Part shown: one piece after another, positions 1 through 64,000 of the stretch
How the letters are laid out: the number at the start of each line of letters is the position of its first letter
How positions within the stretch are numbered: the stretch's first letter is position 1
Source: Candidatus Binatia bacterium
GTDB lineage: Bacteria > Vulcanimicrobiota > Vulcanimicrobiia > Vulcanimicrobiales > Vulcanimicrobiaceae
Assembly (NCBI GenBank): GCA_035544215.1
Contig: DATKHY010000007.1
Coordinates: 124,001 to 188,000 of the forward strand
Reading direction: 5' to 3'
Length of the DNA stretch: 64,000 nt
The notes under the pieces: model-generated
What the model saw: the letters and a program-made list of their open reading frames with translations, nothing else
What the model was told of the DNA's origin: nothing
Databases searched by the model: none
Made by a program: the position numbers and the translations under genes

Positions 1-195
1 AGACCACTTATCTGCAATGTGGCCATCGAAGTACCTGGCGCGTTGTGTATACTCATGTGAAGTGGCCGTCTATCGAACCCGGCATATCGAGTCTACGGTT
101 ACTACATTGTAATGCGTACCTTTGGGCGCGATCAAATAATTTTGAGACCTCCATTTAGCGTATTCTCGTTCTCGGGAAAGTCAGGTTGAGCTGCA

Positions 196-939
196 ATGGC
201 AATCAGAAAGCGCTATTTACTAATAAGACGCTCATTTCGAGGCCTTCAGGGCTACGTTGGTCTTCTCGCAGCGGCTCTGTCGGTCATGAGTTGCGTGGAA
301 GCGAGCGCGCACATGGCGTCGTACCCGTCAATGGCACCCATTGACACATATCTATCGCAAACCGCTGTGGACGAGATTGGACTCGCGCGTAGCGCGGGAC
401 CGCCATCCATCTCGAACGACGCCGAAATCCTAACGCTGGGCGTTCACGGCTACAGCCCGGCAGTCAAGGGAAGGAACGGATTTGCGTGCATCGTCGAACG
501 CGCATGGTCAATGGCATTCGACGATCCCGAGTTTTGGAATCCTCGGGTGCGCGCACCGATATGCTTCAATGCCGCCGCAACGCGATCGGTCCTTCCGGAG
601 TACCTCATGCGCACGAAATGGGCATTGTCGGGAGCGAGCCGTTCGAAGATGGTCTCACTCGTAAAGGCGGCCGTTGCGTCGCACGAGATCACCGCTCCCG
701 AATTCGGTTCGATGTGCTACATGATGTCGAAACGAGGATACCTGGGAGACGATGTGGGCGGCCCATGGCACCCACATTTAATGTTCTTTCTTCCTCGCAT
801 GGCGGCTAACCAATGGGGCGCAAACCTGCCGGGCTCGCCCGTAATGGCTGGCGTCAAGCGCTTCGAGCCTACGACCGTATTTCTCGTGCCGATCGCAAAA
901 TGGTCTGATGGGTCTGCCGATGGCCGCCAGCAACCGTAG
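196..939 (+). CDS. Secreted protein of unknown function
   Basis: A 247-residue reading frame starts with a basic stretch, then a hydrophobic segment at about residues 18-35 ending in SCVEASAHM, consistent with an exported protein. I do not recognise a domain. The mature part has Cys residues in CIVERAW, PICFNA and GSMCYMM, which could form disulfides outside the cytoplasm. The purine-rich GTTGAG just before the ATG is a weak ribosome site. Overlapping frames on both strands look like composition shadows. It stands alone, with a decayed oxidoreductase fragment downstream. Confidence 0.6.
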   Translation: MAIRKRYLLIRRSFRGLQGYVGLLAAALSVMSCVEASAHMASYPSMAPIDTYLSQTAVDEIGLARSAGPPSISNDAEILTLGVHGYSPAVKGRNGFACIVERAWSMAFDDPEFWNPRVRAPICFNAAATRSVLPEYLMRTKWALSGASRSKMVSLVKAAVASHEITAPEFGSMCYMMSKRGYLGDDVGGPWHPHLMFFLPRMAANQWGANLPGSPVMAGVKRFEPTTVFLVPIAKWSDGSADGRQQP

Positions 940-1002
940 CGCACCGCCGCGGCCTTCTCGTTTTGTAATTGTCGGGCGCAGCCTCAGGCGGGAAGTCCCC
1001 GG

Positions 1003-1134
1003 TTGTCGGTTCCCGTCGTCGCAGTCACGGCATCGGAGATGCTGTTCACGCATGCCGATCTCAAGTCCGGCGAAACCGTGCTGATTCAGTGCGCGTCTGG
1101 GGACGTCGGCGGATACGCCTTTAGGACGGTCTGC
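1003..1134 (+). pseudogene. Remnant of a zinc-type quinone oxidoreductase (MDR family)
   Basis: About 44 codons encode a stretch matching the start of the NADPH-binding domain of medium-chain dehydrogenase/quinone reductases: PVVAVTASEMLF, then LKSGETVLI, then the glycine-rich ASGDVGGYA turn. The family normally spans 300-340 residues with a catalytic GroES-like domain before this point and the rest of the Rossmann fold after it. Neither is present in any frame nearby, so this is a fragment. It continues as unrelated residues into the start of the next gene. Confidence 0.6.
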
Positions 1135-1256
1135 GCCATGCGGTGCGATCCTGATAGACACGTCTCTGGAGAGATCATGGCGAAGATCGCGTTCGCTCTT
1201 TCCATACTGTCTCGCGCTATTGCCCACCGGGGCTCAAGCGAAAAGGAGCCGTTCTG

Positions 1257-1820
1257 ATGTTTATCGCGAGAGTATTCCTGTCTCTCTGTGTCGGCCTGGT
1301 TCTGGTCGCACCGTGCGCGGGCTTAACGCAAACCAGCGCGGCGACCCCCCTTCCCGTTATCGTGATCCCCAAAGCGGATCTCTCCTCGATGAACTTCCTG
1401 GTCGGCACGTGGTCTTGCAGCAAGCAAGAATCGGGCCTTCCCGCGCCGTACACGGCGACGGTAACCTATGCCGTGAGTCCGGATGGCCGGTGGATCGAAC
1501 AGACATCGGTTTGGGATCCCGTTCCGTGGTTTCCAAACAAGTGGACTTCCAACGACAAAATCACTTACGATGCATACACGAAACGCTGGGTCGACGTGGA
1601 GTACGACGAAATCGGCGGATATTTCCTCGCGACGTCTCGTGGCTGGGCCGGAAACACGATCGTGTGGCACGACCCTACCTTCACGCCGAGCCCCAAGGTC
1701 GCGTCAGCAACCGATACCACGATGACGAAAGTCAGCGACTCGAAAGTGACATCGACATGGTCGATCACCAAACCCAATAACGAGATCATCTCCGCGAATA
1801 CCACCTGCACGAAGAGCTAA
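1257..1820 (+). CDS. Secreted DUF1579-like protein, paralogue 1
   Basis: 187 residues with a signal peptide (hydrophobic residues 4-22, LVLVAPCAGLTQ). The mature part has the signature DLSSMNFLVGTWSC, followed by alternating beta-strand-like segments and a C-terminal TTCTKS. This pattern (F-L-G-T-W-x-C start, Y-x-Y-D-A-x-x-K-R-W middle) is shared with the proteins at 44342-44905 and, more distantly, 53816-54313, and resembles the DUF1579/lipocalin-like group. Function is unknown; a small extracellular beta-barrel is inferred. AGGAG lies 7 bases before the ATG, fixing the start. Confidence 0.75.
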   Translation: MFIARVFLSLCVGLVLVAPCAGLTQTSAATPLPVIVIPKADLSSMNFLVGTWSCSKQESGLPAPYTATVTYAVSPDGRWIEQTSVWDPVPWFPNKWTSNDKITYDAYTKRWVDVEYDEIGGYFLATSRGWAGNTIVWHDPTFTPSPKVASATDTTMTKVSDSKVTSTWSITKPNNEIISANTTCTKS

Positions 1821-1833
1821 TCCTACGGTGAAC

Positions 1834-1992
1834 TCACTCAGATTTGCGAGCGGCTCCGAGCACCATTGCGCGGGGTGCCTTCATTCCGTTCTGGCGTTCG
1901 TCTCCGTGTTTGTCGGCGCTTGCTACCAGCCCATCCTCTTCGTCGCCGGAAAGAACCTCACCGCACAGCGGGCATTTCGCCGTTAAAGCCAT
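1834..1992 (-). CDS. Small CxxC zinc-finger-like protein
   Basis: A 52-residue frame begins MALTAKCPLCGEVLSGD, then EEDGLVASADKHGDE. The CPLC pair plus a later His and acidic helix recall DUF1059-type small zinc proteins (C-x-x-C followed by a D/E-rich helix ending in H). Its ATG lies inside the end of the upstream frame at 1958-2158, a 35-base overlap in a different frame, suggesting translational coupling or one gene split by a frameshift. There is no separate ribosome site. The alternative is a frameshifted C-terminus of the upstream frame. Confidence 0.45.
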   Translation of the reverse strand: MALTAKCPLCGEVLSGDEEDGLVASADKHGDERQNGMKAPRAMVLGAARKSE

Positions 1993-2158
1993 CCTCGTCA
2001 TTTCGCGCCGCCAGGACGGCGTTCAGCTCGGCCTCGGCTTCCATCGGGGAAAGGTCGCGTCCGCGAGCCAGCTCCGCAGTGCAGCGCTCGAGCCCGACCC
2101 GTTCCTGAAGTTCGACGCGCATAGCATCATAAACACTCGGCGCTCGGCTATCTATCAC
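1958..2158 (-). CDS. Small hypothetical protein upstream of the zinc-finger-like frame
   Basis: A 66-residue frame, acidic and helical (ELQERVGLERCTAELARG, then SPMEAEAELNAVLAA). An internal ATG at residue 13 is an alternative start. No family is recognised. The helical, coding-like composition and the overlap with the CxxC frame downstream suggest the two form one unit. Neither start has a convincing ribosome site, so it may be the N-terminal half of a broken gene. Confidence 0.35.
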   Translation of the reverse strand: MIDSRAPSVYDAMRVELQERVGLERCTAELARGRDLSPMEAEAELNAVLAARNDEDGFNGEMPAVR

Positions 2159-2311
2159 TTAGCAACTTCGAGCGGCGCATGGATCAAGTCGCGTAATGTC
2201 CAAATCCCAGGTCTCCACGGAATTCAGTGGGGCGGCTGACGTGTAAGGCCTAAAACGGGCCAGCGGGAGTTGTGAGTTTCCGGGCGTAGAGCCCAGCAAG
2301 GAGACTCGCTC

Positions 2312-2542
2312 TTGAAGAAAAGCCGATTCAGCGAAGCCAAGATCGTAGGGATCCTCAAAGAGTTGGAAGCTGGTGCACCGGCGACGGAGCTGGCGCGAAA
2401 ACCCGGTCTTCATCCAAATACGATCCGGCTTTGGCGAGACAAATATGCCGGCCTCGAAACCAGTGATCTCGTCCGCCTCAAGCAGCTCGAAGCTGACACG
2501 TCCGTCACTCACGTTGGATCCGCGGCAATGGCGAAGAATTGA
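2312..2542 (+). pseudogene. Truncated IS3-family transposase OrfA
   Basis: From a TTG codon the frame reads KKSRFSEAKIVGILKELEAG and then LHPNTIRLWRDKYAG, which is the helix-turn-helix N-terminus of IS3-type OrfA (family pattern: F-S-x-E-Q-I-V-x-I-L-K-E). Homology stops after about residue 62 (VRLKQLEAD); the leucine-zipper end is missing and no OrfB integrase follows. An IS insertion has therefore been almost entirely lost. I could not identify terminal inverted repeats. Confidence 0.7.
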
Positions 2543-2695
2543 TCTACAGGGCGTCCCGATCTATTTATTCAATCCGGCGTGGCGGCCGCTCGCTGCGGGG
2601 GCGACAAGTCGATGACCCCCTTACAGAAACGAGCACATACCGGCATCGCGGGTGGAAGTGCTCTAACAGCACGCCACCCGCAATACCGTGAGCGT

Positions 2696-3679
2696 TTATA
2701 TTCCTACCGCTACGCCGTGAGGCTGCTCAAGGCCCTGCGTGATGGTGTACGGGGGAGTCCCATTGTATGGGTATACGTAGACAGTGGGTGTTACCCCGCC
2801 TCCGTAATTAGTAACATAGAGCGTTCCATCGCTGGCAGCGGCAATTAGATAAACGGCGGACCCTGCACCATACCTGATCTGGCTGACCTGACTATAGTTA
2901 GGCGGTGCGTAGGTTGTCAGCAGGGCGGTAGTCCCGAATTCGCCCCCACCCCCGACCACGAGATCGTTATCTGGCAGGATCGCGACACCGTCAGCTGGGG
3001 GACCCTGCGCTATGATCGTACCATTTTGCGACTTTTGCGGATACTTTACCACAAAGCCGGCCGCGCCCTCGGGTAGAATAGCCCCAACGTATAGATTCTG
3101 CTGGGCATCCGTAACAACACCAAGATATGACTGAGCTTCGATGTCTCCATAAGTGTATGTGGGCTGGGTCGATCCGCTGTTCAGAGCGTATTCCAGGACT
3201 TGCGTGACGCCGTGGCATTGGTTAGCGACGTACAAGTTGTTATTTGCGTCAACAGTAAGGCCGTGCACGCTGACGCAAGTTTGTGGAAACTGGCGGACCA
3301 ATTTGCCGCTAGAGTTGAATTCGTCAACGTACGGCTCGGCATTCATCGAAACGTAGATGTTGCCGCTGCCATCTTCGGCTAGACCGTTGGGCTGAGACGG
3401 TAACGCGATCGAGCCCTTCGGACTTGGATTTGCGACCCCGAAGGGGTACTCGATAATTTCGTCAAGACCGTAGTCTCCCACATAGACCGTCGTCGGAACA
3501 GTGAGCTGCTTCATTCGCTTTTGCTCCCCCGACAAGGGGCCCTTGCCGGTCGATGAGAAGGCGAGCGGCTGGTTTGTCTGGGGCAAACTAGTCGCCTGCT
3601 GGGATCCACTACAGCCTGACGCCAGTCCTGTCGCTATGCAAGCAGTTAGCGCGAAACGAAAACCGCGAGTGAACCTCAT
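2696..3679 (-). CDS. NHL/SMP-30-like beta-propeller lipoprotein
   Basis: 327 residues. A lipobox (GLASGC, Cys23) marks it as an exported lipoprotein. The body is a run of roughly 45-residue blades with NHL-like phrases: PNGLAEDGSGNIYVS, VHGLTVDANNNLYVAN, GVVTDAQQNLYVG, ending PHGVAVGI. Such folds usually bind sugars, peptides or partners, or act as lactonases; no catalytic residues can be assigned here. AGGAG lies a few bases before the ATG. Paralogues occur at 5030, 12910, 29351 and 38369. Confidence 0.85.
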   Translation of the reverse strand: MRFTRGFRFALTACIATGLASGCSGSQQATSLPQTNQPLAFSSTGKGPLSGEQKRMKQLTVPTTVYVGDYGLDEIIEYPFGVANPSPKGSIALPSQPNGLAEDGSGNIYVSMNAEPYVDEFNSSGKLVRQFPQTCVSVHGLTVDANNNLYVANQCHGVTQVLEYALNSGSTQPTYTYGDIEAQSYLGVVTDAQQNLYVGAILPEGAAGFVVKYPQKSQNGTIIAQGPPADGVAILPDNDLVVGGGGEFGTTALLTTYAPPNYSQVSQIRYGAGSAVYLIAAASDGTLYVTNYGGGVTPTVYVYPYNGTPPYTITQGLEQPHGVAVGI

Positions 3680-3993
3680 GATTGTACTCCTAGAAGAAAG
3701 CGCGAAGTGGTAGGATGCTGGCGTTCGCCACCAGGTAGCTATTTCATCGCTTGTCTAAGAGGTCGCTACACGGCGAGCCCACCGCGCGTTAAAAACCGCA
3801 CGGTAGCGCTTCGGCGCGTCGCCCTCGCAATTTCCAAAATTGAAAAATGCTGCGTGTAAGGACCAAGTGGGGTCGTGGGTCCGCTTGGGGGCCGACCGTA
3901 ATCTCACGGGGACGGCGCACCGCGTGTGATGTGCAGCCACGGTCGCGACTCTTGTTCGTTGCGCCATCGCACTTGCGTTCACTGTGACGGTGA

Positions 3994-4248
3994 GCACGTC
4001 GGTCGAACGGATGGCGCAAGCGCGCGAAGGCTCCTCCGACGGCTTGCGTCGTCTGTGGGACAAGGACGGCACGCAAAGGCCGCCGGACGTGCGAGGAATG
4101 CAACGCTGCGGCGATCGAACGCGTCCGGGCATCTCGCCAGAAGGCGGGTAAGAAAAACATCCGCCGCGTCTCGACGCAAGTAGCCTTCGCGCGGATGGCC
4201 TTCCGGGGCAATACCCGCCTTCTGAGGCGCGCGATCGACTGCGGATGA
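3994..4248 (+). pseudogene. Zinc-ribbon protein frame lacking a start codon
   Basis: Open for 84 codons after a TGA at 3991. It encodes ACVVCGTRTARKGRRTCEEC, a CxxC-x12-CxxC zinc ribbon, then a basic helical tail (ERVRASRQKAGKKNI, TQVAFARMAFRGNTRLLRR). There is no ATG, GTG or TTG between the upstream stop and the first Cys pair. A second CxxC (RTCVHCDGEH) lies just upstream in another frame, near 3977-4006, so a frameshift probably broke a longer gene. No named family is claimed. Confidence 0.45.
4139..4223. repeat. Nested inverted repeat
   Basis: Arms AGAAGGCGGGTA (4139-4150) and TACCCGCCTTCT (4212-4223) are perfect complements of 12 bases. Inside lies a second perfect pair, CATCCGC (4158-4164) with GCGGATG (4191-4197). 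The structure sits in the zinc-ribbon frame, so it could be a transcript fold or simply a coding coincidence. Confidence 0.5.
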
Positions 4249-4437
4249 CTTGGGGATCGTCGCGTGAACCGGAAGGCCCTAGAGACTGCACGACCGGCGT
4301 ACGCTGCGGCGGTTGCCAAACGGTTGCCGTCGATGGCAACCGTAAGGGAACGGAAGCGGATTCGGTAGTCCCGCGAAACCCTTTGTTTGCTGCCTCTTCA
4401 AAACAGAGGCGAACTCCCAGAGACGAGCATAGGCGGA

Positions 4438-4466
4438 TTCGAATCCCGCTGGGGCTATTTCAAAAC
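4438..4466 (+). repeat. tRNA-3'-end-like repeat, copy A
   Basis: TTCGAAT followed by CCCGC and TGGGGCTA looks like a T-loop, the 3' T-stem strand, a 7-base acceptor strand and an A discriminator. The preceding GCGGA would pair with CCCGC at four of five positions. It matches copy B (7832-7860) at 27 of 29 bases, and its core recurs at 15489-15505. No tRNA 5' half is visible, so it is not a functional tRNA; an attachment-site scar is one reading. Confidence 0.5.
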
Positions 4467-4762
4467 TCCCTTATTCTGTCAGGGTGTTTACGCGCTCCGC
4501 CGAGTTTCGTCTAACTAGTATCTAACGGACGGTTCGCGTTTCGCTTTTTGCCTTAACTCACCACCCTATCGAAGGCCTCCGCTGCGAACAGATCCCGCTG
4601 CCGATAAACCGTGATATAGCGTCGACCGTGATTGAGTGAGGACGAGCTCCACAACTTTCAGCTAGCGCATCGCGCTTGCAATCATATCCGCGGCGATCAC
4701 GGACTAAAACGGGCTCCAGGCCCGCCTAAAGCGCTGACAAGGAAGGGTAGCCAGGACCGAAC

Positions 4763-4846
4763 TTACGGGGCGACGGAGTAAACGGTCCCGTAGTCCCCGG
4801 TGCTGCCACCCGACGGTGCCACGCCGTAAAGCACCGCGGGCCCCGC
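4763..4846 (-). pseudogene. C-terminal remnant of a GloVer-repeat lipoprotein
   Basis: The last 27 codons of a minus-strand frame read AVLYGVAPSGGSTGDYGTVY and then SVAP-stop. This closely mirrors the end of the intact protein at 9103-10428 (GVLYGTTYGGGTSNDG, TIFSLKP). Upstream codons in this frame lose all similarity, so only the last repeat survives. Confidence 0.55.
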
Positions 4847-4991
4847 GTCTGCGTGGCGCTCGCCGATGGGCCGAGCGTCTATTCCGCGAACGTCGGGATT
4901 TGGAAGTATCCCAAGGGGCGGCACCCCGACGATGACGCTCACCGGCTTCACCGATCCGTTCGGGGACGCGATAAGCAAAGCGCCGAAGTAA
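4847..4991 (+). pseudogene. C-terminal remnant of an NHL-like lipoprotein, frameshifted
   Basis: The plus strand reads VYSANVGIWKYPKG and, after a one-base shift near 4915, GTPTMTLTGFTDPFGDAIS to a TAA. This is the blade pattern of the neighbouring lipoprotein (VDVYSYPRGELKGTLTGF). It is a decayed duplicate lying directly upstream of the intact gene at 5030 and back to back with the GloVer remnant. Confidence 0.5.
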
Positions 4992-5029
4992 CGATTTCTC
5001 CCACCACTTATTAGGAGGTTTTCTTAAGA

Positions 5030-6064
5030 ATGCGTTTACATCTGGGGCACCAAACTCTGGCGGCAGCCGTAATGGTCGCGCTGCTCGCGGGATGCGGAGG
5101 CGGCATGTCGCCGGCGCAGCTCGGCGCTACGGATCAGAACACCGTCGCGCAGTTACGACACATGGGCCGCGCCGGGGCGGCGCGTCCATTCCAATTGGCG
5201 GGTGCGAACGCAGCGCGTTCGTGGATGGCACCCGATGCAAGGAGGTCCACGAGCCTGCTCTACGTCGCGGACCAGGGCGCGAACGACGTGGACGTCTATT
5301 CGTATCCCCGCGGCGAGCTGAAAGGCACGTTAACCGGATTTCAAACGCCGTCGGGCGTCTGCTCGAACAAAGCCGGCGACGTTTTCATTCTCAACGGCAA
5401 CGGTACGACCGTCGAAGTCTACAAGCACGGCGGCTCCGCGCCGATCCGGACGCTCAATCTCCCGGGCTATCCGGAACTCAACTGCTCCGTCGATCCAACG
5501 ACGGGGAACCTCGCACTTGGAGTGCTCGGCGGCACTTGCGGAGACTGCTTTGTCGTCTTCCCCGCCGGCTCCGGAACGGCGACAGTCTACACGCCGTCGG
5601 GCCAAACTGGGCTTCCCGGCTGCGGCTACGACAACACCGGTAATCTCTTCTGCGACGCCTACGGCAACGGTGACGCCTTCACACTCTTCGAGCTTCCGAA
5701 GGGGAGCTCGACGGTAAAGACGGTCCCGGTTAGCGGCGCGGGCGGCCTAACGGCGGCGTCGATACAATGGGACGGCACGGACTTGGCGTTTGGAGCCGGC
5801 GCGGGGCCGACGCTCTATCAGATACGACTCTCCGGATCGACGGGAAGCGTCGTCGGCTCGACGTCGCTCAGCGGCGCGGCTGCGGTTTGGCAGTTCTGGA
5901 TTACGAAGAAGCCCAAGGGAGGGCTGCGCGTAATCGCGCCAACCTTCATCAACAGCGTCCCCACTGCCGGCTATTGGAACTATCCGGCCGGTGGTACGGC
6001 GACGAAGATGATCACCAACGGACTCACGCAACCAGACGGTGCGGCACTAAGCACTAAGAGGTAG
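5030..6064 (+). CDS. NHL-like beta-propeller lipoprotein
   Basis: 344 residues with lipobox LLAGC (Cys22) followed by a Gly/Ala-rich linker. Blades include LLYVADQGANDVDVYSYPRG, GYDNTGNLFCDAYGNG and LFELPKGSSTVK, ending LTQPDGAAL. It is most similar in the window to the lipoprotein at 29351 (GYDNNGNLFADGF, LVELPKGSA), so these two form a subgroup that differs from typical NHL blades. AGGAGG at 5013-5018 sets the ATG. An extracytoplasmic binding role is inferred; no enzyme residues are assignable. Confidence 0.85.
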   Translation: MRLHLGHQTLAAAVMVALLAGCGGGMSPAQLGATDQNTVAQLRHMGRAGAARPFQLAGANAARSWMAPDARRSTSLLYVADQGANDVDVYSYPRGELKGTLTGFQTPSGVCSNKAGDVFILNGNGTTVEVYKHGGSAPIRTLNLPGYPELNCSVDPTTGNLALGVLGGTCGDCFVVFPAGSGTATVYTPSGQTGLPGCGYDNTGNLFCDAYGNGDAFTLFELPKGSSTVKTVPVSGAGGLTAASIQWDGTDLAFGAGAGPTLYQIRLSGSTGSVVGSTSLSGAAAVWQFWITKKPKGGLRVIAPTFINSVPTAGYWNYPAGGTATKMITNGLTQPDGAALSTKR

Positions 6065-6246
6065 CTCCGTCTCGGTTTGACCATCGCTCGCGGGGGAGGA
6101 GCCTCCGCGAGCGACGGCTCTCAGTGGGAGATGTCTGGGACTAGCGGCCATCCATGGCACCAGCATTCGCGGGGATCTTCGCCCCCAAAGTATACGTCAA
6201 GCACCCAGATTGCGGAGGGAACGGGAGAAAGCAGGCGGCTTCGGAT

Positions 6247-7392
6247 CTATTTTACGAATGGAACATTGTTGGGCGTGACGATCTTAGCAATGTCGCGGAA
6301 TATGGCGTTCGGCACTCCCGGGAAAGGCTTCTCACGTTGGCTGTTAACGAACGCGATGATCGTTGTGCCGGTTGCGGGCATGTAGTACGCTGCGGTATTG
6401 TAGCCGGTGATGCCGCCCGTGTAGCCGTACCAACCGGCCGAACATCCGATGCCGAGCCCAAAAGCGAGGTTCCCTTCGCCGGTCGGCAGACACGCTAGCC
6501 GCGCCCTTTGCGACGCGGCGCTGTTCGTGGTGCCGGTGACGTAGGCTTTGACCCACTTCTTCATATCGGCCATATCAGAAATCATTACCCCGGCCGCCCA
6601 AGAAACCGAGGGCGCGAGAACCGCCGACTCGTCGGTCCACTGGCCCTTATCGCTCAACGAATAACCGTGCGCGTAGGGCGCCGGCATGCCCCAATTTGTC
6701 GTTGGAAACGAAGTCTGGTTAAGGGCCAGCGGCGCGAGAATCCGCTTATGGATTTCATCTTGAATCCCGTCGTGGGTCACTTTCTCGATGATGAGCCCGA
6801 GCAAGAACCAGTTAGTATTGCTGTAATTGTACTTCGCTCCCGGAGGGAACAGAGGCGGCTGCTTTCCGGCGATCTCCACCCACTGCCGAGGCGTCTGGCG
6901 CGCCCACCACGCCTCACTTTGCCTCTGGACGCCCGGAACGGCATACACGTCGATGATCCCACTGCGCATCTCGGCTAGCTGACGCAGCGTGATTTGCTTT
7001 TCGTTTGGCACGGAGAGCCCGAGCTTGAATTGGCCGATCGTATCGTCGAGGCTCAACTTCTTCTCGTCGACGAGTTGAAGCAGGACAGTCGCCACGAATG
7101 TCTTCGTATTGCTACCGATACGGAAGTGATCTTCGACGGCCATTTGTGAATGCGTCGCGAGGTTCGAATAACCGAAACCTTTGGTGAACTCGCCCTTCCC
7201 GGGCAGCCATACCCCGACGACCACGCCCGGTACCGGCTGCACTCCGCCGTAAGCCGCAAGCTCCTTGCTGACGGCAGCGGCGATCGCCTTTTGAACGTTA
7301 GGGTCGAGCCCGGTGGGCGCTGCGGTGACGGCGGCTCCCGTCGACGACAGCGAAAGGATCAGCGCAAAGAAGACAAGTTTGGATCGTTTCAT
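6247..7392 (-). CDS. Secreted serine hydrolase, class C beta-lactamase/DD-peptidase family
   Basis: About 381 residues from the MKRSKLV start, chosen because it opens directly on a signal peptide; ten more codons are open upstream. The catalytic SxxK is Ser94-Asn-Thr-Lys97 in RIGSNTKTF, and the YxN motif is Tyr190-Ser-Asn192. The third motif region is YTGG near residue 324 instead of KTG or HxG, as in many esterase/peptidase members. Such enzymes act in the periplasm on peptidoglycan peptides, D-amino-acid peptides or esters; the substrate here is unknown. A broken paralogue lies at 15939-17159. Confidence 0.85.
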   Translation of the reverse strand: MKRSKLVFFALILSLSSTGAAVTAAPTGLDPNVQKAIAAAVSKELAAYGGVQPVPGVVVGVWLPGKGEFTKGFGYSNLATHSQMAVEDHFRIGSNTKTFVATVLLQLVDEKKLSLDDTIGQFKLGLSVPNEKQITLRQLAEMRSGIIDVYAVPGVQRQSEAWWARQTPRQWVEIAGKQPPLFPPGAKYNYSNTNWFLLGLIIEKVTHDGIQDEIHKRILAPLALNQTSFPTTNWGMPAPYAHGYSLSDKGQWTDESAVLAPSVSWAAGVMISDMADMKKWVKAYVTGTTNSAASQRARLACLPTGEGNLAFGLGIGCSAGWYGYTGGITGYNTAAYYMPATGTTIIAFVNSQREKPFPGVPNAIFRDIAKIVTPNNVPFVK

Positions 7393-8036
7393 GGAGCGCT
7401 GTTTCGCTTTTTGGGGATGCAATCCGCTCCCGATCGCGAGCTAGGCGCCCCTACAGCATCGCTTCGTGAAAAGACCGATGTTTCCATCGGTTCCGCGATC
7501 CCCACCGACTGAACGTCGCGTCTTCTCGACGAAATAGAGCTCACTCCGTCGTTAGGTTGCACGCTACGCGGAAGGACTACGATGGCCATCGTGTCGCTCC
7601 TCGATGGGGGAGGCCGTTTGTGGCTTCTTCCTCTAAGCCCGCACTGCCTAGTTCAGCTAGGTCTAGCGCACTTATGTAGCTCCGATTTTTCGCGAGAACT
7701 TTTTGAGGGAGACTTGTCTCAGCAGATGAGTCGCGCCCGCGGAACGGTCAGGCCCATCGGGTATCGAGAAACCCTTGCCGCATCGGACTTTTCATTTGTG
7801 GGCAGGTTCGGCCAGGACCGCCGCACGACGCTTCGAATCTCGCTGGGGCTATTCCAAAACGCATTGATCCCATAAGCGCAAGTCCGGCTCGCTTCGTCAT
7901 CGCGCTCGACGGAAGGATCGTCGATGTGAAGAGCGACCCCGATTAGCGGTATCTTCCCGACCGCAGCGAAACCTTCCGCGTACTTAACCAGCTCTCGCGG
8001 GGCTCAAGACGATGACCACCGGAACGGAGGGTACGC
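7393..8036. other. Gene-poor stretch
   Basis: About 640 bases between the serine hydrolase and the hydratase-like gene. The only notable element is copy B of the tRNA-end-like repeat (7832-7860). The open frame covering 7582-7875 translates through that repeat and looks non-coding. Confidence 0.5.
7832..7860 (+). repeat. tRNA-3'-end-like repeat, copy B
   Basis: Differs from copy A (4438-4466) at only two of 29 bases, including the flanking ATT-C-CAAAAC tail that no mature tRNA would contain. The upstream T-stem strand is not conserved, so only the 3' part is shared, as expected for an attachment core rather than a duplicated tRNA. Confidence 0.5.
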
Positions 8037-8798
8037 TTGGTTCGCTTTGACACGTATAAGGATTCGTTTCCTCACGCAAAACTCACACGCTCGTCGAACG
8101 GCGTACTCGAGATCGTTTTGCACACCAACGGAGATACGCTCGTCTTTAACGGGCACACGCACACGGAGTTCGTCGAACTCTTCCACCAAATCGGTGAGGA
8201 TGCCGACAATCGCGTCGTTATCCTCACCGGCGCCGGTCGAGCCTTCATCGATAATATTGACCCGGAAGGGTTCGACTTTTTTACGCCTCGTGGCTTCGAC
8301 AAGATCTATCGCGAAGGAAAGAAAATTCTCTCGAACATCGTCGGCGTCTCGGCACCGCTGATTGCTGCGCTCAACGGACCTGCGACCGTCCATTCGGAAT
8401 ACGCGCTGCTCGCCGACGTCGTCCTCGCAACGCCCGACACCATCTTCCAAGATAAACCGCATCTAAATTTCGGCATCGTGCCAGGGGACGGTGTCCATTC
8501 GCTGTGGCAGGAGGTCATTGGGCCGATTCGCGGCCGGACGTTTGTGCTAACCCAGCAGATCATCGGCGCCGACGAGGCCAAGACGCTTGGTGTGGTTAGT
8601 GAAATCGTTCCACGCGACAAGCTCATGGCTCGCGCTCGCGAGATCGCGGAGCAACTGGCGAAACTCCCGCCACTCACGACCAGCTATGCTCGCGTCGTGC
8701 TCACTCAAAAACTCCGCCGCATCCTCGATGAAAGCGTAGGGTACGGCCTCGCGCTCGAGGGCATCTCCGCGGCCGACGTCGCTCGGATGAACGCGTGA
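8037..8798 (+). CDS. Enoyl-CoA hydratase/isomerase family protein
   Basis: 253 residues from a TTG start. The crotonase fold is seen from VLEIVLHTNGDTLVFNG through RVVILTGAGRAFI, PLIAALNGPATVHSEYALLAD and LNFGIVPGDGVHSLW. The oxyanion-hole region around LNGPATVHSEYALLADV is kept. Family members hydrate, isomerise or cleave CoA thioesters in the cytoplasm; the Glu pair of classic hydratases is not obvious, so the reaction is unassigned. It stands alone with no beta-oxidation genes nearby. Confidence 0.8.
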   Translation: MVRFDTYKDSFPHAKLTRSSNGVLEIVLHTNGDTLVFNGHTHTEFVELFHQIGEDADNRVVILTGAGRAFIDNIDPEGFDFFTPRGFDKIYREGKKILSNIVGVSAPLIAALNGPATVHSEYALLADVVLATPDTIFQDKPHLNFGIVPGDGVHSLWQEVIGPIRGRTFVLTQQIIGADEAKTLGVVSEIVPRDKLMARAREIAEQLAKLPPLTTSYARVVLTQKLRRILDESVGYGLALEGISAADVARMNA

Positions 8799-9102
8799 TC
8801 GCCTCGGCGTGATCATCGTGTTGCTCCTTCCCCTCGTCGGGGGCCCACAGTTGGAAAGTTCGGCGATGCCTTTAGCGTTCCCGGCCACTCAGATGCGCTC
8901 GTCAGCAGCGTACGGCCCTTCGCGTCATCACACTCGTGTCACGGACGGGTCGGAAAGGAGCCGTTTTCGGCAGGAGCGGTCAGGAAGTGGAGACACGCAA
9001 AGCCCCTACGCGGTAAGGGTTTTCAGTATCAACCGTACGGTCTAGCGGCTAGGGGGTCGCCTTCCGAGTCGCGAAATTGCTCTTTCACTGGAGGTGGGGC
9101 CG
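8799..9102. other. Intergenic, nothing recognised
   Basis: About 300 bases. The open frame at 8809-9045 has no family-like pattern. The final bases carry the ribosome site of the next gene. Confidence 0.4.
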
Positions 9103-10428
9103 ATGAAGGGTCCTACGATCGGCAACTACATGCCGAGCGTTTGCGCTGGCATTGCGATGTTTGCACTGGCGGGCTGCAGCGTTCGTCCCGTTTCCTCGTC
9201 AGGCTTCGCGCCGCAAAGCGTAGCGCACTTCTTACCGTATCCGGGCTCTGTTTTTTCACTCGGTGGCGGCGGCGAGAAGATTCTTGTCAACCTTACCGGC
9301 ACGGCCGGCAAAGATCCCGGAGCGAATCCGGAGTCGCGGCTGGAAGTTGCAGAAAAGGGTGACACTCTCTACGGCACCACGACTGCAGGGGGAAAGAAGA
9401 ACGGAGGCACGATCTTTTCCGTCAGCGTAAGCGGCATCGAGCATTATTGGACTCCTGCATTACACACATCAATCTTCGGCTCGTCGTTCTACGGTTCGAC
9501 GTTTCCGCTCTCGCCGACGACGCCCCGGAGCCTGATTACGACAGCTGAGTCGGGCGGAAAGGGCGGCGAAGGCACGGTGATCGCGCTTGTCTACGCCAAC
9601 GGAGGGTATACCGGCCACGTGATTCACAGCTTCGTCGGATCCGACGGTGCGAACTCGTACTCCGGGGTCACCTCGCCGGTCACCGGCATCCTTGTCGGAT
9701 TCACGCTCACCGGTGGCGGCCACGACGACGGAACGGCTTTCGAGCTGGCCTCACAAGGAAAATTCTATAGGTTTACGAGCATTTTCAACTTCAATGGGAC
9801 CGACGGCAAGTATCCGCGAGGCGAGCCAGTCAGCGATGCTGCGGGCAATGTCTTCGGGCCTACGATCGCCGGCGGCACCCACGGCTTGGGGACCGTTTTC
9901 GAATTGCAACGCAATTTTGATCGCGTCGCACGGCCTTCAAACTCCAAGTTCACCGAAAAGGTCATCCACAATTTTGCGGGCGGTAGGAAGGATGGCGCCG
10001 GTCCGTATGCCGGCCTTATCATGGACAAGAGTGGCAACCTTTACGGAACGACAATCAACGGCGGGAGTTTCAACCTCGGCGTCGCTTTCGAGTTAAAACG
10101 CTCCGGTGCGCATTACGTCGAGAGCGTCCTGCACAGTTTCGGCGGCGGCAGCGACGGTGCGCAACCGTACGGGAGCCTCCTATTCGGCACGAGCGGCGCG
10201 CTCTACGGCACGACCGAAGGCGGCGGCGCCGACGGTCTCGGAACGGCGTATAAACTCGTACCCTCCGGCGGCAAGTACGCCGAGACGATTCTGCACAGCT
10301 TCGCGGGTGGCCCGAACGACGGCGGCAGCCCGGAAGCCGGATTGGTCAGCGTTAACGGAGTGCTCTACGGGACGACCTACGGCGGCGGCACTTCCAACGA
10401 TGGCACGATCTTCTCGCTGAAACCGTAG
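9103..10428 (+). CDS. GloVer-type tandem-repeat lipoprotein
   Basis: 441 residues from the ATG at 9103, preferred over the GTG at 9094 because GGAGG lies 8 bases upstream. Lipobox ALAGC (Cys25). The body is tandem repeats of about 60 residues with phrases GNLYGTTINGGSFNLGVAFE, GALYGTTEGGGADGLGTAY and GVLYGTTYGGGTSNDGTIF, each followed by LHSFGGG or LHSFAGG. This is the choice-of-anchor GloVer repeat group, abundant in soil bacteria and of unknown role. A C-terminal fragment of a relative lies at 4763-4846. Confidence 0.85.
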   Translation: MKGPTIGNYMPSVCAGIAMFALAGCSVRPVSSSGFAPQSVAHFLPYPGSVFSLGGGGEKILVNLTGTAGKDPGANPESRLEVAEKGDTLYGTTTAGGKKNGGTIFSVSVSGIEHYWTPALHTSIFGSSFYGSTFPLSPTTPRSLITTAESGGKGGEGTVIALVYANGGYTGHVIHSFVGSDGANSYSGVTSPVTGILVGFTLTGGGHDDGTAFELASQGKFYRFTSIFNFNGTDGKYPRGEPVSDAAGNVFGPTIAGGTHGLGTVFELQRNFDRVARPSNSKFTEKVIHNFAGGRKDGAGPYAGLIMDKSGNLYGTTINGGSFNLGVAFELKRSGAHYVESVLHSFGGGSDGAQPYGSLLFGTSGALYGTTEGGGADGLGTAYKLVPSGGKYAETILHSFAGGPNDGGSPEAGLVSVNGVLYGTTYGGGTSNDGTIFSLKP

Positions 10429-10602
10429 ATACTAAACGGTGCCACCCTACGCAACACCGCCTCGGTGAACCGTTCGGGATGGCCTTTCACGCTCAGCATC
10501 GACTCGGCCAACGTTCCCGTCTGTTATGAGCATTCGGAGCCAGGCCCATGCTGTTACAAAGATGAAGACAGCGCTGACGGCGCTGAATACGAGGAATCAG
10601 CT

Positions 10603-11223
10603 ATGATCTCATGGGACGCCATCTCGGCAATCGGGGTTATCGGGCAGTTTACTGTCGTTGCGGTAGCCGCCGTTGCCGCAGTTCAGCAGCTTCGCCATCT
10701 CGGCAGACAGCGCCAGTACGACGCCGTGCAGCATATGCTCGGACAATACGAGAGCGACGCGATCTCCACTTCTCGCCTCTACGTGTACGAGGATTTAGCC
10801 AGGCATATGCTGGACCCGGAATATCGTGAACAGATCCGTTCCGGACGTATTGCGCCGACTACGCACCCAGAGTTCCTGGTCGGAAGATTCTTTAATAAAC
10901 TGGGCTCCTTGATTTCTGCGGGCGTCATCGACAATGATATCGCGCTTGCGCAGTTCGCGCAGGCAGCGCCACGCTTGTGGGAATGCTTGCTGCCGGTCAT
11001 CGCTCTACGCCGGTCGCGATTCCCGAGTTTTTGGCTCGGTTTCGAGTCGTTCGTCGTACTTTGCCGATCGGTGGATTACGAGAAGTACCGCCCCGCGTTT
11101 ATCAGCCGCACGCCGCGTCGGCTCCGGAGCGGTTGGACGCGCACGTTGACGGAAGTGCAAACCGCGAGCGAGTTGGCATACGATGCCACAGGCCACCAAG
11201 ACCTTTCGTCACCGGCAAGATGA
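10603..11223 (+). CDS. Membrane-anchored protein, DUF4760-like
   Basis: 206 residues from the ATG at 10603; GAGGAA 8 bases upstream supports this over the longer frame from 10465. One N-terminal transmembrane helix (GVIGQFTVVAVAAVAAVQQL) is followed by a charged helical cytoplasmic part with LGSLISAGVIDNDIALAQF and YEKYRPAF near the end. The arrangement resembles DUF4760-type proteins; function unknown. It is monocistronic. Confidence 0.6.
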   Translation: MISWDAISAIGVIGQFTVVAVAAVAAVQQLRHLGRQRQYDAVQHMLGQYESDAISTSRLYVYEDLARHMLDPEYREQIRSGRIAPTTHPEFLVGRFFNKLGSLISAGVIDNDIALAQFAQAAPRLWECLLPVIALRRSRFPSFWLGFESFVVLCRSVDYEKYRPAFISRTPRRLRSGWTRTLTEVQTASELAYDATGHQDLSSPAR

Positions 11224-11558
11224 CGCGCGTGTCCTTGGTGGCAAACGACGATCGCAGAGCGGCGATGAGCCTTGCCGGGCGACAATGATCCGGCCGTTGC
11301 CGCGTCGCGCCGCGCCCCTGATGTTCTTCAATTGGGTCGCCTGCGCTTCGACCCACGAGGAGCCGCCGCCACCGCCACCGCCACCCTGCGTGCCTTCCCC
11401 CGAGTCCTAGGCGTGCTGAAAAGAATCAACCAATGAGTGTTAGGCGGCTAGGCCGGCGTCACGCCTGGCGATCGCTGACAGGCTAGCCGTGCAGCGTCGG
11501 GACGGCCCCGAGAGCCTGCTACTCTGGCATTTGACACCGACGCTGCCTCCATGACATA
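11224..11558. other. Intergenic with structured leader-like segment
   Basis: About 335 bases upstream of the helicase gene. A (CCGCCA)-type microsatellite lies near 11362-11382, and a nested hairpin at 11445-11489. No gene was recognised. Confidence 0.45.
11445..11489. promoter_or_regulatory. Nested hairpin upstream of the RNA helicase gene
   Basis: CGGCTAG (11445-11451) is perfectly complementary to CTAGCCG (11483-11489). Inside, GGCG and CGCC form a second stem over a TCA loop, extended by GCC/GGC past a single bulge. It ends 70 bases before the GTG of the DEAD-box gene, where helicase genes are often autoregulated through leader structure; that role is inferred. Confidence 0.35.
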
Positions 11559-12812
11559 GTGAGGGCAACCCCGCGCGATCTTTCGGATGAATGCGATCGA
11601 GCCGCGCACACCCTTGAAAGATCGTCAATCATTTCCGCCTTCGAAAAACTCGGCTTGCGGCCGCCATTGCAGGCTGCCCTGCTCGACCTCGGTTTCTCCG
11701 AGCCCACTCCAATCCAAGCCCTCGCGATTCCGCCGGCCCTCGAAGGCCGGGACGTCCTCGGTAGCGCCGAGACCGGCAGCGGCAAGACGGCTGCCTTTGG
11801 CCTCCCTATACTGCAACGTCTCATCAATCGGCCACGCGGGAAGACGCGCGCATTAGTGCTCGCTCCAACCCGCGAACTCGCCGATCAAATCGCCAAGCAT
11901 CTCATGTCGCTCGCTAAACATACGAACGTTACGGTTGCGGCGATCTATGGCGGCGTCGGCTTTCGACCGCAGCTCAACGCGATCAAGCGCGGCGCGGACA
12001 TTCTGGTCGCGACGCCAGGGCGGCTCCTCGACCACCTAACGCAAAAAACTGCGCGGCTCGACGATATCGAGATGCTTGTGCTTGACGAAGCCGACCGCAT
12101 GCTCGACATGGGATTTCTCCCTGACGTTCGACGCATTATTACCCAGATGCCGACGAAGCGTCAAACGTTCTTCTTCTCAGCGACGCTGCCGCCGCAAATT
12201 TCCGGCCTCGTGCGCGAGATTCTCCGCAATCCGGCGCGGGTAGAGCTGGCCGCTAAGATCGCTCCGGTTAAGACGCTCAGCCAAACACTCTACGCCGTGC
12301 CCCAAGAGAAGAAAACCGATCTCCTTGTGGAGCTGCTCAAAAGCAACAGCATCTACTCGGCAATCGCCTTCACGCGAACCAAGGCTCGCGCCAACCGGCT
12401 CGCCGCCGCACTCCAAAAGCATCGCGTTCCCGTCAACCTGATTCATGGCGATCGCTCGCAATCGCAACGGACGCGCGCGCTCGAGAATTTTAAGCAGGGT
12501 CACTATCGCGTGCTCGTCGCAACCGACGTTGCGGCTCGTGGCATCGACATCTCGGCTCTCGGGCACGTCATCAACTACGACGTTCCACTGGTTGCCGCCG
12601 ACTACTTTCACCGAGTCGGGCGAACCGCGCGCGCTAAAGCTTCGGGCGATGCGATCACCTTCGTCTCGTCCGACGAAGAGCCGCTGATCAAACAAATCGA
12701 ACACACACTCGGGAAACGCCTAGAACGCGGCAAGAATCCGCTCTTCCCCGAAGCCAGCACGGAACCGCCCAAGCCGCGCGTCGTCTACCGCTCCCGCCCG
12801 CGCCGCCGCTGA
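11559..12812 (+). CDS. rhlE: DEAD-box ATP-dependent RNA helicase, RhlE-like
   Basis: 417 residues from a GTG. All helicase motifs are present in order: the Q-motif FSEPTPIQ, Walker A ETGSGKT, PTRELA, TPGR, DEAD, SAT, then ARGID and HRVGRTAR in the second RecA domain. The tail is short and Arg-rich (VYRSRPRRR), likely RNA-binding. RhlE-type proteins unwind short RNA duplexes in ribosome assembly and RNA decay. The start is uncertain because the FEKLGL family start lies about 28 residues in without an ATG. Structured sequences lie on both sides. Confidence 0.9.
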   Translation: MRATPRDLSDECDRAAHTLERSSIISAFEKLGLRPPLQAALLDLGFSEPTPIQALAIPPALEGRDVLGSAETGSGKTAAFGLPILQRLINRPRGKTRALVLAPTRELADQIAKHLMSLAKHTNVTVAAIYGGVGFRPQLNAIKRGADILVATPGRLLDHLTQKTARLDDIEMLVLDEADRMLDMGFLPDVRRIITQMPTKRQTFFFSATLPPQISGLVREILRNPARVELAAKIAPVKTLSQTLYAVPQEKKTDLLVELLKSNSIYSAIAFTRTKARANRLAAALQKHRVPVNLIHGDRSQSQRTRALENFKQGHYRVLVATDVAARGIDISALGHVINYDVPLVAADYFHRVGRTARAKASGDAITFVSSDEEPLIKQIEHTLGKRLERGKNPLFPEASTEPPKPRVVYRSRPRRR

Positions 12813-12829
12813 TCTCGCTCGCGTATCTC

Positions 12830-12869
12830 CGTGAGGGGAACGCTCAGCGTTAGCCTCACGTGCTGAGCG
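12830..12869 (+). promoter_or_regulatory. Interlocked inverted repeats (H-type pseudoknot candidate)
   Basis: CGTGAGG (12830-12836) pairs with CCTCACG (12854-12860), and CGCTCAGC (12841-12848) pairs with GCTGAGCG (12862-12869). The order a-b-a'-b' with perfect 7- and 8-base stems is pseudoknot topology, or two mutually exclusive hairpins. It starts 17 bases after the helicase stop codon and has no U-run, so it is not a standard terminator. Confidence 0.5.
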
Positions 12870-12909
12870 GCTTCGCGCACAACCCCCCGTCGCACGCAAT
12901 CAGTTAACG

Positions 12910-13878
12910 CTAATAGAGGGCGTTGGGCCCGTCAACGGCGCTGCTTGGATCACTTAGCCCGTAGACGGAACCGAGCATCGTTACAACCGCTCCCGTCTGA
13001 TAATTCAAAATGAAGACGTCATGAACTTTATAATCCGTCGCGAACGCCAGTTTGTTGTCTCTGCTCAACCTCACGGTGATTGGCTCCATAAACCCCGAGC
13101 CGATTGTGCGCGTTACGCTCGAGTACGGAGGGGCAACTACATCGATCTTGGCGGCACCCGCGTCGGCAACAATGAGATTGTTATTCTTATCAACTGCTAG
13201 CCCATATGGATAGACAACCGGTACGCCAAGCACAATTTGTTTCGAGCAATCGCCAAGTCCCCCAGGGTATTCGGCGATAGCGCCCACGTTGTTCACGAAA
13301 AAGCTAACAAAGACGTCGTTCGCAGAGTCGACCGCGACGCCGCTGACGGCGGCCGAACCGCCTCCCGGAAAGCATCCGGCGATCGCGGTATTGCTTCCCT
13401 GAAAATACTGATAGACGAATCCGGTGCCGTCGGCTTCGTAGACGTTTCCATGCGCGTCCACGCTCACATCGATCGCCGACTGCATGCCCGCGCTATACGT
13501 AAATGAGGGTAACGTCGCATTCGGCGCGTACTCATTGATGCTCGCACCACCACCCTGGCTGGCAACATATAGGTTTCCGCGTTTGTCGAGAAATATACCG
13601 TTAGGATTCACGAGGCCGCTCGTAATCTGGCCCACCTCTCGATAGTTCTTGTTTGTGAGTATTTTCACCGACTGGCTCGTGAAGTCGGCCACGTAAAGAT
13701 CTTTCAACCCCTTGTAATCGTTTGGATTCACGCGACTTTCGGACGAGACGCGCACCGCGGGCACGGCTGCTGAGTTTGGCACCAAGGTGTTCGAGCTTTG
13801 TGTTCCTCCAGCGCACCCGGAAAACAGCGAAGCGCCCACGATAATAGTTATCAGCGTGGGAAGAGTAGGCACTCGCAT
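12910..13878 (-). CDS. NHL-repeat beta-propeller lipoprotein
   Basis: 322 residues, lipobox LFSGC (Cys22). Six or so blades carry clear NHL phrases: LKDLYVADFTSQSVKIL, PNGIFLDKRGNLYVA, AIDVSVDAHGNVYEADG, GVAVDSANDVFVSFF and GLAVDKNNNLIVAD. It is exported and membrane-anchored, probably a ligand-binding scaffold; catalytic function cannot be inferred. AAGGAG precedes the ATG by 6 bases. It converges with the helicase gene. Confidence 0.87.
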   Translation of the reverse strand: MRVPTLPTLITIIVGASLFSGCAGGTQSSNTLVPNSAAVPAVRVSSESRVNPNDYKGLKDLYVADFTSQSVKILTNKNYREVGQITSGLVNPNGIFLDKRGNLYVASQGGGASINEYAPNATLPSFTYSAGMQSAIDVSVDAHGNVYEADGTGFVYQYFQGSNTAIAGCFPGGGSAAVSGVAVDSANDVFVSFFVNNVGAIAEYPGGLGDCSKQIVLGVPVVYPYGLAVDKNNNLIVADAGAAKIDVVAPPYSSVTRTIGSGFMEPITVRLSRDNKLAFATDYKVHDVFILNYQTGAVVTMLGSVYGLSDPSSAVDGPNALY

Positions 13879-14377
13879 AGGAGCTCCTTACTCGCGCGAA
13901 ATGAGAAGATTGCGCGAGAATATATCTTGCAGAGGTGCCTAAGGCTACCACTAAATCGATAGGCCGTCAACTGAAACGGCGGCTTCGCATCCCTGTGTGT
14001 AACTCTCTAAAGCAGCGCCTTAGGCGCACTGCCTCAAAGATACTCTGGCGTGGCTCAGCATCCGAAGCGGATGAGGGTGGGTTGATTTTGTGGCTTTGGA
14101 TTTGCCGCAAACTGCCTCGCCGTTAGCTTTCCGAGCCAAGCGCGGTGGACCGGACCTAATTTTCTAACATTTCCTAACGGAGCGGTCGGGAAGGGCCGGG
14201 AAAGGTCCCCAAATGGCCCAGGACTTCGGAAATAACGTGATCGATGTGCTGTGGCGTAACGAGATCGATGGAGGATCACATGATCGTCAGTGCGGATGAG
14301 TTGGTATGGCCGTGTCGCCTAAAATTCGCAAACGATCGTTCCGCGCGCGCTAACCGCAGAGGCGTGTCGGAGAGCTG
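13879..14377. other. Intergenic with near-palindromic sites
   Basis: About 500 bases between divergent genes. It contains GCCTAAGGC (13937-13945) and GCGCCTTAGGCGC (14015-14027), two near-palindromes of related sequence about 80 bases apart, and a possible 35-codon frame at 14280-14387. The divergent layout makes operator sites plausible, but no regulator is known. Confidence 0.4.
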
Positions 14378-14387
14378 GTGGCGTTGA
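14280..14387 (+). CDS. Possible 35-codon leader frame
   Basis: An ATG five bases after GGAGG opens a frame MIVSADELVWPCRLKF to a TGA that overlaps the GTG of the next gene. The ribosome site is better than that of the downstream gene, so it may be a translationally coupled leader or the true N-terminus of that gene lost by frameshift. No homology is recognised. Confidence 0.25.
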   Translation: MIVSADELVWPCRLKFANDRSARANRRGVSESWWR

Positions 14388-14965
14388 CTGTGCGGTCGAG
14401 CGCGCCCGTTGAGACAGACGCGGTTAGCCATCGTCGCCCTATTTTGCAGCTTCACGAGCGCCTCCTCGGCACCGCTTTCGCACGTCTGCCGCCCGCGCTG
14501 CGACGATTTCTCGCCCAGCCGGGCGGTACAGCAGAGTTTGCCCTGAAAGTAACGCATGAACCGGGGTTTCTGCGGAAAGCGCTCGCGATAGCGCTCCGCT
14601 TGCCGGCGCCTGCGTCGCGAGCACGGGGCACACTAGTGGTGACGGTACGCGGTGAGAGCGAGATCTGGGCGCGAACATTTCCCAGCACGACGATGCGTAC
14701 CGCCCTGTGGATCGAGCGAGGAAGACTCGTCGAAGAGGCGTGGCCCTTACAATTCGTCTTCGCCATCGACGCCGACGATCGCGGGTTGCGGTTCTCGCAG
14801 ACCGCCTGCCGTCTGCTCGGCCAAACGCTGCCGCGAGCACTCGCGCCGAGCGTTGAAGCCGTGGTTTGCGGCGACGATCGCGGCTGGAACGTGCTGATCT
14901 CCATCGCGGCCCCGATGTTGGGACGCATCGCTACGTACGGCGGCCCCGTGAAACCGCGGCCATGA
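14378..14965 (+). CDS. DUF4166-like protein
   Basis: 195 residues. After a variable N-terminus comes LHERLLGTAFARLPPALRRF, then ALRLPAPAS, RGTLVVTVRGESEIWAR and LWIERGRLVEEAWPLQFVF, matching the layout of DUF4166 proteins (an initial LP-P-R helix and later beta strands). The role is unknown; related domains sometimes fuse to saccharopine-dehydrogenase-like proteins. Its TGA overlaps the ATG of the membrane protein that follows, so the two are translationally coupled. Confidence 0.65.
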   Translation: MALTVRSSAPVETDAVSHRRPILQLHERLLGTAFARLPPALRRFLAQPGGTAEFALKVTHEPGFLRKALAIALRLPAPASRARGTLVVTVRGESEIWARTFPSTTMRTALWIERGRLVEEAWPLQFVFAIDADDRGLRFSQTACRLLGQTLPRALAPSVEAVVCGDDRGWNVLISIAAPMLGRIATYGGPVKPRP

Positions 14966-15468
14966 CAGTGGCGCTTTGCGTCCTGGTCGCGCTGGCATTG
15001 ATGGGTGCCTTCGATACCATCGTGTACCACGAGCACGTTGCACGCCTGCCGCATGATCCCGTGGCGCGGCTGGAACTCAAACTGCATGCGTCGCGCGATT
15101 TCGTGTATGCCGTTCTGTTTGCTACTCTAGCCTGGCTGGAACCTCACGGCTGGGCCGTGCTACTCCTCGCGCTGCTGCTCGCAGTCGAGATCGCGATAAC
15201 GCTCTCGGATTTCATCGTTGAAGACCGCACGCGCAAGCTGCCAGCCGGAGAACGCTCGATGCACGCGCTGATGGGAATTACGTACGGAGTTTTCCTTGCG
15301 CTACTCTGGCCGAACGCCGCCGCCTGGCTCGGCGCTCCGGCCGGCTTCGCGACCACTTCCTACGGCTGGCTGTCGCTGGTCTTAAGTGCCCTCGCATTTG
15401 GTGTGGGCCTCTCGGGCATCCGCGACCTCGCAGCATCCTTCGCGCTCGGACGCGACGGCGACGGCTGA
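14962..15468 (+). CDS. Integral membrane protein coupled to the DUF4166 gene
   Basis: 168 residues from the ATG at 14962, overlapping the previous stop as ATGA. Four or five hydrophobic helices are visible: residues 1-18, about 45-60, the long VLLLALLLAVEIAITLSDF helix, ALMGITYGVFLALLW, and the last LVLSALAFGVGLSGIRDL. Conserved-looking polar residues sit in TIVYHEH and ASRDF. No named family. The coupling suggests it works with the DUF4166 product at the inner membrane. Confidence 0.7.
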   Translation: MTVALCVLVALALMGAFDTIVYHEHVARLPHDPVARLELKLHASRDFVYAVLFATLAWLEPHGWAVLLLALLLAVEIAITLSDFIVEDRTRKLPAGERSMHALMGITYGVFLALLWPNAAAWLGAPAGFATTSYGWLSLVLSALAFGVGLSGIRDLAASFALGRDGDG

Positions 15469-15488
15469 TCGCTTGCCGCGCTTAAAAA

Positions 15489-15505
15489 GAATCCCGCTGG
15501 GGCTA
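15489..15505 (+). repeat. tRNA-3'-end-like repeat, copy C (core)
   Basis: GAATCCCGCTGGGGCTA is identical over 17 bases to copy A. Flanks differ from copies A and B, which share 29 bases. It lies 20 bases after the membrane-protein stop codon and just before a terminator. Confidence 0.45.
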
Positions 15506-15513
15506 AGCGTTGA

Positions 15514-15542
15514 CGCGCGGAGGCACGCGCGGCTTTTTTTTT
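15514..15542 (+). terminator. Rho-independent terminator
   Basis: CGCGCG (15514-15519) pairs with CGCGCG (15526-15531) over a GAGGCA loop, followed by GGC and nine T residues (15534-15542). It ends the DUF4166/membrane-protein operon and touches the stop codon of the convergent gene. Confidence 0.75.
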
Positions 15543-15832
15543 CATTCCGGTTCAATTGGTTCCGGCTTATCTCGAATCGATAGTCCTAGGCTGCGGTGAT
15601 ATCGTTCGTTCTTCGCAAGCGCCTCCACGATGTCGTCGCGGTTACCTTGACCGGCCAGCAGCTTTAGCAATCGTTCGCGGCTCTCACGCAAGTCCCGCGC
15701 GTACCTTTCCAGCACCGCGCCGGGCACGTCGTCCTGCGCCTCCGGCGGCCGGCTTACCCACTGCTCCATCGCCTCGTATGCCGCTAGTCCGTTCCGCTCG
15801 GCGTCTAACAACTCAGCGCGATATACACTCAT
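15542..15832 (-). CDS. Hypothetical small helical protein
   Basis: 96 residues from an ATG at 15832 (MSVYRAELLDAERNG); the frame is open 47 codons further up, but those residues look random. The protein is highly charged and helical with YEAMEQWVSR, ARDLRESRERLLKLL and NERYHRSLGL. No family is recognised. It is separated from the opposing operon only by a terminator. No ribosome site is evident, so the start is uncertain. Confidence 0.5.
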   Translation of the reverse strand: MSVYRAELLDAERNGLAAYEAMEQWVSRPPEAQDDVPGAVLERYARDLRESRERLLKLLAGQGNRDDIVEALAKNERYHRSLGLSIRDKPEPIEPE

Positions 15833-15938
15833 GAATTGCCCACTGGTTTCGCCGCTTTCTACGTCGCGACGGGGTCGGCCCCCGAAATCGGGATGTGTCG
15901 AGAGCCGAGGGGCGAAAAAACGTCCGGTTCCAAGACGA

Positions 15939-17159
15939 TCATTCGTTTTGACACCGGGTGATGTTCTCTTCATTCTCGACCGGGAATGGTTTGACTGGAG
16001 GGAGGCCTACGATTGCGTTGTGCACGTTGTACGCAATCGTGTAGCGTTTGACCGCGTATTGGCCGTACTGTACGTTGCCCAGCAATACGACGTCACTTCC
16101 GTCGGGGAACATCACGTTGAGGCTCGCGTAAATGTTGGTATTGCCTTCGTGCTCGAAGACGCCGTGGCCGAAGATCGAATCGTTTCGTATATTCCAGCCC
16201 ATCCCGTAGCTATCGCCAGGTAGACCCGGACCGGCTGGAGAGCCCGGAAGGGGTAAGCCGTTGGGCGCGAACATGGCCCTTTCGAGCCAACCTTGCACCA
16301 GGCGGTTAGCGCGCAAGGCTTCATCCCAAACGATGACGTCGCTCGCGGTCATGGCCCCCATCCCGGCTGCATCGGACGTGCGAAGATTGAGTTCGGGGCA
16401 TTTGTGAAAGGTGCCGTCGGCGAAGCGTGAGTAGCCGGTCGCGAGCTTCACGTCCCGCTGCGCCCCGCGAATGTACGCGGTCTTCATCCCGAGCGGCCCG
16501 AAGACGTGCGTTTGCATGGCGTGGGCGTACGTGTCTTTCGTCGCGGCTTCGATCGCACGGCCGAGCAGCCAATAAGAGATGTTCGCGTAGTCCCATTTCG
16601 TCCGGGCCGGTCGAATCGGTGGGTTCGCGTTGAGCTTCGTATAGACTTGCGGAACCGTGCTGTTGCCCGTGAAGGCACCGACGATTCCAAACGTCGCGTC
16701 GCCGAGCGGCTGTTCGTTTGCACCTTGCAACCCGCCGATCATCGAGCTCAGTTCGTATAAGGTCATGCGGTTCCCTTAGACGTATTGCGGTAGCAGGACG
16801 CTGACCTTGTCGTCGATTGAGAGGAGTTTGTCGCGGGCGAGCGTCAGGAGCGCTCCCGACGTCATCTGCTTTAGCAGCGATCCGACGCCGACCCGAGTCT
16901 GCGCCGTCATCGGGACTGCGCTCGCCAGATCGGCCTTGCCATAGCCTTTCGCGAAGATGACGCGGCCGTGATATCCGACCGCGACCGAGAGTCCCGGTGT
17001 CTGCGTTCCAATATAGTGAGCCACCGCGGCATCCACGGCAGCTTCGTTGACCGATGCTGCGTGCGAACTTGTCGTCGACTTGGTGCCGCATCCCGGAAGC
17101 AAAACGCACATCACGGTCAGCGCCATCATTGCGCCGAAACGATCACCGAAGGAGCACAT
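15939..17159 (-). pseudogene. Serine hydrolase (class C beta-lactamase family) broken by one in-frame stop
   Basis: Two frames in the same phase, 17159-16776 and 16775-15939, together make about 406 codons, the usual family length. The first half has a lipobox (LLPGC, Cys24) and catalytic Ser94-x-x-Lys97 in VGVGSLLKQMTS, and stops at TAA (16776-16778) right after DDKVSVLLPQYV. The same frame continues GNRMTLYELSSMIGG, then YAN (in KWDYANISYW) and a late FEHEGN. One nonsense change explains everything, so this is a recent pseudogene, a readthrough case or a sequencing error. Confidence 0.75.
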
Positions 17160-17383
17160 AGCGCCTCCCTAAGGAACGCATTGAGGGCCCGCTTCCTGCC
17201 GATCGATTGCCTAATCCTCTTCCACCGGAGAGGGAGCACCGGGCCGCTGCCGCGTCCCGGCGGTTCTATGGGCAGGCCTTAATAGGGTCGGCACGGGGAA
17301 GCGAGGCCACGCCTATAGGCTGACGCTAGGTCGAGAGAGAAGCAAGAAAGGTTCGGCTTGGCTTGGTTCGGAGGGAGGAAAAC

Positions 17384-19360
17384 GTGTTTCACAGGCCTTC
17401 GCTTACGATTCGCCGGTTTTTGGTGTGCGTCGCGTGCGCCTTCGGCATCATCGCCTCCGCTACGCTGGGGGTGCGCACGGTTGCGGCCGGCGTTACCGTC
17501 GTCGTGGACGGGCGCCCCCTGTACTTGAAGCCCGGCCCCATCGAACGCGCCGGACGCGTCTTCGTTCCACTACGGGGCATCTTCGAGCGACTCGGCGCCA
17601 GCGTCGTGTACCAGAATCGTCAGATCAACTCTACGAAGGGCAGCACGAGCGTCTCGCTGCGCATCGGCTCGAGGCAGGCGACAGTGAATGGACAACCGCA
17701 GATCGTCGATGTGGCGCCGTTCATCGTCGGGGCCACGACATACGTGCCGCTGCGGTTCATCGCACAGTCGCTAGGCGCGGTGGTCAACTACAACGGAGCC
17801 ACGCGGCTCGTCGCGATCACCGTGCCCAGGTCCCAGCTGCCCCCGCCACCCCCTGTGCCGAATCCTCCGCCCGTCAGCGTCGTTACCCTGAGAGCACGGC
17901 AACCGGCGCCAGACACGCTGACCGGCAACCGCTTCACGCCGATCGCGGCGCAGTTCTCGCACGAGGTCGACGTAGACAGCGTTCGCGTACGGCTGGACGG
18001 CAACGACATCACCTCGCGCAGCGGCGTCTCGCCGGTCGGTTTTTCCTACAAGCCTCCGGCACCACTCGACTTCGGAACGCATACCGTGCGCGTCGCCGGC
18101 CTCGACCGCGCCGGGTTGCGCTTTGCGCAGTCGTGGTCGTTCACGACGACGCGGCCGGCGCCACCGAACGAGAGTCCGGTGCAGTTGCGCGGCCAGGAGC
18201 CCTCGCCAGGCGCGACGGTGAACAATCGCTTCGCGGTGATCGCGGCGGACTTCACGCCTCAGGCCGATGCCGTCAGCGTGCGTGTCCGGCTGGACGGAAA
18301 CGACATTACCTCGCGTAGCCGCGTTTCGCCGGTCGGTCTTTCCTATAAGCCGCCGGCACCACTCGAGTTCGGGACGCATACCGTACGCGTGACCGGACGC
18401 GGACGAGGCGGGTCGGCATTCGATCGCTCGTGGTCGTTCACAGTCGCGCCATCGCCCGAGAATCCGGTGCAGTTGCGCAACCAGCGGCCCTCGCCGGACA
18501 CCACCGTCGAGAATCGCTTCGCGGAGATCGCGGCAAACTTCGCGCCGGACGCCGAGCCCGCCAGCGTGCGCATCCGGCTCGACGGATATGACATCACCTC
18601 GCGTAGCGGCGTGACGGGGGGCGGTTTTTCCTACCGGCCACCGGCGCCGCTCGATTTCGGAACGCACACCGTAAACGTAACCGGCCGCGGGCGAGCCGGC
18701 TTGTCGTTCGATCGCTCATGGTCGTTCACGGTACGCCGTACCGCGCCGACCCCGATTTCCCTCACCATCAGTTTGCCAGAAGAGAACGAACTCGTCGGAC
18801 GCACCTTCGACGTCGCGGGAACCACCGCAGAGAACGCTAGAGTTCGGGTCACCGCCGGGGCTCCGCAAACGGGCACGGGTCAGTTCAGCGGCACTACGAC
18901 GGCGGGCGCGCGCGGTAACTTCAGGATCTCGGTAACCCTTAGTCCGGCACTTCTTGGCCAGCAAACGGTGACGGTAAAGATCACTGCGACCGATCAGTCG
19001 TCTTCGCAGACTGCAGAGAAAACGCTGCGCCTTCGTTTGAAGCATGCAGCTCCCACCCCGCCGCCGTTCGTCACTCCGATGCCCATGCCGACGCCCGCTC
19101 CGATCCGAACGCCGAGGCTTGTCCCGACCGTCGCTCCGACACCCATGCCGACGCCCGCTCCGATCCGCACACCGAGGATCATCCCGACCGTTGCTCCTAC
19201 CCCGGTGCCAACCGTCGCTCCGACCCGGCCTCCGAGAGTTGTCCCTACCGTCGCTCCGACCCCGGCGCCAACCCTCGCTCCGACCCGTCCACGCAGAGTC
19301 GCTCCGACCGCTTCTCCGTCGGCGACGCCGAGTGGGTCCCAGCAGCCGCGGTTGCGTTAG
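17384..19360 (+). CDS. Large surface protein: stalk domain, Ig-like repeats, Pro/Thr-rich tail
   Basis: About 658 residues from GTG at 17384, chosen for the GGAGGGAGG directly upstream. After a signal peptide comes a copper-amine-oxidase-N/stalk domain (about residues 38-145; VFVPLRGIFERLGASVVY and TYVPLRFIAQSLGA). Three near-identical repeats of about 93 residues follow (RVRLDGNDITSRSGVSPVG, FGTHTVRV, RSWSFT), then an Ig-like domain (FDVAGTTAENARVRV) and a tail of PTVAPTPAPT-type repeats. This build suggests a cell-wall or surface stalk; a carbohydrate- or adhesion-related role is inferred. Pro-rich DNA repeats span 19070-19310. Confidence 0.85.
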   Translation: MFHRPSLTIRRFLVCVACAFGIIASATLGVRTVAAGVTVVVDGRPLYLKPGPIERAGRVFVPLRGIFERLGASVVYQNRQINSTKGSTSVSLRIGSRQATVNGQPQIVDVAPFIVGATTYVPLRFIAQSLGAVVNYNGATRLVAITVPRSQLPPPPPVPNPPPVSVVTLRARQPAPDTLTGNRFTPIAAQFSHEVDVDSVRVRLDGNDITSRSGVSPVGFSYKPPAPLDFGTHTVRVAGLDRAGLRFAQSWSFTTTRPAPPNESPVQLRGQEPSPGATVNNRFAVIAADFTPQADAVSVRVRLDGNDITSRSRVSPVGLSYKPPAPLEFGTHTVRVTGRGRGGSAFDRSWSFTVAPSPENPVQLRNQRPSPDTTVENRFAEIAANFAPDAEPASVRIRLDGYDITSRSGVTGGGFSYRPPAPLDFGTHTVNVTGRGRAGLSFDRSWSFTVRRTAPTPISLTISLPEENELVGRTFDVAGTTAENARVRVTAGAPQTGTGQFSGTTTAGARGNFRISVTLSPALLGQQTVTVKITATDQSSSQTAEKTLRLRLKHAAPTPPPFVTPMPMPTPAPIRTPRLVPTVAPTPMPTPAPIRTPRIIPTVAPTPVPTVAPTRPPRVVPTVAPTPAPTLAPTRPRRVAPTASPSATPSGSQQPRLR

Positions 19361-19403
19361 CGCAGCGCCGATGCGCCGATGCGTTGGCAGAGCCCGCTGG
19401 GGG

Positions 19404-19736
19404 CTAGCATGCGACGTACAGCTCGATGGAGATCAGCCGGTCTTGACGGAATGAAAAACTCTGAAACTGTCCGCACGCCCCTCCGGGCTCCGTAAACTTC
19501 GTCTTCATGGTGGTATACGAAAGCGTCGTGAGGCCCGGCCGGCCCTTGGTATCGGGTCGAGTGGATGCGTATATCCGTTCGACTCGAGCTTGAGTCATAC
19601 CGAGCGCCACGCCGCGCATCGTGTGAACGACGCTGAGATCCGCATTGCTGAGGGGTTTCTGCGGTGATCCGACGTTTGCGGTCAGAGCGAAACCGCGCGA
19701 GTGTAGAGGCTTGGCTCGCGAATGCGTCCGCTCCAA
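19404..19736 (-). CDS. Hypothetical protein, probably truncated
   Basis: 110 residues. The region MRGVALGMTQARVERIYAST has the G-x-x-L-G-M-x-x-x-x-V pattern of BamE/SmpA-like or related small periplasmic domains, followed by beta-rich LTTLSYTTMKTKF and QFQSFSFRQDRLISIEL. No signal peptide is present at this start, so the N-terminus is probably lost. The gene faces the stalk protein convergently. Confidence 0.45.
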   Translation of the reverse strand: MERTHSRAKPLHSRGFALTANVGSPQKPLSNADLSVVHTMRGVALGMTQARVERIYASTRPDTKGRPGLTTLSYTTMKTKFTEPGGACGQFQSFSFRQDRLISIELYVAC

Positions 19737-19890
19737 CGAAATTCGCTGCTCTGCTCGGTGAACGGCAGAGCCAAAAGGTTACGCCGCTTTCACTCTTCCT
19801 CCCATCTTCCGTGGCCCGTCAAGCCCAGACGGCAAACGAGCAAGGTCGGAAATCCGCAACCGCTGAGTTCTGTACGGGGTTACGGCGCTA

Positions 19891-20490
19891 ATGAAGATTC
19901 TAATCGTCGGTGCGAGCGGCACCATGGGAAAAGCAGTCGTTGACGAGTTGAAGCAGCGTCACGAAATCATCACCGCATCGCGAACCAGCGGGGACCATAA
20001 GGTCGACCTCACCGACCTCCAGAGCATCCGCACGCTGTTTGAGCAGGTCGGCAATGTGGACGCGGTCGCAAGCACGGCCGGCAACGTCCATTTCGGGCCG
20101 CTACTCGAAATGACGCCCGAGCAACACCAGGTTGGACTCTCAGACAAGTTGATGGGCCAGGTGTACCTCGCATTGGAAGCGGCGAGACACTTGAACCCCG
20201 GGGGGTCCGTCACGCTCGTTGCGGGCACGCTGAGCAGGGATCCGATTCGTTTCGGTGCGAGCGCATCGCTGGTCAATAGCGCTCTCGAAGGTTTCGTCCG
20301 CGCCGCGGCGATCGAGTTCCCGCCGGGAACGCGAATCAACGTCGTCAGTCCGACCGTTCTCCGGGAGTCGATGGACGCATACGGTGCGTACTTCCCGGGA
20401 ACCGAAGGCGTGCCCACCAAGCGCGTTGCTCTCGCTTTCAGCAAGAGCATCGAGGGCGCGCAGACCGGGCAGGTCTACTCCGTGGAGTAG
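19891..20490 (+). CDS. Short-chain dehydrogenase/reductase
   Basis: 199 residues. The Rossmann start MKILIVGASGTMGKAV has the GxxGxxG nucleotide-binding loop; VDLTDLQSI and STAGNVHFG are the SDR positions for cofactor and the NAG-like turn. The usual Tyr-x-x-x-Lys is replaced by a segment SASLVNSALEGFVRAA, as in a subgroup of short SDRs, so catalysis is uncertain. INVVSPTVL matches the C-terminal SDR motif. Cytoplasmic; substrate unknown. The NTF2-like gene follows 70 bases later. Confidence 0.85.
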   Translation: MKILIVGASGTMGKAVVDELKQRHEIITASRTSGDHKVDLTDLQSIRTLFEQVGNVDAVASTAGNVHFGPLLEMTPEQHQVGLSDKLMGQVYLALEAARHLNPGGSVTLVAGTLSRDPIRFGASASLVNSALEGFVRAAAIEFPPGTRINVVSPTVLRESMDAYGAYFPGTEGVPTKRVALAFSKSIEGAQTGQVYSVE

Positions 20491-20560
20491 TCTCGGCGCA
20501 GCGCAAGGTTTTTTTGTTTTCGAGGCGGGGCACGGTTGCAAAACGGTCAAAAGCACGTAT

Positions 20561-21085
20561 ATGACCAAGACGCCCGATTTTGCAGCCGCGTTCGACGAGC
20601 ACCTACGCGATGAGTTCGAGTTACACGACGCCGCGGCCACGATGACGACGATGAGCGATAACCCTCACCTCTACCACTTGCCTACAATGGCCGGCGGTAA
20701 TGGCAGGGACGAAATATTCAGGTTCTATAGAGACCACTTCGTGACGAAGTGGCCTAAGGACACGAGCACGACACATATTTCGCGAACGATTGGTGAGGAT
20801 CAACTCGTCGACGAGCTCGTCATGCATTTCACTCACGACACGCCAATCGATGCCCTATTGCCCGGCATCGCACCCACTGGGAAGCCGGTCGCGCTGCCGG
20901 TCGTTGTTGTCGTGAAGTTTCAAAACGGCAAAGTTGCGCACGAGCATATCTATTGGGATCAAGCCTGTTTGCTCGTACAGATAGGTCTGTTAGATCGATC
21001 GGATTTGCCGGTAACCGGCGCCGAACAGGCACAAAACCTGCTCGATGGACGCTACGCGACAAATGAGCTGCTCGAGCGTCTATGA
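20561..21085 (+). CDS. NTF2-like (SnoaL-type) protein
   Basis: 174 residues from an ATG at 20561; the longer open frame upstream runs through the SDR gene and is spurious. The pattern fits polyketide-cyclase/SnoaL-like folds: TMSDNPHLYHLPTMAGG, FRFYRDHFVTKWP, HFTHDTPIDALLPG, VVVVVKFQNGKVAHEHIYWD. Such proteins bind small hydrophobic ligands or act as isomerases/hydrolases. Same direction as the dehydrogenase, 70 bases apart, so possibly one transcript. Confidence 0.75.
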   Translation: MTKTPDFAAAFDEHLRDEFELHDAAATMTTMSDNPHLYHLPTMAGGNGRDEIFRFYRDHFVTKWPKDTSTTHISRTIGEDQLVDELVMHFTHDTPIDALLPGIAPTGKPVALPVVVVVKFQNGKVAHEHIYWDQACLLVQIGLLDRSDLPVTGAEQAQNLLDGRYATNELLERL

Positions 21086-21578
21086 TGCACGATCCCCTCG
21101 ACGCCGGCTCCCGATGAAGTGAGCGACGCCGCCGTCACGCACAGCGATGCCGACCGCAGCGCGTGCGAGTACCAAATTTTTGGAACATCGAAAAGAAGAG
21201 ACTTTATCTTCAGCGTTCGGTAGCAAGCAAGGTCGCTCGAGTCCGAGGTCCTTTTTACTCGTACGCCGAATCTAAGGACCAGTGCCTTCGATCCTGACGG
21301 CATGCAGCTCCCAGCACGGGAGCGAGATGAGTTGAAGCCATCGAACCCGTAGCAACCACGAAGCGCCGTCCGAAGATCGCTAAAGTGTACCCACCACACG
21401 AGCATTTCGGAAGCCCGCTAAACGTTTGCCGCATATGCGGCGAAAAGTATTCCTACGTCGAGAGGCCCCAGAGTCCGTTCGCGGTGGGCAAGAAGTAGGT
21501 TAGCCACGGAGCCGCTCCCGCATCGCCTGGCTTGGAATCTTGATTCGATCGCGCGGCGGAGGCGAAACCCTCACGATA
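21086..21578. other. Intergenic with a possible 37-residue CxxC frame
   Basis: About 490 bases. Bases 21385-21498 hold a small frame with a Cys pair, and 21428-21441 is the perfect 14-base palindrome GCCGCATATGCGGC inside it. The rest shows nothing recognisable. Confidence 0.4.
21385..21498 (+). CDS. Possible 37-residue CxxC protein
   Basis: From a GTG the frame reads MYPPHEHFGSPLNVCRICGE then KYSYVERPQSPF and ends AVGKK. CRICGEKY is a typical zinc-knuckle half; HEH could supply the other ligands. The frame stays open upstream to a TGA near 21330 without a better start. No ribosome site. It may be a small regulator or a remnant. Confidence 0.3.
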   Translation: MYPPHEHFGSPLNVCRICGEKYSYVERPQSPFAVGKK

Positions 21579-21824
21579 ATGGATGACGCCCGAAGGCTGG
21601 CGGCCGCGCTCAACGCGCTGGTGAAAGACCCGCAGTTTTCAAACTTGAAGGCGCGTGGTGCGGCACGCCAAGATCCTTCTGTGAACTGGCCGGCGACCAA
21701 GAAGCTCAACGAAGACTTCAACCCCGAGGTTGACGGATTAGAATCTTTTGCTATGAACGACGGGAGTGTTTGCGCTTGGAAGCCGGGCCAGTTCCGCTAC
21801 GCGGCTGAGCGCGCTCTGGCGTAA
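21579..21824 (+). CDS. Hypothetical protein
   Basis: About 81 residues from ATG 21579 (MDDARRLAAALNALVKD); a TTG 13 codons upstream is an alternative. A helical N-terminus is followed by NWPATKKLNEDFNPEVDG and VCAWKPGQFRYAAERALA, a coding-like composition. No family is recognised. It is isolated between intergenic stretches. Confidence 0.4.
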   Translation: MDDARRLAAALNALVKDPQFSNLKARGAARQDPSVNWPATKKLNEDFNPEVDGLESFAMNDGSVCAWKPGQFRYAAERALA

Positions 21825-21995
21825 ATACGGGGCTCCGCCGGTTTGGGGTTAGGCCCCCGGTCGCCTAGCCAGCCGGACGTTTTCGTACGCCTCGGCCGCT
21901 TTTGCCCTGGGCTGCACCTTCGTTGCCGGCACCTGGCATATCCAGACCTACATCGTGGCTCGCGGCTGAAGCGGGGCCGCGCTGCTCCCGGACAC

Positions 21996-22649
21996 CTAAA
22001 ACGGAAAGTCGGTTCGCGTCAGGCCCACGTTTGTTCTTAAATCGTCCACCGATTCGTCGAGCACGATTTGTGACCCCGAATACATAATCTGGCGGACCGG
22101 CCAGTGCGTCTCCTTCGAAAGATACACGATTTGCTCACTGATGTCGTGGTTCGAAACCGGATAGGCGACCTTCAGGTCCAGACGATCGGTTTCGACACCT
22201 CCGATCTTACCGCCGTCCATCTGCGTGAGTTTTCCGGGAATGGTTCTGTAATCGTCGATGATGCCCGGCAGGAGACCCTCAGGAATCGTGACGCCGTGCA
22301 GCGAGATGGCGCGCGGATCGTGTAAGTTGATCTTCACGTGGATGCCGGAGAGAATACCGCCCGCATGACCACTCACCTGGTCGCCGCCTACCCACACCGC
22401 GCCCGAGCCTTTGCCATCGCCGCCGACGATCAGCGTTTTGAGGTAGTGTGGCTTCATGAACGAATACTGATAGACACGGTCTTGCGTCTGCGTTCCATTC
22501 ACTTCGTGAGAGTGTAGAACGCACGTGTAGTCGCTGACACCGGCAAACGTCTGGTCGAACTCCGCAATAGCGGGCGCCTCCTTGGCCGCGCTTGCTGCGA
22601 CGCAACTGGCGCCTACGAGTGCCGCGAACAGCGCTACGGAACGTTTCAA
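21996..22649 (-). CDS. Secreted DUF1571/LolA-like protein
   Basis: 217 residues from a TTG start, with signal peptide ALFAALVGASCVAASAA. The mature part has FDQTFAGVSDYTCVLHSHEV, then YSFMKPHYLKTLIVGGDGKG and LDLKVAYPVSN, EQIVYLSKETHWPVRQIMYS. The incomplete half-barrel pattern and the short spacing of Y-T-C and W-P-V resemble DUF1571 and outer-membrane lipoprotein-sorting folds, which bind hydrophobic ligands in the periplasm. No lol genes are nearby. Confidence 0.7.
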   Translation of the reverse strand: MKRSVALFAALVGASCVAASAAKEAPAIAEFDQTFAGVSDYTCVLHSHEVNGTQTQDRVYQYSFMKPHYLKTLIVGGDGKGSGAVWVGGDQVSGHAGGILSGIHVKINLHDPRAISLHGVTIPEGLLPGIIDDYRTIPGKLTQMDGGKIGGVETDRLDLKVAYPVSNHDISEQIVYLSKETHWPVRQIMYSGSQIVLDESVDDLRTNVGLTRTDFPF

Positions 22650-22862
22650 ATTCGCAGGTCTCTCCTCAGAAAGGCGCGCCTCTCGCGAGGCGAATCGCGC
22701 ACTTTATTTTCTGCAGCTTATCGTACTTTCCTTCGAGACTTATGAGACCATTAGCTGCCGCCCCGATGAAGTGGAAAGTTGTTCCGGGCCCTCAAGTAAC
22801 CGGCAACCCGCGTTTGCGTAAAAGACTGCGACGGCGTCAGCCGATCCGACGAGTCGCCGACA

Positions 22863-23951
22863 CTAGAAATGCAAAAGCGTGAGGATGCCAATCACGACTT
22901 CGACGGCCACGAGCACCACGATGATCACTTCGAGAAACTCATCCCGCCGGCTGCGCGCCTGGTCGCTGAAGAAGCGGTACATCTCGCCGACGCTGGCGAG
23001 CTTGGTATCGATTTGACGCTGCCAGTCCGAGAGACCGAGGCGTTTCGCCGCGGCTCGGTAGATACGCGCGTAATAGGCATCGCCCACAACTTTCAATGCA
23101 TTGCTCGAGCGGTCCGTCAACTCGAGCACGTCAACGATGAGGTAGCGGAGCGTTGCAGCCTGCTCGGCTTCGCGGCGGCCGCGCAACGAGCGCGGCGGGC
23201 CCGCGGGCTGCATCTTGTAGATGACGTCTAACTCCCGGTCGAGGAGCGCGTCGTAGGTGCGCAGCTCGAGCAACTGAGAGTTGGCAAACTCTAAGATGTC
23301 CTCAATCGCGCGCGCGCTCTCTCGTCGATCGTAGACGAAGGCCGTATCCCACTGCAGGATAGTGAGATCGTCCTCGTGGTACGAAAAGCGCATCCGTAAG
23401 GCCTCTTCGGTTTCGGCCGCTGACAACGGCTTGCGCTCACCGAGTAAGAGGCTCGCGAGCGCACCCGAATGATCGTCCACGAGCGTCTCAGCTTCGATCG
23501 CTTCCTCAAAACGTTCAACTTCGATGATCAGATAATCTTCAATCAAAGCCCGGTGGCGTTCGTCCAAAGCATACGCGTATTCATCGCAGATTCGCGCCAC
23601 GGTAGATTCGGCAAAGCGCAGGATCCGCTCGTCACTGCGCGCCCGTTCGGTAAGGGTCGTTAGATCGTTCCACGTGCCGGCGATAGAGAAGGTAAATCGA
23701 AGTGACACGACGCCGTAATCGTAGAGTTTCAGACGTGTCGAACAGCTCTGACCATCGAAATCAACCTCGGGCAGACTCGCGACCAGAGGCGGAACCGGAA
23801 ACTGCAGGTAGGGCGGAGCATGCGGGCGCAAGGGAAGTGCCGCCGGCGCGCGATTATCCCCAGCGAGCGCACTCATCTTAGCCAGATCGATCGTGTCGGC
23901 GACGTCGAATAAGTAGTACGCTTGCACGGCGCCGCTAGCGATTTCGAGCAT
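22863..23951 (-). CDS. RMD1/YagE (DUF155) family membrane protein
   Basis: 362 residues. The N-terminal part (VQAYYLFDVADTIDL, YDYGVVSLRFTFS) is a soluble domain, followed by a long helical region (ILEFANSQLLELRTYDALLD, ALKVVGDAYYARIYRAAA) and a single C-terminal transmembrane helix VIIVVLVAVEVVIGILTLL. This layout matches RMD1/YagE proteins, whose yeast and human relatives act at mitochondrial membranes; the bacterial role is unknown. A 7-base stem (23956-23978) sits just upstream of the ATG and could limit translation. Confidence 0.75.
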   Translation of the reverse strand: MLEIASGAVQAYYLFDVADTIDLAKMSALAGDNRAPAALPLRPHAPPYLQFPVPPLVASLPEVDFDGQSCSTRLKLYDYGVVSLRFTFSIAGTWNDLTTLTERARSDERILRFAESTVARICDEYAYALDERHRALIEDYLIIEVERFEEAIEAETLVDDHSGALASLLLGERKPLSAAETEEALRMRFSYHEDDLTILQWDTAFVYDRRESARAIEDILEFANSQLLELRTYDALLDRELDVIYKMQPAGPPRSLRGRREAEQAATLRYLIVDVLELTDRSSNALKVVGDAYYARIYRAAAKRLGLSDWQRQIDTKLASVGEMYRFFSDQARSRRDEFLEVIIVVLVAVEVVIGILTLLHF

Positions 23952-23955
23952 CGCC

Positions 23956-23978
23956 GCCGCCTTACGGCTTTAGGCGGC
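23956..23978 (-). promoter_or_regulatory. Hairpin just upstream of the RMD1-like gene
   Basis: On the transcript strand GCCGCCT and AGGCGGC form a perfect 7-base stem around AAAGCCGTA, ending 4 bases before the ATG and including the only AAGGCGG-like ribosome site. It could sequester that site; inference only. Confidence 0.3.
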
Positions 23979-24069
23979 CCCTTCCTTTACAGGTACTCAC
24001 TGACACTGCGCGGTGTGAATCGTCGAAGAACCGAGGGGAACCATTTGGCCGCGCGGGGCATATCACTAA

Positions 24070-24345
24070 ATGCAAGCCGACCCGCCTCCGAGTGACGTCC
24101 TCATGCAAAGGGCATTGCTGGTGGCCTTCCTTGGGCTCGCCGTCTATCTCGCGGTTGCCGCCTACTATGGCTTTGTCGTCGGCCAAACCATACGCAAAGC
24201 CGAGGCTTCGAATCCAATGCTCCGAATCGCGGCGACGATGGTTGGCAAGACCGCCACCGAGGACTTCACCATTCGTAGGATGGGCGTGCCGAACTGGATC
24301 GTCCACGCTCCGACGTTTTGGCTGACGTTACGGATGAACGAGTGA
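24070..24345 (+). CDS. Small membrane protein
   Basis: 91 residues with one clear transmembrane helix (ALLVAFLGLAVYLAVAAYYGF) followed by VVGQTIRKAEASNP and a second, more polar segment ending VPNWIVHAPTFWLTLRMNE. No family is recognised. No good ribosome site. The next gene, dodecin, follows 47 bases later on the same strand. Confidence 0.5.
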   Translation: MQADPPPSDVLMQRALLVAFLGLAVYLAVAAYYGFVVGQTIRKAEASNPMLRIAATMVGKTATEDFTIRRMGVPNWIVHAPTFWLTLRMNE

Positions 24346-24392
24346 TCGGGTGGCTTCTCTGCCGATCGATTGTTGCTCGAAGGGAAAACTGA

Positions 24393-24608
24393 ATGTCAGA
24401 TATGCTCAAGGTCATTGAGGTACTCGCTGAGTCGAATAAGAGTTGGGAGGACGCCGCTCAAAATGCCGTCACGCGTGCGGCGGAGACGGTAAAGAATATC
24501 AAGTCGATCTACGTGCAGAATTTCGAGGCGGCCGTCTCGAAAGACCAGATCACCAAGTACCGCATCAACGCGAGGATCTCGTTCCTTCTGGAAAAGAAAT
24601 CCAAATAG
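24393..24608 (+). CDS. Dodecin family flavin-binding protein
   Basis: 71 residues, the usual dodecin length. It opens with MSDMLKVIEVLAESNKSWED, then AAQNAVTRAAETVKNIKSIY and ends YRINARISFLLEKKSK, the strand-helix-strand-strand pattern of dodecins (family: K-V-I-E-x-x-x-x-S-x-x-S-W-E-x-A). Dodecins assemble into hollow 12-mers that store FMN, riboflavin or related flavins in the cytoplasm. The Trp of SWED is the flavin-stacking residue. Confidence 0.9.
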   Translation: MSDMLKVIEVLAESNKSWEDAAQNAVTRAAETVKNIKSIYVQNFEAAVSKDQITKYRINARISFLLEKKSK

Positions 24609-24640
24609 CGTCGACCTCTAAAAGGCCGACGCCTTGACCG

Positions 24641-25975
24641 CTAGTACGTTTGTCCTTGAAGGGCGACTGAGATACGCCCTCCCGCGGAACCGTACGCAAT
24701 ATCGACACGAATGTAGTTGCGGAAGATGATGCCGACTCCCGAGTCGGCGTGCCATTGGAACGTCGGGAGCGCAAACGCTTGCGTTCCGCCACGCAGCCGA
24801 CTCGCTGCAGTCTCGGTGAAGAACGCGAACTTGAAGACCTGCGGTAGCGCGTCGTTCAGCCGGAATTCCGCGGTCGCCTGCTGTGCGTCCGTGCCGCAGA
24901 ACGCCTTGGGGTAGGCGCGCACGTAGGCGCACACCAAGAAGCTATCCGGCACGACACCCCCGGTTCGGGATTCTGCGCCGTGCAGCACTAGCGTCGACTT
25001 GCCGACCGCAATGTACTGCGCGACGTCCGCGAGGTAGGATTGATACTCGCTGGTCGAACCGAACCAGCCCAGGGCGTCAAATGCTTCGAGCCGGTACTGC
25101 GTATGGCAATAGGGCGGGTACCACTGCGACGACGGAACGGGACACGCGTGCGAATAGCCCGCCTCGAGAACCGTGACATGCGCGGGCGATTTGCTGGTTT
25201 GAAAGACGTAGGGGGAAACGATGCCCGTTGACTGCGCGGTGGTCGACCGAGTCTCCCGAATGCCAACCTCGAACTGAACCCCGTTCGTTGCGCTGCGCAG
25301 GAGGGCGGCCTCGGCTCCGGTGTTCCAGCTGTAGATGTTGATTGCAAGCGGTTGACTCGCTCGGAACACGCCGCGCCCACCGAACGTATTGACGATGACG
25401 TCCGTCTCGGTGCCCTTGACCGGATTGACCGCGATCGGTGACGTGTACAGGATCCGAACGAGGTTTGCGCGTCGGCTGAGCTGGCTGTAGCTCGAGAACG
25501 TGGAACCGCGGCTATCGACCGGGGCCGACGTGAGGATGTAGCCGATGCCCTGAATTGGAGCCGTCAGGGGTTGGTCGGCGTAGAAGGGATGGTCGGTGGG
25601 CTTTAGCAATTTCGCCATGACGATCCAGTGGAGGGTGGCCGTCGCGGTGTCGCTGCCTTGGCTGATGACGAGCCTCGGGATGAATCCGGGAAGCCTGCGG
25701 AGGTTCGTGAAGTCGCGATCGACGCCAGATTGATCGAGCAGCGAGCCTTTGCGAAGCGAGAGGTAGCGTCGAACCACGCTCGGGGATGTCTGGCCATACG
25801 TCTCGATCGTGACGTCTTCGATCCGCGCGCCGGCGATCGCCGCCGAGACCTTTGGTGGCCCAAGGGGAGCTTTCGCCAGGGCCGGCAGCGGCAAAAACAG
25901 GCATCCCATAAGCAGCATGAGCAGGGCGGTGCTCGGGGGCGCCGCGCGTCGAAGCCTTATTGAGAAAAGGCGCAT
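24641..25975 (-). CDS. Omp85-family outer-membrane protein (BamA/TamA-like)
   Basis: 444 residues from ATG 25975, chosen because it opens on a signal peptide (LLMLLMGCLFLPLPALAKAP); the open frame runs 35 codons further. A POTRA-like segment follows (IEDVTIETYGQTSPSVVRRY, LRRLPGF), then a barrel of alternating strands with the Omp85 tail pattern VGIIFRNYIRVDIAYGSAGG near the end. Omp85 proteins insert or translocate proteins at the outer membrane; one POTRA and about 350 barrel residues make this a small accessory member. It is evidence of a two-membrane envelope. Confidence 0.75.
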   Translation of the reverse strand: MRLFSIRLRRAAPPSTALLMLLMGCLFLPLPALAKAPLGPPKVSAAIAGARIEDVTIETYGQTSPSVVRRYLSLRKGSLLDQSGVDRDFTNLRRLPGFIPRLVISQGSDTATATLHWIVMAKLLKPTDHPFYADQPLTAPIQGIGYILTSAPVDSRGSTFSSYSQLSRRANLVRILYTSPIAVNPVKGTETDVIVNTFGGRGVFRASQPLAINIYSWNTGAEAALLRSATNGVQFEVGIRETRSTTAQSTGIVSPYVFQTSKSPAHVTVLEAGYSHACPVPSSQWYPPYCHTQYRLEAFDALGWFGSTSEYQSYLADVAQYIAVGKSTLVLHGAESRTGGVVPDSFLVCAYVRAYPKAFCGTDAQQATAEFRLNDALPQVFKFAFFTETAASRLRGGTQAFALPTFQWHADSGVGIIFRNYIRVDIAYGSAGGRISVALQGQTY

Positions 25976-26268
25976 TTCAAAGCCCGTGACCCAATTCGAC
26001 ACGGGCCAGTTTCGTGGCCCAAATGCCAGGGAGTACGTTCGGTACTCATCGCCCTCATGCGCTGGGGAATTTACTAGCAACAGACGAGTGTGCTCGCCTC
26101 ATCCGCGCTGGTTCGCGAGCGCCACACCTGCGGCGCTGAGACCACTTGCTCGCACTATTCGAAACAGGAAAATGAGCCTCCGTGCCCAACCTTTCAAGAG
26201 GTTTCGGAACTCGGTCGCGATGCTATGCGTTACCATCGCTGGGGAATGATTGCTACGAGGAGGCAGGT

Positions 26269-27705
26269 ATGGTTCCTAGGGCCTTTGTCATCGCATCGCT
26301 AGCATTGTTCGTCGCGGCTGGGTGCGGGTCGCATGGCGCCTTCTCGAGCATTCCCCCGCAGCAGAACGTAGCGGGCGTACGTCCAGCCACGGGGCATCCC
26401 GTGAGCAAGTACATCAAGCACGTCATCGTGATCGTACAGGAGAACCGCAGCTTCGAGAACTTCTTCGCCGGATTCCCGGGCGCCAACGCTCCGATGTATG
26501 GCTGCGCGAGTGGTTCGGGCGACAGCGGCGCCGTGGCGTTACGGGCGCGCTCCGGAACCAGCTCGGGCTGTCCTCCCGGCGACACGCAGGTGCCGCTGCA
26601 CCCGATCACCTGGAGGGCAACCGACCTAAGACACGACTGGTCCGCGTCCATAATCGGCTGGAACTACGGAAAAATGGATGGCTTCTGGCGGATGGGAAAG
26701 CCAGGCACCGATGCGGCCTATGCGTACGTGCAGCCAGATCTCATCAAGCCCTATACGGATATGGCGAACACCTACGTGCTCGCCGACGAGATGTTTCCGA
26801 CCGAGTTCGGCGGGAGTTTCACGGCGCACTTGACGCTCGTTGCCGGCACCGACAATATCAGCAACAACCCGCAGCGCGCCGAGGTCGACTACCCCGACGC
26901 GGCACCGGACGACTGCGATTCGCCCCCCGGCACAGCAAGCACATACATCGACGCGGCGCGCCAGAAGTATCCCAACCGGGGCCCGTATCCGTGCTTCAAC
27001 CAGTTCAACACGATGGCCCAGGTGCTGGACAAAGCCAAAGTTGGCTGGAAATACTATGCGACCCGGCTCGTGGATGCCGGGATGTGGGAACCATTCGAGG
27101 CGATCAAGTATGTGCGCAACGGTCCCGACTGGCATCGTAACATAATCGTTCCGCAAACGAAGATCCTCACCGATCCGGGAAGCAATCAACTGGCGTCGGT
27201 GAGCTGGGTTATGCCGAGTTTGCCCGATTCCGATCATCCCGGCGGCGGAAAGGCCGGCCGCGGACCATCTTGGGTTACAAGCGTCGTAAACGCGATCGGC
27301 GAAAGCCCTTACTGGAACACGTCCGCCATTATCGTTCTCTGGGACGACTGGGGCGGCTGGTACGACAACGCGAAACCGCCGCAACTCGATTTCCGCGGTC
27401 TCGGTATCCGCGTCCCATGCCTGATCATCTCACCGTACTCGCGCGAAACGTCGCCGAGCCACCCTGGCTACGTTTCGCACACCCAGTACGAGTTCGGCAG
27501 CATCTTGCGGCTCATCGAGGAAGCCTACAATCTCCCGTACATCGGACCGAGAGACAAAGGCTACACGGACCAGCGCGCCGCGTCCCTCGACGACAGCTTC
27601 GACTTCACGCAGCCGCCACGGCCGTTCGTCCGCATTAAGCCGACGTATCCGGAGTCGCTGTTTCTGCACGAGCCGCCGTCGAACGAACCAGTCGACACGG
27701 AATGA
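26269..27705 (+). CDS. Secreted phosphoesterase lipoprotein (acid phosphatase/phospholipase C family)
   Basis: 478 residues from ATG 26269, fixed by GAGGAGG upstream. Lipobox FVAAGC (Cys19). Family motifs in order: IVQENRSFENFFAGFPG (Glu58-Asn59 expected metal ligands), SFTAHLTLVAG with the candidate nucleophile Ser, MPSLPDSDHPGG, then LWDDWGGWYD whose two Asp complete the metal site, and VSHTQYEFGSILRLIEE. AcpA- and phospholipase-C-type relatives cleave phosphomonoesters or phospholipids outside the cell. It is the most divergent of five family members here. Confidence 0.9.
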   Translation: MVPRAFVIASLALFVAAGCGSHGAFSSIPPQQNVAGVRPATGHPVSKYIKHVIVIVQENRSFENFFAGFPGANAPMYGCASGSGDSGAVALRARSGTSSGCPPGDTQVPLHPITWRATDLRHDWSASIIGWNYGKMDGFWRMGKPGTDAAYAYVQPDLIKPYTDMANTYVLADEMFPTEFGGSFTAHLTLVAGTDNISNNPQRAEVDYPDAAPDDCDSPPGTASTYIDAARQKYPNRGPYPCFNQFNTMAQVLDKAKVGWKYYATRLVDAGMWEPFEAIKYVRNGPDWHRNIIVPQTKILTDPGSNQLASVSWVMPSLPDSDHPGGGKAGRGPSWVTSVVNAIGESPYWNTSAIIVLWDDWGGWYDNAKPPQLDFRGLGIRVPCLIISPYSRETSPSHPGYVSHTQYEFGSILRLIEEAYNLPYIGPRDKGYTDQRAASLDDSFDFTQPPRPFVRIKPTYPESLFLHEPPSNEPVDTE

Positions 27706-27872
27706 TGGCATAAGCCGTTGCCGTTGTTTGACCGCCCTAGCGCCAGTAAGATCGTCAAGAGTCATGTGGAGTCGCGCCGTTAGTAGGCTTTGTCGTGCCT
27801 ACCATCGCCGCAAAGATAGTTGCCGCAGACGCAAAGTGCGAAACTGTAGCGCAGTCGGGCCGGGCTCGCTGC

Positions 27873-28358
27873 TTAGTAAATCGCGGCGGGCGTTCCATCC
27901 GGATTGGGCGTCGGAGGGTAAGCGGGAACCGACTCCGCGGCCCCGGCATGCCACTCGCTGCCATCCTTGAAATGGATCGTTTGGACCGAACACGCCACGT
28001 CGGATAGATCGGAGGCGACGGGACCCGAGAGGGAAACGCTCGCGCCCTGCCAGTTGTCGATTTCGGCTCCCGGCGCCGCCTCGCCCATCCTAACCCCCTG
28101 AAGATAGCGCAAGGACTGCCCGAACGCGTCTTCGGCCGTAAACGCAAAAGCTACGCTCGTCGCGACCTTGTCGCCGGAATTCTTGAAGTCGACCGAAACG
28201 ACGAGCTGATCGGAATCGTACGTCGCCCGGCACGCTGAGATTTGGACCGGGCCGTGGTTCGGTTCGGCGATGGTAGAGACCGAGCGCGCGAGCGCAGGCA
28301 GTGCGGTGAGCCCGATGGCGAACGCGGCAAGGGTAACGGTCGACGTACGTTTCTTCAT
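27873..28358 (-). CDS. Secreted protein of unknown function
   Basis: 161 residues with a signal peptide (VTLAAFAIGLTALPALARS). The mature part is a single beta-sandwich-like domain: ISACRATYDSDQLVVSVDFK, NSGDKVATSVAFAFTAED and DVACSVQTIHFKDGSEWH, ending Pro-rich (YPPTPNPDGTPAAIY). The design resembles Ig-like FxLYD domains and the protein at 31190-31594. Function unknown. Confidence 0.65.
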   Translation of the reverse strand: MKKRTSTVTLAAFAIGLTALPALARSVSTIAEPNHGPVQISACRATYDSDQLVVSVDFKNSGDKVATSVAFAFTAEDAFGQSLRYLQGVRMGEAAPGAEIDNWQGASVSLSGPVASDLSDVACSVQTIHFKDGSEWHAGAAESVPAYPPTPNPDGTPAAIY

Positions 28359-28530
28359 GTCCTACAGCTCAGGTGATACATGTCTCGAGATGGGCGGAGA
28401 CTGCTAGTCGTCCGGGAGCGTTCATGAAGAGCTTGCCTTTATCCCTTGGGATTACGCCGACATTACTACGAATCCGACGGGTCGTGGGGTAGCGAACGAG
28501 CTCGTCGTGGCAAGCCCGTCCGCTACAGCT

Positions 28531-28980
28531 TCAGCAACCGTTCTTGGTTCCGAACGCCAAGTCACCGGCGTCGAAGTTGGACCCGCCCCTATCCTCTTCG
28601 AAGGCTCCTGGGGCGATGTGGCCGCGGCTGGCGGGAGCGACGAACAGCAACGAACCGTTCTGACCATACAGTGGTTCTGAGATGTTCACCAGGAGGATGC
28701 CGTTGCGAATTATGAACGAGCCGAAAGGATACTTAGTGCCGCCGGCCACTAGCGACGCTGTGCCTCCATTGCCTGCGCCGTTCAATGTCAGGCAGTCCGT
28801 GCCGTTGTCTAATTGCGAGTGGGTTATAGTGACCGGCCAGCTGCCGCTATAATTCTGCAACGCTGGGAACATCATATTTGTGGGGCTGCCGTAGTAGCCG
28901 TGCGCCATCGCGGCAGTGGTAGAGGCAACTATCGTCACGGTGGCAACGGCGCCGGCGAGAATCCAGGGCAAAAAACGCAT
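28531..28980 (-). CDS. Secreted protein of unknown function
   Basis: 149 residues from ATG 28980; AAGGAG 8 bases upstream excludes the longer frame. Signal peptide MRFLPWILAGAVATVTIVAS. The mature part has YSGSWPVTITHSQLDNGTDC, LTLNGAGNGGTASLVAGG and NGILLVNISEPLYGQNGSLL, an all-beta pattern with two Cys. No family is recognised; lipocalin-like extracellular proteins are one possibility. Confidence 0.65.
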   Translation of the reverse strand: MRFLPWILAGAVATVTIVASTTAAMAHGYYGSPTNMMFPALQNYSGSWPVTITHSQLDNGTDCLTLNGAGNGGTASLVAGGTKYPFGSFIIRNGILLVNISEPLYGQNGSLLFVAPASRGHIAPGAFEEDRGGSNFDAGDLAFGTKNGC

Positions 28981-29350
28981 AGGCGGTTCTCCTTGAGGGG
29001 CAGAGAGAAACGATGCCGCAGAGCCTAGGGCAGGTTGATGAAAAAAGTCTGAAGCTGCGGCCCGCAAATGTGAGCAGCGACGACAGTCGGCGAAACTCCT
29101 CTGCATAGGCGATGAGTGACTTTGGGACTTTGTCCCACCGTCGTGGGAAAACTCTGCTAGGCGTGAGGTGGCAGGCTTGTCCCCACAAGCGGCATGGCAA
29201 GGCGTGCGACCGGATCGCACCTTAATCTACGCAGTGACTTCGAATGCAGAAAAGGCACTCAAATGCGAGTTGATGAATCTGATTTGCCCTCGCCGCTTTT
29301 GGCCCGTTAAGGAAGTAAAGCGATCGTGTCTACCCAAAAGGAGTAACGCT
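28981..29350. other. Divergent intergenic region with alternative hairpins
   Basis: About 370 bases between divergent genes. GGGAC (29124-29128) can pair with GTCCC (29132-29136), while CCCAC (29134-29138) can pair with GTGGG (29143-29147); the two share CCC and exclude each other. Open frames here lack protein character. Confidence 0.4.
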
Positions 29351-30361
29351 GTGAAAACGCCTGGTTTGGTCGGTGGTCTGCTGGCAGTCGCGCTATGCTC
29401 GGCATGCGGTAGCTCCGGGGTCGCGCCGCCAAGCGCTGCGCTCAGTGAACGATACGTCGGTAGGACGCTCTTTGTGAACGGAACGCCGGTAACGGCGGCG
29501 CGCGTGAATCTGAGCCCGCCGAAGCGTTATGCGACGACTCTTCCTGACCGGGATTTGGACTCGAAGACCTTCGAGTACGTCATCAACGACTACGGTACCT
29601 ACGCCGGCATTTTTAAATATCCGCACGGCGATAAGGAGATCGGTAAGATCTATAACGTCGGCGGCCAAGGCTGCACGAACGTCCTCTACGGCTACGGGAA
29701 GAAGACCTTCTGGATCGTCGCGGGCCAGACCCAGATCACGGAATACAAAATCCTAAAGGCGCCGATCAAGACGCTGTCTGTCGCCTTCTCATTTCCATCC
29801 AGCTGCGCCATGGATTCCAACGGCGACCTTGCCGTAGGGATCTTGTATGCGTCGGGGGCAGGTGGTGGGGACGTCGTCATCTTCAAAAACGCGAGCGGCG
29901 CGGGCACTGTTTACACCACGCCGTTGGATGAAGAGTTCTTCGACGGCTACGACAACAATGGCAATCTCTTCGCCGACGGTTTCACCGGCAACCGCTCGGG
30001 CTTCGCGCTCGTCGAGCTCCCGAAGGGCAGCGCTAACTTCGAAACGATCACAACGAGCAACACTGTAAACTTTCCCGGCTCCGTGCAGTGGGACGGCACG
30101 TACCTCACCGTCCTCGATCAGACAGCCGACGCGATCTACCAGTACACCGTCAGCGGAACGAAGGCAACGTTGAAGGGCACGGTACATCTAACGGGTGCCG
30201 GCGATTGCGCGCAGACTTGGATCGTTCAGGGCATTGTCTATTGCGGGGATGCGGGTAACGGCGATGGCGAGGTTTTCAAGTACCCGGCCGGCGGTTCAGC
30301 GATTGCGGTCTTTACGGGCAGTTTCGACTTCCCGCTCGGCGTAGTGGCGGCAGAGAGATAA
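29351..30361 (+). CDS. NHL-like beta-propeller lipoprotein
   Basis: 336 residues from GTG 29351, supported by AAAGGAG upstream; the open frame from 29168 is spurious. Lipobox LCSAC (Cys19). Blades include YAGIFKYPHGDKEIGKIYNV, GYDNNGNLFADGFTGNRSGF, ALVELPKGSANFETI and VQWDGTYLTVLDQTADAIYQ. It is the close paralogue of the protein at 5030, sharing GYDN-GNLF and LPKGS-blades. An exported binding scaffold is inferred. Confidence 0.85.
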   Translation: MKTPGLVGGLLAVALCSACGSSGVAPPSAALSERYVGRTLFVNGTPVTAARVNLSPPKRYATTLPDRDLDSKTFEYVINDYGTYAGIFKYPHGDKEIGKIYNVGGQGCTNVLYGYGKKTFWIVAGQTQITEYKILKAPIKTLSVAFSFPSSCAMDSNGDLAVGILYASGAGGGDVVIFKNASGAGTVYTTPLDEEFFDGYDNNGNLFADGFTGNRSGFALVELPKGSANFETITTSNTVNFPGSVQWDGTYLTVLDQTADAIYQYTVSGTKATLKGTVHLTGAGDCAQTWIVQGIVYCGDAGNGDGEVFKYPAGGSAIAVFTGSFDFPLGVVAAER

Positions 30362-30525
30362 TCTGCTCGTTCTAATTCGATAACGTGTTCGGGATCGCGT
30401 GAATCCGCCAATATTCGCTGCGGACGAGGACCCGTTGGAGTATTGGGTCTCATATTTGCCCGACGGATATTCTGCCTGATCGATCAGCGGGAATCCGTCG
30501 CTGACCGTTGCACCGGCGTAACGCC

Positions 30526-31119
30526 TTAGAAGGTCGCTGGATTCTTGGCCGTCGCGGTTACCACTGCCGCCGCCATTGCTAGTTTGTGATCCTGGTTCCA
30601 TGGCGGACCGATAGCCCTCCGCATTTCCAGAAAGTAATCGTCGAAGTTTGCCACGTGCAACTCACGACCCGCCGAAGCCAGCACTTCTTTTGAGTCGTAC
30701 CAATAGACTGGCCAACCGCGCGCCTCGGCGGCGGAGGCGAGAGCTTGGCGGTACATCACCCAGTCGGCGACGTTTCTTGCACGGTGGTCCTTGATTCTCT
30801 CGGCAATCGTGGGCGGAAGCATTGGGCAACTGCGAAGGGCGATGCCGAGAATGTGCGGGACGACCGCCGCCACCGCGTCCAGCGCGAGCACCGCGTGTCG
30901 CTCTGCCGAAGCGCGCACACGCTCGACCAGGGCCACCGCTCGGTCCATCGGGAGCATCTGACCTTCGTGATGATGCGGAATACCCGGCAGGGTGTCGTCG
31001 ACGAGCTCTACCCGGCGCCGGTCGAGGAGCGTGCCGTCCCGCGCCACCGTCACCAGTATCGCCCAGCCGCCGTGATCCGACACCCCAATGACGCCGTGAT
31101 GATGAGGCAGCTCTTTCAT
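30526..31119 (-). CDS. Conserved protein of unknown function
   Basis: 197 residues. It begins MKELPHHHGVIGVSDHGGWA, then VTVARDGTLLDRRRVEL, LPGIPHHHEGQ, ALVERVRASAERHAVLALD, PPTIAERIKDHRARNVADWV and GWPVYWYDSKEVL. The pattern of conserved His and Asp at the N-terminus and D-W-V-M-Y resembles a nuclease-like actin/RNase H fold, but I cannot name it. Cytoplasmic; no operon partners. Confidence 0.65.
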   Translation of the reverse strand: MKELPHHHGVIGVSDHGGWAILVTVARDGTLLDRRRVELVDDTLPGIPHHHEGQMLPMDRAVALVERVRASAERHAVLALDAVAAVVPHILGIALRSCPMLPPTIAERIKDHRARNVADWVMYRQALASAAEARGWPVYWYDSKEVLASAGRELHVANFDDYFLEMRRAIGPPWNQDHKLAMAAAVVTATAKNPATF

Positions 31120-31189
31120 TTTACTTTGCCAAGGGTGCGCTAAACTCGATCGGCAACCTGCCTGGGGCGCGGGCCGGGGCGGCGGGCCG

Positions 31190-31594
31190 TTAGAACGTTA
31201 TGCTGGAGCTCGAGGCTACGCAGTCTCCCGCCGCCATCGGCGCGACTGGGCGAACGCGAAAGTCCAGCGGCGTCGTCCACTTGCCGGCGTCCACGGCGCG
31301 CTTCCAAACGTAGGTGATCGTGTACGACTGACCCGGGGCCAACGGCGGGACTCCGCGGTCGTCGAGCCGGTTTCCGTACTGGTTGACGTCGATGAACTGC
31401 AAGACGTTGCCGGCCTGAGTCGCGTCGCCGCGATTAGTGACCGTCGCGGTAACGTGATAGTAGTTGAGGTAACGCGTCGAGTTCATGCTCTGCACCGTAA
31501 CGGCGGTGACGGTGGGCCCACCGCAGGCTGCGGCGACGGCAATCCCGGGAAGCTGCACCGCGCCGAACACGGCTAGGGCGATCGTGCGAATCAT
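31190..31594 (-). CDS. Secreted Ig-like protein of unknown function
   Basis: 134 residues with signal peptide IALAVFGAVQLPGIAVAAAC. The domain reads TAVTVQSMNSTRYLNYYHVT, ATVTNRGDATQAGNVLQFID, PPLAPGQSYTITYVWKRAVD, a FxLYD/CARDB-like beta sandwich with two Cys. Similar in style to 27873-28358. Probably periplasmic or extracellular. Confidence 0.65.
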   Translation of the reverse strand: MIRTIALAVFGAVQLPGIAVAAACGGPTVTAVTVQSMNSTRYLNYYHVTATVTNRGDATQAGNVLQFIDVNQYGNRLDDRGVPPLAPGQSYTITYVWKRAVDAGKWTTPLDFRVRPVAPMAAGDCVASSSSITF

Positions 31595-31704
31595 TCGGGT
31601 TCCCCCACTTCAAGGTAGCTACCGCCCTAATACTCGGCCTGCGCGGCGGCCGCCTGCTGAGGCGCCTAACAATGCGAGCTAGGACTTGCCTAGGCCTAAG
31701 GTCG

Positions 31705-32259
31705 TCAGACTATCGCGAGGCCCGGGTCCTTGAACCCGAAGCTTCCCGGAAATCGCACCTTGCGCAGCTGCAGCTGGTTCAGCGCGATATCGCCGTACCT
31801 TAGCTGCGCGCCAAGAGCGCCGTCGCCTCCGCTGGTGCTTGTGATCCGCCCATTCATTATTGCAAGCGCGATCGACCGGATATCTGCAACGAGATCCAGC
31901 GCAAAGCGCAGCGTTACCGGCTGGAACGGCTCGATCGTAACGGCGAGTTGGGGGTACACGGTTTTCTTGAACTTGTGGCTCCCTAGATACACGACGGATC
32001 GTTCGCCCTCGGGATGTTTCGTGCGGTCCGTGTAGTCGTGCAGCTCCTTTGCCACGGACCATGCGCTGCCCAACAGCTGCAACGCATCGACGTTCAGCAC
32101 GCCTTTTATTGCGTCGGCGGCTTGACAGCCGATGACGCCCCAAGCCATCCTCGTGGCTCCGATGCCTTGGTCTTTGGAAAGCGCCTCTTTCATGGTTTGT
32201 TCGATTTGCAAATCGCTCGGTAAAAGATCGCGTACTTGCAGTCCGCTAGCCTCCGCCAT
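31705..32259 (-). CDS. Unknown cytoplasmic protein coupled to the lectin/PASTA gene
   Basis: 184 residues from ATG 32259; AAAGGAG upstream excludes the longer frame. No signal peptide. A helical N-terminal half (LLPSDLQIEQTMKEALSKDQ, GVIGCQAADAIKGVLNVDAL) and a beta-rich C-terminal half (SVVYLGSHKFKKTVYPQLAV, LRFALDLVADIRSIALAIM, GFKDPGLAIV). No family is recognised. Its start lies 14 bases inside the end of the PASTA gene, so translation is coupled and a partnership is likely. Confidence 0.65.
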   Translation of the reverse strand: MAEASGLQVRDLLPSDLQIEQTMKEALSKDQGIGATRMAWGVIGCQAADAIKGVLNVDALQLLGSAWSVAKELHDYTDRTKHPEGERSVVYLGSHKFKKTVYPQLAVTIEPFQPVTLRFALDLVADIRSIALAIMNGRITSTSGGDGALGAQLRYGDIALNQLQLRKVRFPGSFGFKDPGLAIV

Positions 32260-33850
32260 TCTGCTCCTTTCGTTCGATAGCGACGCCGGGCTCTTCAAAG
32301 GACGCCTCACCGTCCTCCAGGCTCGCCCGCAGGTGCGTCGCGGGGCCCGCCGGCGGTACCTCGCCGGCAAAGCTTACCGGTCCATCCAGCTCGAGTGAGG
32401 GGCGAATCGTCAGCAGATGGGTCGTCGTTCTCGCCAGGCGCAGCCTGGCGTTTATCGCCAGCCCGACGAGCACCCCGATGACCAACAATCCGGCAGCAAC
32501 GAGCCACACGATCCAACCGTTTGAAGGCGCGCCGACGCTGACATTCTCGCCGCTCGACAACCAATATCCAACGAGCGCGCCGGGGGTTAAACGTGCGCCG
32601 GCAGCTGGATCGGTGCGCGTTACCAGCCCGTGCGCGAAACGGCTTGGCTCCTCGCCTCGATAAACGGCGCGCAGTTTACTGCGCGCGACGGTCGACACTG
32701 CATTCTCTTGCGCAAGGCCGACGACGGACGGAACGGCGACCGTCACCGCGGCTGCGGTCGGAGGCGGCGGCGGAGACGTCGCGGGCGGACTCGCCGGCGC
32801 TGTTGTACTCGGCGGAGCCGCCGTGCGCGGTGGCGCGCTTGCGGGTTGAGGCGTCGCGGGCTGAGGCGTCGCGGGTTTAGCCGACGCTGCGGCTGCGGTC
32901 GACACTGGTGCCGCGGTAGACGAGTATCGAGGCGCCGGCGAAGTCCGAATCGGCCTCGGCGTGCGCACCGGCGCGGCACTAGTCTGCGCGACCGATGCCG
33001 GGGGGCCCGGGGAAGTCGCGGTCGGCCTCGGGCGCGGCGTCACGTATCCGGCCGTCGGCGTAGTTCGCGTTCTCGGCGGCAGCAACACTCCGCGTCCGGG
33101 GGGCGCCGGCGTTGCTACGATTCCGGCCGGCGGCGCCGTTCGCGGTTGAGGCGGCGCGGTATTAGTCTCTGCCGGCGTGCCGCCGGAGACGGTGAGAACG
33201 ACGCCTTTTACCGCATCAATATCGACGCCCGGCCCCGGTGACTGTTCCAGCACCTCACCCGCCGGGCGACTCGACGAAACGTTCCGCCGGCGCGCTACCA
33301 ATTTGAATTTTTTCAGGGAACGCGCGGCTGCTGCGAACCTCATCCCCACGACGTTTGGAAGAACCGTCTTCACCGGGGCGCTCGTCGTCGGAAGCGCTCG
33401 AGGAACGTGAGAGATACTCACGCGCACCATTCCGGCTGCGCTGCCGGAAACGCCCGCCGAAGCCATTCGCAAGAACAAACGTCCCGTCGCCGGCGCGACG
33501 CACTTAGCGCTCACCGCAAACGTGACTTCACCGATCTTGCCGGTCAGCGTCGGCGGCGTCGGCGGCGGCGCGCTCTGCGGCGGCGCGCTCTGCGGCGGCG
33601 CGCTCTGCAGCGTCTCGCCGCCGGGCGTTCCGGCTCCCGGCGAGTACATCGCCTGCGGCTTGGACCGAGCCCGAGCGCGCCGAGCGTTGACCGTGACGCC
33701 CAGCGAGTCTCCCTTTCGAACGTCAACGCCGGTGTCGACCCACTCCCCTGTCGCCGGCAAATCAACGGCCGTTCGCACTTGCGCCAACGCCGGCACGAGC
33801 ACGAGCAGGCCGAGCCATGCCGTCGAAAGCAACGCAACTTTCCAGCGCAC
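32246..33850 (-). CDS. Membrane protein with LecA-like lectin domain and two PASTA domains
   Basis: 534 residues. Signal peptide (1-23); LecA/PA-IL-like domain (about 25-148: ATGEWVDTGVDVRKGDSLGV, GKIGEVTFAV, GRLFLRM) interrupted by (SAPPQ) repeats; PASTA 1 (162-223: LPNVVGMRFAAAARSLKKF); a Pro/Thr/Ala-rich stalk (225-372); PASTA 2 (about 373-432: VPSVVGLAQENAVSTVA); a transmembrane helix (about 447-470); and a cytoplasmic tail with SLELDGPVSFAGEVPPAG. PASTA domains usually sense peptidoglycan or muropeptides, and LecA-like domains bind galactosides, so a cell-wall or glycan receptor is inferred. It lacks a kinase. Confidence 0.8.
   Translation of the reverse strand: MRWKVALLSTAWLGLLVLVPALAQVRTAVDLPATGEWVDTGVDVRKGDSLGVTVNARRARARSKPQAMYSPGAGTPGGETLQSAPPQSAPPQSAPPPTPPTLTGKIGEVTFAVSAKCVAPATGRLFLRMASAGVSGSAAGMVRVSISHVPRALPTTSAPVKTVLPNVVGMRFAAAARSLKKFKLVARRRNVSSSRPAGEVLEQSPGPGVDIDAVKGVVLTVSGGTPAETNTAPPQPRTAPPAGIVATPAPPGRGVLLPPRTRTTPTAGYVTPRPRPTATSPGPPASVAQTSAAPVRTPRPIRTSPAPRYSSTAAPVSTAAAASAKPATPQPATPQPASAPPRTAAPPSTTAPASPPATSPPPPPTAAAVTVAVPSVVGLAQENAVSTVARSKLRAVYRGEEPSRFAHGLVTRTDPAAGARLTPGALVGYWLSSGENVSVGAPSNGWIVWLVAAGLLVIGVLVGLAINARLRLARTTTHLLTIRPSLELDGPVSFAGEVPPAGPATHLRASLEDGEASFEEPGVAIERKEQNGGG
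33555..33607. repeat. 15-base tandem repeat in the lectin/PASTA gene
   Basis: About three copies of GGCGGCGCGCTCTGC encode SAPPQ-SAPPQ-SAPPP inside the lectin-like domain. Copy number could vary by slippage without changing the frame. Confidence 0.6.
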
Positions 33851-33936
33851 CGTTACGGCCTAGTGTACTCTTTACAGAACCAAGTGACAATTTTGCAAGG
33901 CCGGCTCGAGCCCAAGCCGAAAGGCTGACGCTGATC

Positions 33937-34146
33937 ATGCGCTGTGGCTTGGGTTTACTGCTTGTCCTCTGCGCCGTCGCGCTTCTCCAGACTTCGACGC
34001 AGCCGATCCAGGGGCCGTATCCCACGCTGCCGCCGGGCCCGGCGGCGTCGCAGCAGACGATGCCGCCGATTCAGATGCCCTCGCCGCCGCCAGCGACGGG
34101 GCTTCCGGCTACGACAGCGCCGAGCGCCATTTCCGCAGCGCGATGA
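33937..34146 (+). CDS. Small proline-rich exported protein
   Basis: 69 residues from ATG 33937. A signal sequence (CGLGLLLVLCAVALLQTS) is followed by a Pro/Gln/Thr tail (PYPTLPPGPAASQQTMPPIQ, MPSPPPATGLPATTAPS). No ribosome site is obvious. It overlaps the convergent small membrane protein at its end (34109-34146). It may be a short surface or wall peptide; moderately sure it is coding. Confidence 0.45.
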   Translation: MRCGLGLLLVLCAVALLQTSTQPIQGPYPTLPPGPAASQQTMPPIQMPSPPPATGLPATTAPSAISAAR

Positions 34147-34318
34147 ATCCCCAAATCAGCTCGACCACGCCGAACGGCCACGTCCCGGCGAGCCAGCCGT
34201 ACGCCGATGCGGCGAAGCAACCCAGAGCAAAGAGCAGAGTGTACGTTGCGCCCCGCGCCTCGAGCGCGTAGCAGAGCATCATAAAGCCGACCGCGGCGGC
34301 GCCGAAGTAGGTCAGCAT
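34109..34318 (-). CDS. Small membrane protein (69 residues)
   Basis: Two to three hydrophobic helices: MLTYFGAAAVGFMMLCYALE, ATYTLLFALGCFAASAYGWL and GTWPFGVVELIWGFIALRKW. The pattern E-A-R-G, then a helix ending W-P-F-G-x-x-E-x-x-W-x-x-x-A matches a widespread uncharacterised small membrane family. Its start overlaps the MerR gene's stop by 7 bases, so it is co-translated with the regulator. Confidence 0.65.
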   Translation of the reverse strand: MLTYFGAAAVGFMMLCYALEARGATYTLLFALGCFAASAYGWLAGTWPFGVVELIWGFIALRKWRSALS

Positions 34319-34716
34319 ACGCGCCGCCTGCTCCAGTCGGGACGCTTCTCTTTAAAGATGACGCAGCGCTTCGTGTCTCCCCGGCAGTCGCATGCCAGGA
34401 GCTTCGTCAGGCGGCGCCTCATCCTGCGCGCCTCCGTGATCACCTCGTCGAGCTCCGCCATTCGCTTGAGCACGATCTCGTGACGATTTCGCGCCTTCGT
34501 GACAGGTGAAGCGCCCGCGAACATGACCGCGATCGCCTGGGTGGAGACGCCGGCCGATCGAAAGAAGCGCAGCACTCGAAGCTGCTCGACGACCTCGGGA
34601 CCGTATTCGCGAACCCCGTTCCTGCGCGCCGGGCGCGGCAGGACGCCGGCCGACTCATAAAATCGGATCGCCGAGGCCGGCACGCCCGCCTCGACGGCTA
34701 CCTGACCAATTTTCAT
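34312..34716 (-). CDS. MerR-family metalloregulator
   Basis: 134 residues from ATG 34716. Winged HTH at residues 1-70 (MKIGQVAVEAGVPASAIRFY, ESAGVLPRPAR), a dimerisation helix, then a Cys cluster at 109, 111 and 118 (LLACDCRGDTKRCVIF) where MerR, ZntR and CueR keep their metal ligands; Cys134 is the last residue. It is divergent from the membrane-transport gene at 34766, and a palindrome with a 19-base promoter spacer lies between them. Metal identity is open; mercury is suggested by the partners. Confidence 0.8.
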   Translation of the reverse strand: MKIGQVAVEAGVPASAIRFYESAGVLPRPARRNGVREYGPEVVEQLRVLRFFRSAGVSTQAIAVMFAGASPVTKARNRHEIVLKRMAELDEVITEARRMRRRLTKLLACDCRGDTKRCVIFKEKRPDWSRRRVC

Positions 34717-34727
34717 GCTCGAGCCCC

Positions 34728-34758
34728 TTGACTTAAAGTCAACTTTAAGTATTAGTCT
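34728..34758 (+). promoter_or_regulatory. MerR-type operator-promoter
   Basis: TTGACT (34728-34733) and TAGTCT (34753-34758) are separated by 19 bases, the stretched spacing typical of MerR-controlled promoters. The spacer overlaps a palindrome with 8-base perfect arms, ACTTAAAG-TCAA-CTTTAAGT (34731-34750). The predicted start site falls at or next to the ATG at 34766, implying a leaderless or nearly leaderless transcript. Confidence 0.7.
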
Positions 34759-34765
34759 CTTCGGC

Positions 34766-35125
34766 ATGAACGATCTGCCTCATTCAGGCACGCCGGCGAG
34801 GGTCTTCGGCGCGACGGCCTTTTCTGTGGCGAGCCATCTTTTCGGCGCGTTAACCTGCACGACGTGCTGGGCCATCTTTGGGCCGGCGCTCCTACTCCTC
34901 TTCGGAAGCGCGGGCACCGGATTTCTGGCCGCACTGCGCCCGTACGCAGCGCTTTGTCTGCTCCTTTCGGCCGCAGGGCTCGCATACAGCGCGTATCAGC
35001 TCATCAAGAAGCGGCATGAATCAAAAAAGCTGCCCTTCCGCCTCGCCGCGGCATTCACGACGCTGTCCTTGGTCGGTTGGGGCGTATCCGCCGGATACGT
35101 CGTGGCCACCCTTATTTTGGGATAG
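34766..35125 (+). CDS. MerT-like membrane transport protein
   Basis: 119 residues with four hydrophobic segments. The first contains Cys31-Thr-Thr-Cys34 (GALTCTTCWAIFGPALLLL), like the membrane Cys pair of MerT/MerC/MerF mercury importers, followed by PYAALCLLLSAAGLAYSAY. The charged loop KKRHESKK separates it from the final helix. Placed under the MerR-type promoter, it probably moves a thiophilic metal ion across the inner membrane. Sequence similarity to named Mer proteins is low. Confidence 0.6.
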   Translation: MNDLPHSGTPARVFGATAFSVASHLFGALTCTTCWAIFGPALLLLFGSAGTGFLAALRPYAALCLLLSAAGLAYSAYQLIKKRHESKKLPFRLAAAFTTLSLVGWGVSAGYVVATLILG

Positions 35126-35133
35126 GCGTCTCG

Positions 35134-35469
35134 ATGAAGAACCGCAAGCCGATCGTTTGCACCCTGACGTCGCGCGAGCGCGAGGCACGAGGCGACTGGT
35201 GGCAGCAGCTGCTCGTCCGTTGGAGCGCTCGAATCGCCATCGTGGAAGGCGGCGTGACGATACGCTTCGACGACGCCGGCGCCCGCACCGAGTTGGAGCA
35301 CCTGGTCGCCCAAGAACGGCGCTGCTGCAAGTGGATGAAACTCGATCTGCGCGACGAGGGCCGGGGCCTCGTCCTCACGGTCGGCGCCGAGAGCGGCGAC
35401 GGCGCCGATGCCATCCGCAACATGATGGCGTTCGGCGCCGTGCCCGTGTCGAGCGATCGCGCGCCTTAG
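35134..35469 (+). CDS. Small cysteine protein of a metal-resistance operon
   Basis: 111 residues from ATG 35134, 8 bases after the MerT-like stop. It has LTSREREARGDWWQQLL, IRFDDAGARTELEHLVAQE and ERRCCKWMKLDLR with vicinal Cys64-Cys65. Small proteins with E-R-x-C-C-x-F/W are common companions in mercury and arsenic operons. A cytoplasmic metal-binding or carrier role is inferred; no reductase (MerA) is present. Confidence 0.6.
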   Translation: MKNRKPIVCTLTSREREARGDWWQQLLVRWSARIAIVEGGVTIRFDDAGARTELEHLVAQERRCCKWMKLDLRDEGRGLVLTVGAESGDGADAIRNMMAFGAVPVSSDRAP

Positions 35470-36482
35470 CGCGCGATCAGCATCCCGTCGACGTTGCCTG
35501 CCGCGTCGGTGTAGAAGCCGACCATTTCGTTCTTGTCGTTGAGCCCGTTGACGACCGTCGATCCGATGCCGTTGGGATCGTCGATCGACTGCCACTTTGC
35601 GTGAGTCAGCGGGTCGGACAGGAGGAAGCCGTGGAGCACGCCGGCTCCGTCGTCATAGCTGCCCACCATTTGGTCGTGGTTGTTGACGCCGAGGGACTGC
35701 GTGTTGCTTCCACCGGGGAAGGTAAAGCTGGTCAACTGGCCTCCTCTGATCAGGAAGGACGACGTCTGCTTGGAGGACGAGGTCGAGAAACCCGTAATGT
35801 CACCCGCGTCGTTGATGCCGGTCGCGGTGAGTGTGACGGCTCCCGGCACGATCACCGGCTTAAACTGGCCCGTCGCCTGATTCAGCGTGAAGCCATGGCT
35901 GTTGCCCTTCGCGTCGTTGTAGAAGCCGACCGCGATGCCCGAGTCGTTGATGCCGAGAATTTGGGTCGTCTTGCTGTGGCGCATCTTCGGATCGGTGTAG
36001 CTCGTGAAGACGCCCCTCCACTCGATGAAGCCGCGGTCCACGTTCTTGCTATCGGCCCAGAAGCCGGCCGTGTCGCCGTGCGTGTTGATGGCCGTGACCT
36101 GCGTTTGGACCGAGCCGGGGAAGTTTTCGTTGACATAGTTGGACTGGCCGTAAGGCGGTAAGAGCATATAGCCCTGGTTGGGGTGCGCGGGCAGCGTGCC
36201 GATGCCGAAATATCCGGCGATCTTGCCCTTGTTGTTGACCCCGAGCAGCTGATTGAATGTCGGGTCCGCCTGATCGTCTAGCGTGGTGAACGTGAAGCCC
36301 GCCCGCGATACGCTGGGGCGCAACGCGCTCAGCGCTTGAGCTGCGCCGGCGGGCGACGCCGCGCCCGGCGCCGTTGGGGGTGTGAGGGAACCGCCGCTGC
36401 AGGCGGCGATAAGCGTTGCCGCCGCTCCGAGCGCCGCGGCTGCGCGCAGCGATTGCAGGACGGTCCGTTGTAGGGTAGACAT
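35466..36482 (-). CDS. HAF-repeat lipoprotein, paralogue 1
   Basis: 338 residues, lipobox LIAAC (Cys28). The body is repeats of about 45 residues with the HAF pattern (G-I-N-x-x-G-x-x-V-G-x-Y then H-G-F): LLGVNNKGKIAGYFG, ILGINDSGIAVGFYND, TGINDAGDITGFS, LGVNNHDQMVGSYDD, LNDKNEMVGFYTDAAG. These repeats probably form a propeller. Function unknown. It converges on the cysteine protein, overlapping its stop by 4 bases. Paralogues at 37460 and 59304. Confidence 0.85.
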   Translation of the reverse strand: MSTLQRTVLQSLRAAAALGAAATLIAACSGGSLTPPTAPGAASPAGAAQALSALRPSVSRAGFTFTTLDDQADPTFNQLLGVNNKGKIAGYFGIGTLPAHPNQGYMLLPPYGQSNYVNENFPGSVQTQVTAINTHGDTAGFWADSKNVDRGFIEWRGVFTSYTDPKMRHSKTTQILGINDSGIAVGFYNDAKGNSHGFTLNQATGQFKPVIVPGAVTLTATGINDAGDITGFSTSSSKQTSSFLIRGGQLTSFTFPGGSNTQSLGVNNHDQMVGSYDDGAGVLHGFLLSDPLTHAKWQSIDDPNGIGSTVVNGLNDKNEMVGFYTDAAGNVDGMLIAR

Positions 36483-36599
36483 GATGACTCCTTAAAGCGA
36501 TGAGGGGTTGAGAGGGACGTCATCCAGCCTACCGCCGAGCACTATGCGAGACCACGAAGTTTCTAGACATTTCGCCCGACCGGGGAAGGGGAGGCAAAC

Positions 36600-37439
36600 A
36601 TGAGCCGAGCGACGCTTGCGGTCGAGCCGCTGACGCCGGCGATCGGCGCGGTCGCTCGGGGCGTCGACCTGAGCGGCGCGCTCTCCGACGGCGACGTCGA
36701 GGGAATCTCACGCGCGCTCGACGACCGGCTCTTGCTCTTCTTCGAAGACCAAACGCTGACGCCGGTCGCGCAGCGCGACTTCGCGGCACGGTTCGGCCCG
36801 CTGTATATTCACCCGTTCTATCCGGGAAGCGACGACGCTCCCGAGGTGATGATCCTCGCGCACGACGCCACGCGTCGCGCCAGCAGCGACCGCTGGCACA
36901 ACGACGTCACCTACCTCGCGACGCCCCCGAAGGTGGCGGTCCTGTACGCCGAGGAGATCCCCGCGGTCGGCGGAGACACTCTGTGGGCGAACATGTACGC
37001 CGCCTACGACGCGCTCTCCGAGCCGCTGAAGCACCTCGTCTCCGATTTACGCGCCGTCCACTCGTTCGCGAAGAACTTCACGCCGGAGCGCTTTCGGGCA
37101 CTCGGGATGGAGGACCGGCGCGAGCAAATGTACGCCGAGCATCCTCCGGTGTCGCACCCGGTCGCTCGCACGAACCCCGCGACCGGGCGTCGAGCGCTTT
37201 TCGTCAACCAAGACTTCACGTCGCACATCGAAGGCGTCTCCCCGCGCGAGAGCGACGCGCTCCTGCGTTTCCTCTTCGACCACATGGCGCAGCCGGAGTT
37301 TCAAGTCCGCTGGCGTTGGCGAGCCGGCACCGTGGCGATCTGGGATAACCGATGGACGCAACACTGCGCGCTGGCCGACTACTTTCCCGCCAGCCGGCGC
37401 GTCCGGCGCGCGACGGTCCTCGGCGAACGCCCGGTCTGA
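36600..37439 (+). CDS. TauD/TfdA-family Fe(II)/2-oxoglutarate dioxygenase
   Basis: 279 residues; GGGGAGG just before the ATG. The N-terminus LTPAIGAVARGVDLSGALSD and FFEDQTLTPVAQRDFAARFG are typical. The metal triad is His100 and Asp102 in DRWHNDVTY plus a distal His255 in RWTQHCALADYF; a 2-oxoglutarate-binding Arg follows in RRVRRATVLGERP. Family members hydroxylate taurine, alkyl sulfates, aromatic acids or similar; the substrate is unknown. It is the only metabolic gene between two HAF lipoproteins. Confidence 0.9.
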   Translation: MSRATLAVEPLTPAIGAVARGVDLSGALSDGDVEGISRALDDRLLLFFEDQTLTPVAQRDFAARFGPLYIHPFYPGSDDAPEVMILAHDATRRASSDRWHNDVTYLATPPKVAVLYAEEIPAVGGDTLWANMYAAYDALSEPLKHLVSDLRAVHSFAKNFTPERFRALGMEDRREQMYAEHPPVSHPVARTNPATGRRALFVNQDFTSHIEGVSPRESDALLRFLFDHMAQPEFQVRWRWRAGTVAIWDNRWTQHCALADYFPASRRVRRATVLGERPV

Positions 37440-37447
37440 CGCGGTGC

Positions 37448-37453
37448 TATAAT
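37448..37453 (+). promoter_or_regulatory. Consensus -10 box for a leaderless transcript
   Basis: TATAAT lies 6 bases before the ATG at 37460, so transcription would start at or beside the start codon. No clear -35 and no ribosome site are present. The box lies just after the dioxygenase stop codon. Confidence 0.55.
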
Positions 37454-37459
37454 CCGCGT

Positions 37460-38365
37460 ATGCGGACCATCTCGCCGCCGCTCGCGCTGTTTCTGCTTGT
37501 CGTCGTTCCCGCGGTGTCGGCCTGCGGCAGTCAGGCGGGGACGCCGCTGACGGCGCAGCCGGGTCTCTCGGTCGCCTCCGTGCTGGGCGGGTGCAGGACA
37601 CTTGACTACGCGCAAAACTCGAGCGCGAATCAGCTCAACGGAATCGATAACCGCGGCGAGATTGCCGGAAGCGGTACGCCCGCGGGCGGCTACGTGATTC
37701 ATCCGCCGTACCGCCAGAACGATTTCCGGGCGGAGAACTATCCCGGCGGCTTCGCAACGTCGGTCGCGAGCGCCAACGACGCCCACATTCTCGTCGGATT
37801 CTACCGCGACGGCAAGGGCGACACGGAGGGGTTTGTCAACGTGCACGGCGCGTGGACGGGCGTCAAGTCGAACTCGAATCTCCTCGAGCTTCTCGACATC
37901 AACGAGACAGGCACGATCGTAGGATTTTACGCCGACCGGTACGGCGTCGACCATGCGTTCGAAGGTCCCTTTCGTCGCATCAAGCCTCCGGGCGGGATCA
38001 GCGACGTCGCCGCGGGCATTAACGAACGCGGGCACCTCGTGGGATATATGACGATCGCAAGCGGGGCCGTCGAAGGTTTTCTATTCGAGGGTGGCGCCTA
38101 CACCGATCTCCTCTATCCCGACGCGACGAATACGGCGGCGTTCGGAATCAACGGTCGCGATGAGATCGTCGGTTCCTACTCCGACTCCGCGGGCGCGACG
38201 CACGGCTTTCTGTTGACAAGCCCGCGGAAGAACCCGCACTGGGAGTCGTTTGACGAGTCGCAAGCCAACGGGTTTACTCGCATCAGCGGAATCAACGACC
38301 ACTCCGAATTCGTCGGCTCGTACCGCGATGCCTCGGGCGTCATGCACGGCTTTCTCTGCCGATAG
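37460..38365 (+). CDS. HAF-repeat lipoprotein, paralogue 2
   Basis: 301 residues from ATG 37460; the longer open frame overlaps the dioxygenase and is spurious. Lipobox AVSAC (Cys22). HAF repeats: LNGIDNRGEIAGSG, ANDAHILVGFYRDGKGD, DINETGTIVGFYADRYG, INERGHLVGYMT, INGRDEIVGSYSDSAG and INDHSEFVGSYRDASG, each ending H-G-F or E-G-F. Membrane-anchored outside the cytoplasm; role unknown. The consensus -10 box predicts an independent leaderless message. Confidence 0.85.
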   Translation: MRTISPPLALFLLVVVPAVSACGSQAGTPLTAQPGLSVASVLGGCRTLDYAQNSSANQLNGIDNRGEIAGSGTPAGGYVIHPPYRQNDFRAENYPGGFATSVASANDAHILVGFYRDGKGDTEGFVNVHGAWTGVKSNSNLLELLDINETGTIVGFYADRYGVDHAFEGPFRRIKPPGGISDVAAGINERGHLVGYMTIASGAVEGFLFEGGAYTDLLYPDATNTAAFGINGRDEIVGSYSDSAGATHGFLLTSPRKNPHWESFDESQANGFTRISGINDHSEFVGSYRDASGVMHGFLCR

Positions 38366-38368
38366 CCG

Positions 38369-39307
38369 CTACCAGGCGCCGACGGCCGCGTCGACGCCCC
38401 CGCCATGAACCGTGTTGGTCGGCCCAGAAGCACCCGGGGCGAACTCGTAGATAAAGCCGTCGCTGTAGTTCGGCCAGTAGATCGTGCCGTCGGGCGTCTC
38501 GGCGAAGTCGCTGTAGAATCCCCCGCCTACAGCGTTGATCCAGCGCGACGGCGACGTACTTCCCGGCGCATACACGGCGATTGTGCCGTCGGTACCTCCG
38601 ACGTAGATGTTCCCGGCCTTGTCCGCGCCCACCGCGTCACCGGGCAGATCTTGAAGATTGAGGTTCTTGGGTTGAGATGATCCCGGAGCGATGCTGTAGA
38701 CGTTCCCAGTGAGGTGCTCGATGTCGAAGGCCGAAACGAGTAGGTTTCCGTGCGCATCGAACGCGATGTTGCCGGGTGCGCCGCGTTGAGGAGGGATCTG
38801 GATCGTTCGGGACGGTGAGGTTGCTCCCGGCGGAAACACCAAAATGACGCCACCGGATTGGCCGTCGGCGACGTAGAGGTTCCGGGAGGCGTCGACGGCC
38901 ACTGAGCCCGGCGTGTACAGACCATCGGTGATGATCAACGACGGAATCGTCGACCCGCGCTTATACTCCGCGAGGCTCGGGGGCCACGTGTCGTTCGAGA
39001 CGTACAGCATCCCGGTGCGATCGACGAAGACGCCTGTCGATCGCGTCACACCTTGGGTTATCTCGCCGAGCGACGGCGGATTCTTTTCATGAATGTTAGC
39101 CGAGAAGTATCCTACCACGGCGCTCAAGGTAGCGGCGAACAGAAGGCGTTGCCGGCTGCGCGCATCCCGAACCAACGGCCCGACGGTTCGCATCGAAATC
39201 GCGGAAGGCAGCGATCCCGCGCTCGAGGGCCCGTTGGAGCCCGCGCATCCGCCGAGCGTAGCCGCGGCAACGAGACAAACTGCTGGAGCTAGAGCGCGCT
39301 GCGTCAT
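38369..39307 (-). CDS. NHL-repeat beta-propeller lipoprotein
   Basis: 312 residues, lipobox TLGGC (Cys21). Blades with NHL phrases: TGVFVDRTGMLYVSND, PGSVAVDASRNLYVADG, GNIAFDAHGNLLVSAFD, DAVGADKAGNIYVGG and DFAETPDGTIYWPNYSDG, each followed by a strand with FPPGAT, YAPGST or FAPGAS. Exported, anchored, ligand unknown. It converges with the HAF lipoprotein, 4 bases between stops. Confidence 0.87.
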   Translation of the reverse strand: MTQRALAPAVCLVAAATLGGCAGSNGPSSAGSLPSAISMRTVGPLVRDARSRQRLLFAATLSAVVGYFSANIHEKNPPSLGEITQGVTRSTGVFVDRTGMLYVSNDTWPPSLAEYKRGSTIPSLIITDGLYTPGSVAVDASRNLYVADGQSGGVILVFPPGATSPSRTIQIPPQRGAPGNIAFDAHGNLLVSAFDIEHLTGNVYSIAPGSSQPKNLNLQDLPGDAVGADKAGNIYVGGTDGTIAVYAPGSTSPSRWINAVGGGFYSDFAETPDGTIYWPNYSDGFIYEFAPGASGPTNTVHGGGVDAAVGAW

Positions 39308-39391
39308 TCTGCCCGACCCTCCACGTCAAAGGTTTGGCCTGACGATAGGCGCCCGGGATGAAGAAAGTCTGAACGGGAATAGGATGTCCCG

Positions 39392-40996
39392 ATGGGCCGC
39401 ATCCGCCGTCCGTTTTATTATTGTACCGCCGCGGCCCTGATCGCGCTGGCGGCGTGCACGCGCGGCGCCGGCGGGGCCGGTGGACCGCCGCACGTCCTGC
39501 GGATCGCGTACGACGGCGATCCCGCATCGCTTGTCCCGTTCGTCGCGATCGACCAGGACATCATCGCGCTCGACACGCTCTTCTGCCAGACGCTCGTCGG
39601 CCTCTCGGCCGAGAACCAGGACGTGCCAATCCTCGTGACGCGCATACCGTCGCGACGCAACGGCGACATATCTCCGGACGGCACGCAGATTACGTACCAC
39701 CTGCGTCCGGACGCGCGTTTCGCGGACGGCGTTCCGCTCACGTCGGCCGACGTCGCGTTTACGTATCGGGCCATCTTCGACCCGCGCAATCGCGCCACGT
39801 CGGTCGAGCCGTACCGCCGCGTCGCCTCGTTGCGGACGCCTGACGCGCACACCGTCGTCATGCGCCTGCGCGCGCCCTGGAACGCGGCGGTCCACGTACT
39901 CTTCGCGCAGGCCGACTTCGCCTACGGCATCCTGCCGCAGCACGCCTTCGCCGACACCAAGATCGTCGGCTCTCCCTGGGAGAACGCGCCTTTCGGCACC
40001 GGGCCGTTTCGCGTCAAGACGTGGCTGCGCGGCGATCGCATCGTTTTGGAGCCGAATCCGTACTATCGGCCACGCCCGAAGCTTGCACAGATAGTGCTGC
40101 AGATCGTGCCGAACCTCAATTCGAACTTCGTCGCGCTGCGTTCGGGCGCGGTCGACGTCGGAACCCTGACTGCCGAGAACGTCGCGCAGGCGCAGGGTAC
40201 GCCGGGAATTCACGTGGCGCGCATTCCCGAAAACGCTACGCGCCTGCTCTATCTCCAAACGCAGGCATCTCCGACCAGAGACGTGCGCGTGCGGCGCGCC
40301 ATTGCGCACGTTCTCGATTATCGCGCGCTCTCCGCGGCGTGGCGGAGCGAGTTCCGCGCGGCGACGTCGTTCCTTCCGCCGCCCATCGTGCGCTGGAGAA
40401 GCGTGGAGATCCCCGCGTATCCGCACGATCCGAGACTAGCGGGGCGCGAGCTCGACTCCGCCGGCTGGACAATGCGGCACGGCGCGCGCTCCAAGGCCGG
40501 CATCCCGCTCGGGGGACTCATCGGCGTGAACTCCGAGGATCCGATCAACGTCCGGATCGCGACGCTCGTGCAGGCGGAGCTCGCCACGATCGGAATGCAG
40601 ATGTCGATCAAAGCCAATCCCACGCGGATCTGGTTCAGCCCCGAAGGCCTGTTGCGCAACGGAAAGGCAAAGATCGTCGGCGAGTCCTGGGTCGGCGGCA
40701 GCGATCCCGAACAGTCGCTCAACCTGCGCTGCGTTCAGGCCGCCCGTGGCGGCGACAATCACTCATTCTACTGCTCGAAGCGCTTCGAGGCGCTGTTCGA
40801 CGATCAGGCGCGAACCCAGAGCCAGGCCCGGCGTGACCGCGACTTCGATGCTATGCAGGTCCTCGTCCACGACGACGTCCCGGTCATCCCGCTCTACTGC
40901 GAAGATCGGCTGATCGGCCTTCGGGATCGTGTGTCGGGCTACCGGCTCAACATGTTGTGGATCCCGGTCGACGCCGAGAGCTGGGACGTTATTTGA
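39392..40996 (+). CDS. ABC-type oligopeptide-binding lipoprotein (SBP family 5)
   Basis: 534 residues, the family's usual size. Lipobox ALAAC (Cys22). Typical signposts: LRIAYDGDPASLVPF, DGTQITYHLRPDARFADGVP, LTSADVAFTYRAIFDPRN, APFGTGPFRVKTWLRGDRIV, and DVRVRRAIAHVLDYRAL. The protein would capture peptides or other solutes outside the membrane and hand them to an OppBCDF-like transporter, but no permease or ATPase genes are adjacent, so it is an orphan. It is divergent from the NHL lipoprotein. Confidence 0.9.
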   Translation: MGRIRRPFYYCTAAALIALAACTRGAGGAGGPPHVLRIAYDGDPASLVPFVAIDQDIIALDTLFCQTLVGLSAENQDVPILVTRIPSRRNGDISPDGTQITYHLRPDARFADGVPLTSADVAFTYRAIFDPRNRATSVEPYRRVASLRTPDAHTVVMRLRAPWNAAVHVLFAQADFAYGILPQHAFADTKIVGSPWENAPFGTGPFRVKTWLRGDRIVLEPNPYYRPRPKLAQIVLQIVPNLNSNFVALRSGAVDVGTLTAENVAQAQGTPGIHVARIPENATRLLYLQTQASPTRDVRVRRAIAHVLDYRALSAAWRSEFRAATSFLPPPIVRWRSVEIPAYPHDPRLAGRELDSAGWTMRHGARSKAGIPLGGLIGVNSEDPINVRIATLVQAELATIGMQMSIKANPTRIWFSPEGLLRNGKAKIVGESWVGGSDPEQSLNLRCVQAARGGDNHSFYCSKRFEALFDDQARTQSQARRDRDFDAMQVLVHDDVPVIPLYCEDRLIGLRDRVSGYRLNMLWIPVDAESWDVI

Positions 40997-41065
40997 GGCT
41001 GTAGACCCAGTGAAGTAGGGCCGCCCCCCATTCCGGCGCGCCGCGCCGCGAGCTATTGTAGGCGC

Positions 41066-41617
41066 GTGCCGATTCCCGACGCCGTGCGGGGTACCGTCCT
41101 CGCGCGCCTGAGACACCTAGGCCGGGCAGAACGAGCGGTCGTCCTGCGAGCCTCGGCGATCGGCCGCCACTTTGCACTGCGGGTGGCGGTCGCCGCGGCG
41201 GCGCGCCCCGAGCCCGACGTGCGGCTCGCGCTCGAGCGCGCGCGCGTCCTTCAACTCGTGGTTCCGGCGGGCCACGAGCGCTACTCGTTCCGCCACGCGC
41301 TCACTCGCGACATCCTCTACGCAGAGTTCATCGGCACGCGAACCCGTCCGCTGCACCGCCGAATCGCCAACGTCCTCGAACGGATTCTGCGCAGCGGCGA
41401 ACCCGTTCTCGAAGCGCTCGCATACCACGCGTGGGCGGCTGGCGACGTGACGCGGGCGTTGCTCTATAACGAGCTCGTCGGGGACAACGCGACCGCCGTC
41501 CACGCATACGACGACGCCCGCCGCTATTACGCTCGCGCGCGGAGCGTGGTCGACGTCGGTTCGGCCGGGTACTCGCGCCTGACGCGGAAACTCCAGGCAA
41601 TCGAAGCTCCCTCGTAG
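41066..41617 (+). pseudogene. Fragment of an AAA/LuxR regulator (middle domain only)
   Basis: 183 residues from a GTG, matching only residues about 245-410 of the next gene: VRGTVLARLRHLGRAERAVV, LRASAIGRHFALRV, ERYSFRHALTRDILYAEF, LEALAYHAWAAGDVTRALLY. It lacks the ATPase before it and the TPR and LuxR HTH after it. It lies 32 bases upstream of the full-length paralogue, suggesting a tandem duplication with loss of both ends. It could also be a free-standing domain that modulates the neighbour. Confidence 0.6.
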
Positions 41618-41649
41618 GCTCGTTCTGCGGGCCCGCAGAAGCGGACGGC

Positions 41650-44331
41650 GTGATCGTCCGACCGGTACTATGCCGGCCGTTCATAGGCCGGCGTCAGGAG
41701 CTCGCCTATCTGCGCGAGCGCCGGCTCGAGGCGGGGAAGTCGCACGGCGGCCTCGTGCTGGTCGCGGGCGACGCGGGGGTCGGAAAGTCGCGCTTGATCG
41801 CCGAGTTCTGCAAGTCGCTCGCGTATTCGCGCTGGAAAATCGGCTCCGGTGCGTGCCTCGAATTCGCGAGCCGGCCGTATGGCCCGATCCTCGAGGCACT
41901 GTCGCAGGTGAATCGCGCGAAACTCGAGCTCGGAGCCGCCTCGACGCAGCGCGAACAGTTCGAGGCGATCGCCGAGCGCTTTGCGAGCATCGCCTCACGT
42001 AACGCGCTCATCCTGGTGGTCGAAGACTTGCATTGGGCGGACGCGGCGACGCTCGAGTTCCTCGCGTACCTGGGAGCGCGGCTGAATCGCATGCGCATCT
42101 TGGCCATCGCTTCCATGCGGGCCGACGAGCTCCACTCAGATCATCCCGCGACGAGCGCGACTGCGAAGATCGCGCGGAACGCCCGTGCTGGCGTTATCGA
42201 GCTCGGGCCGCTTCGCGGCTCGGAGCTGCGGCAGTTTATCGACGAGGCGCTCAGCGGCATCGCGCTGCCGGACGGGGTGCGCCGCGCAATCGCTAAGGCG
42301 GGCGACGGAAACCCGTTCTACACCGAGGAGCTTCTCAAGAGCGCGGTAGAGGAAAGCTCGCCGACTTCGAAAGCGCGCATCCAGCCGTCACTTCCGCGGA
42401 CCGTCCACGCGACGCTGCTGGAACGAATGCGGCCGCTCGATGATGCCGAACGTCGCGTCGTCACCCAGGCGGCCGTCATCGGAAGAACGTTCGGCTTGGA
42501 TTTACTTGGCGCGACGCTGGGCTGCGACGATGCACTTCTGCTGCGCGCGCTCCGCCGCGCTCGCAACCTTCAGCTCGTTGAAGAGATCCAACCGAACGTC
42601 TTTCGCTTCCGCCACGGATTGACGCGTGAAGCGATTTATCGCGAGTTCCTGAGTGCCGAGCTCCCACCTTTGCATCGGGCCATCGCACTCGCTCTCGAGA
42701 ACACGCCCGAGAGCCGGCGCTCGCTCGAGGCCCTGGCGTATCATTGGTGGGCTGCGAACGATCCGGTAAAGGCCGCCCACTATAACCGGCTCGCGGGCGA
42801 CGAAGCCGCGGCGATCTACGCGCACGAAGACGCGATCGCGTTTTACGAACGAGCGCTCGAGGTCGAAGCGGACGCGTGCTCGCGCGCGACGATCCTGCAC
42901 AAGATCGCCGATCGTCGCCTGGCGCTGGGCTCGACGTCCGAGGCGCAGGCGGCATACTCGGCGGCGGCCGACGTCTTTCGCGCGGCGAGAGAGTACGACC
43001 GCGAAGCCGGCTGCCGCGTAACAGCCGCCATCACAGCGTACGGGATCGGCCTGCCCAATCCGACGCGGCCGCTCGAGGAGATGCTGGATCGGCTCGCCGA
43101 CACCGAGCACGTCGCACGGAGCCGAGTTCACCTGGGCTTGGCGTGGCTCGCAGCGACGTTCGGGTTTCCCACGCGCGCGCTAGAGCATCTGGATCGCGTC
43201 GACCAGCGCGCCGTCGCCGACGCCGAGGGAATCGCACTGCGATTCCACAACGTCGCGGCGTTCGTGGCGATGACTGTAGGCGACGTCGAGACGTTCCGCC
43301 GCGAGCACACGGCCTGGGTAACGGCCGCGGAAGCAACCGGTTCGCTCACGACGCTGGCGGGCGCGTACACGAACGGCGCCATGTGTCGCTCCTTCTTCGG
43401 GCTGCACGAAGAGGCTCAGGCCGACATCGATCGGGCGCTCGAGCTCGCGCGTGCGGCGCGCAGCCGCCATTCCGAAGAGAGCGTACACGCGTTCGCGGCC
43501 ATGTGTTATCTGCTGCGCGGCGATCTCGAGCCGGCTCGCTCGGAGCTTGCCGAAGTCTCAGCCGCGAGCGAGAACCGCGTCAACATCACGTTCGCGACGG
43601 CGTGGGGCTCGATCATCGGCGCGACGGTCGACGACCAAACGCTGATCGACCGATGGTTCGACGGGTTTGAGAGCACGATCGGTGCGGCGCCGGAACCCGA
43701 GTGCGGCGCCGGTTTTGCCGAAATCATGGTACGCCGCGGCCGCCACCAGGACGCGGCGGCGCTTCTACATCGCGCGCTCCCCGATTGCGAGCTTTTGCGC
43801 GGCAACGTCCTCACGCTGCTCGCGGTGGCCCGCTACGGCGCGCCGGCGGACCGGGTGCGCGCGCGCCGCTACCTCGAGCGCGCTGCGGCGACAAACGCCG
43901 ACCTACCCGAACATGCGGCGCTGCAGCTCTTCGACGCGATCGCCTGCGCGCGCAGCGGTCAAACGCGGGAAGCGGCCGCGCTCGCTCGCCGCGCTGCGGA
44001 GGGCTTCCGGCGCCTCCGCTACCCGCTGCTCGAAGCGCAGGCCCTCGAACTCGCGGGCGACGCCGCGGGCGCGCTGGAACTGTATCGACGGTGTGGTGCA
44101 CTGCACGACGTACGCCGGCTCAGCAGTGCCTCCGAAATCGAGGGACTCTTGTCCGCGCGCGAGCTCGAGGTGGCGACGCTGGCCGCGGGCGGACGCTCAA
44201 ACATGGAGATCGCGCGCGAACTCTCGATCACCCACAAGACAGTCGAAAAACATCTCGGATCTGCGTACCAGAAGCTCAACATCTCGTCGCGCACGCAGCT
44301 CGACGCCTACCTGACGCCGCACCGCGACTAG
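41650..44331 (+). CDS. LuxR-family regulator with AAA/STAND ATPase and TPR domains
   Basis: 893 residues from a GTG. Walker A is AGDAGVGKS (residues 39-47), Walker B LILVVEDLHWAD (about 118-129); a winged-helix region follows, then TPR-like helices (about 390-800), and a C-terminal LuxR HTH (LSARELEVATLAAGGRSNME, IARELSITHKTVEKHLGSAY). MalT-like proteins of this build switch on transcription when a ligand frees the ATPase. Target genes and ligand are unknown. A truncated copy of its middle lies directly upstream. Confidence 0.88.
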   Translation: MIVRPVLCRPFIGRRQELAYLRERRLEAGKSHGGLVLVAGDAGVGKSRLIAEFCKSLAYSRWKIGSGACLEFASRPYGPILEALSQVNRAKLELGAASTQREQFEAIAERFASIASRNALILVVEDLHWADAATLEFLAYLGARLNRMRILAIASMRADELHSDHPATSATAKIARNARAGVIELGPLRGSELRQFIDEALSGIALPDGVRRAIAKAGDGNPFYTEELLKSAVEESSPTSKARIQPSLPRTVHATLLERMRPLDDAERRVVTQAAVIGRTFGLDLLGATLGCDDALLLRALRRARNLQLVEEIQPNVFRFRHGLTREAIYREFLSAELPPLHRAIALALENTPESRRSLEALAYHWWAANDPVKAAHYNRLAGDEAAAIYAHEDAIAFYERALEVEADACSRATILHKIADRRLALGSTSEAQAAYSAAADVFRAAREYDREAGCRVTAAITAYGIGLPNPTRPLEEMLDRLADTEHVARSRVHLGLAWLAATFGFPTRALEHLDRVDQRAVADAEGIALRFHNVAAFVAMTVGDVETFRREHTAWVTAAEATGSLTTLAGAYTNGAMCRSFFGLHEEAQADIDRALELARAARSRHSEESVHAFAAMCYLLRGDLEPARSELAEVSAASENRVNITFATAWGSIIGATVDDQTLIDRWFDGFESTIGAAPEPECGAGFAEIMVRRGRHQDAAALLHRALPDCELLRGNVLTLLAVARYGAPADRVRARRYLERAAATNADLPEHAALQLFDAIACARSGQTREAAALARRAAEGFRRLRYPLLEAQALELAGDAAGALELYRRCGALHDVRRLSSASEIEGLLSARELEVATLAAGGRSNMEIARELSITHKTVEKHLGSAYQKLNISSRTQLDAYLTPHRD

Positions 44332-44341
44332 GGAACCTAGC

Positions 44342-44905
44342 CTACGACTTAATGCACGTCTCCCTGACGGTGACCACGCGGCCGCTGGTCTCAGTAAAGG
44401 AAGTCGTCATCGTCTTCTTCGTGTCGCTCACCTTCACGAAGACCTCCGGCGCATACGAGGCGACGTCCGGCGCCTTCGTTTGGATGACGTACGTGTAGAT
44501 CTTGCGGCTAGAGCCGGGCATCGTCGCCGTCGCGACGGAATAGCCGCCGTTGTCGGAAGTGGTTATCCGAATCCACCGCTTCGCCAGCGCGTCGTACGTG
44601 TATCTCGACTCGGCGTGGAACTCGCGCGGAATCCACGACGCCTTGTGCGTCGTGGTGTCGCGAAGCATCCAGTATCCGGTGGGATCCGCCGACCAGACCT
44701 CGGTAACGGTGAAGGGACCCGGCCGGCGCGAGCTCAGGTCCGAGCACTGCCAGGTGCCGATCAGGAACTTCATCGAGGAAAGGTCGGGCTTGGCGCGCGT
44801 TGGAACCGGTGTTGCCTCGACCTTCGGATTAGCCGCAAGCGCCGTTGCGCCGCCGGCCATCAAGAGCACGGTCAGCGCGCACAGAAAACGCCGTGAGACG
44901 GTCAT
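44342..44905 (-). CDS. Secreted DUF1579-like protein, paralogue 2
   Basis: 187 residues, the same length as the protein at 1257. Signal peptide FLCALTVLLMAGGATALAAN. Shared markers: KPDLSSMKFLIGTWQCSD, ESRYTYDALAKRWIRI, GGYSVATATM and the ending RETCIKS. A small extracellular beta-barrel is inferred; no ligand known. It is the last gene of a minus-strand operon, its start overlapping the DUF2277 stop by 4 bases (ATGA). Confidence 0.8.
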   Translation of the reverse strand: MTVSRRFLCALTVLLMAGGATALAANPKVEATPVPTRAKPDLSSMKFLIGTWQCSDLSSRRPGPFTVTEVWSADPTGYWMLRDTTTHKASWIPREFHAESRYTYDALAKRWIRITTSDNGGYSVATATMPGSSRKIYTYVIQTKAPDVASYAPEVFVKVSDTKKTMTTSFTETSGRVVTVRETCIKS

Positions 44906-45186
44906 CCTGAGATTACCTCCTTTTCGAATCGCAACCGGCCGCGCTCGCGAGCCTTGGCGGCCTCGATCTCTCGATCGCGCGGCGGAGCGTGTGTAACAAG
45001 CAACGCGAGCAGCTCCTGCGTGGCCTCCGTGACGCGCTGCACCGCGCGTTCGAACGCGGCCTCGTTGGACTTTGAGGGATGCGCGAATCCGCTGACCTTA
45101 CGCACGAACTGCAGCGCAGATGCGCGGATCTCATCGTCCGTCGCGGGCGGCGCGAAGTTGTGCAGAATCTTGATGTTGCGACACAT
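44902..45186 (-). CDS. DUF2277 family protein
   Basis: 94 residues, full family length. It begins MCRNIKILHNFAPPATDDEI, then RASALQFVRKVSGFAHPSKS and VTEATQELLALLVTHAPPRD, all hallmarks of DUF2277. The function of the family is unknown. Cytoplasmic. It overlaps the next gene by ATGA and lies 14 bases after the ornithine cyclodeaminase-like gene, so it is firmly in the operon. Confidence 0.9.
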   Translation of the reverse strand: MCRNIKILHNFAPPATDDEIRASALQFVRKVSGFAHPSKSNEAAFERAVQRVTEATQELLALLVTHAPPRDREIEAAKARERGRLRFEKEVISG

Positions 45187-45199
45187 TAGATCACCTCCA

Positions 45200-46105
45200 T
45201 TACTGGTCCTCAGGCGACGCGGCCTGCGCGACGAGCTTTGCCGCGGCGATGTCTTCGACCGCGAGCCCGAGAGATTTGAATACGGTGGTCGCGGACGGCG
45301 AGACCGTTTTGACGCCGGCCAAGATCTCGCCGATCTCGGCGTAGATCGGCGCCTTCGCGATCAGCACGTCGCCGGCTTCGGCCGCGGCCGCCTCGCGCGA
45401 ATCGACGACGACGACGTTGGCCATCGCCTCGTCGTCGAGCTCACGCCAATCCGGCCGCGACGATCCGACGGCGTTCACGTGCGCACCCGGCTTCAGCCAA
45501 GAGCCCTCGAGGATCGGCTCACGCGCCGCCGTTGCCGTCACGACCACGTCCGCGCCCCGCACGGCCGACTCGGGGCGATCGACGGCCGTCACGCCGTGCT
45601 CGCGCGCGAACCGCTCAGCGTGCTCCGCGGTGCGGCTCCAGACGCGCACTTCGGAAAACGTGCGAACCCTGCCGAGCGCGTGCAGATGCGCGCGGGCCTG
45701 CACCCCGCTGCCGAGCAGCGCGAGCACGCGGCATTCCTTCGGCGCCAGCCGGCGCGTGGCCGCCGCCGAGACCGCGGCGGTGCGCATCTCCGTGATGAGG
45801 CGCCCGTCCATGACCGCCAGGGGCAGGCCGGTGTCCGTTTCATAGAGCACGATCGTCGCGTTGTGCGTGTGCCGCTCCGTGCCCGCGTTGACCGGATAGA
45901 ACGACACGAACTTCACGCCCATCACGTCGCCGGCAACCGCCGGCATGACGCCCAGGTAGCGGCGGCGTTCCTCGATCGTCAGTATCGTGCGCACGGGCTG
46001 GATGACCGCGCCGCTCGAGAAATCCGCGAGCGCGCGCTCCATCGCATCGATCAGCTCGTCCCAACGCAAGCGCGATCGAACGGCTTCCTCATCTAGATAA
46101 ACCAC
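45200..46105 (-). CDS. Ornithine cyclodeaminase/mu-crystallin family dehydrogenase
   Basis: 301 residues. The substrate half has VMPAVAGDVMGVKFVSFYPV and LPLAVMDGRLITEMRTAAVS; the NAD(P) half has LALLGSGVQARAHLHAL, then ADVVVTATAAREPIL and HVNAVGSSRPDWRELDDEAM. Members convert ornithine to proline, or act as alanine, ketimine or related imine reductases. Which one is not determinable. It lies 7 bases after the TPR gene in the operon. Confidence 0.9.
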   Translation of the reverse strand: MVYLDEEAVRSRLRWDELIDAMERALADFSSGAVIQPVRTILTIEERRRYLGVMPAVAGDVMGVKFVSFYPVNAGTERHTHNATIVLYETDTGLPLAVMDGRLITEMRTAAVSAAATRRLAPKECRVLALLGSGVQARAHLHALGRVRTFSEVRVWSRTAEHAERFAREHGVTAVDRPESAVRGADVVVTATAAREPILEGSWLKPGAHVNAVGSSRPDWRELDDEAMANVVVVDSREAAAAEAGDVLIAKAPIYAEIGEILAGVKTVSPSATTVFKSLGLAVEDIAAAKLVAQAASPEDQ

Positions 46106-46112
46106 CCCGAGC

Positions 46113-47558
46113 CTAGTGTGACGTCGCGAGCTGCGCCAGCGCCGCCGTAGCCGCCGGGGAACGCGGGCTCGCCGTGAGCTCGGCTTGCAAGGCTAATCTC
46201 GCGACGTCGCGCTTACCCAGCCGCAGCGCGAGCTGCGCTAGCGCCATGTGCGGGGAGTAGTAGTAGAGTCCCGGCGTCTCCTCGCCCAGGCCCTTAGCGA
46301 CGCTCGCCGCCGCGGACGCGCGCGTCAGCAGCGTTAGGGCCGCGGCATCGTCGTGGCTCGACAGCGCGATCTCGGCCTCGAGCGTGGCGCGCATCGCATC
46401 GTACAGCGCCGCAGCATACGGATCGTCCGGATGTTTGGGAATATCGCCGAGCGACTCGCGCGCCAGCGCGATGTTGCCGAGCTTGACGTACGCGAGTCCG
46501 CGCGCAAACGGCATCGTCCCGGTCGTTCCCTTCGTGTAGGGCAGTGCCAACACGTCCCGCCACTGCCGGTCGGCGACGAGCTGGCGCGCGATGAACACCG
46601 GATCGTCCTCGCGGCGCGCGACGGTTATCGCCTCCGACAAGTGGCCCGTCTCCGTCAACGCGTAGAGCAGAAAGTCCACGTTGTGGTCGTGGTAATACCG
46701 CGGCGCGCTGTAGTATCCCGGATGACAGCACGCAAAGGCGGCGAAGTCCATCGCCACGGAGCGCTCTCCCACGTTCAGCGCCTCCTCGTACAGACCGACG
46801 TCGAAGAACGTATGTCCCGGCATGTGCGTGAGGTGCGAGTCTTCCGAGGGAAGGTTGAACGCCGCGAGCCGACGCGCGGTGGTGACGGCGGCCTGCGAAT
46901 TCCCGGCCATCTGTGCCGCGTGAATATAAAAATGCAACAAGCCGACGTGCTGTGGAAAGTTCGCGAGGTCGGCCTGGAAGAGCGGCAGCAGCGCTGCGAC
47001 GCGGGCAACCCGCGCCGCGCGTTGGGCAACCGTCACGCCCCGGCCCCCGTGGCCAAACGCGACGTAGAGCGCCGCTTCGGCGTAGAGCGCGGCAGCGTCC
47101 GGATCGTCGGGGTAGGCGAGTGCGATGCGCCGCAACGCGTCGCGATAGTTCACGAGCAGCGCGTCAGGCGACGTCTTCGGTTTGGCGTCGAAGCGCGCCG
47201 CCGCCGCGTCGATGAGCGCGCGATCCTCGGCGGACGCGTACCGCTCCAGCGCCTTCGCTTGCTGGATGGCCTCCCGTGCCTGTTCGTCACGGTCGTCGGT
47301 CGCGTCCACGTTGAGGTTCGGTGCGTTGCTTAGCGCGATACCCCAATACGCCATCGCCATGTGCGTGTCGAGATCGGCCGCCGTATAGAACTCGTGCTCC
47401 GCGGCCTCCGGATTGTAGGCGTAATAGTCGAGCAGGCCGCGGTCGAATGCCGCCTGCGCCGCGGCGTTGCTCGAGGCGGCGTGATGAATGAGCGTTTGCG
47501 CGCCGGCCGCAAACGTTGCGCTCAGCGCGAGGGCGATCGTCACGAATACTGCCTTCAT
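46113..47558 (-). CDS. Exported TPR-repeat protein
   Basis: 481 residues with signal peptide FVTIALALSATFAAGAQ. TPR-like helices run through the protein: AAFDRGLLDYYAYNPEAAEH, AMAYWGIALSNAPNLNV, PDDPDAAALYAEAALYVAFG, LAYVKLGNIALARESLGDI and PHMALAQLALRLGKRDVARL. A conserved block HLTHMPGHTFFDVGLYEEAL is typical of this secreted TPR group. A scaffold in the periplasm is inferred. Overlaps the patatin stop by 4 bases. Confidence 0.85.
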   Translation of the reverse strand: MKAVFVTIALALSATFAAGAQTLIHHAASSNAAAQAAFDRGLLDYYAYNPEAAEHEFYTAADLDTHMAMAYWGIALSNAPNLNVDATDDRDEQAREAIQQAKALERYASAEDRALIDAAAARFDAKPKTSPDALLVNYRDALRRIALAYPDDPDAAALYAEAALYVAFGHGGRGVTVAQRAARVARVAALLPLFQADLANFPQHVGLLHFYIHAAQMAGNSQAAVTTARRLAAFNLPSEDSHLTHMPGHTFFDVGLYEEALNVGERSVAMDFAAFACCHPGYYSAPRYYHDHNVDFLLYALTETGHLSEAITVARREDDPVFIARQLVADRQWRDVLALPYTKGTTGTMPFARGLAYVKLGNIALARESLGDIPKHPDDPYAAALYDAMRATLEAEIALSSHDDAAALTLLTRASAAASVAKGLGEETPGLYYYSPHMALAQLALRLGKRDVARLALQAELTASPRSPAATAALAQLATSH

Positions 47559-48763
47559 AGCTGAAACGTCCTCCAGTCGTAGTCAACGAATCCGCGGCTG
47601 CCGACGTCCTCCCAACCCTGGCGATAGGCCTTGCCGATGCCGACCTCGTCGTTGAAGCCGACGACGCCCAGCGGAAGCGTCTGCTCGGGCCGGATGTAAC
47701 GCAGCTCCGTCGCCGTGACGGAGTGCATGAACGTCGCCAGCAGCGGGTTGTTCCGGGTCACGCGCGAGACCTCGGACGGCGATATGCCCTCGATGGCGCG
47801 CTTCCCGACGGATTGAAAGTATGCGTTGCGCATCTCGACCTCGATGATCTTGCGCTGCATCGTCCCATAGGCGCCGAACGCAATCTCGACGGCGTCGTGA
47901 TAATCGGTCTTCGCCTCGAAGGGCGGGTCGAGCAGGACGACGTCCGCCGATGTGGCGACGGCGTGGGCGACGCCGACCGGCGAGTTGGTCGCAATACCCC
48001 CGTCGCAGTACGGAGCCGGCACTCCGTCCGGACCCGGCATGATCACGGGATCGAAGGCGATAGGAAGCGCCGACGAAGCGAAGATCGCGTCGTGTAAGAG
48101 ATCCGCAGTCGCCTCGCGGACGACGGTCTGCGGCCCAAGCAAGATATGCAGCGCGTTGACGACCTTGCGCGGGAGCTCTGCGCCGCTTCCCTCGGGCGTG
48201 ACGTAAAAATACTCGGGCCGCTGCTGCGCCAGATTCGTCACGCCCCACAGGAGCGGAACGAGCAGCGGAACCGCGGGATCGACGTTGCGCGCGATCCAAT
48301 CGCGAACCGGCTCGCTCTGCAAGAGCCCGCGCTGATCGCGCACGAGGGCAATAAGGCTCAGCGCGGAGCCCGCGCGGTCCAACAGTCCGCTCTGCGAATC
48401 GCGCAGCGCGGCGTAGCGCGACTTCGCCTGAATCAGCTTTTCGCGGCTTATGCCGTACCAAAGCTCGCGCAGCTTCTCGTACTGGCCCGTTGCGACGAAC
48501 CAGCCGTTTAGCGCGCCGATCGAGGTTCCGCAGACGACCTCGTAGGGCGGCAGCCGCTGACCGTCGCGCACGCCTCCACGTGCCGCCAGCCCGCCGACGA
48601 CTCCGGCCTCGTACGCCCCGCGCGCACCGCCGCCGCTGAGCACGAGCGCGCCGGCCAGGGGCTCCAAGGACGCGCCGGGCGCGCCCGCGCGATCGGCTCC
48701 GAGCAGCGCCGGTCCGAATCCCCACGCCCAGAGCGCCAACAAAAAGCGACGGCGTTCGATCAT
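47555..48763 (-). CDS. Patatin-like phospholipase
   Basis: 402 residues. Catalytic dyad: Ser81 in the GTSIG nucleophile elbow (VVCGTSIGALNG) and Asp254 in PYCDGGIATN. The oxyanion loop LSGGGARGAYEAGVVGGLA is intact. The N-terminus MIERRRFLLALWAWGFG looks like an export signal with twin-Arg character. Patatins release fatty acids from phospholipids or galactolipids. It is the first gene of a five-gene minus-strand operon. Confidence 0.9.
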   Translation of the reverse strand: MIERRRFLLALWAWGFGPALLGADRAGAPGASLEPLAGALVLSGGGARGAYEAGVVGGLAARGGVRDGQRLPPYEVVCGTSIGALNGWFVATGQYEKLRELWYGISREKLIQAKSRYAALRDSQSGLLDRAGSALSLIALVRDQRGLLQSEPVRDWIARNVDPAVPLLVPLLWGVTNLAQQRPEYFYVTPEGSGAELPRKVVNALHILLGPQTVVREATADLLHDAIFASSALPIAFDPVIMPGPDGVPAPYCDGGIATNSPVGVAHAVATSADVVLLDPPFEAKTDYHDAVEIAFGAYGTMQRKIIEVEMRNAYFQSVGKRAIEGISPSEVSRVTRNNPLLATFMHSVTATELRYIRPEQTLPLGVVGFNDEVGIGKAYRQGWEDVGSRGFVDYDWRTFQL

Positions 48764-48833
48764 GCCAACCGCTTCAACAACCGTCTGTGCCGAACATTTT
48801 CTCGATCTCGCACGGTCCTGCTATGCTGGTGTG

Positions 48834-49322
48834 ATGACGCCGAGAGGAATTGCCTTCGCGCTGATCGGCGCGGCGAGCGTACTGCCCGTGTCGGTCGCTC
48901 GTGACGCTGCACGCCCCCGCGATCTCGCCGGATGGGAAGACGGCCGCACTCGTGATCTCGCGCGTCGTATGGGACGACGACCGGCGCGCCGATGAACCAC
49001 CGATTACGGAACGGCCGACGACAGCCACGCCGATCTCTTCCACGGATCGCCGTTCGTCGGCGGCAACGCGGCGGAATGGCGCCCCGCATCGTCGGTTTGG
49101 TACGCCCGCGACGTAACCACGCCGGTACTCATTCTCTCCGACATCGGCGACAATCGCGACCCGTTCGCTACGTCCTCCATGTATTGGCGCGCGCTACGCG
49201 ACAACGGCAAGCCTGCGACGCTACGCGTTTGGCCTGTCCAGGGTCACGTTCCCAACGATCCCGTGCGGACCGTCGACGCCTTTCACTACTGGATCGACTT
49301 TATCGCGCAGCATTTTCGCTAA
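48834..49322 (+). pseudogene. Gutted S9 (prolyl oligopeptidase-type) peptidase
   Basis: Pieces in order: a signal-like start MTPRGIAFALIGAASVLPVS at 48834; in another frame HAPAISPDGKTAALVISRV (the S9 propeller opening) from about 48905; then in a third frame ADLFHGSPFVGGNAAEW, TTPVLILSDIGDNRDPFATS and QGHVPNDPVRTVDAFHYW to TAA at 49320-49322, the C-terminal end with catalytic Asp and His positions. A normal enzyme has 600-700 residues; about 500 are missing, including the Ser motif GxSxGG. An internal deletion plus frameshifts is clear. Confidence 0.7.
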
Positions 49323-50011
49323 GTGCCGTAGCGGCGCTGCCGCGCGGCGAAATCCGCGAGCGCGGCCTGCAGCTCCGCCTCGCCAAAGTCCGGCCAAAAG
49401 GTTTCGGTCGCCCAAAACTCGGCGTACGCCGCCTGAAACAGCATGAAGTTGGAGAGACGCAGCTCGCCGCCGGTGCGGATGACGAGATCCGGATCGGGCA
49501 GGCCCGCGGTGTAGAGCCGGCTGCCGACGGCGGCCTCGTCGATAGAATCTACGTCGCGCAGCCCCGCGCTGACCTCGCGGACCAGAGCTCGCACTGCGTC
49601 GCCGATCTCGCGCCGTCCGCCGTAGTCGATCGCCAGATTGAGCGTCAACGCGGTGTTGCGGCTCGTGCGCGCGACCAGCTCCGCCAGCGCCGTGCGAGCG
49701 GCGGCCGGCAACCGATCCTCGCGCCCGCAGAGCCGCACGCGCACGCCCTCGTTCGCGAGCGCTCGCAGCTCGCGGCGCGCCGCGCGAACGCACAGAGACA
49801 TCAGAAGGTTGACCTCGGCCATCGGCCGGTTCCAGTTCTCTTCCGAGAAGGCATACGCAGTGACGATCGGGATCTGCGCACGGCGCGCCGCTCGCAGCGT
49901 TCGGCGCAGCGCCGCAATGCCGCGCCGGTAGCCGCACGCGACCGGCAGGTTTCGCTCGCGTGCCCAGCGCCGGTTGCCGTCCATGATGATCGCTACGTGC
50001 CGCGGCGTCAC
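49319..50011 (-). CDS. uppS: Undecaprenyl diphosphate synthase (cis-prenyltransferase)
   Basis: 230 residues from a GTG at 50011, giving MTPRHVAIIMDGNRRWARER at the exact family start with catalytic Asp11. Other signatures: TAYAFSEENWNRP, LTLNLAIDYGGR, LPDPDLVIRTGGELRLSNFM and QAAYAEFWATETFWPDF. It condenses isopentenyl diphosphate onto farnesyl diphosphate to make the lipid carrier for peptidoglycan. The much longer open frame upstream is an artefact. Its GTG overlaps the TGA of the winged-helix gene, so it is translationally coupled. Confidence 0.93.
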   Translation of the reverse strand: MTPRHVAIIMDGNRRWARERNLPVACGYRRGIAALRRTLRAARRAQIPIVTAYAFSEENWNRPMAEVNLLMSLCVRAARRELRALANEGVRVRLCGREDRLPAAARTALAELVARTSRNTALTLNLAIDYGGRREIGDAVRALVREVSAGLRDVDSIDEAAVGSRLYTAGLPDPDLVIRTGGELRLSNFMLFQAAYAEFWATETFWPDFGEAELQAALADFAARQRRYGT

Positions 50012-50367
50012 GTCGTCGCCAGCTTCGCCTTCGGGGCCGCATCCAAGGAGCGCTCGTGGACGTCGCGCACGACCGACTCGAGCTCGTCCACGTACGCGAG
50101 GAATCGCTGACGCCCGCGCTTGGTGATGCGATAGATGCTCAGCGGCCGGCCGGCGCCGCGCTGCTTGTCCGTCGCCACGATTCCGACCTCGGCCAGCGCG
50201 TGGAGATGCCGGTTCAAGTTGCCGTCGGTCAAGTCGCAGGCGCCCTGCAGCTCGGTGAAGCTCAGCCCATCCGGGTGCGCGGTCAGGCACGTGCAGATCG
50301 CGAGGCGTCCGCGCTCGTGAAAGATGCGCTCGAGCCCGGGATATGAAAACGGCGCTTGATTCGACAT
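50008..50367 (-). CDS. Winged-helix transcriptional regulator
   Basis: 119 residues. The HTH reads GRLAICTCLTAHPDGLSFTE, LQGACDLTDGNLNRHLHALA, then the wing IVATDKQRGAGRPLSIYRIT and a helical tail FLAYVDELESVVRDV. This is the ArsR-like HTH_34 type common next to a membrane protein of the same operon. Ligand unknown. The ATG follows the membrane gene's TAG directly, and its TGA overlaps uppS, an unusual pairing that could link envelope synthesis to this regulator. Confidence 0.85.
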   Translation of the reverse strand: MSNQAPFSYPGLERIFHERGRLAICTCLTAHPDGLSFTELQGACDLTDGNLNRHLHALAEVGIVATDKQRGAGRPLSIYRITKRGRQRFLAYVDELESVVRDVHERSLDAAPKAKLATT

Positions 50368-50964
50368 CTACGCCCTTTCGCGCCAGATGAGATAGCCGAT
50401 GCACAGCTGGCCGATCCCGAAGCCGATCGGCATTACCCACCACGCGAGCGCCTGCGCGGTCAGCGGCGTGACGAGAAAGACGAGCGCGAGTGCGGCAAAC
50501 CCGACGGTAATCGCCATTGTGGAAGCCGGTATCGCTCCGCGCGATGCAAAGAGCCCCATTGCGTAAAACGCGAACCACGTCCCGGGGAGCAAGAGATACG
50601 CGGCGTGATCGATGAGCGCGAGGCTCAGCGCGCCGCCCAACACGATGCTCGGCGCGATCGAGATCGCGGCCGTGCGAAAGCGGCTCCTCTCGCCGGGCGC
50701 GCGATGTTTGAGCAGCCATGCCGCCGCCGCGCCGTAGTTGAGCGCGAGTCCGACGGCCAAGCAACTCAGCCAGATGGCGAGATACGTATGAAACGCATCC
50801 TCGGTCCGCGGCAACGGCACGAGACGCTGCTGGACGGCCGCGGCCACGAGCGCGCCGAGACCGCTCGCCGCGGCCGCCGCGCCGGAATAGCCCTCGAAGC
50901 GCTGAAGGTGCGCGAGGCGCTCGCGGACTTCCGCGAGGTCGGAAAGGGCGCGTTGCAACTCCAT
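50368..50964 (-). CDS. Integral membrane protein of the regulator-uppS operon
   Basis: 198 residues. A helical, charged N-terminus (LQRALSDLAEVRERLAHLQR) precedes about six hydrophobic helices, such as AAAASGLGALVAAAVQQRLV, YLAIWLSCLAVGLALNYGAA, ISIAPSIVLGGALSLALIDH and LALVFLVTPLTAQALAWWV. This architecture is the usual partner of HTH_34 regulators; function unknown. No separate promoter was recognised. Confidence 0.75.
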   Translation of the reverse strand: MELQRALSDLAEVRERLAHLQRFEGYSGAAAAASGLGALVAAAVQQRLVPLPRTEDAFHTYLAIWLSCLAVGLALNYGAAAAWLLKHRAPGERSRFRTAAISIAPSIVLGGALSLALIDHAAYLLLPGTWFAFYAMGLFASRGAIPASTMAITVGFAALALVFLVTPLTAQALAWWVMPIGFGIGQLCIGYLIWRERA

Positions 50965-51072
50965 CTCTTAACTTTGTATCACAGAGCTTGGCGAAAAGCA
51001 ACGCTACGAAGGCCGAGGAGCTGCAGCAAGGCCCCCGAAAGCTGCGTCATCACAAAACTCGGAGGTTACGGC

Positions 51073-52422
51073 ATGAGGCGAGCGCCGCTTGTAGAGCTCT
51101 TCTTACTTATTGCGCTGGCCGGGTGCTCGCTGCACCAACAGGCAAGCAGCGGCGCCGCGCCGGCTGTGCTTCCCGCCGCGGTAACCGGCCCGCGGTCGAA
51201 GATCCAGCACGTCGTCATCATCTTTCAAGAGAACCGTTCCGTCGACAACCTCTTTCATGGCCTTCCGGGAGCCGACACGGCGAACTACGGCTACAACTCC
51301 CACGGACAACAAGTACAGCTGCAGCCGATCCCGCTGACGGAGCGCTACGACATCTCGCACCAGCACAGCAACTTCCTGACCGAGTACGCGAACGGTGCGC
51401 TCAACGGCTTCAACCTCGCGAAATCGAACTGCTCGCGTGGAGTGCAATGCCCTCCCAAAGACGTGCGCGCGTACGCGTACGTTCCGCAGAACGAGGTGCA
51501 GCCGTACTTCTCGCTGGCCGAGCAGTACGCGTTTGCCGATCGGATGTTCCAAACGAATCAGGGGCCGAGTTTTCCGGCCCACCAGTACATCGTGAGCGGT
51601 ACGTCGACGATCTCACAGGGTTCGCCGCTACGCGCGGCCGAAAATCCAAAGACGCCGCAGGGGACGTTCACGGGCGGTTGCGACTCGCCGTCCGGATCGC
51701 TCGTTGCGTTGATCGATCCTTACGGCCGCGAAACGCGCCAGGTCTTTCCGTGTTTCGAACGGCCGGCGCTCAGCGACCTGCTCGCGGTGAAGGCGCTAAC
51801 CTGGTCCTACTACCAGCAAAGGAACGGAGCCGGGCTGTGGAACGCCTTCGACGCGATTCAGCACATCCGAGACGGCGGAGATTACCGCAAACACGTAATC
51901 GAGCCGCCGGAAAAAGTGATCAACGCCATCACTGGCGGCCAGCTCGCGAACGTCGTCTGGGTTACGCCGACCCTCGAAGATTCCGATCACCCGGGAAACA
52001 ACGGCTCGGGACCGTCCTGGGTCGCCTGGATCGTCAACACGATCGGGAAGAGCCCGTACTGGAACAACACTGCGATCTTCATCACTTGGGACGACTGGGG
52101 CGGATGGTACGAGCACGTGAAGCCCCCGCAGTACAACTCGTACGAACTCGGCTTTCGCGTCCCGCTGATCGTCGTCTCGCCCTACGCCAAGACCGCCTAC
52201 ATTTCGCACAAGCGGCACGAGTTCGGCAGCATCCTGAAGTTTGTCGAAGAGACGTTTAACCTCGGCTCGCTGGGTACGACCGACGTCCGCGCGGACGATC
52301 TTCTCGATTGCTTCGACTTCTCGCGCGCGCCGCGTCCGTTCAAGACGATACAGGCGCCTCTGCACGGCGATTCCTTCTTACGCCGGCCCCTCGCGCAGCA
52401 GAATCCCGACGACGACTTTTAG
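51073..52422 (+). CDS. Secreted phosphoesterase lipoprotein (acid phosphatase/phospholipase C family)
   Basis: 449 residues from ATG 51073 with GGAGG upstream; the open frame before it is spurious. Lipobox ALAGC (Cys18). Motifs: IFQENRSVDNLFHGLPGADT (Glu53-Asn54 expected metal ligands), GPSFPAHQYIVSGTSTIS with candidate nucleophile Ser, TPTLEDSDHPG, FITWDDWGGWYEHVKPP and KRHEFGSILKFVEETF. Probably hydrolyses phosphate esters outside the cytoplasm. It converges on a mannosidase-like gene, perhaps part of nutrient scavenging. Confidence 0.9.
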   Translation: MRRAPLVELFLLIALAGCSLHQQASSGAAPAVLPAAVTGPRSKIQHVVIIFQENRSVDNLFHGLPGADTANYGYNSHGQQVQLQPIPLTERYDISHQHSNFLTEYANGALNGFNLAKSNCSRGVQCPPKDVRAYAYVPQNEVQPYFSLAEQYAFADRMFQTNQGPSFPAHQYIVSGTSTISQGSPLRAAENPKTPQGTFTGGCDSPSGSLVALIDPYGRETRQVFPCFERPALSDLLAVKALTWSYYQQRNGAGLWNAFDAIQHIRDGGDYRKHVIEPPEKVINAITGGQLANVVWVTPTLEDSDHPGNNGSGPSWVAWIVNTIGKSPYWNNTAIFITWDDWGGWYEHVKPPQYNSYELGFRVPLIVVSPYAKTAYISHKRHEFGSILKFVEETFNLGSLGTTDVRADDLLDCFDFSRAPRPFKTIQAPLHGDSFLRRPLAQQNPDDDF

Positions 52423-52431
52423 GAACCTCTC

Positions 52432-53814
52432 TTAGGGCGCGGGATCCCGTGCGAGCAGGCGGCCTAACGCATACACGATTTTGAATCTATCCGTGGCCTG
52501 CGTCCAAACCGGCGTGATCGTGGGAATTTGACTCTGCCGCTCGTCCGGAACCATCGTGCTGACCAATCCGAGAGGCGTCGCCGGATAGCCGGCGACCGTG
52601 CGGAAGAGTAGGTCGGCCCAAAACGCGTTGGCCCATCCGAACTCCGGGCGCGTGAACTGCTGCGGGTTGTTGGGATTGATCGACTCGTGCATCAAGCCGT
52701 TGAGGGTACCGCTCTCGTCGAGCATCGCGATCGCGCTCGCGATCGTCTGTCGCGTCGTCGCCGTCAGCGCGGCTCCGATGATGCCCAGCGGCCAGACCCA
52801 TCCCTTCGGCGTATGCGAGCTGCCCAGTCCGGTGGCGTACCTGCCCCCGTAGTAATACGGGTCGTCCGGGCTCAGCGTGAAGCGTCGCGTCGTGAGATAG
52901 ACGGGATCGTTGGTGGCACACCAGCCGATGTACGGCAGGGCGGTGAGGTTGGGGATGTTGGCGTCGTCCATCATCTTGGAGTGGCCGTAGCCGTCGGTCT
53001 CGTACGCGTACATCCAGCCGCCGTAGCGCCGGCTGTACACGCGGCCGTATCGCTCGATGCCGCTCTGCACCTGCGAGGCCAGCGTCGTCGCGCTCTGTGC
53101 GAGCTGGCCGTCCTTGAATGCGTCGCGCGCGAACGCGGTCAGCAGACGCATCGCGACGACCGCGATCGCATTTTGCGGGATGTTGTAGTGATAGGCGACC
53201 GGATCGTCGGAGGGCCGAAAGGCGTCCCAGATCATGCCCGTATACGGGTTGTAGCCCGAGTGCGACGGGACGGGATGCGGCCAGCGATAACCGCTGCAGG
53301 AGCCGTGGCGCTGTTCGCACCGCAACGTCGCGACGATCTTGCGCAGCGCGGTGTGAAGCGTCGGCGTGAAGATCGAGCGATCGCGCGTGTTCGCATAGTA
53401 GACGAAGGTGAGTAACAGGGGCCACGCGAGCGAATCGATCTCCCACTTGTCTTCCCAGACGTGATAGTTCGCGCTAAACGCCTCGGCATACGGATCGACC
53501 AGAATGTTCTTCGCGTCCCGCTGGATGACTCCGAAGAAGGTCCTATGCAGCTGCGGATACGTCGAAACGAAACGGATGTAAGGGATCGTCTGTGCCGCCG
53601 AATCGCGCAGCCACATAGCCGGGATGTCGCCCGTCTGGACGTACGTCGTGCCATCGCTCTCGTGAAAGAAATCCGCAAAGAACTCATGAAAGAGCGTCGC
53701 CGTATCGATCGGCCGGATGCGCGAATCGACCGGAATGTTTAGGACCTGCGCCGGAGCCGGCACGGCGGATGCCAGCGCCCAGACGAGGGCGACGAGCGCT
53801 CGGAGCGCCTTCAA
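52432..53814 (-). CDS. Glycoside hydrolase family 125 protein
   Basis: 460 residues, full family length, with signal peptide ALVALVWALASAVPAPAQV. GH125 hallmarks: YVQTGDIPAMWLRDSAAQ, FSANYHVWEDKWEIDSLAWP, SGYNPYTGMIWDAFRPSDDP, KMMDDANIPNLTALPYIGW and SSHTPKGWVWPLGII. Known members are exo-acting alpha-1,6-mannosidases on glycans. Export suggests digestion of external mannans or glycoproteins. No other glycosidase is adjacent. Confidence 0.9.
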   Translation of the reverse strand: MKALRALVALVWALASAVPAPAQVLNIPVDSRIRPIDTATLFHEFFADFFHESDGTTYVQTGDIPAMWLRDSAAQTIPYIRFVSTYPQLHRTFFGVIQRDAKNILVDPYAEAFSANYHVWEDKWEIDSLAWPLLLTFVYYANTRDRSIFTPTLHTALRKIVATLRCEQRHGSCSGYRWPHPVPSHSGYNPYTGMIWDAFRPSDDPVAYHYNIPQNAIAVVAMRLLTAFARDAFKDGQLAQSATTLASQVQSGIERYGRVYSRRYGGWMYAYETDGYGHSKMMDDANIPNLTALPYIGWCATNDPVYLTTRRFTLSPDDPYYYGGRYATGLGSSHTPKGWVWPLGIIGAALTATTRQTIASAIAMLDESGTLNGLMHESINPNNPQQFTRPEFGWANAFWADLLFRTVAGYPATPLGLVSTMVPDERQSQIPTITPVWTQATDRFKIVYALGRLLARDPAP

Positions 53815-53815
53815 A

Positions 53816-54313
53816 CTATCGCGTGCAGACGGTGTCGATCACGTTTTGCGCGCCTTGGCCCGTCACGACGTCATGGACCGTCACCTTGTTCGGTGCCACC
53901 TTAGCGTACGTGACGGTTTCCTGCGCACCCATGGGGCCCATCGAGGTCGTGCCCGTGTAGACCTTACCGTCGGTCGACGTCAGAAATCCGTGCCCGCTGA
54001 AGCTGTCCGCAGCGGTCTGCCAAAACGAGCTCATTCTCGTGCTGTAGCCGAGGTAGAAGTCGCCGGCGTAGGTCGGCGTCACGACGTGATTGTGCATCAC
54101 GTTGCCGGGCACGACCTCAAACGTCGCGGTGCCCTGATCGGTATGCGCCGGCTGTCCCATCATCGCCGGCACGTTGGTCGTACAGTTCCATGCGGCGCCG
54201 AGCAGATAGCTGTATGGCGCCATCTGATCGGTAAGCGCTTGGGCGTTCGCAGACAGGGGCAATGCGAGCGACGCAGCAATCGCGAGGGCGCAGCCCGTTA
54301 GGAGAAATCGCAT
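53816..54313 (-). CDS. Secreted DUF1579-like protein, paralogue 3
   Basis: 165 residues from ATG 54313; AAAGGAT precedes it. Signal peptide LLTGCALAIAASLALPLSAN. The mature part has YSYLLGAAWNCTTNVPAM, TATFEVVPGNVMHNHVVTP and AQNVIDTVCTR, a divergent version of the G-x-W-x-C start and C-terminal Cys seen at 1257 and 44342. A small extracellular beta-barrel is likely. It follows the GH125 promoter side on the same strand, 2 bases upstream of it. Confidence 0.7.
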   Translation of the reverse strand: MRFLLTGCALAIAASLALPLSANAQALTDQMAPYSYLLGAAWNCTTNVPAMMGQPAHTDQGTATFEVVPGNVMHNHVVTPTYAGDFYLGYSTRMSSFWQTAADSFSGHGFLTSTDGKVYTGTTSMGPMGAQETVTYAKVAPNKVTVHDVVTGQGAQNVIDTVCTR

Positions 54314-54461
54314 AGTACGGTATCCTTTCAGCATGAAGTGAGGGGAGTCTTACGTCTTTACGTTCACCGAAAAGTAGATGTTGAGCGCCAATGGATAGTT
54401 GAACGAGCTCGTGTCGCCGTACGACGGCGCGAACGACTGGGCGAATGCCGCAGAAAGGCTT

Positions 54462-57140
54462 TTATAGCGCTTCCGCCACGGCCTGCTCTTCGCTCAACGC
54501 CGCGCCCGCCGCGAGCAGCCGCGCGAGCTCGGATTTTTCGATCGCGTCCGCCAGCAGTTCGTTGAGCCGATCGACGAATTTCCGCTCGAACGGGACGAGC
54601 TGCCACTCCGCGGCTCGCAACGCTTCTTCCGCGTAGCCGATTAGTCGGGCCGCGAGTGAGGGATCGCGGCGCGCCTCGATCACCGCGACATACGCGATCG
54701 ACAGGGCGGTGAGCACGCGATGGTGAGCCTTCGCCGCCGCAGCGAGCGCCTCGCGCGCCATCGGCTCGGCCCGCTCCAGATCGCCGGTGGCCAGGAAGTA
54801 GCCGGCCACGTCGTTCAAGGTGAACATCTTCACCACGTCGCGCTGGTCGAGCCGGCTCGCCTCGAGCATCAGCTCGGCGGCGGCCCGGAAGTCGCCGGCA
54901 GTTTCCGCTTCCCATTGCGACCACCATTCCAGCGCGCGTGCGGTCTCATAATCCCGGCCGAGCGCGCGGAAAAGCGCGACGCTCTGCTCGTAGCGCACAC
55001 GGACCGCCTCGTCACCCTCGCTGCCGAACGCCTGCGCGCAGCGGCGCAGCGTATCGGCCAACAGCCGCCGATCGCCGATCTCGCCGGCCAGCCGCAGCGC
55101 TTCTTCCGCAACAGCCCGCGCGTCCTCGTAGCGGCCCTGCAGCGCGTAGCGCGACGCGACCTGCGATAGCGCTTGAGTCAGTCCACGCGCGTCCCCAGCC
55201 TCGCGATACAGTGAGACCGCGATGAGCGCCTGCTCGAGCACTTTCTTATTCGCGCCGACATTGCTGTAGAGCATCGACAGTCCGTAGCGCAGGCGAGCCT
55301 CGACTGCCCGGGGCAGCGGCGATTCGGCTGCGAGAACGCGCTCGCACCATTCGCAGCCCTCCGACAGCAGGGCAAGGCGCAGGAACATCGGCGTCGTGTC
55401 GGCCGCGAGGCGCGCGCCCGCATCGGGGTCATTTCCTTCCCCGACGGTCCAGCCGAGCGCGGCCCGAAAGTTCCGGAGATCTCGTTGCAAACGGGCGAGC
55501 CAATCGGAGCGCGGGCCCTGGTCCCACTCGTCATACGCCGCGCGCGCCAGCGCCGCGAATGCGTTCGCGTGGCGCCGCGCGATCTCGGCGGTCTCCCCGC
55601 CCGCGAGCAGCTTTTCTTCCGCGTACTGCCGGATCGGCTCCAACAAGCGGTAGCGCCGATCCGGCGCGCCCGGCTCGAGAACGACGAGCGACTTATCGAC
55701 CAGCGACGCAAGCCGGTCGGGCACGCCCCAAGGATCGGCGTCGTCGCCACAGACGGCGCTTGCAACGTCCAGCGAAAAATCGCCCGCGAAGAGCGCACAG
55801 CAGCGTAAGCAGCGCTGTTGATCGGCCGGCAACAGATCGTAGCTCCAGTCGATCGTCGCTCGCATCGTTTGCTGGCTCGGGCGCCGGTCGCGTCCGCCCG
55901 CCAGCGTCCGCAGCTGCAGGCGGCCCGCGAGCTCCGGCATCGACATTGCCCGCACGCGAGCGGCGGCCAGCTCGATCGCGAGCGCCATGCCGTCCAGACG
56001 CGCGCAGATCGCTTTTATCGAGTCGGCGTGCGCGGCGGCGTCAAAGTCTGGCTCCGCCGCGCACGCCCGATCCGTGAAGAGCTCGACGGCCGATTCGAGA
56101 TCGAGCGACGACAAACGGTAGACGCGCTCGCCCGAGATGTCGAGCGGCTCGCGGCTCGTCGCGAGCACGCGAATCCCCCTGCACCGCGCGATCACCGCGG
56201 CCACGATTGCGGCGACACCCGCCATGAGTTGTTCGCAGTTGTCCAGCACGAGCAGCAGCTCGCGCTGCGCCAAGTAGTCGAGAAGGTCGTCCATCGGCTC
56301 TCGGCCGGGCGAAGCCTGTGCTCCCAGCGCAGAGAGAATCGCGCCCGCAACGAGCGCGGAGTCGTCGAGCGCCGACAGGTCGACGAACCACGCGCCGTCT
56401 CTCTCGTCGTTGAGGCGGCCGGCCGCTACCTCTAGCGCGCACCGCGTCTTCCCGATTCCTCCGGCGCCGACGATCGTCACGATCGCGCCCGCTTCTGCGA
56501 GCGCCTCGACCCGCGCGACGTCGCGGTATCGGCCGACGAAGCTCGTGATCTGGCGCGGGAGATTGTTCGGCGGCGTCTGCAGCGCGCGCAGCGGGTTGAA
56601 GTCGGAGCGCAATCCCGTCGCAATCGCCTGATAGACGCGTTCGGGTTCGCGCAGTCCCCGCAGCGGAAGCGTCCCGAGATCGCGCAGCGTTATCCCGGGC
56701 GACGGCGTCGCGCGCGCGAGATCCCCGGCGAAACCCGCGAGCAGAATCTGTCCGCCGCTTCCCGCCGAGAGCAGGCGCGACGTGCGGTTTACCGCGGGAC
56801 CGAAGTAGTCGCCGGAGCGCTCGTCGGCGTCGCCGGCTCCTATGGAGATGCGAACCGCGAGCCCCGCGACCGCGGCGAAATCTTCACGTCCGAGCCGGCG
56901 CTGGATCTCGACGGCCGATTCTAGGGCGTCGCCGATCGTCCAGAACGCGGCGCAGAATGCGTCGCCGATCGTCTTGAAGACGTATCCGCGGCGCCGCTCG
57001 ATCTCGTCGCGGAGGATCTCGTCGTGCCGTCGCACCGCATCGCGCATTGCCTCGCCCGCCGTATCCCAGCGGCGCGTGCTGCCTTCGATGTCGGAAAACA
57101 AAAAGACGACCGTCCCCGTTGGAAGCGCGTTACCCTCCAC
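54462..57140 (-). CDS. Nucleotide cyclase-AAA/STAND regulator with TPR-like tail
   Basis: 892 residues from a GTG. Class III cyclase domain (1-170): metal Asp17 in FLFSDIEGSTRRW and Asp60 in TIGDAFCAAF, with AVNRTSRLL supplying the catalytic Asn/Arg. NB-ARC-like ATPase: Walker A VGAGGIGKT (224-232), ELLLVLDNCEQ, ATSREPL. Then helical repeats (about 500-870). No DNA-binding domain is visible, so it may signal through cAMP or cGMP or by binding partners. Only 23 bases separate it from the TPR-LuxR gene upstream, so they share an operon. Confidence 0.88.
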   Translation of the reverse strand: MEGNALPTGTVVFLFSDIEGSTRRWDTAGEAMRDAVRRHDEILRDEIERRRGYVFKTIGDAFCAAFWTIGDALESAVEIQRRLGREDFAAVAGLAVRISIGAGDADERSGDYFGPAVNRTSRLLSAGSGGQILLAGFAGDLARATPSPGITLRDLGTLPLRGLREPERVYQAIATGLRSDFNPLRALQTPPNNLPRQITSFVGRYRDVARVEALAEAGAIVTIVGAGGIGKTRCALEVAAGRLNDERDGAWFVDLSALDDSALVAGAILSALGAQASPGREPMDDLLDYLAQRELLLVLDNCEQLMAGVAAIVAAVIARCRGIRVLATSREPLDISGERVYRLSSLDLESAVELFTDRACAAEPDFDAAAHADSIKAICARLDGMALAIELAAARVRAMSMPELAGRLQLRTLAGGRDRRPSQQTMRATIDWSYDLLPADQQRCLRCCALFAGDFSLDVASAVCGDDADPWGVPDRLASLVDKSLVVLEPGAPDRRYRLLEPIRQYAEEKLLAGGETAEIARRHANAFAALARAAYDEWDQGPRSDWLARLQRDLRNFRAALGWTVGEGNDPDAGARLAADTTPMFLRLALLSEGCEWCERVLAAESPLPRAVEARLRYGLSMLYSNVGANKKVLEQALIAVSLYREAGDARGLTQALSQVASRYALQGRYEDARAVAEEALRLAGEIGDRRLLADTLRRCAQAFGSEGDEAVRVRYEQSVALFRALGRDYETARALEWWSQWEAETAGDFRAAAELMLEASRLDQRDVVKMFTLNDVAGYFLATGDLERAEPMAREALAAAAKAHHRVLTALSIAYVAVIEARRDPSLAARLIGYAEEALRAAEWQLVPFERKFVDRLNELLADAIEKSELARLLAAGAALSEEQAVAEAL

Positions 57141-57163
57141 GGGTTGGTCGTCTTCTTAATTGG

Positions 57164-58699
57164 CTAGTTCGTGCGGCGGATGAGCGGGACGACCGGCCGG
57201 GAAAGCACTGCCACCAGCTCCGCGCGGCTCTTCACGTTGAACGTCTGAAAGAGCTGAGCGAGCTGATTGCGCACGGTGTGCGGACTTCGTCCGAGCACTC
57301 GCGCGATCTCAGAGTTCCGCCGGCCCGCACGCACGAGCTCCAACACCTCACGTTTTGCGGGTGGAATGCGGTCCAACGGCACGACCGCCGCGCTACTCGC
57401 CTCGGCAATTCGGCGCGCGATCCAGCTGCGCGGCCACGGGTCGATCTTCCGAGCCGCGCGATGCACCCATCGTCGATCCCGCGTGGCCTCGAACAGTCCG
57501 AGCGCGCAGAGCGCGGCGCGCCACGCGTAGTTGAAATCTTCAAAGATGTCCCAGGCCTCGGTGAGCGCCGCCTTGCCTTCCTGTGCGTCGCCGAGGCGCA
57601 GCCACGCGACACCCTGCGAGTACGCTTCGAAGCCGCGCACGCGCGGGTCGGTGCCGTACGAGAGCAACGGGATCACCGTGGACCCCAGCGACCGGAAACG
57701 CGCGAGGTATTGCTCGGCTATCGCCGCGTTCTCATGTGCGAACAGCTCCGCGAGTACGAGCAATGCCGAGCGTTCCTCGCCGGTGACGTCGTTCCACGAG
57801 AGCCGTTGTGCGATCTCATGCGCCTCCTGGAGCTGCTCCGCCGCGAATGCAGTCTCGCCGGTGTTCTTCGCCAGCAACGCGCGATCGAGGAAGCACAGGA
57901 CGCTCCAGTGCTCGGACGGCGCGAGGCGCATCGCCTTCTTGAAGCCGGCGAACGCGGCGAGTTCGTTCCCCTCCAGTTCCTCCATCGCCGCGATGAAGCG
58001 CGTGATCTGAAACCGCGCCAACTGGAGGCCCGGCGTCCACGGCATCGCATCGAAGATGCTCCGCACGCGCTCGGCGACGTCGCGCAGCTGCAGCTCGCGG
58101 CACAGCAGCGCCAGCGTGAACAGCGCGTTGGCGCGGAAATATTGATCGGGCTCAGACGCGACGTCGAGCTCGTCGAGCGCCTTCTGCAGTTCATCGACCT
58201 GCTTCAAGACCTCGCCGCGGCGCAAAGCGATCCAGGAAAGAATGATACGAGCCCGCGCGCGATTGTTCGGATCGGTGGAATTGAGCTGCACGTTGGCGGC
58301 GTCTTCCGCCTCGCGATGCTCGTGCTGCATCCACGCAATCGCCGCCTTCTGATAGAAGGCTTCGTCGTAGAACGGATCGCCTGGTGCGAGATCGTTGAGC
58401 GCGCGATCGATGAGCCTGCGCCCTGCGACGTAGTCCCTGGTCGAGCCGAGTGCCGCACCCAGCAGCACGTCGCGCTCCGCACGCATGGCAGGCGATGCGG
58501 CAGGAAAGTCCGAGAGCGCGCCAATGACGTCAACGAATCGGCGTTCGCGGATCGCCAGTCGAGCAGCCGCGAGCGCGGCATCCAGCGTGTCGCCGGCCGC
58601 AATGAGCTCACGGCAGCGTTCATAGTCCGCAGCCTTGAGTGCGCTGTTGAAGTCGTCGTGGTCGAAGACCGGACGAGCTTGTCTAACGGTTGTCAGCAT
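57164..58699 (-). CDS. TPR-LuxR transcriptional regulator
   Basis: 511 residues. Long TPR-like helical array (about 10-420): ALKAADYERCRELIAAGDTL, AAIAWMQHEHREAEDAAN, LSWIALRRGEVLKQVDELQK, ALFTLALLCRELQLRDVAER. A C-terminal LuxR HTH (about 440-500: LDRIPPAKREVLELVRAGRR, NSEIARVLGRSPHTVRNQLA). It lacks the ATPase of MalT-type regulators, leaving the TPR array as the likely sensor, as in peptide-binding RRNPP regulators of Gram-positives (analogy only). It lies 99 bases after the repeat lipoprotein. Confidence 0.85.
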   Translation of the reverse strand: MLTTVRQARPVFDHDDFNSALKAADYERCRELIAAGDTLDAALAAARLAIRERRFVDVIGALSDFPAASPAMRAERDVLLGAALGSTRDYVAGRRLIDRALNDLAPGDPFYDEAFYQKAAIAWMQHEHREAEDAANVQLNSTDPNNRARARIILSWIALRRGEVLKQVDELQKALDELDVASEPDQYFRANALFTLALLCRELQLRDVAERVRSIFDAMPWTPGLQLARFQITRFIAAMEELEGNELAAFAGFKKAMRLAPSEHWSVLCFLDRALLAKNTGETAFAAEQLQEAHEIAQRLSWNDVTGEERSALLVLAELFAHENAAIAEQYLARFRSLGSTVIPLLSYGTDPRVRGFEAYSQGVAWLRLGDAQEGKAALTEAWDIFEDFNYAWRAALCALGLFEATRDRRWVHRAARKIDPWPRSWIARRIAEASSAAVVPLDRIPPAKREVLELVRAGRRNSEIARVLGRSPHTVRNQLAQLFQTFNVKSRAELVAVLSRPVVPLIRRTN

Positions 58700-58798
58700 T
58701 AGTCCCCGTGTAGTGGATGACAGAGCGTGATGCCAGGGCGCCGGTGGTAACCCGCCGGACGGCGGCTTTTCTATTGTGGGTCCGAGTTAGCCTCCGTG

Positions 58799-59050
58799 CT
58801 ACCTAGGTAAACCACCACCGACCGAGTCACCCTGATGCATCTTCAGCGCCGGTTTGGGTATACCACCGCCGACCGAATCCAGTTGGTGCATCCTCAGCGC
58901 CGGTTTGGGTATGCCACCCCCGACGGAGTCGAGTGAGTGGAGTTGGCTGGCAGCCGGGAGGAGAGACCCGCCGCTCATGCTACCCCCGGCGCATCCGCCG
59001 AGAATAGCCGCGCCGAGCGCAAGGGAGACCGCCACGATGGTCTTACGCAT
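58799..59050 (-). CDS. Small lipoprotein of 17-residue tandem repeats
   Basis: 83 residues. Lipobox ILGGC (Cys20), a short Ser/Gly linker, then repeats: LHSLDSVGGGIPKPALR (37-53), MHQLDSVGGGIPKPALK (54-70) and MHQGDSVGGGLPR (71-83). Only a few residues vary. The DNA repeats are about 51 bases and differ at silent sites, implying selection on the peptide. I know of no named family. Tandem repeats after a secretion signal are typical of peptide precursors; K/R at unit ends offers cleavage points. AAAGG lies before the ATG. Confidence 0.75.
   Translation of the reverse strand: MRKTIVAVSLALGAAILGGCAGGSMSGGSLLPAASQLHSLDSVGGGIPKPALRMHQLDSVGGGIPKPALKMHQGDSVGGGLPR
58808..58949 (-). repeat. 51-base coding tandem repeat
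   Basis: Two full units and one partial unit encode the DSVGGG-I-PKPAL peptide repeats of the small lipoprotein. Units share long identical blocks such as CAGCGCCGGTTTGGGTAT on the plus strand. Confidence 0.7.
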
Positions 59051-59303
59051 TCGTCTTACCTTTCAACGCCAGGAGGCGCCAGGAAGCACAAGTGATAGTA
59101 CGAATATACTAGTACCAAAACGCCTCCAAGGATAGGGCCGCTTGGCAAACTTTGCATCACTATCAACAAACCTAGCGGAACGATGAGTGCCATTCAAACA
59201 AGGCTAGAGGCCCAGCGCCTCCTTCGATGTCCTAGAATGAACGCGACCTTGGTCGTGGGGCCCCCCCACCGTTCTTCTCATTCATTTTCAGAGGATCTTC
59301 AAC

Positions 59304-60350
59304 ATGTCTTACTCCTTTCTCCAGACGCGTAAGGGGCAGTATGCCGCTTTGGTCATCGCCGTCTGCGCCGCCGCCGTGGCGGCCTGTAGCGGCCCCTCGC
59401 CCGTCGGACCTCCACTCCAGGGCACCTCGGGCCTGAGATCCGGGGCGGCTAGCCCAGCCACCAAGGCGAAGCCGACGCCCTACGACTTCCAGTTTCAGAC
59501 GGTGGACGACCCGGGCAGCAGCCAGTTCAACGAGGCCACGAGCATCAACCAGCTCGGGTCGATCTCCGGCAACTACGGCAGCGGCTCGCAGTCCGATCCG
59601 AGTCACGGCTGGATCACGATGCCGCCCTATACGAAGTTCCGGCAAGTCGACTACCCGGGAGCCGTCGACACGTACCTCCAGTCGATGAGCACGGACCATC
59701 TGCGCGCGGGCTACTTCCTCGACAACACGAAGCAGCACAACACGTTGGGATGGGTGGAGAACAAAGGCATCTTCACCTTCTACAAGGACCCCAAGACTCC
59801 AAAAGAGCCCCAGTTCATCGACCAGTTGCTCTGCATCAACGGCACGGACATCGCCGTCGGCTTCTACGAGGACGACTACGGCAACGACGTACCCTTCGAA
59901 CTTATCGCGACGCAAAATAGGTACACGCCGCTCGCGCCGCCCAGCGCGCGGAGCGCGCAGGCGACCACCGTCAACCTGCGCGGCGATGTCGCGGGCGTCG
60001 AAACGACCAACGGCGGCGCCATCAAAGGCTGGTTCTTACGCGGCGGCGTATACACGACGTTCTCCTATCCGGGAGCGACGAGCACGACGGCATACGGACT
60101 CGACTTCGTGGAGCAGGTCGTGGGATCATACGTGGACAGCAGCGGTGCCACCCACGGCTTCGTCCTCACCAACCCGACGAGTGCGAGCGGGCAGTTCTGG
60201 CAGTCAGTGGACGAACCACAGGCGGCCGGCACCACCGTCATCACCAGCATGAACGCCCAGCATGCGATCGCCGGGTGGTACCTGGACTCCCAAAACGTTC
60301 GCCACGGCTTCACCGCGGTCGTGTCGGGAAGTAAGGTTAAGGCGCGCTAG
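59304..60350 (+). CDS. HAF-repeat lipoprotein, paralogue 3
   Basis: 348 residues; AGAGGA 8 bases before the ATG. Lipobox AVAAC (Cys28). Repeats: ATSINQLGSISGNYGSG, LLCINGTDIAVGFYEDDYGN, YGLDFVEQVVGSYVDSSG and MNAQHAIAGWYLDSQNV, with H-G-W or H-G-F ends. It shares the opening QTVDDPGSSQFNEAT with the LDDQADPTFNQLLG start of the 35466 protein. Extracytoplasmic scaffold of unknown role. A run of seven C residues lies in its upstream region, near 59261. Confidence 0.83.
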   Translation: MSYSFLQTRKGQYAALVIAVCAAAVAACSGPSPVGPPLQGTSGLRSGAASPATKAKPTPYDFQFQTVDDPGSSQFNEATSINQLGSISGNYGSGSQSDPSHGWITMPPYTKFRQVDYPGAVDTYLQSMSTDHLRAGYFLDNTKQHNTLGWVENKGIFTFYKDPKTPKEPQFIDQLLCINGTDIAVGFYEDDYGNDVPFELIATQNRYTPLAPPSARSAQATTVNLRGDVAGVETTNGGAIKGWFLRGGVYTTFSYPGATSTTAYGLDFVEQVVGSYVDSSGATHGFVLTNPTSASGQFWQSVDEPQAAGTTVITSMNAQHAIAGWYLDSQNVRHGFTAVVSGSKVKAR

Positions 60351-60353
60351 GAG

Positions 60354-61733
60354 TTACTCCGCGTCGGGGACGCGGTGGTCGGTAGGCTGACGTTTGAAGT
60401 AGCCTTTGTCGTAAGGGCTCTCGATTCGCACGAACGACCGCGGCGGATCCTTGAAATCGAAGGCATCGCGCGCGGGCGAGTTGGCGCGCGAATCGCTCGG
60501 CGCCAGCCTGGCCAGGCCGAACGTGTCCTCGACGAACTTGAGGATGCTCCCGTGCTCGTATGGCACGTGCGACACGTGGCCCTTTTTCGCGTAGGCTGAA
60601 ACGACCAGCATCGGGATGCGAACGCCGAGACCGTCGTAGTCTTTATACGCCGGCGGCTCCGGATCGTACCAACCGCCGTAGTCGTCCCAGAAGACGAAGA
60701 TCGCGGTTGAGTCCCAGTACTTCGATTCGCCGATCGCGTTGACGACCGACGCGACCCAGGAGGGGCCGGTCGTCGATTTGTTGCCGGCGTGGTCGGAGTT
60801 CTCCCACGTGGGCGTGATCCAGTTGACCGCGCGGAGATTGCCGTTCGAGACGTCGCTGAAGAACTGCGTCTGCGGCGTGATGATGTCCTTGCCCCAATCC
60901 GGACCGTTGTAGATGTGATTGATCGCCTGGTAAGCGCTCCAGATGCCTTCGTCTCCGTTGATCGTGGCCGTGTAGAAGGCCCATGAGATACCCGCCTGGT
61001 CGAGCTCGTCGCCGAGCGTGGTGGGATCCCAGCATGCGACTTCGTAGCCGGTCGGAAACTGCCGCTGCTGACCGACCGTGCCGATCATGTCACTCGGTCC
61101 GCCCGGACAGCCCCACGCGCTGAACGGATAGTTGACGCTCGACTCGGCTTGACCCGCGATGATGTATTGATGCGAGACGAAGCTGCTGGCGTCGAAGTTC
61201 GACGCGTACATCTGATCCGCGAGCACGTACTGCCTGCCAATGTCGAAGTACGGCTTCGTCTCGGAGTGCGGCACGTAACTGTACTGCGGTTCGGGAATCG
61301 GACACTTTGGCTGCGCCCGGCCGCAGCCCACGGGCTCGAGGTTGAAGCCGTTCATCTTGCAGTCAGTGCCCGGAATGCTGCCCGTTCCGTCGCACGCCTT
61401 GAGGAACGAGCCCGCGCTGTGGTCGATGTCCCACCACGTCGCGATGCTCAGCGGCCGAATCTTGATCTTTTTGTTGTTTGAGTCTAAGCCGTAGCTCACC
61501 GTCTTGGCGCGCGGGAAGCCGTAGAACAAGTTGTTCAGGCTCCGATTCTCTTGAACGAGGATGACGACGTGCTTGATCTTGCCGCGCGAGGGCCCGCGCC
61601 CAATGGCGCGATCGGGAGCGACCGCGCGCGCGGAGCCCGCGACGGGCAGGGCCGGCGCGGAGCCGGACACGGCGCTCGGTCCGCACGCCGAGAGACACAG
61701 CGCCGCAAGCGCAACGCAGGGCGTGGTTCTCAT
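60354..61733 (-). CDS. Secreted phosphoesterase lipoprotein, tandem copy 1
   Basis: 459 residues from ATG 61733, one base after the stop of the upstream copy (TAA-T-ATG); the longer open frame is spurious. Lipobox CLSAC (Cys17). Motifs: ILVQENRSLNNLFYGFP (Glu62-Asn63), YASNFDASSFVSHQYIIAGQ with candidate Ser nucleophile, TPTWENSDHAGN, FVFWDDYGGWYDPEPP and VPYEHGSILKFVEDTFGL. An extracellular phosphatase or phospholipase is inferred. It is the last gene of the tandem array. Confidence 0.92.
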   Translation of the reverse strand: MRTTPCVALAALCLSACGPSAVSGSAPALPVAGSARAVAPDRAIGRGPSRGKIKHVVILVQENRSLNNLFYGFPRAKTVSYGLDSNNKKIKIRPLSIATWWDIDHSAGSFLKACDGTGSIPGTDCKMNGFNLEPVGCGRAQPKCPIPEPQYSYVPHSETKPYFDIGRQYVLADQMYASNFDASSFVSHQYIIAGQAESSVNYPFSAWGCPGGPSDMIGTVGQQRQFPTGYEVACWDPTTLGDELDQAGISWAFYTATINGDEGIWSAYQAINHIYNGPDWGKDIITPQTQFFSDVSNGNLRAVNWITPTWENSDHAGNKSTTGPSWVASVVNAIGESKYWDSTAIFVFWDDYGGWYDPEPPAYKDYDGLGVRIPMLVVSAYAKKGHVSHVPYEHGSILKFVEDTFGLARLAPSDSRANSPARDAFDFKDPPRSFVRIESPYDKGYFKRQPTDHRVPDAE

Positions 61734-61734
61734 A

Positions 61735-63099
61735 TTACTCCGGGTCCGGAGCCCGGAGATCGACCGGCTGGTGCATGAAATAGGCGCGATCGTAAGGACT
61801 TTGAATCGGTACGAAGGCGCGCGGCGGTTTCGAGAAGTCGAACGCGTCTTTAACCGAATTGGCGCGACTATCGCTCGCAGAGAGTCGCGCGAGCCCAAAC
61901 GTGTCCTCCACGAACTTCAAGATGCTGCCGTGCTCGTAGTGCACGTGCGAGACGTGGCCCTTCTTCGCGTACGCCGACAAGATCAGCATCGGGATGCGTA
62001 TCCCGAGCCCGTCGTAGTCGAGGTACTTCGGGGGCTGCGGATCGTACCAGCCGCCGTAGTCGTCCCAGAAGACAAAGATCGCGGTTGAGTCCCAGTACTG
62101 CGACTCGCCGACCGCGTTGACGAGCTGAGCGACCCAGGACGGGCCAGTGTTCGAGAAGCAGCCGGCGTGGTCCGAGTTGGCGCAAGTCGGCGTGATCCAG
62201 CTCACGGCGCGCAGTTTTCCCTTCGAGACGTCGTCCAAGAAGTCGGTCTGAGGCGTGATGACGTCTTTGCCCCAGTCGGGACCGTTATAGATGTGGTTGA
62301 TGGCCTGATAAGCGCTCCAGACGCCGCCGTCCACGTCCCACTGGGACGTGTAGAATCCCCACGAGAGCCCGGCCTTGTCGAGCTCGTCGCCGAGCGTCGT
62401 GGTATCCCAGCAGGCGACCTCAAAGCCGTCGGGGACCTGGCGCTGCGGACCGACGATCGCAACTTTGTCGCTCGGTCCGCCCGGGCAGCCCCACGCCGAA
62501 AACGGCCAGTCGACCGACGATTCCGACTGACCCGCGATGATGTATTGATGCGAGACGAAGCTGCTCCCGTCGAAGTTCGACGCGAACATCTCGTCGGCCA
62601 GCACGTACTGCTTGCCCATGTCGAAGTAGGGCTTCGTCTCGCTGCCCGGCACGTACGCGTATTGCGGATGCGGAACCGGGCACGGTCCGCAGCCCGCGTA
62701 TTCCTTGTCGAAGCCGTTCATCCGGCAGTCGGTACCGGGAATGCGTCCGGTGCCGTTGCACGCCTGGAAGAAATCCTTCGAGCCGTGGCCGACGTCCCAG
62801 TGCGTTTCGAACTGGATCGGCGCGATCTTGACGCGCTTGTTGTGCGAGTCGTAGCCGTAGCGCACCGTTCTCGCGCCGGGGAAGCCGTAGAACAGGTTGT
62901 TGAGACTGCGATTCTCTTGCACGATGATCACGACGTGCTGGATCTTCCCGCTCGAAGGCCCGCGCTCGCCGCCCCGCGGCACGAAGGTACGCGACTGCGG
63001 TCCGATCGCGACCGGCGGCCCCGGCGACGCGGCCGAGCCGCCGCCGCAGCCGGCGAGCGTCAGCGCCGCGGCGGCAATCGGCAAGATTCCGAACTTCAT
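61735..63099 (-). CDS. Secreted phosphoesterase lipoprotein, tandem copy 2
   Basis: 454 residues, lipobox LTLAGC (Cys18). Motifs: IIVQENRSLNNLFYGFPGAR (Glu62-Asn63), FASNFDGSSFVSHQYIIAGQ, TPTCANSDHAGCFS, FVFWDDYGGWYDPQPPKYLD and VHYEHGSILKFVEDTFGL. It differs from copy 1 by extra Cys residues (AGCGPCPVPHP, TPTCANSDHAGC), perhaps added disulfides. It lies 10 bases after copy 3's stop and overlaps copy 1's start region, so the three form one operon. Confidence 0.92.
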   Translation of the reverse strand: MKFGILPIAAAALTLAGCGGGSAASPGPPVAIGPQSRTFVPRGGERGPSSGKIQHVVIIVQENRSLNNLFYGFPGARTVRYGYDSHNKRVKIAPIQFETHWDVGHGSKDFFQACNGTGRIPGTDCRMNGFDKEYAGCGPCPVPHPQYAYVPGSETKPYFDMGKQYVLADEMFASNFDGSSFVSHQYIIAGQSESSVDWPFSAWGCPGGPSDKVAIVGPQRQVPDGFEVACWDTTTLGDELDKAGLSWGFYTSQWDVDGGVWSAYQAINHIYNGPDWGKDVITPQTDFLDDVSKGKLRAVSWITPTCANSDHAGCFSNTGPSWVAQLVNAVGESQYWDSTAIFVFWDDYGGWYDPQPPKYLDYDGLGIRIPMLILSAYAKKGHVSHVHYEHGSILKFVEDTFGLARLSASDSRANSVKDAFDFSKPPRAFVPIQSPYDRAYFMHQPVDLRAPDPE

Positions 63100-63109
63100 C
63101 GCGCCCGCG

Positions 63110-64000
63110 CTATTCCGCGTCCGGGATATGATAATCCGGCGGCTGATGCAGGAAAAAGTCGCGATCGTACGGCGCGTAGATTTTCACGAACCTTCGCGGC
63201 GGCGCGCTGAAATCGAAGCAATAGCGTGCTGGAGAGTTGGCCCGCGAGTCGCTGGCAGCCAGTCTTCCCAAGCCGAACGTGTCTTCCACGAACTTCAAGA
63301 TGCTGCCGTGCTCGTAGTGCACGTGTGAGACGTACCCCTTTTTCGCATAGGGCGACACGACTAGCATCGGCAACCGCATACCGAGGCCGTCGTAGTCTTT
63401 GTAGGCGGGCGGCTCCGGATCGTACCAGCCGCCGTAGTCGTCCCAGAAGATGAACATGGCGGTCGTTTTCCAGTACTTCGACTCGCCGACCGCGTTGACG
63501 AGCGACGCGACCCACGACGGACCCGTCTTCGAGCCGCTGCCGGCGTGATCGGAGTTCGGCCACGTCGGCGTAACCCAGCTAACCGAGCGCAGCTTGCCGC
63601 TCGAAACGTCGGTGAGGAACTGCGACGGGGGAGTGATTACGTCGCTTTTCCAGTCGGGGCCGTTGTAGATGTGGTTGATCGCCTGGTAGGCGCTCCAGAT
63701 GCCGGGACTCCCGCTCGAATACCCGACCGCGTAGTACGCCCAGGAGACGTGCGCCTTGTCGAGCTCGTCGCCGAGCGTGTTCGGATCCCAGCAGACGACC
63801 TCGTAGCCACTGGGAATCTGGCGTTGCGGCCCGACCTCCTGGACCACGTCGCCGGGTCCGCCGGGACAGCCCCAGTTGCTGACGGGATAGTCGACCGCCG
63901 ACTCCGCCTGACCCGAGATGATGTACTGATGCGAGATGAAGCTGCTCGCATCGAAATTCGACGCGTACATCCGGTCGGCGAGCACGAACTGTTTGCCGAC
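63110..64000 (-). CDS. Secreted phosphoesterase, tandem copy 3 (N-terminus beyond the window)
   Basis: About 297 codons are visible; the frame runs through the window edge, so the N-terminus with the signal and QENRS motif is outside. Visible: FVLADRMYASNFDASSFISH, YIISGQAESAVDYP, GCPGGPGDVVQEVGPQRQ, VTPTWPNSDHAGS, FIFWDDYGGWYDPEPPAYKD and VHYEHGSILKFVEDTFGLGR. The candidate nucleophile Ser and Asp pair are intact. It is the first known gene of the array. Confidence 0.92.
   Translation of the reverse strand, partial: VGKQFVLADRMYASNFDASSFISHQYIISGQAESAVDYPVSNWGCPGGPGDVVQEVGPQRQIPSGYEVVCWDPNTLGDELDKAHVSWAYYAVGYSSGSPGIWSAYQAINHIYNGPDWKSDVITPPSQFLTDVSSGKLRSVSWVTPTWPNSDHAGSGSKTGPSWVASLVNAVGESKYWKTTAMFIFWDDYGGWYDPEPPAYKDYDGLGMRLPMLVVSPYAKKGYVSHVHYEHGSILKFVEDTFGLGRLAASDSRANSPARYCFDFSAPPRRFVKIYAPYDRDFFLHQPPDYHIPDAE

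Follow-up and report, generated by a model that had tools for sequence, protein, structure and literature searches.

A repeat-peptide precursor paired with a TPR-LuxR regulator: a probable peptide-signalling module in Candidatus Eremiobacterota

Peptide quorum sensing through cytoplasmic TPR receptors is described, in the literature that was searched, in Bacillota and in their phages, plasmids and other mobile elements. Enterococcal pheromones of the cAD1/cCF10 type are cut from the signal peptide of a lipoprotein, and streptococcal SHPs contain one peptide copy each. Tandemly duplicated pheromones are known from phage Phr propeptides (PMC11343458), and the survey with RRNPP_detector covered only Firmicutes and viruses (PMC10075063). 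We found no description of TPR/LuxR peptide signalling in Eremiobacterota or in Gram-negative bacteria in the open-access literature. Here we describe a locus from the genome of a soil bacterium of a nearly uncultured phylum; its relatives are Candidatus Eremiobacterota MAGs. The locus lies in the window (the whole stretch of 64,000 nucleotides that was analysed) and consists of three consecutive genes on the minus strand: a precursor gene, a TPR-LuxR regulator that starts 99 bases on, and a cyclase/NB-ARC/TPR gene a further 23 bases on. The features are collected in Table 1.

Table 1. Features of the precursor/TPR-LuxR locus, in window coordinates
Feature	Position	Strand	Evidence
Precursor of 83 aa: lipoprotein with a signal sequence and three units around DSVGGG	58799..59050	(-)	Translation, TRF, genus orthologues, pN/pS 0.29 against sister species
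Signal sequence and lipobox-like ILGGC, Cys20	58991..59050	(-)	Translation; kept in genus orthologues
Repeat unit 1, LHSLDSVGGGIPKPALR	58892..58942	(-)	Translation, TRF
Repeat unit 2, MHQLDSVGGGIPKPALK	58841..58891	(-)	Translation, TRF
Repeat unit 3, truncated, MHQGDSVGGGLPR	58802..58840	(-)	Translation, TRF
Operator-like box GTACTAGTATATTCGTACTA	59096..59115	(-)	Conserved alignment block, genome scans, family-wide enrichment
RNA hairpin pairing with the precursor Shine-Dalgarno AGG	59059..59086	(-)	Weak, z -0.9 to -1.9; one compensatory change
511-aa TPR-LuxR regulator, putative transcription factor and candidate receptor for the peptide	57164..58699	(-)	Pfam, AlphaFold, fold comparison
LuxR/GerE helix-turn-helix, regulator residues 450-498	57206..57352	(-)	PF00196, E 1.5e-8
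Class III cyclase + NB-ARC + TPR protein, 892 aa, probably co-transcribed genus-level accessory	54462..57140	(-)	Pfam; locus comparison

The earlier note on this DNA had described the precursor as a repeat lipoprotein, and this description was found to be real: translation and TRF gave a signal sequence, ILGGC with Cys20 and three DSVGGG-centred units in tandem (period 51 bp, 2.3 copies, score 161). The further statement that it consists almost entirely of repeats stood only in part; the repeats are present, but of the 63 residues that follow Cys20 they make up about 47, with the conserved repeats beginning at about residue 37, downstream of the lipobox. The precursors of the genus contain between 2 and 12 copies of units such as DSVGGGPP, SVGGGPPVSP and VVGGGPTPAG. 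Lipidation is not general, as many precursors elsewhere have no Cys and many relatives have an ordinary signal sequence. For three other precursor pairs, pN/pS was 0.11, 0.18 and 0.49 (the value for the window precursor is in Table 1). Within one gene, the copies of the DSVGGG unit differ almost entirely at third codon positions, a bias that is inflated because the units were chosen by their amino-acid pattern. From their sequences, the precursor genes look translated and constrained, as under purifying selection.

We searched 98 related genomes with the precursor as query, taking an E value below 1e-5 as a clear match; such matches belonged to the same genus. The regulator, used as query in turn, gave a single close orthologue (69-94% identity) in nearly all genus members. 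In every genus genome that had both genes on one contig, the precursor was directly upstream of the TPR-LuxR orthologue. In three genomes (G010, G014 and G016), the precursor was at the end of one contig and the regulator at the start of another, and in G013 the regulator was present only as a truncated gene at a contig end. The genomes without a close regulator orthologue (G004, G015 and G017) had no clear precursor and no operator box, although these absences are weak evidence because the genomes are 63-85% complete. A precursor without a regulator was also sought in the 98 genomes, and the strong matches all lay beside the regulator or at contig ends. Thus the core idea of the earlier note, that a repeat-peptide precursor is paired with a TPR-HTH regulator, withstood the refutation set for it beforehand: in the genus, no precursor was found anywhere but next to the regulator or at a contig end. 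The co-occurrence of DSVGGG lipoproteins with the TPR-LuxR gene was borne out in the genus, with independent pairs across the family, and the pairing pattern is much wider than that note could see.

These independent pairs came from diverged regulators in other genera, which were found by the regulator query, and about 130 TPR-LuxR loci were scanned upstream. Upstream of the diverged TPR-LuxR genes we repeatedly observed short ORFs that start with a hydrophobic segment and encode a small peptide, often in several copies. The repeated peptides include DTPGGPI (three copies, L096), DTIGGGF (three, L158), DSIGGPL (two, L154), DGTSGNPDH (two, L161) and DVQSGSPA (four, one of them changed, L164). 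Other peptides were DTSGGPM/DSSGGPM (L074), TDGGGSMP (L067, L070 and L071), NDSGGIMTGD (L075), and DSVGGMSGG and DSTGGMDGD (L068 and L073), and a neighbouring family had GSHPPY or GTLPPY (L092, L099). Many precursors hold a single short peptide in 38-65 aa. The source genome itself has three precursor/TPR-LuxR pairs (L037, L067 and L068).

We counted an ORF as such a case if it was 30-210 aa long, had a hydrophobic N-terminus, contained D-x(1-3)-GG and ended no more than 200 bases upstream of the gene. ORFs of this kind preceded 14 of the 18 close and 47 of the 115 distant regulators, as against 2 of 258 control genes, which were taken from the window and from randomly chosen stretches of the same genomes; among the other genes of the regulator loci, the count was 1/133. 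We rely on the size of this effect and not on a P value, because the D-x-x-GG pattern was set after examples had been seen and the sequences are phylogenetically related. The control counts, together with the purifying selection, lead us to reject chance or an annotation artefact. When placed on a tree of the regulators, the peptide classes fall into clades, and some TPR-LuxR clades had no such precursor upstream in the scanned loci. Precursor-like ORFs whose repeats lack the GG motif were also seen before TPR-LuxR genes (DTGTTTGK, three copies, in L165; ASWGAIIVG, two copies, in L147), and the D-x-x-GG count therefore probably underestimates the pairs. In a separate TPR-LuxR clade (L064, L087, L091, L103, L119, L122, L126, L132 and L152), an exported carboxypeptidase-regulatory-like protein ends 4-60 bases upstream, in place of the peptide precursor.

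The regulator had been read earlier as a TPR array with a LuxR HTH and no ATPase. Pfam agreed on the HTH (Table 1) and gave no ATPase; it gave no TPR above its cut-off in the 511 residues, and the TPR-type helical array was seen with AlphaFold, which, given 128 homologues, modelled a helical TPR superhelix followed by the HTH (pLDDT 93). The model was compared with known folds using VIA-align on Foldseek candidates. The best PDB match was MalT domain III (Z 23.1), and pheromone receptors followed, namely Rap Phi3T with its pheromone (Z 21.2), RapI (20.5), Rap with CSF (20.0), RapF-PhrF (19.9), AimR (19.3) and NprR-NprX (17.9). Generic TPR proteins (LGN, APC subunits) were interspersed among these top matches; since they score nearly as high, peptide binding is compatible with the fold but is not demonstrated by it. 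In a profile search against PDB sequences the matches were to generic TPR and LuxR proteins, with no RRNPP receptor among the best 60 of 200. Four residues (R201, E282, E318 and W393) were much more conserved in regulators with a precursor than in those without, a comparison that is confounded by clade. When an in-frame precursor-linker-regulator read-through was modelled with AlphaFold, the peptide was disordered (pLDDT about 30) and did not dock, an uninformative outcome that lends no support to binding.

When the regions upstream of the genus precursors were aligned, one conserved block stood out amid otherwise diverged DNA. Its 20-bp core, GTACTAGTATATTCGTACTA, contains a 16-bp TAG-N10-CTA inverted repeat, TAGTATATTCGTACTA, and overlaps a TATATT -10-like hexamer. 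In the window the core had no chance matches. In a scan of 18 genus genomes that allowed up to 3 mismatches, it was found before the precursor only and essentially once per genome; G009 has two overlapping copies, and G003 has a single extra match that is at the level of the reversed-pattern control. Each of the other clades has a palindrome of its own at a similar position (e.g. TAGTCAATTTTGACTA, TAGCCCAATTGGGCTA, TAGCTGATTTCAGCTA and GGTACGATCGTACC). A TAG-N10-CTA box lay 15-110 bases before 35 of 69 precursors (eleven of the 69 being from genus members with a nearly identical box) and before 1 of 227 control genes; 33 of the 35 boxes had at least 5 of 8 positions paired, and the background was 9 sites per 400 kb. 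Several loci have two boxes 14 bases apart. Binding of this box by a dimeric LuxR-type protein is the natural inference, and the neighbouring regulator would be the natural candidate.

The strict box showed no regulated target outside the locus itself in the 18 genus genomes. The looser pattern TAGY-N8-RCTA occurs at 38 sites in the source genome, 4 of them at its three TPR-LuxR loci. Orphan precursors were sought behind the 34 remaining sites, and the longest downstream ORFs at 25 of these included no repeat peptide. In the sister genus, extra TAGTAC-N4-GTACTA-like boxes are seen right after the regulator (L052, L113) or right before it (L108, L110), so that the regulator or the downstream gene may also be under the regulator's control. 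A hairpin lies directly before the precursor start, in which the Shine-Dalgarno AGG pairs with an upstream UCCU; it is kept in the genus loci L038-L050, with at least one compensatory change (in L039), and this conservation suggests translational control of the precursor. No Rfam family of known RNA elements was found in the region.

The cyclase/STAND gene was as reported earlier (Guanylate_cyc, NB-ARC and TPR domains, no HTH, and a start 23 bases after the regulator stop), but its proposed place in the core system was not supported. It follows the regulator throughout the genus (57-73% identity) and is absent from the sister-group loci, and we therefore regard it as an accessory or output. 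The source genome encodes ten OppA-type binding proteins (SBP_bac_5) and one signal peptidase II (LspA), so lipoprotein export and peptide uptake are possible in principle. Linkage of an OppA gene to the regulator was considered and discarded, as SBP homologues occur in only 3 regulator loci. An OppA-type peptide-binding protein (PF00496) and an AAA-TPR-LuxR (LAL/MalT-like) regulator do stand side by side 18 kb from the module (window 39392-40996 and 41650-44331). Phosphoesterase-like exported proteins surround the module (window about 50356-52422, 60354-61898, 61735-63099 and 63110-63985; PF04185 was confirmed for 60354-61898, and the other calls are from similarity of the translations), and homologues flank it in other genus genomes too. 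Other coding-length tandem repeats of the window are at 17977-18730 and 19069-19310 (288-bp and 60-bp units).

We consider an autoregulated secreted-peptide/TPR-LuxR signalling module to be the best explanation of this locus, and a probable one. The pairing, the export-signal architecture, the conservation of the repeats, the operator-like box and the receptor fold were observed by comparison. The small gene would encode an exported precursor with several copies of a short D-x-x-G-G peptide, sent out as a lipoprotein here and via an ordinary signal sequence in many relatives. Outside the cytoplasm the precursor would be cut to short peptides, and these would be re-imported, probably via an oligopeptide ABC importer, to bind the neighbouring TPR-LuxR protein at its TPR superhelix. 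The LuxR domain would in turn bind the inverted repeat in the precursor promoter, giving a feedback loop that acts on precursor and receptor and, within this genus, also on the cyclase-STAND gene. We infer export, processing, uptake, peptide binding and DNA binding, as well as whether the feedback is positive or negative and which behaviour it would control. It counts against the module that, if the cell is diderm as presumed, a precursor anchored by lipid would need further steps of release and uptake. For the family as a whole, we lean, a little less firmly, towards independently evolved peptide pheromone systems, in which multi-copy D-x-x-GG precursors each have their own TPR-LuxR receptor and a matching TAG-N10-CTA operator, diversified clade by clade and often with several pairs per genome.

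The repeat peptides could instead be effectors (e.g. antimicrobial, surface or matrix), with the TPR-LuxR protein as a local transcription factor that senses something else. A regulator dedicated to such an effector would also give a box at the precursor promoter, the large number of copies in a precursor and the rapid change in repeat number (2-12 copies) suit a bulk product, and MalT, the top fold match, is a sugar sensor (its inducer is maltotriose). However, no conserved immunity, transport or modification gene was seen with the pair, the receptor clade and the peptide class go together, many precursors offer just one short peptide, and some peptides (DTPGGPI) are too small and plain for a membrane-active effector; we regard this reading as unlikely, though it is the strongest of the rivals.

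A sensor of export status would have even less to recommend it. Here the unexported precursor would bind the cytoplasmic TPR-LuxR protein when secretion or lipoprotein transport is blocked, and so report envelope stress with no cell-to-cell signal. A signal sequence with a cytoplasmic TPR partner, a local loop that closes on itself, with a single box in each genome, and the Shine-Dalgarno-pairing hairpin would all fit, but the many copies of a peptide conserved at the amino-acid level and the clade-specific peptide sequences are left unexplained, and non-lipoprotein precursors are common. We hold it to be improbable. That the small ORF is a cis-acting leader (an attenuator-type uORF) of the regulator mRNA, whose product has no role in trans, is very improbable: signal sequences, a lipobox, purifying selection and repeat arrays of up to 203 aa are not features of a leader, and the Rfam search also speaks against it, even if the ORF is always just upstream of the regulator and co-directional and has hairpins around it.

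For the signalling module, the recurrence of the repeat-precursor/TPR-LuxR arrangement with different peptides across the family suggests a hitherto unreported way in which bacteria communicate by peptides. If true, this diversified Eremiobacterota counterpart, which differs in its DNA-binding domain and has lipoprotein precursors, would mean that such logic emerged independently or spread beyond the groups known to use it. It would also supply predictions of signal peptides and operators in a phylum that is scarcely amenable to culture, and these predictions, being short, inexpensive peptides and boxes of 16 bp, are directly testable.

Among known systems, the module resembles the RRNPP(A) group (Rap-Phr, NprR-NprX, PlcR-PapR, Rgg-SHP, AimR-AimP) in having an adjacent exported propeptide, short C-terminal peptides and a TPR receptor; the regulator matches Rap, AimR and NprR at Z 17.9-21.2, a likeness of fold only, in which generic TPRs also score high. 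It differs in the LuxR/GerE HTH, which is C-terminal here (450-498 of 511) and N-terminal or absent (Rap) in RRNPP, in its peptide motif and lipoprotein precursors, and in its host, which belongs to Eremiobacterota and not to Bacillota or their mobile elements. At 511 aa the receptor is also marginally outside the 250-500 aa that RRNPP_detector uses (PMC10075063). The module would work like RRNPP quorum sensing, yet we do not file it there because of the type and position of the HTH and the phylum. The enterococcal sex pheromones (cAD1, cCF10) likewise have a lipoprotein gene as the source of a peptide signal, but here the repeats are in the mature part, after Cys20, and many of the relatives are not lipoproteins. 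With MalT and the LAL regulators (ATPase-TPR-LuxR) the regulator shares a TPR superhelix followed by a C-terminal LuxR HTH, MalT domain III being the best structural match; it lacks the N-terminal ATPase (AAA/NB-ARC), which ruled out filing it as a LAL, and a dedicated small gene for an exported precursor adjoins it. The streptococcal SHP-Rgg systems have a receptor HTH that is unrelated, but they share very short precursors with the module, and SHP pheromones that start with Asp and end with Gly-Gly appear to resemble the D-x-x-GG peptides.
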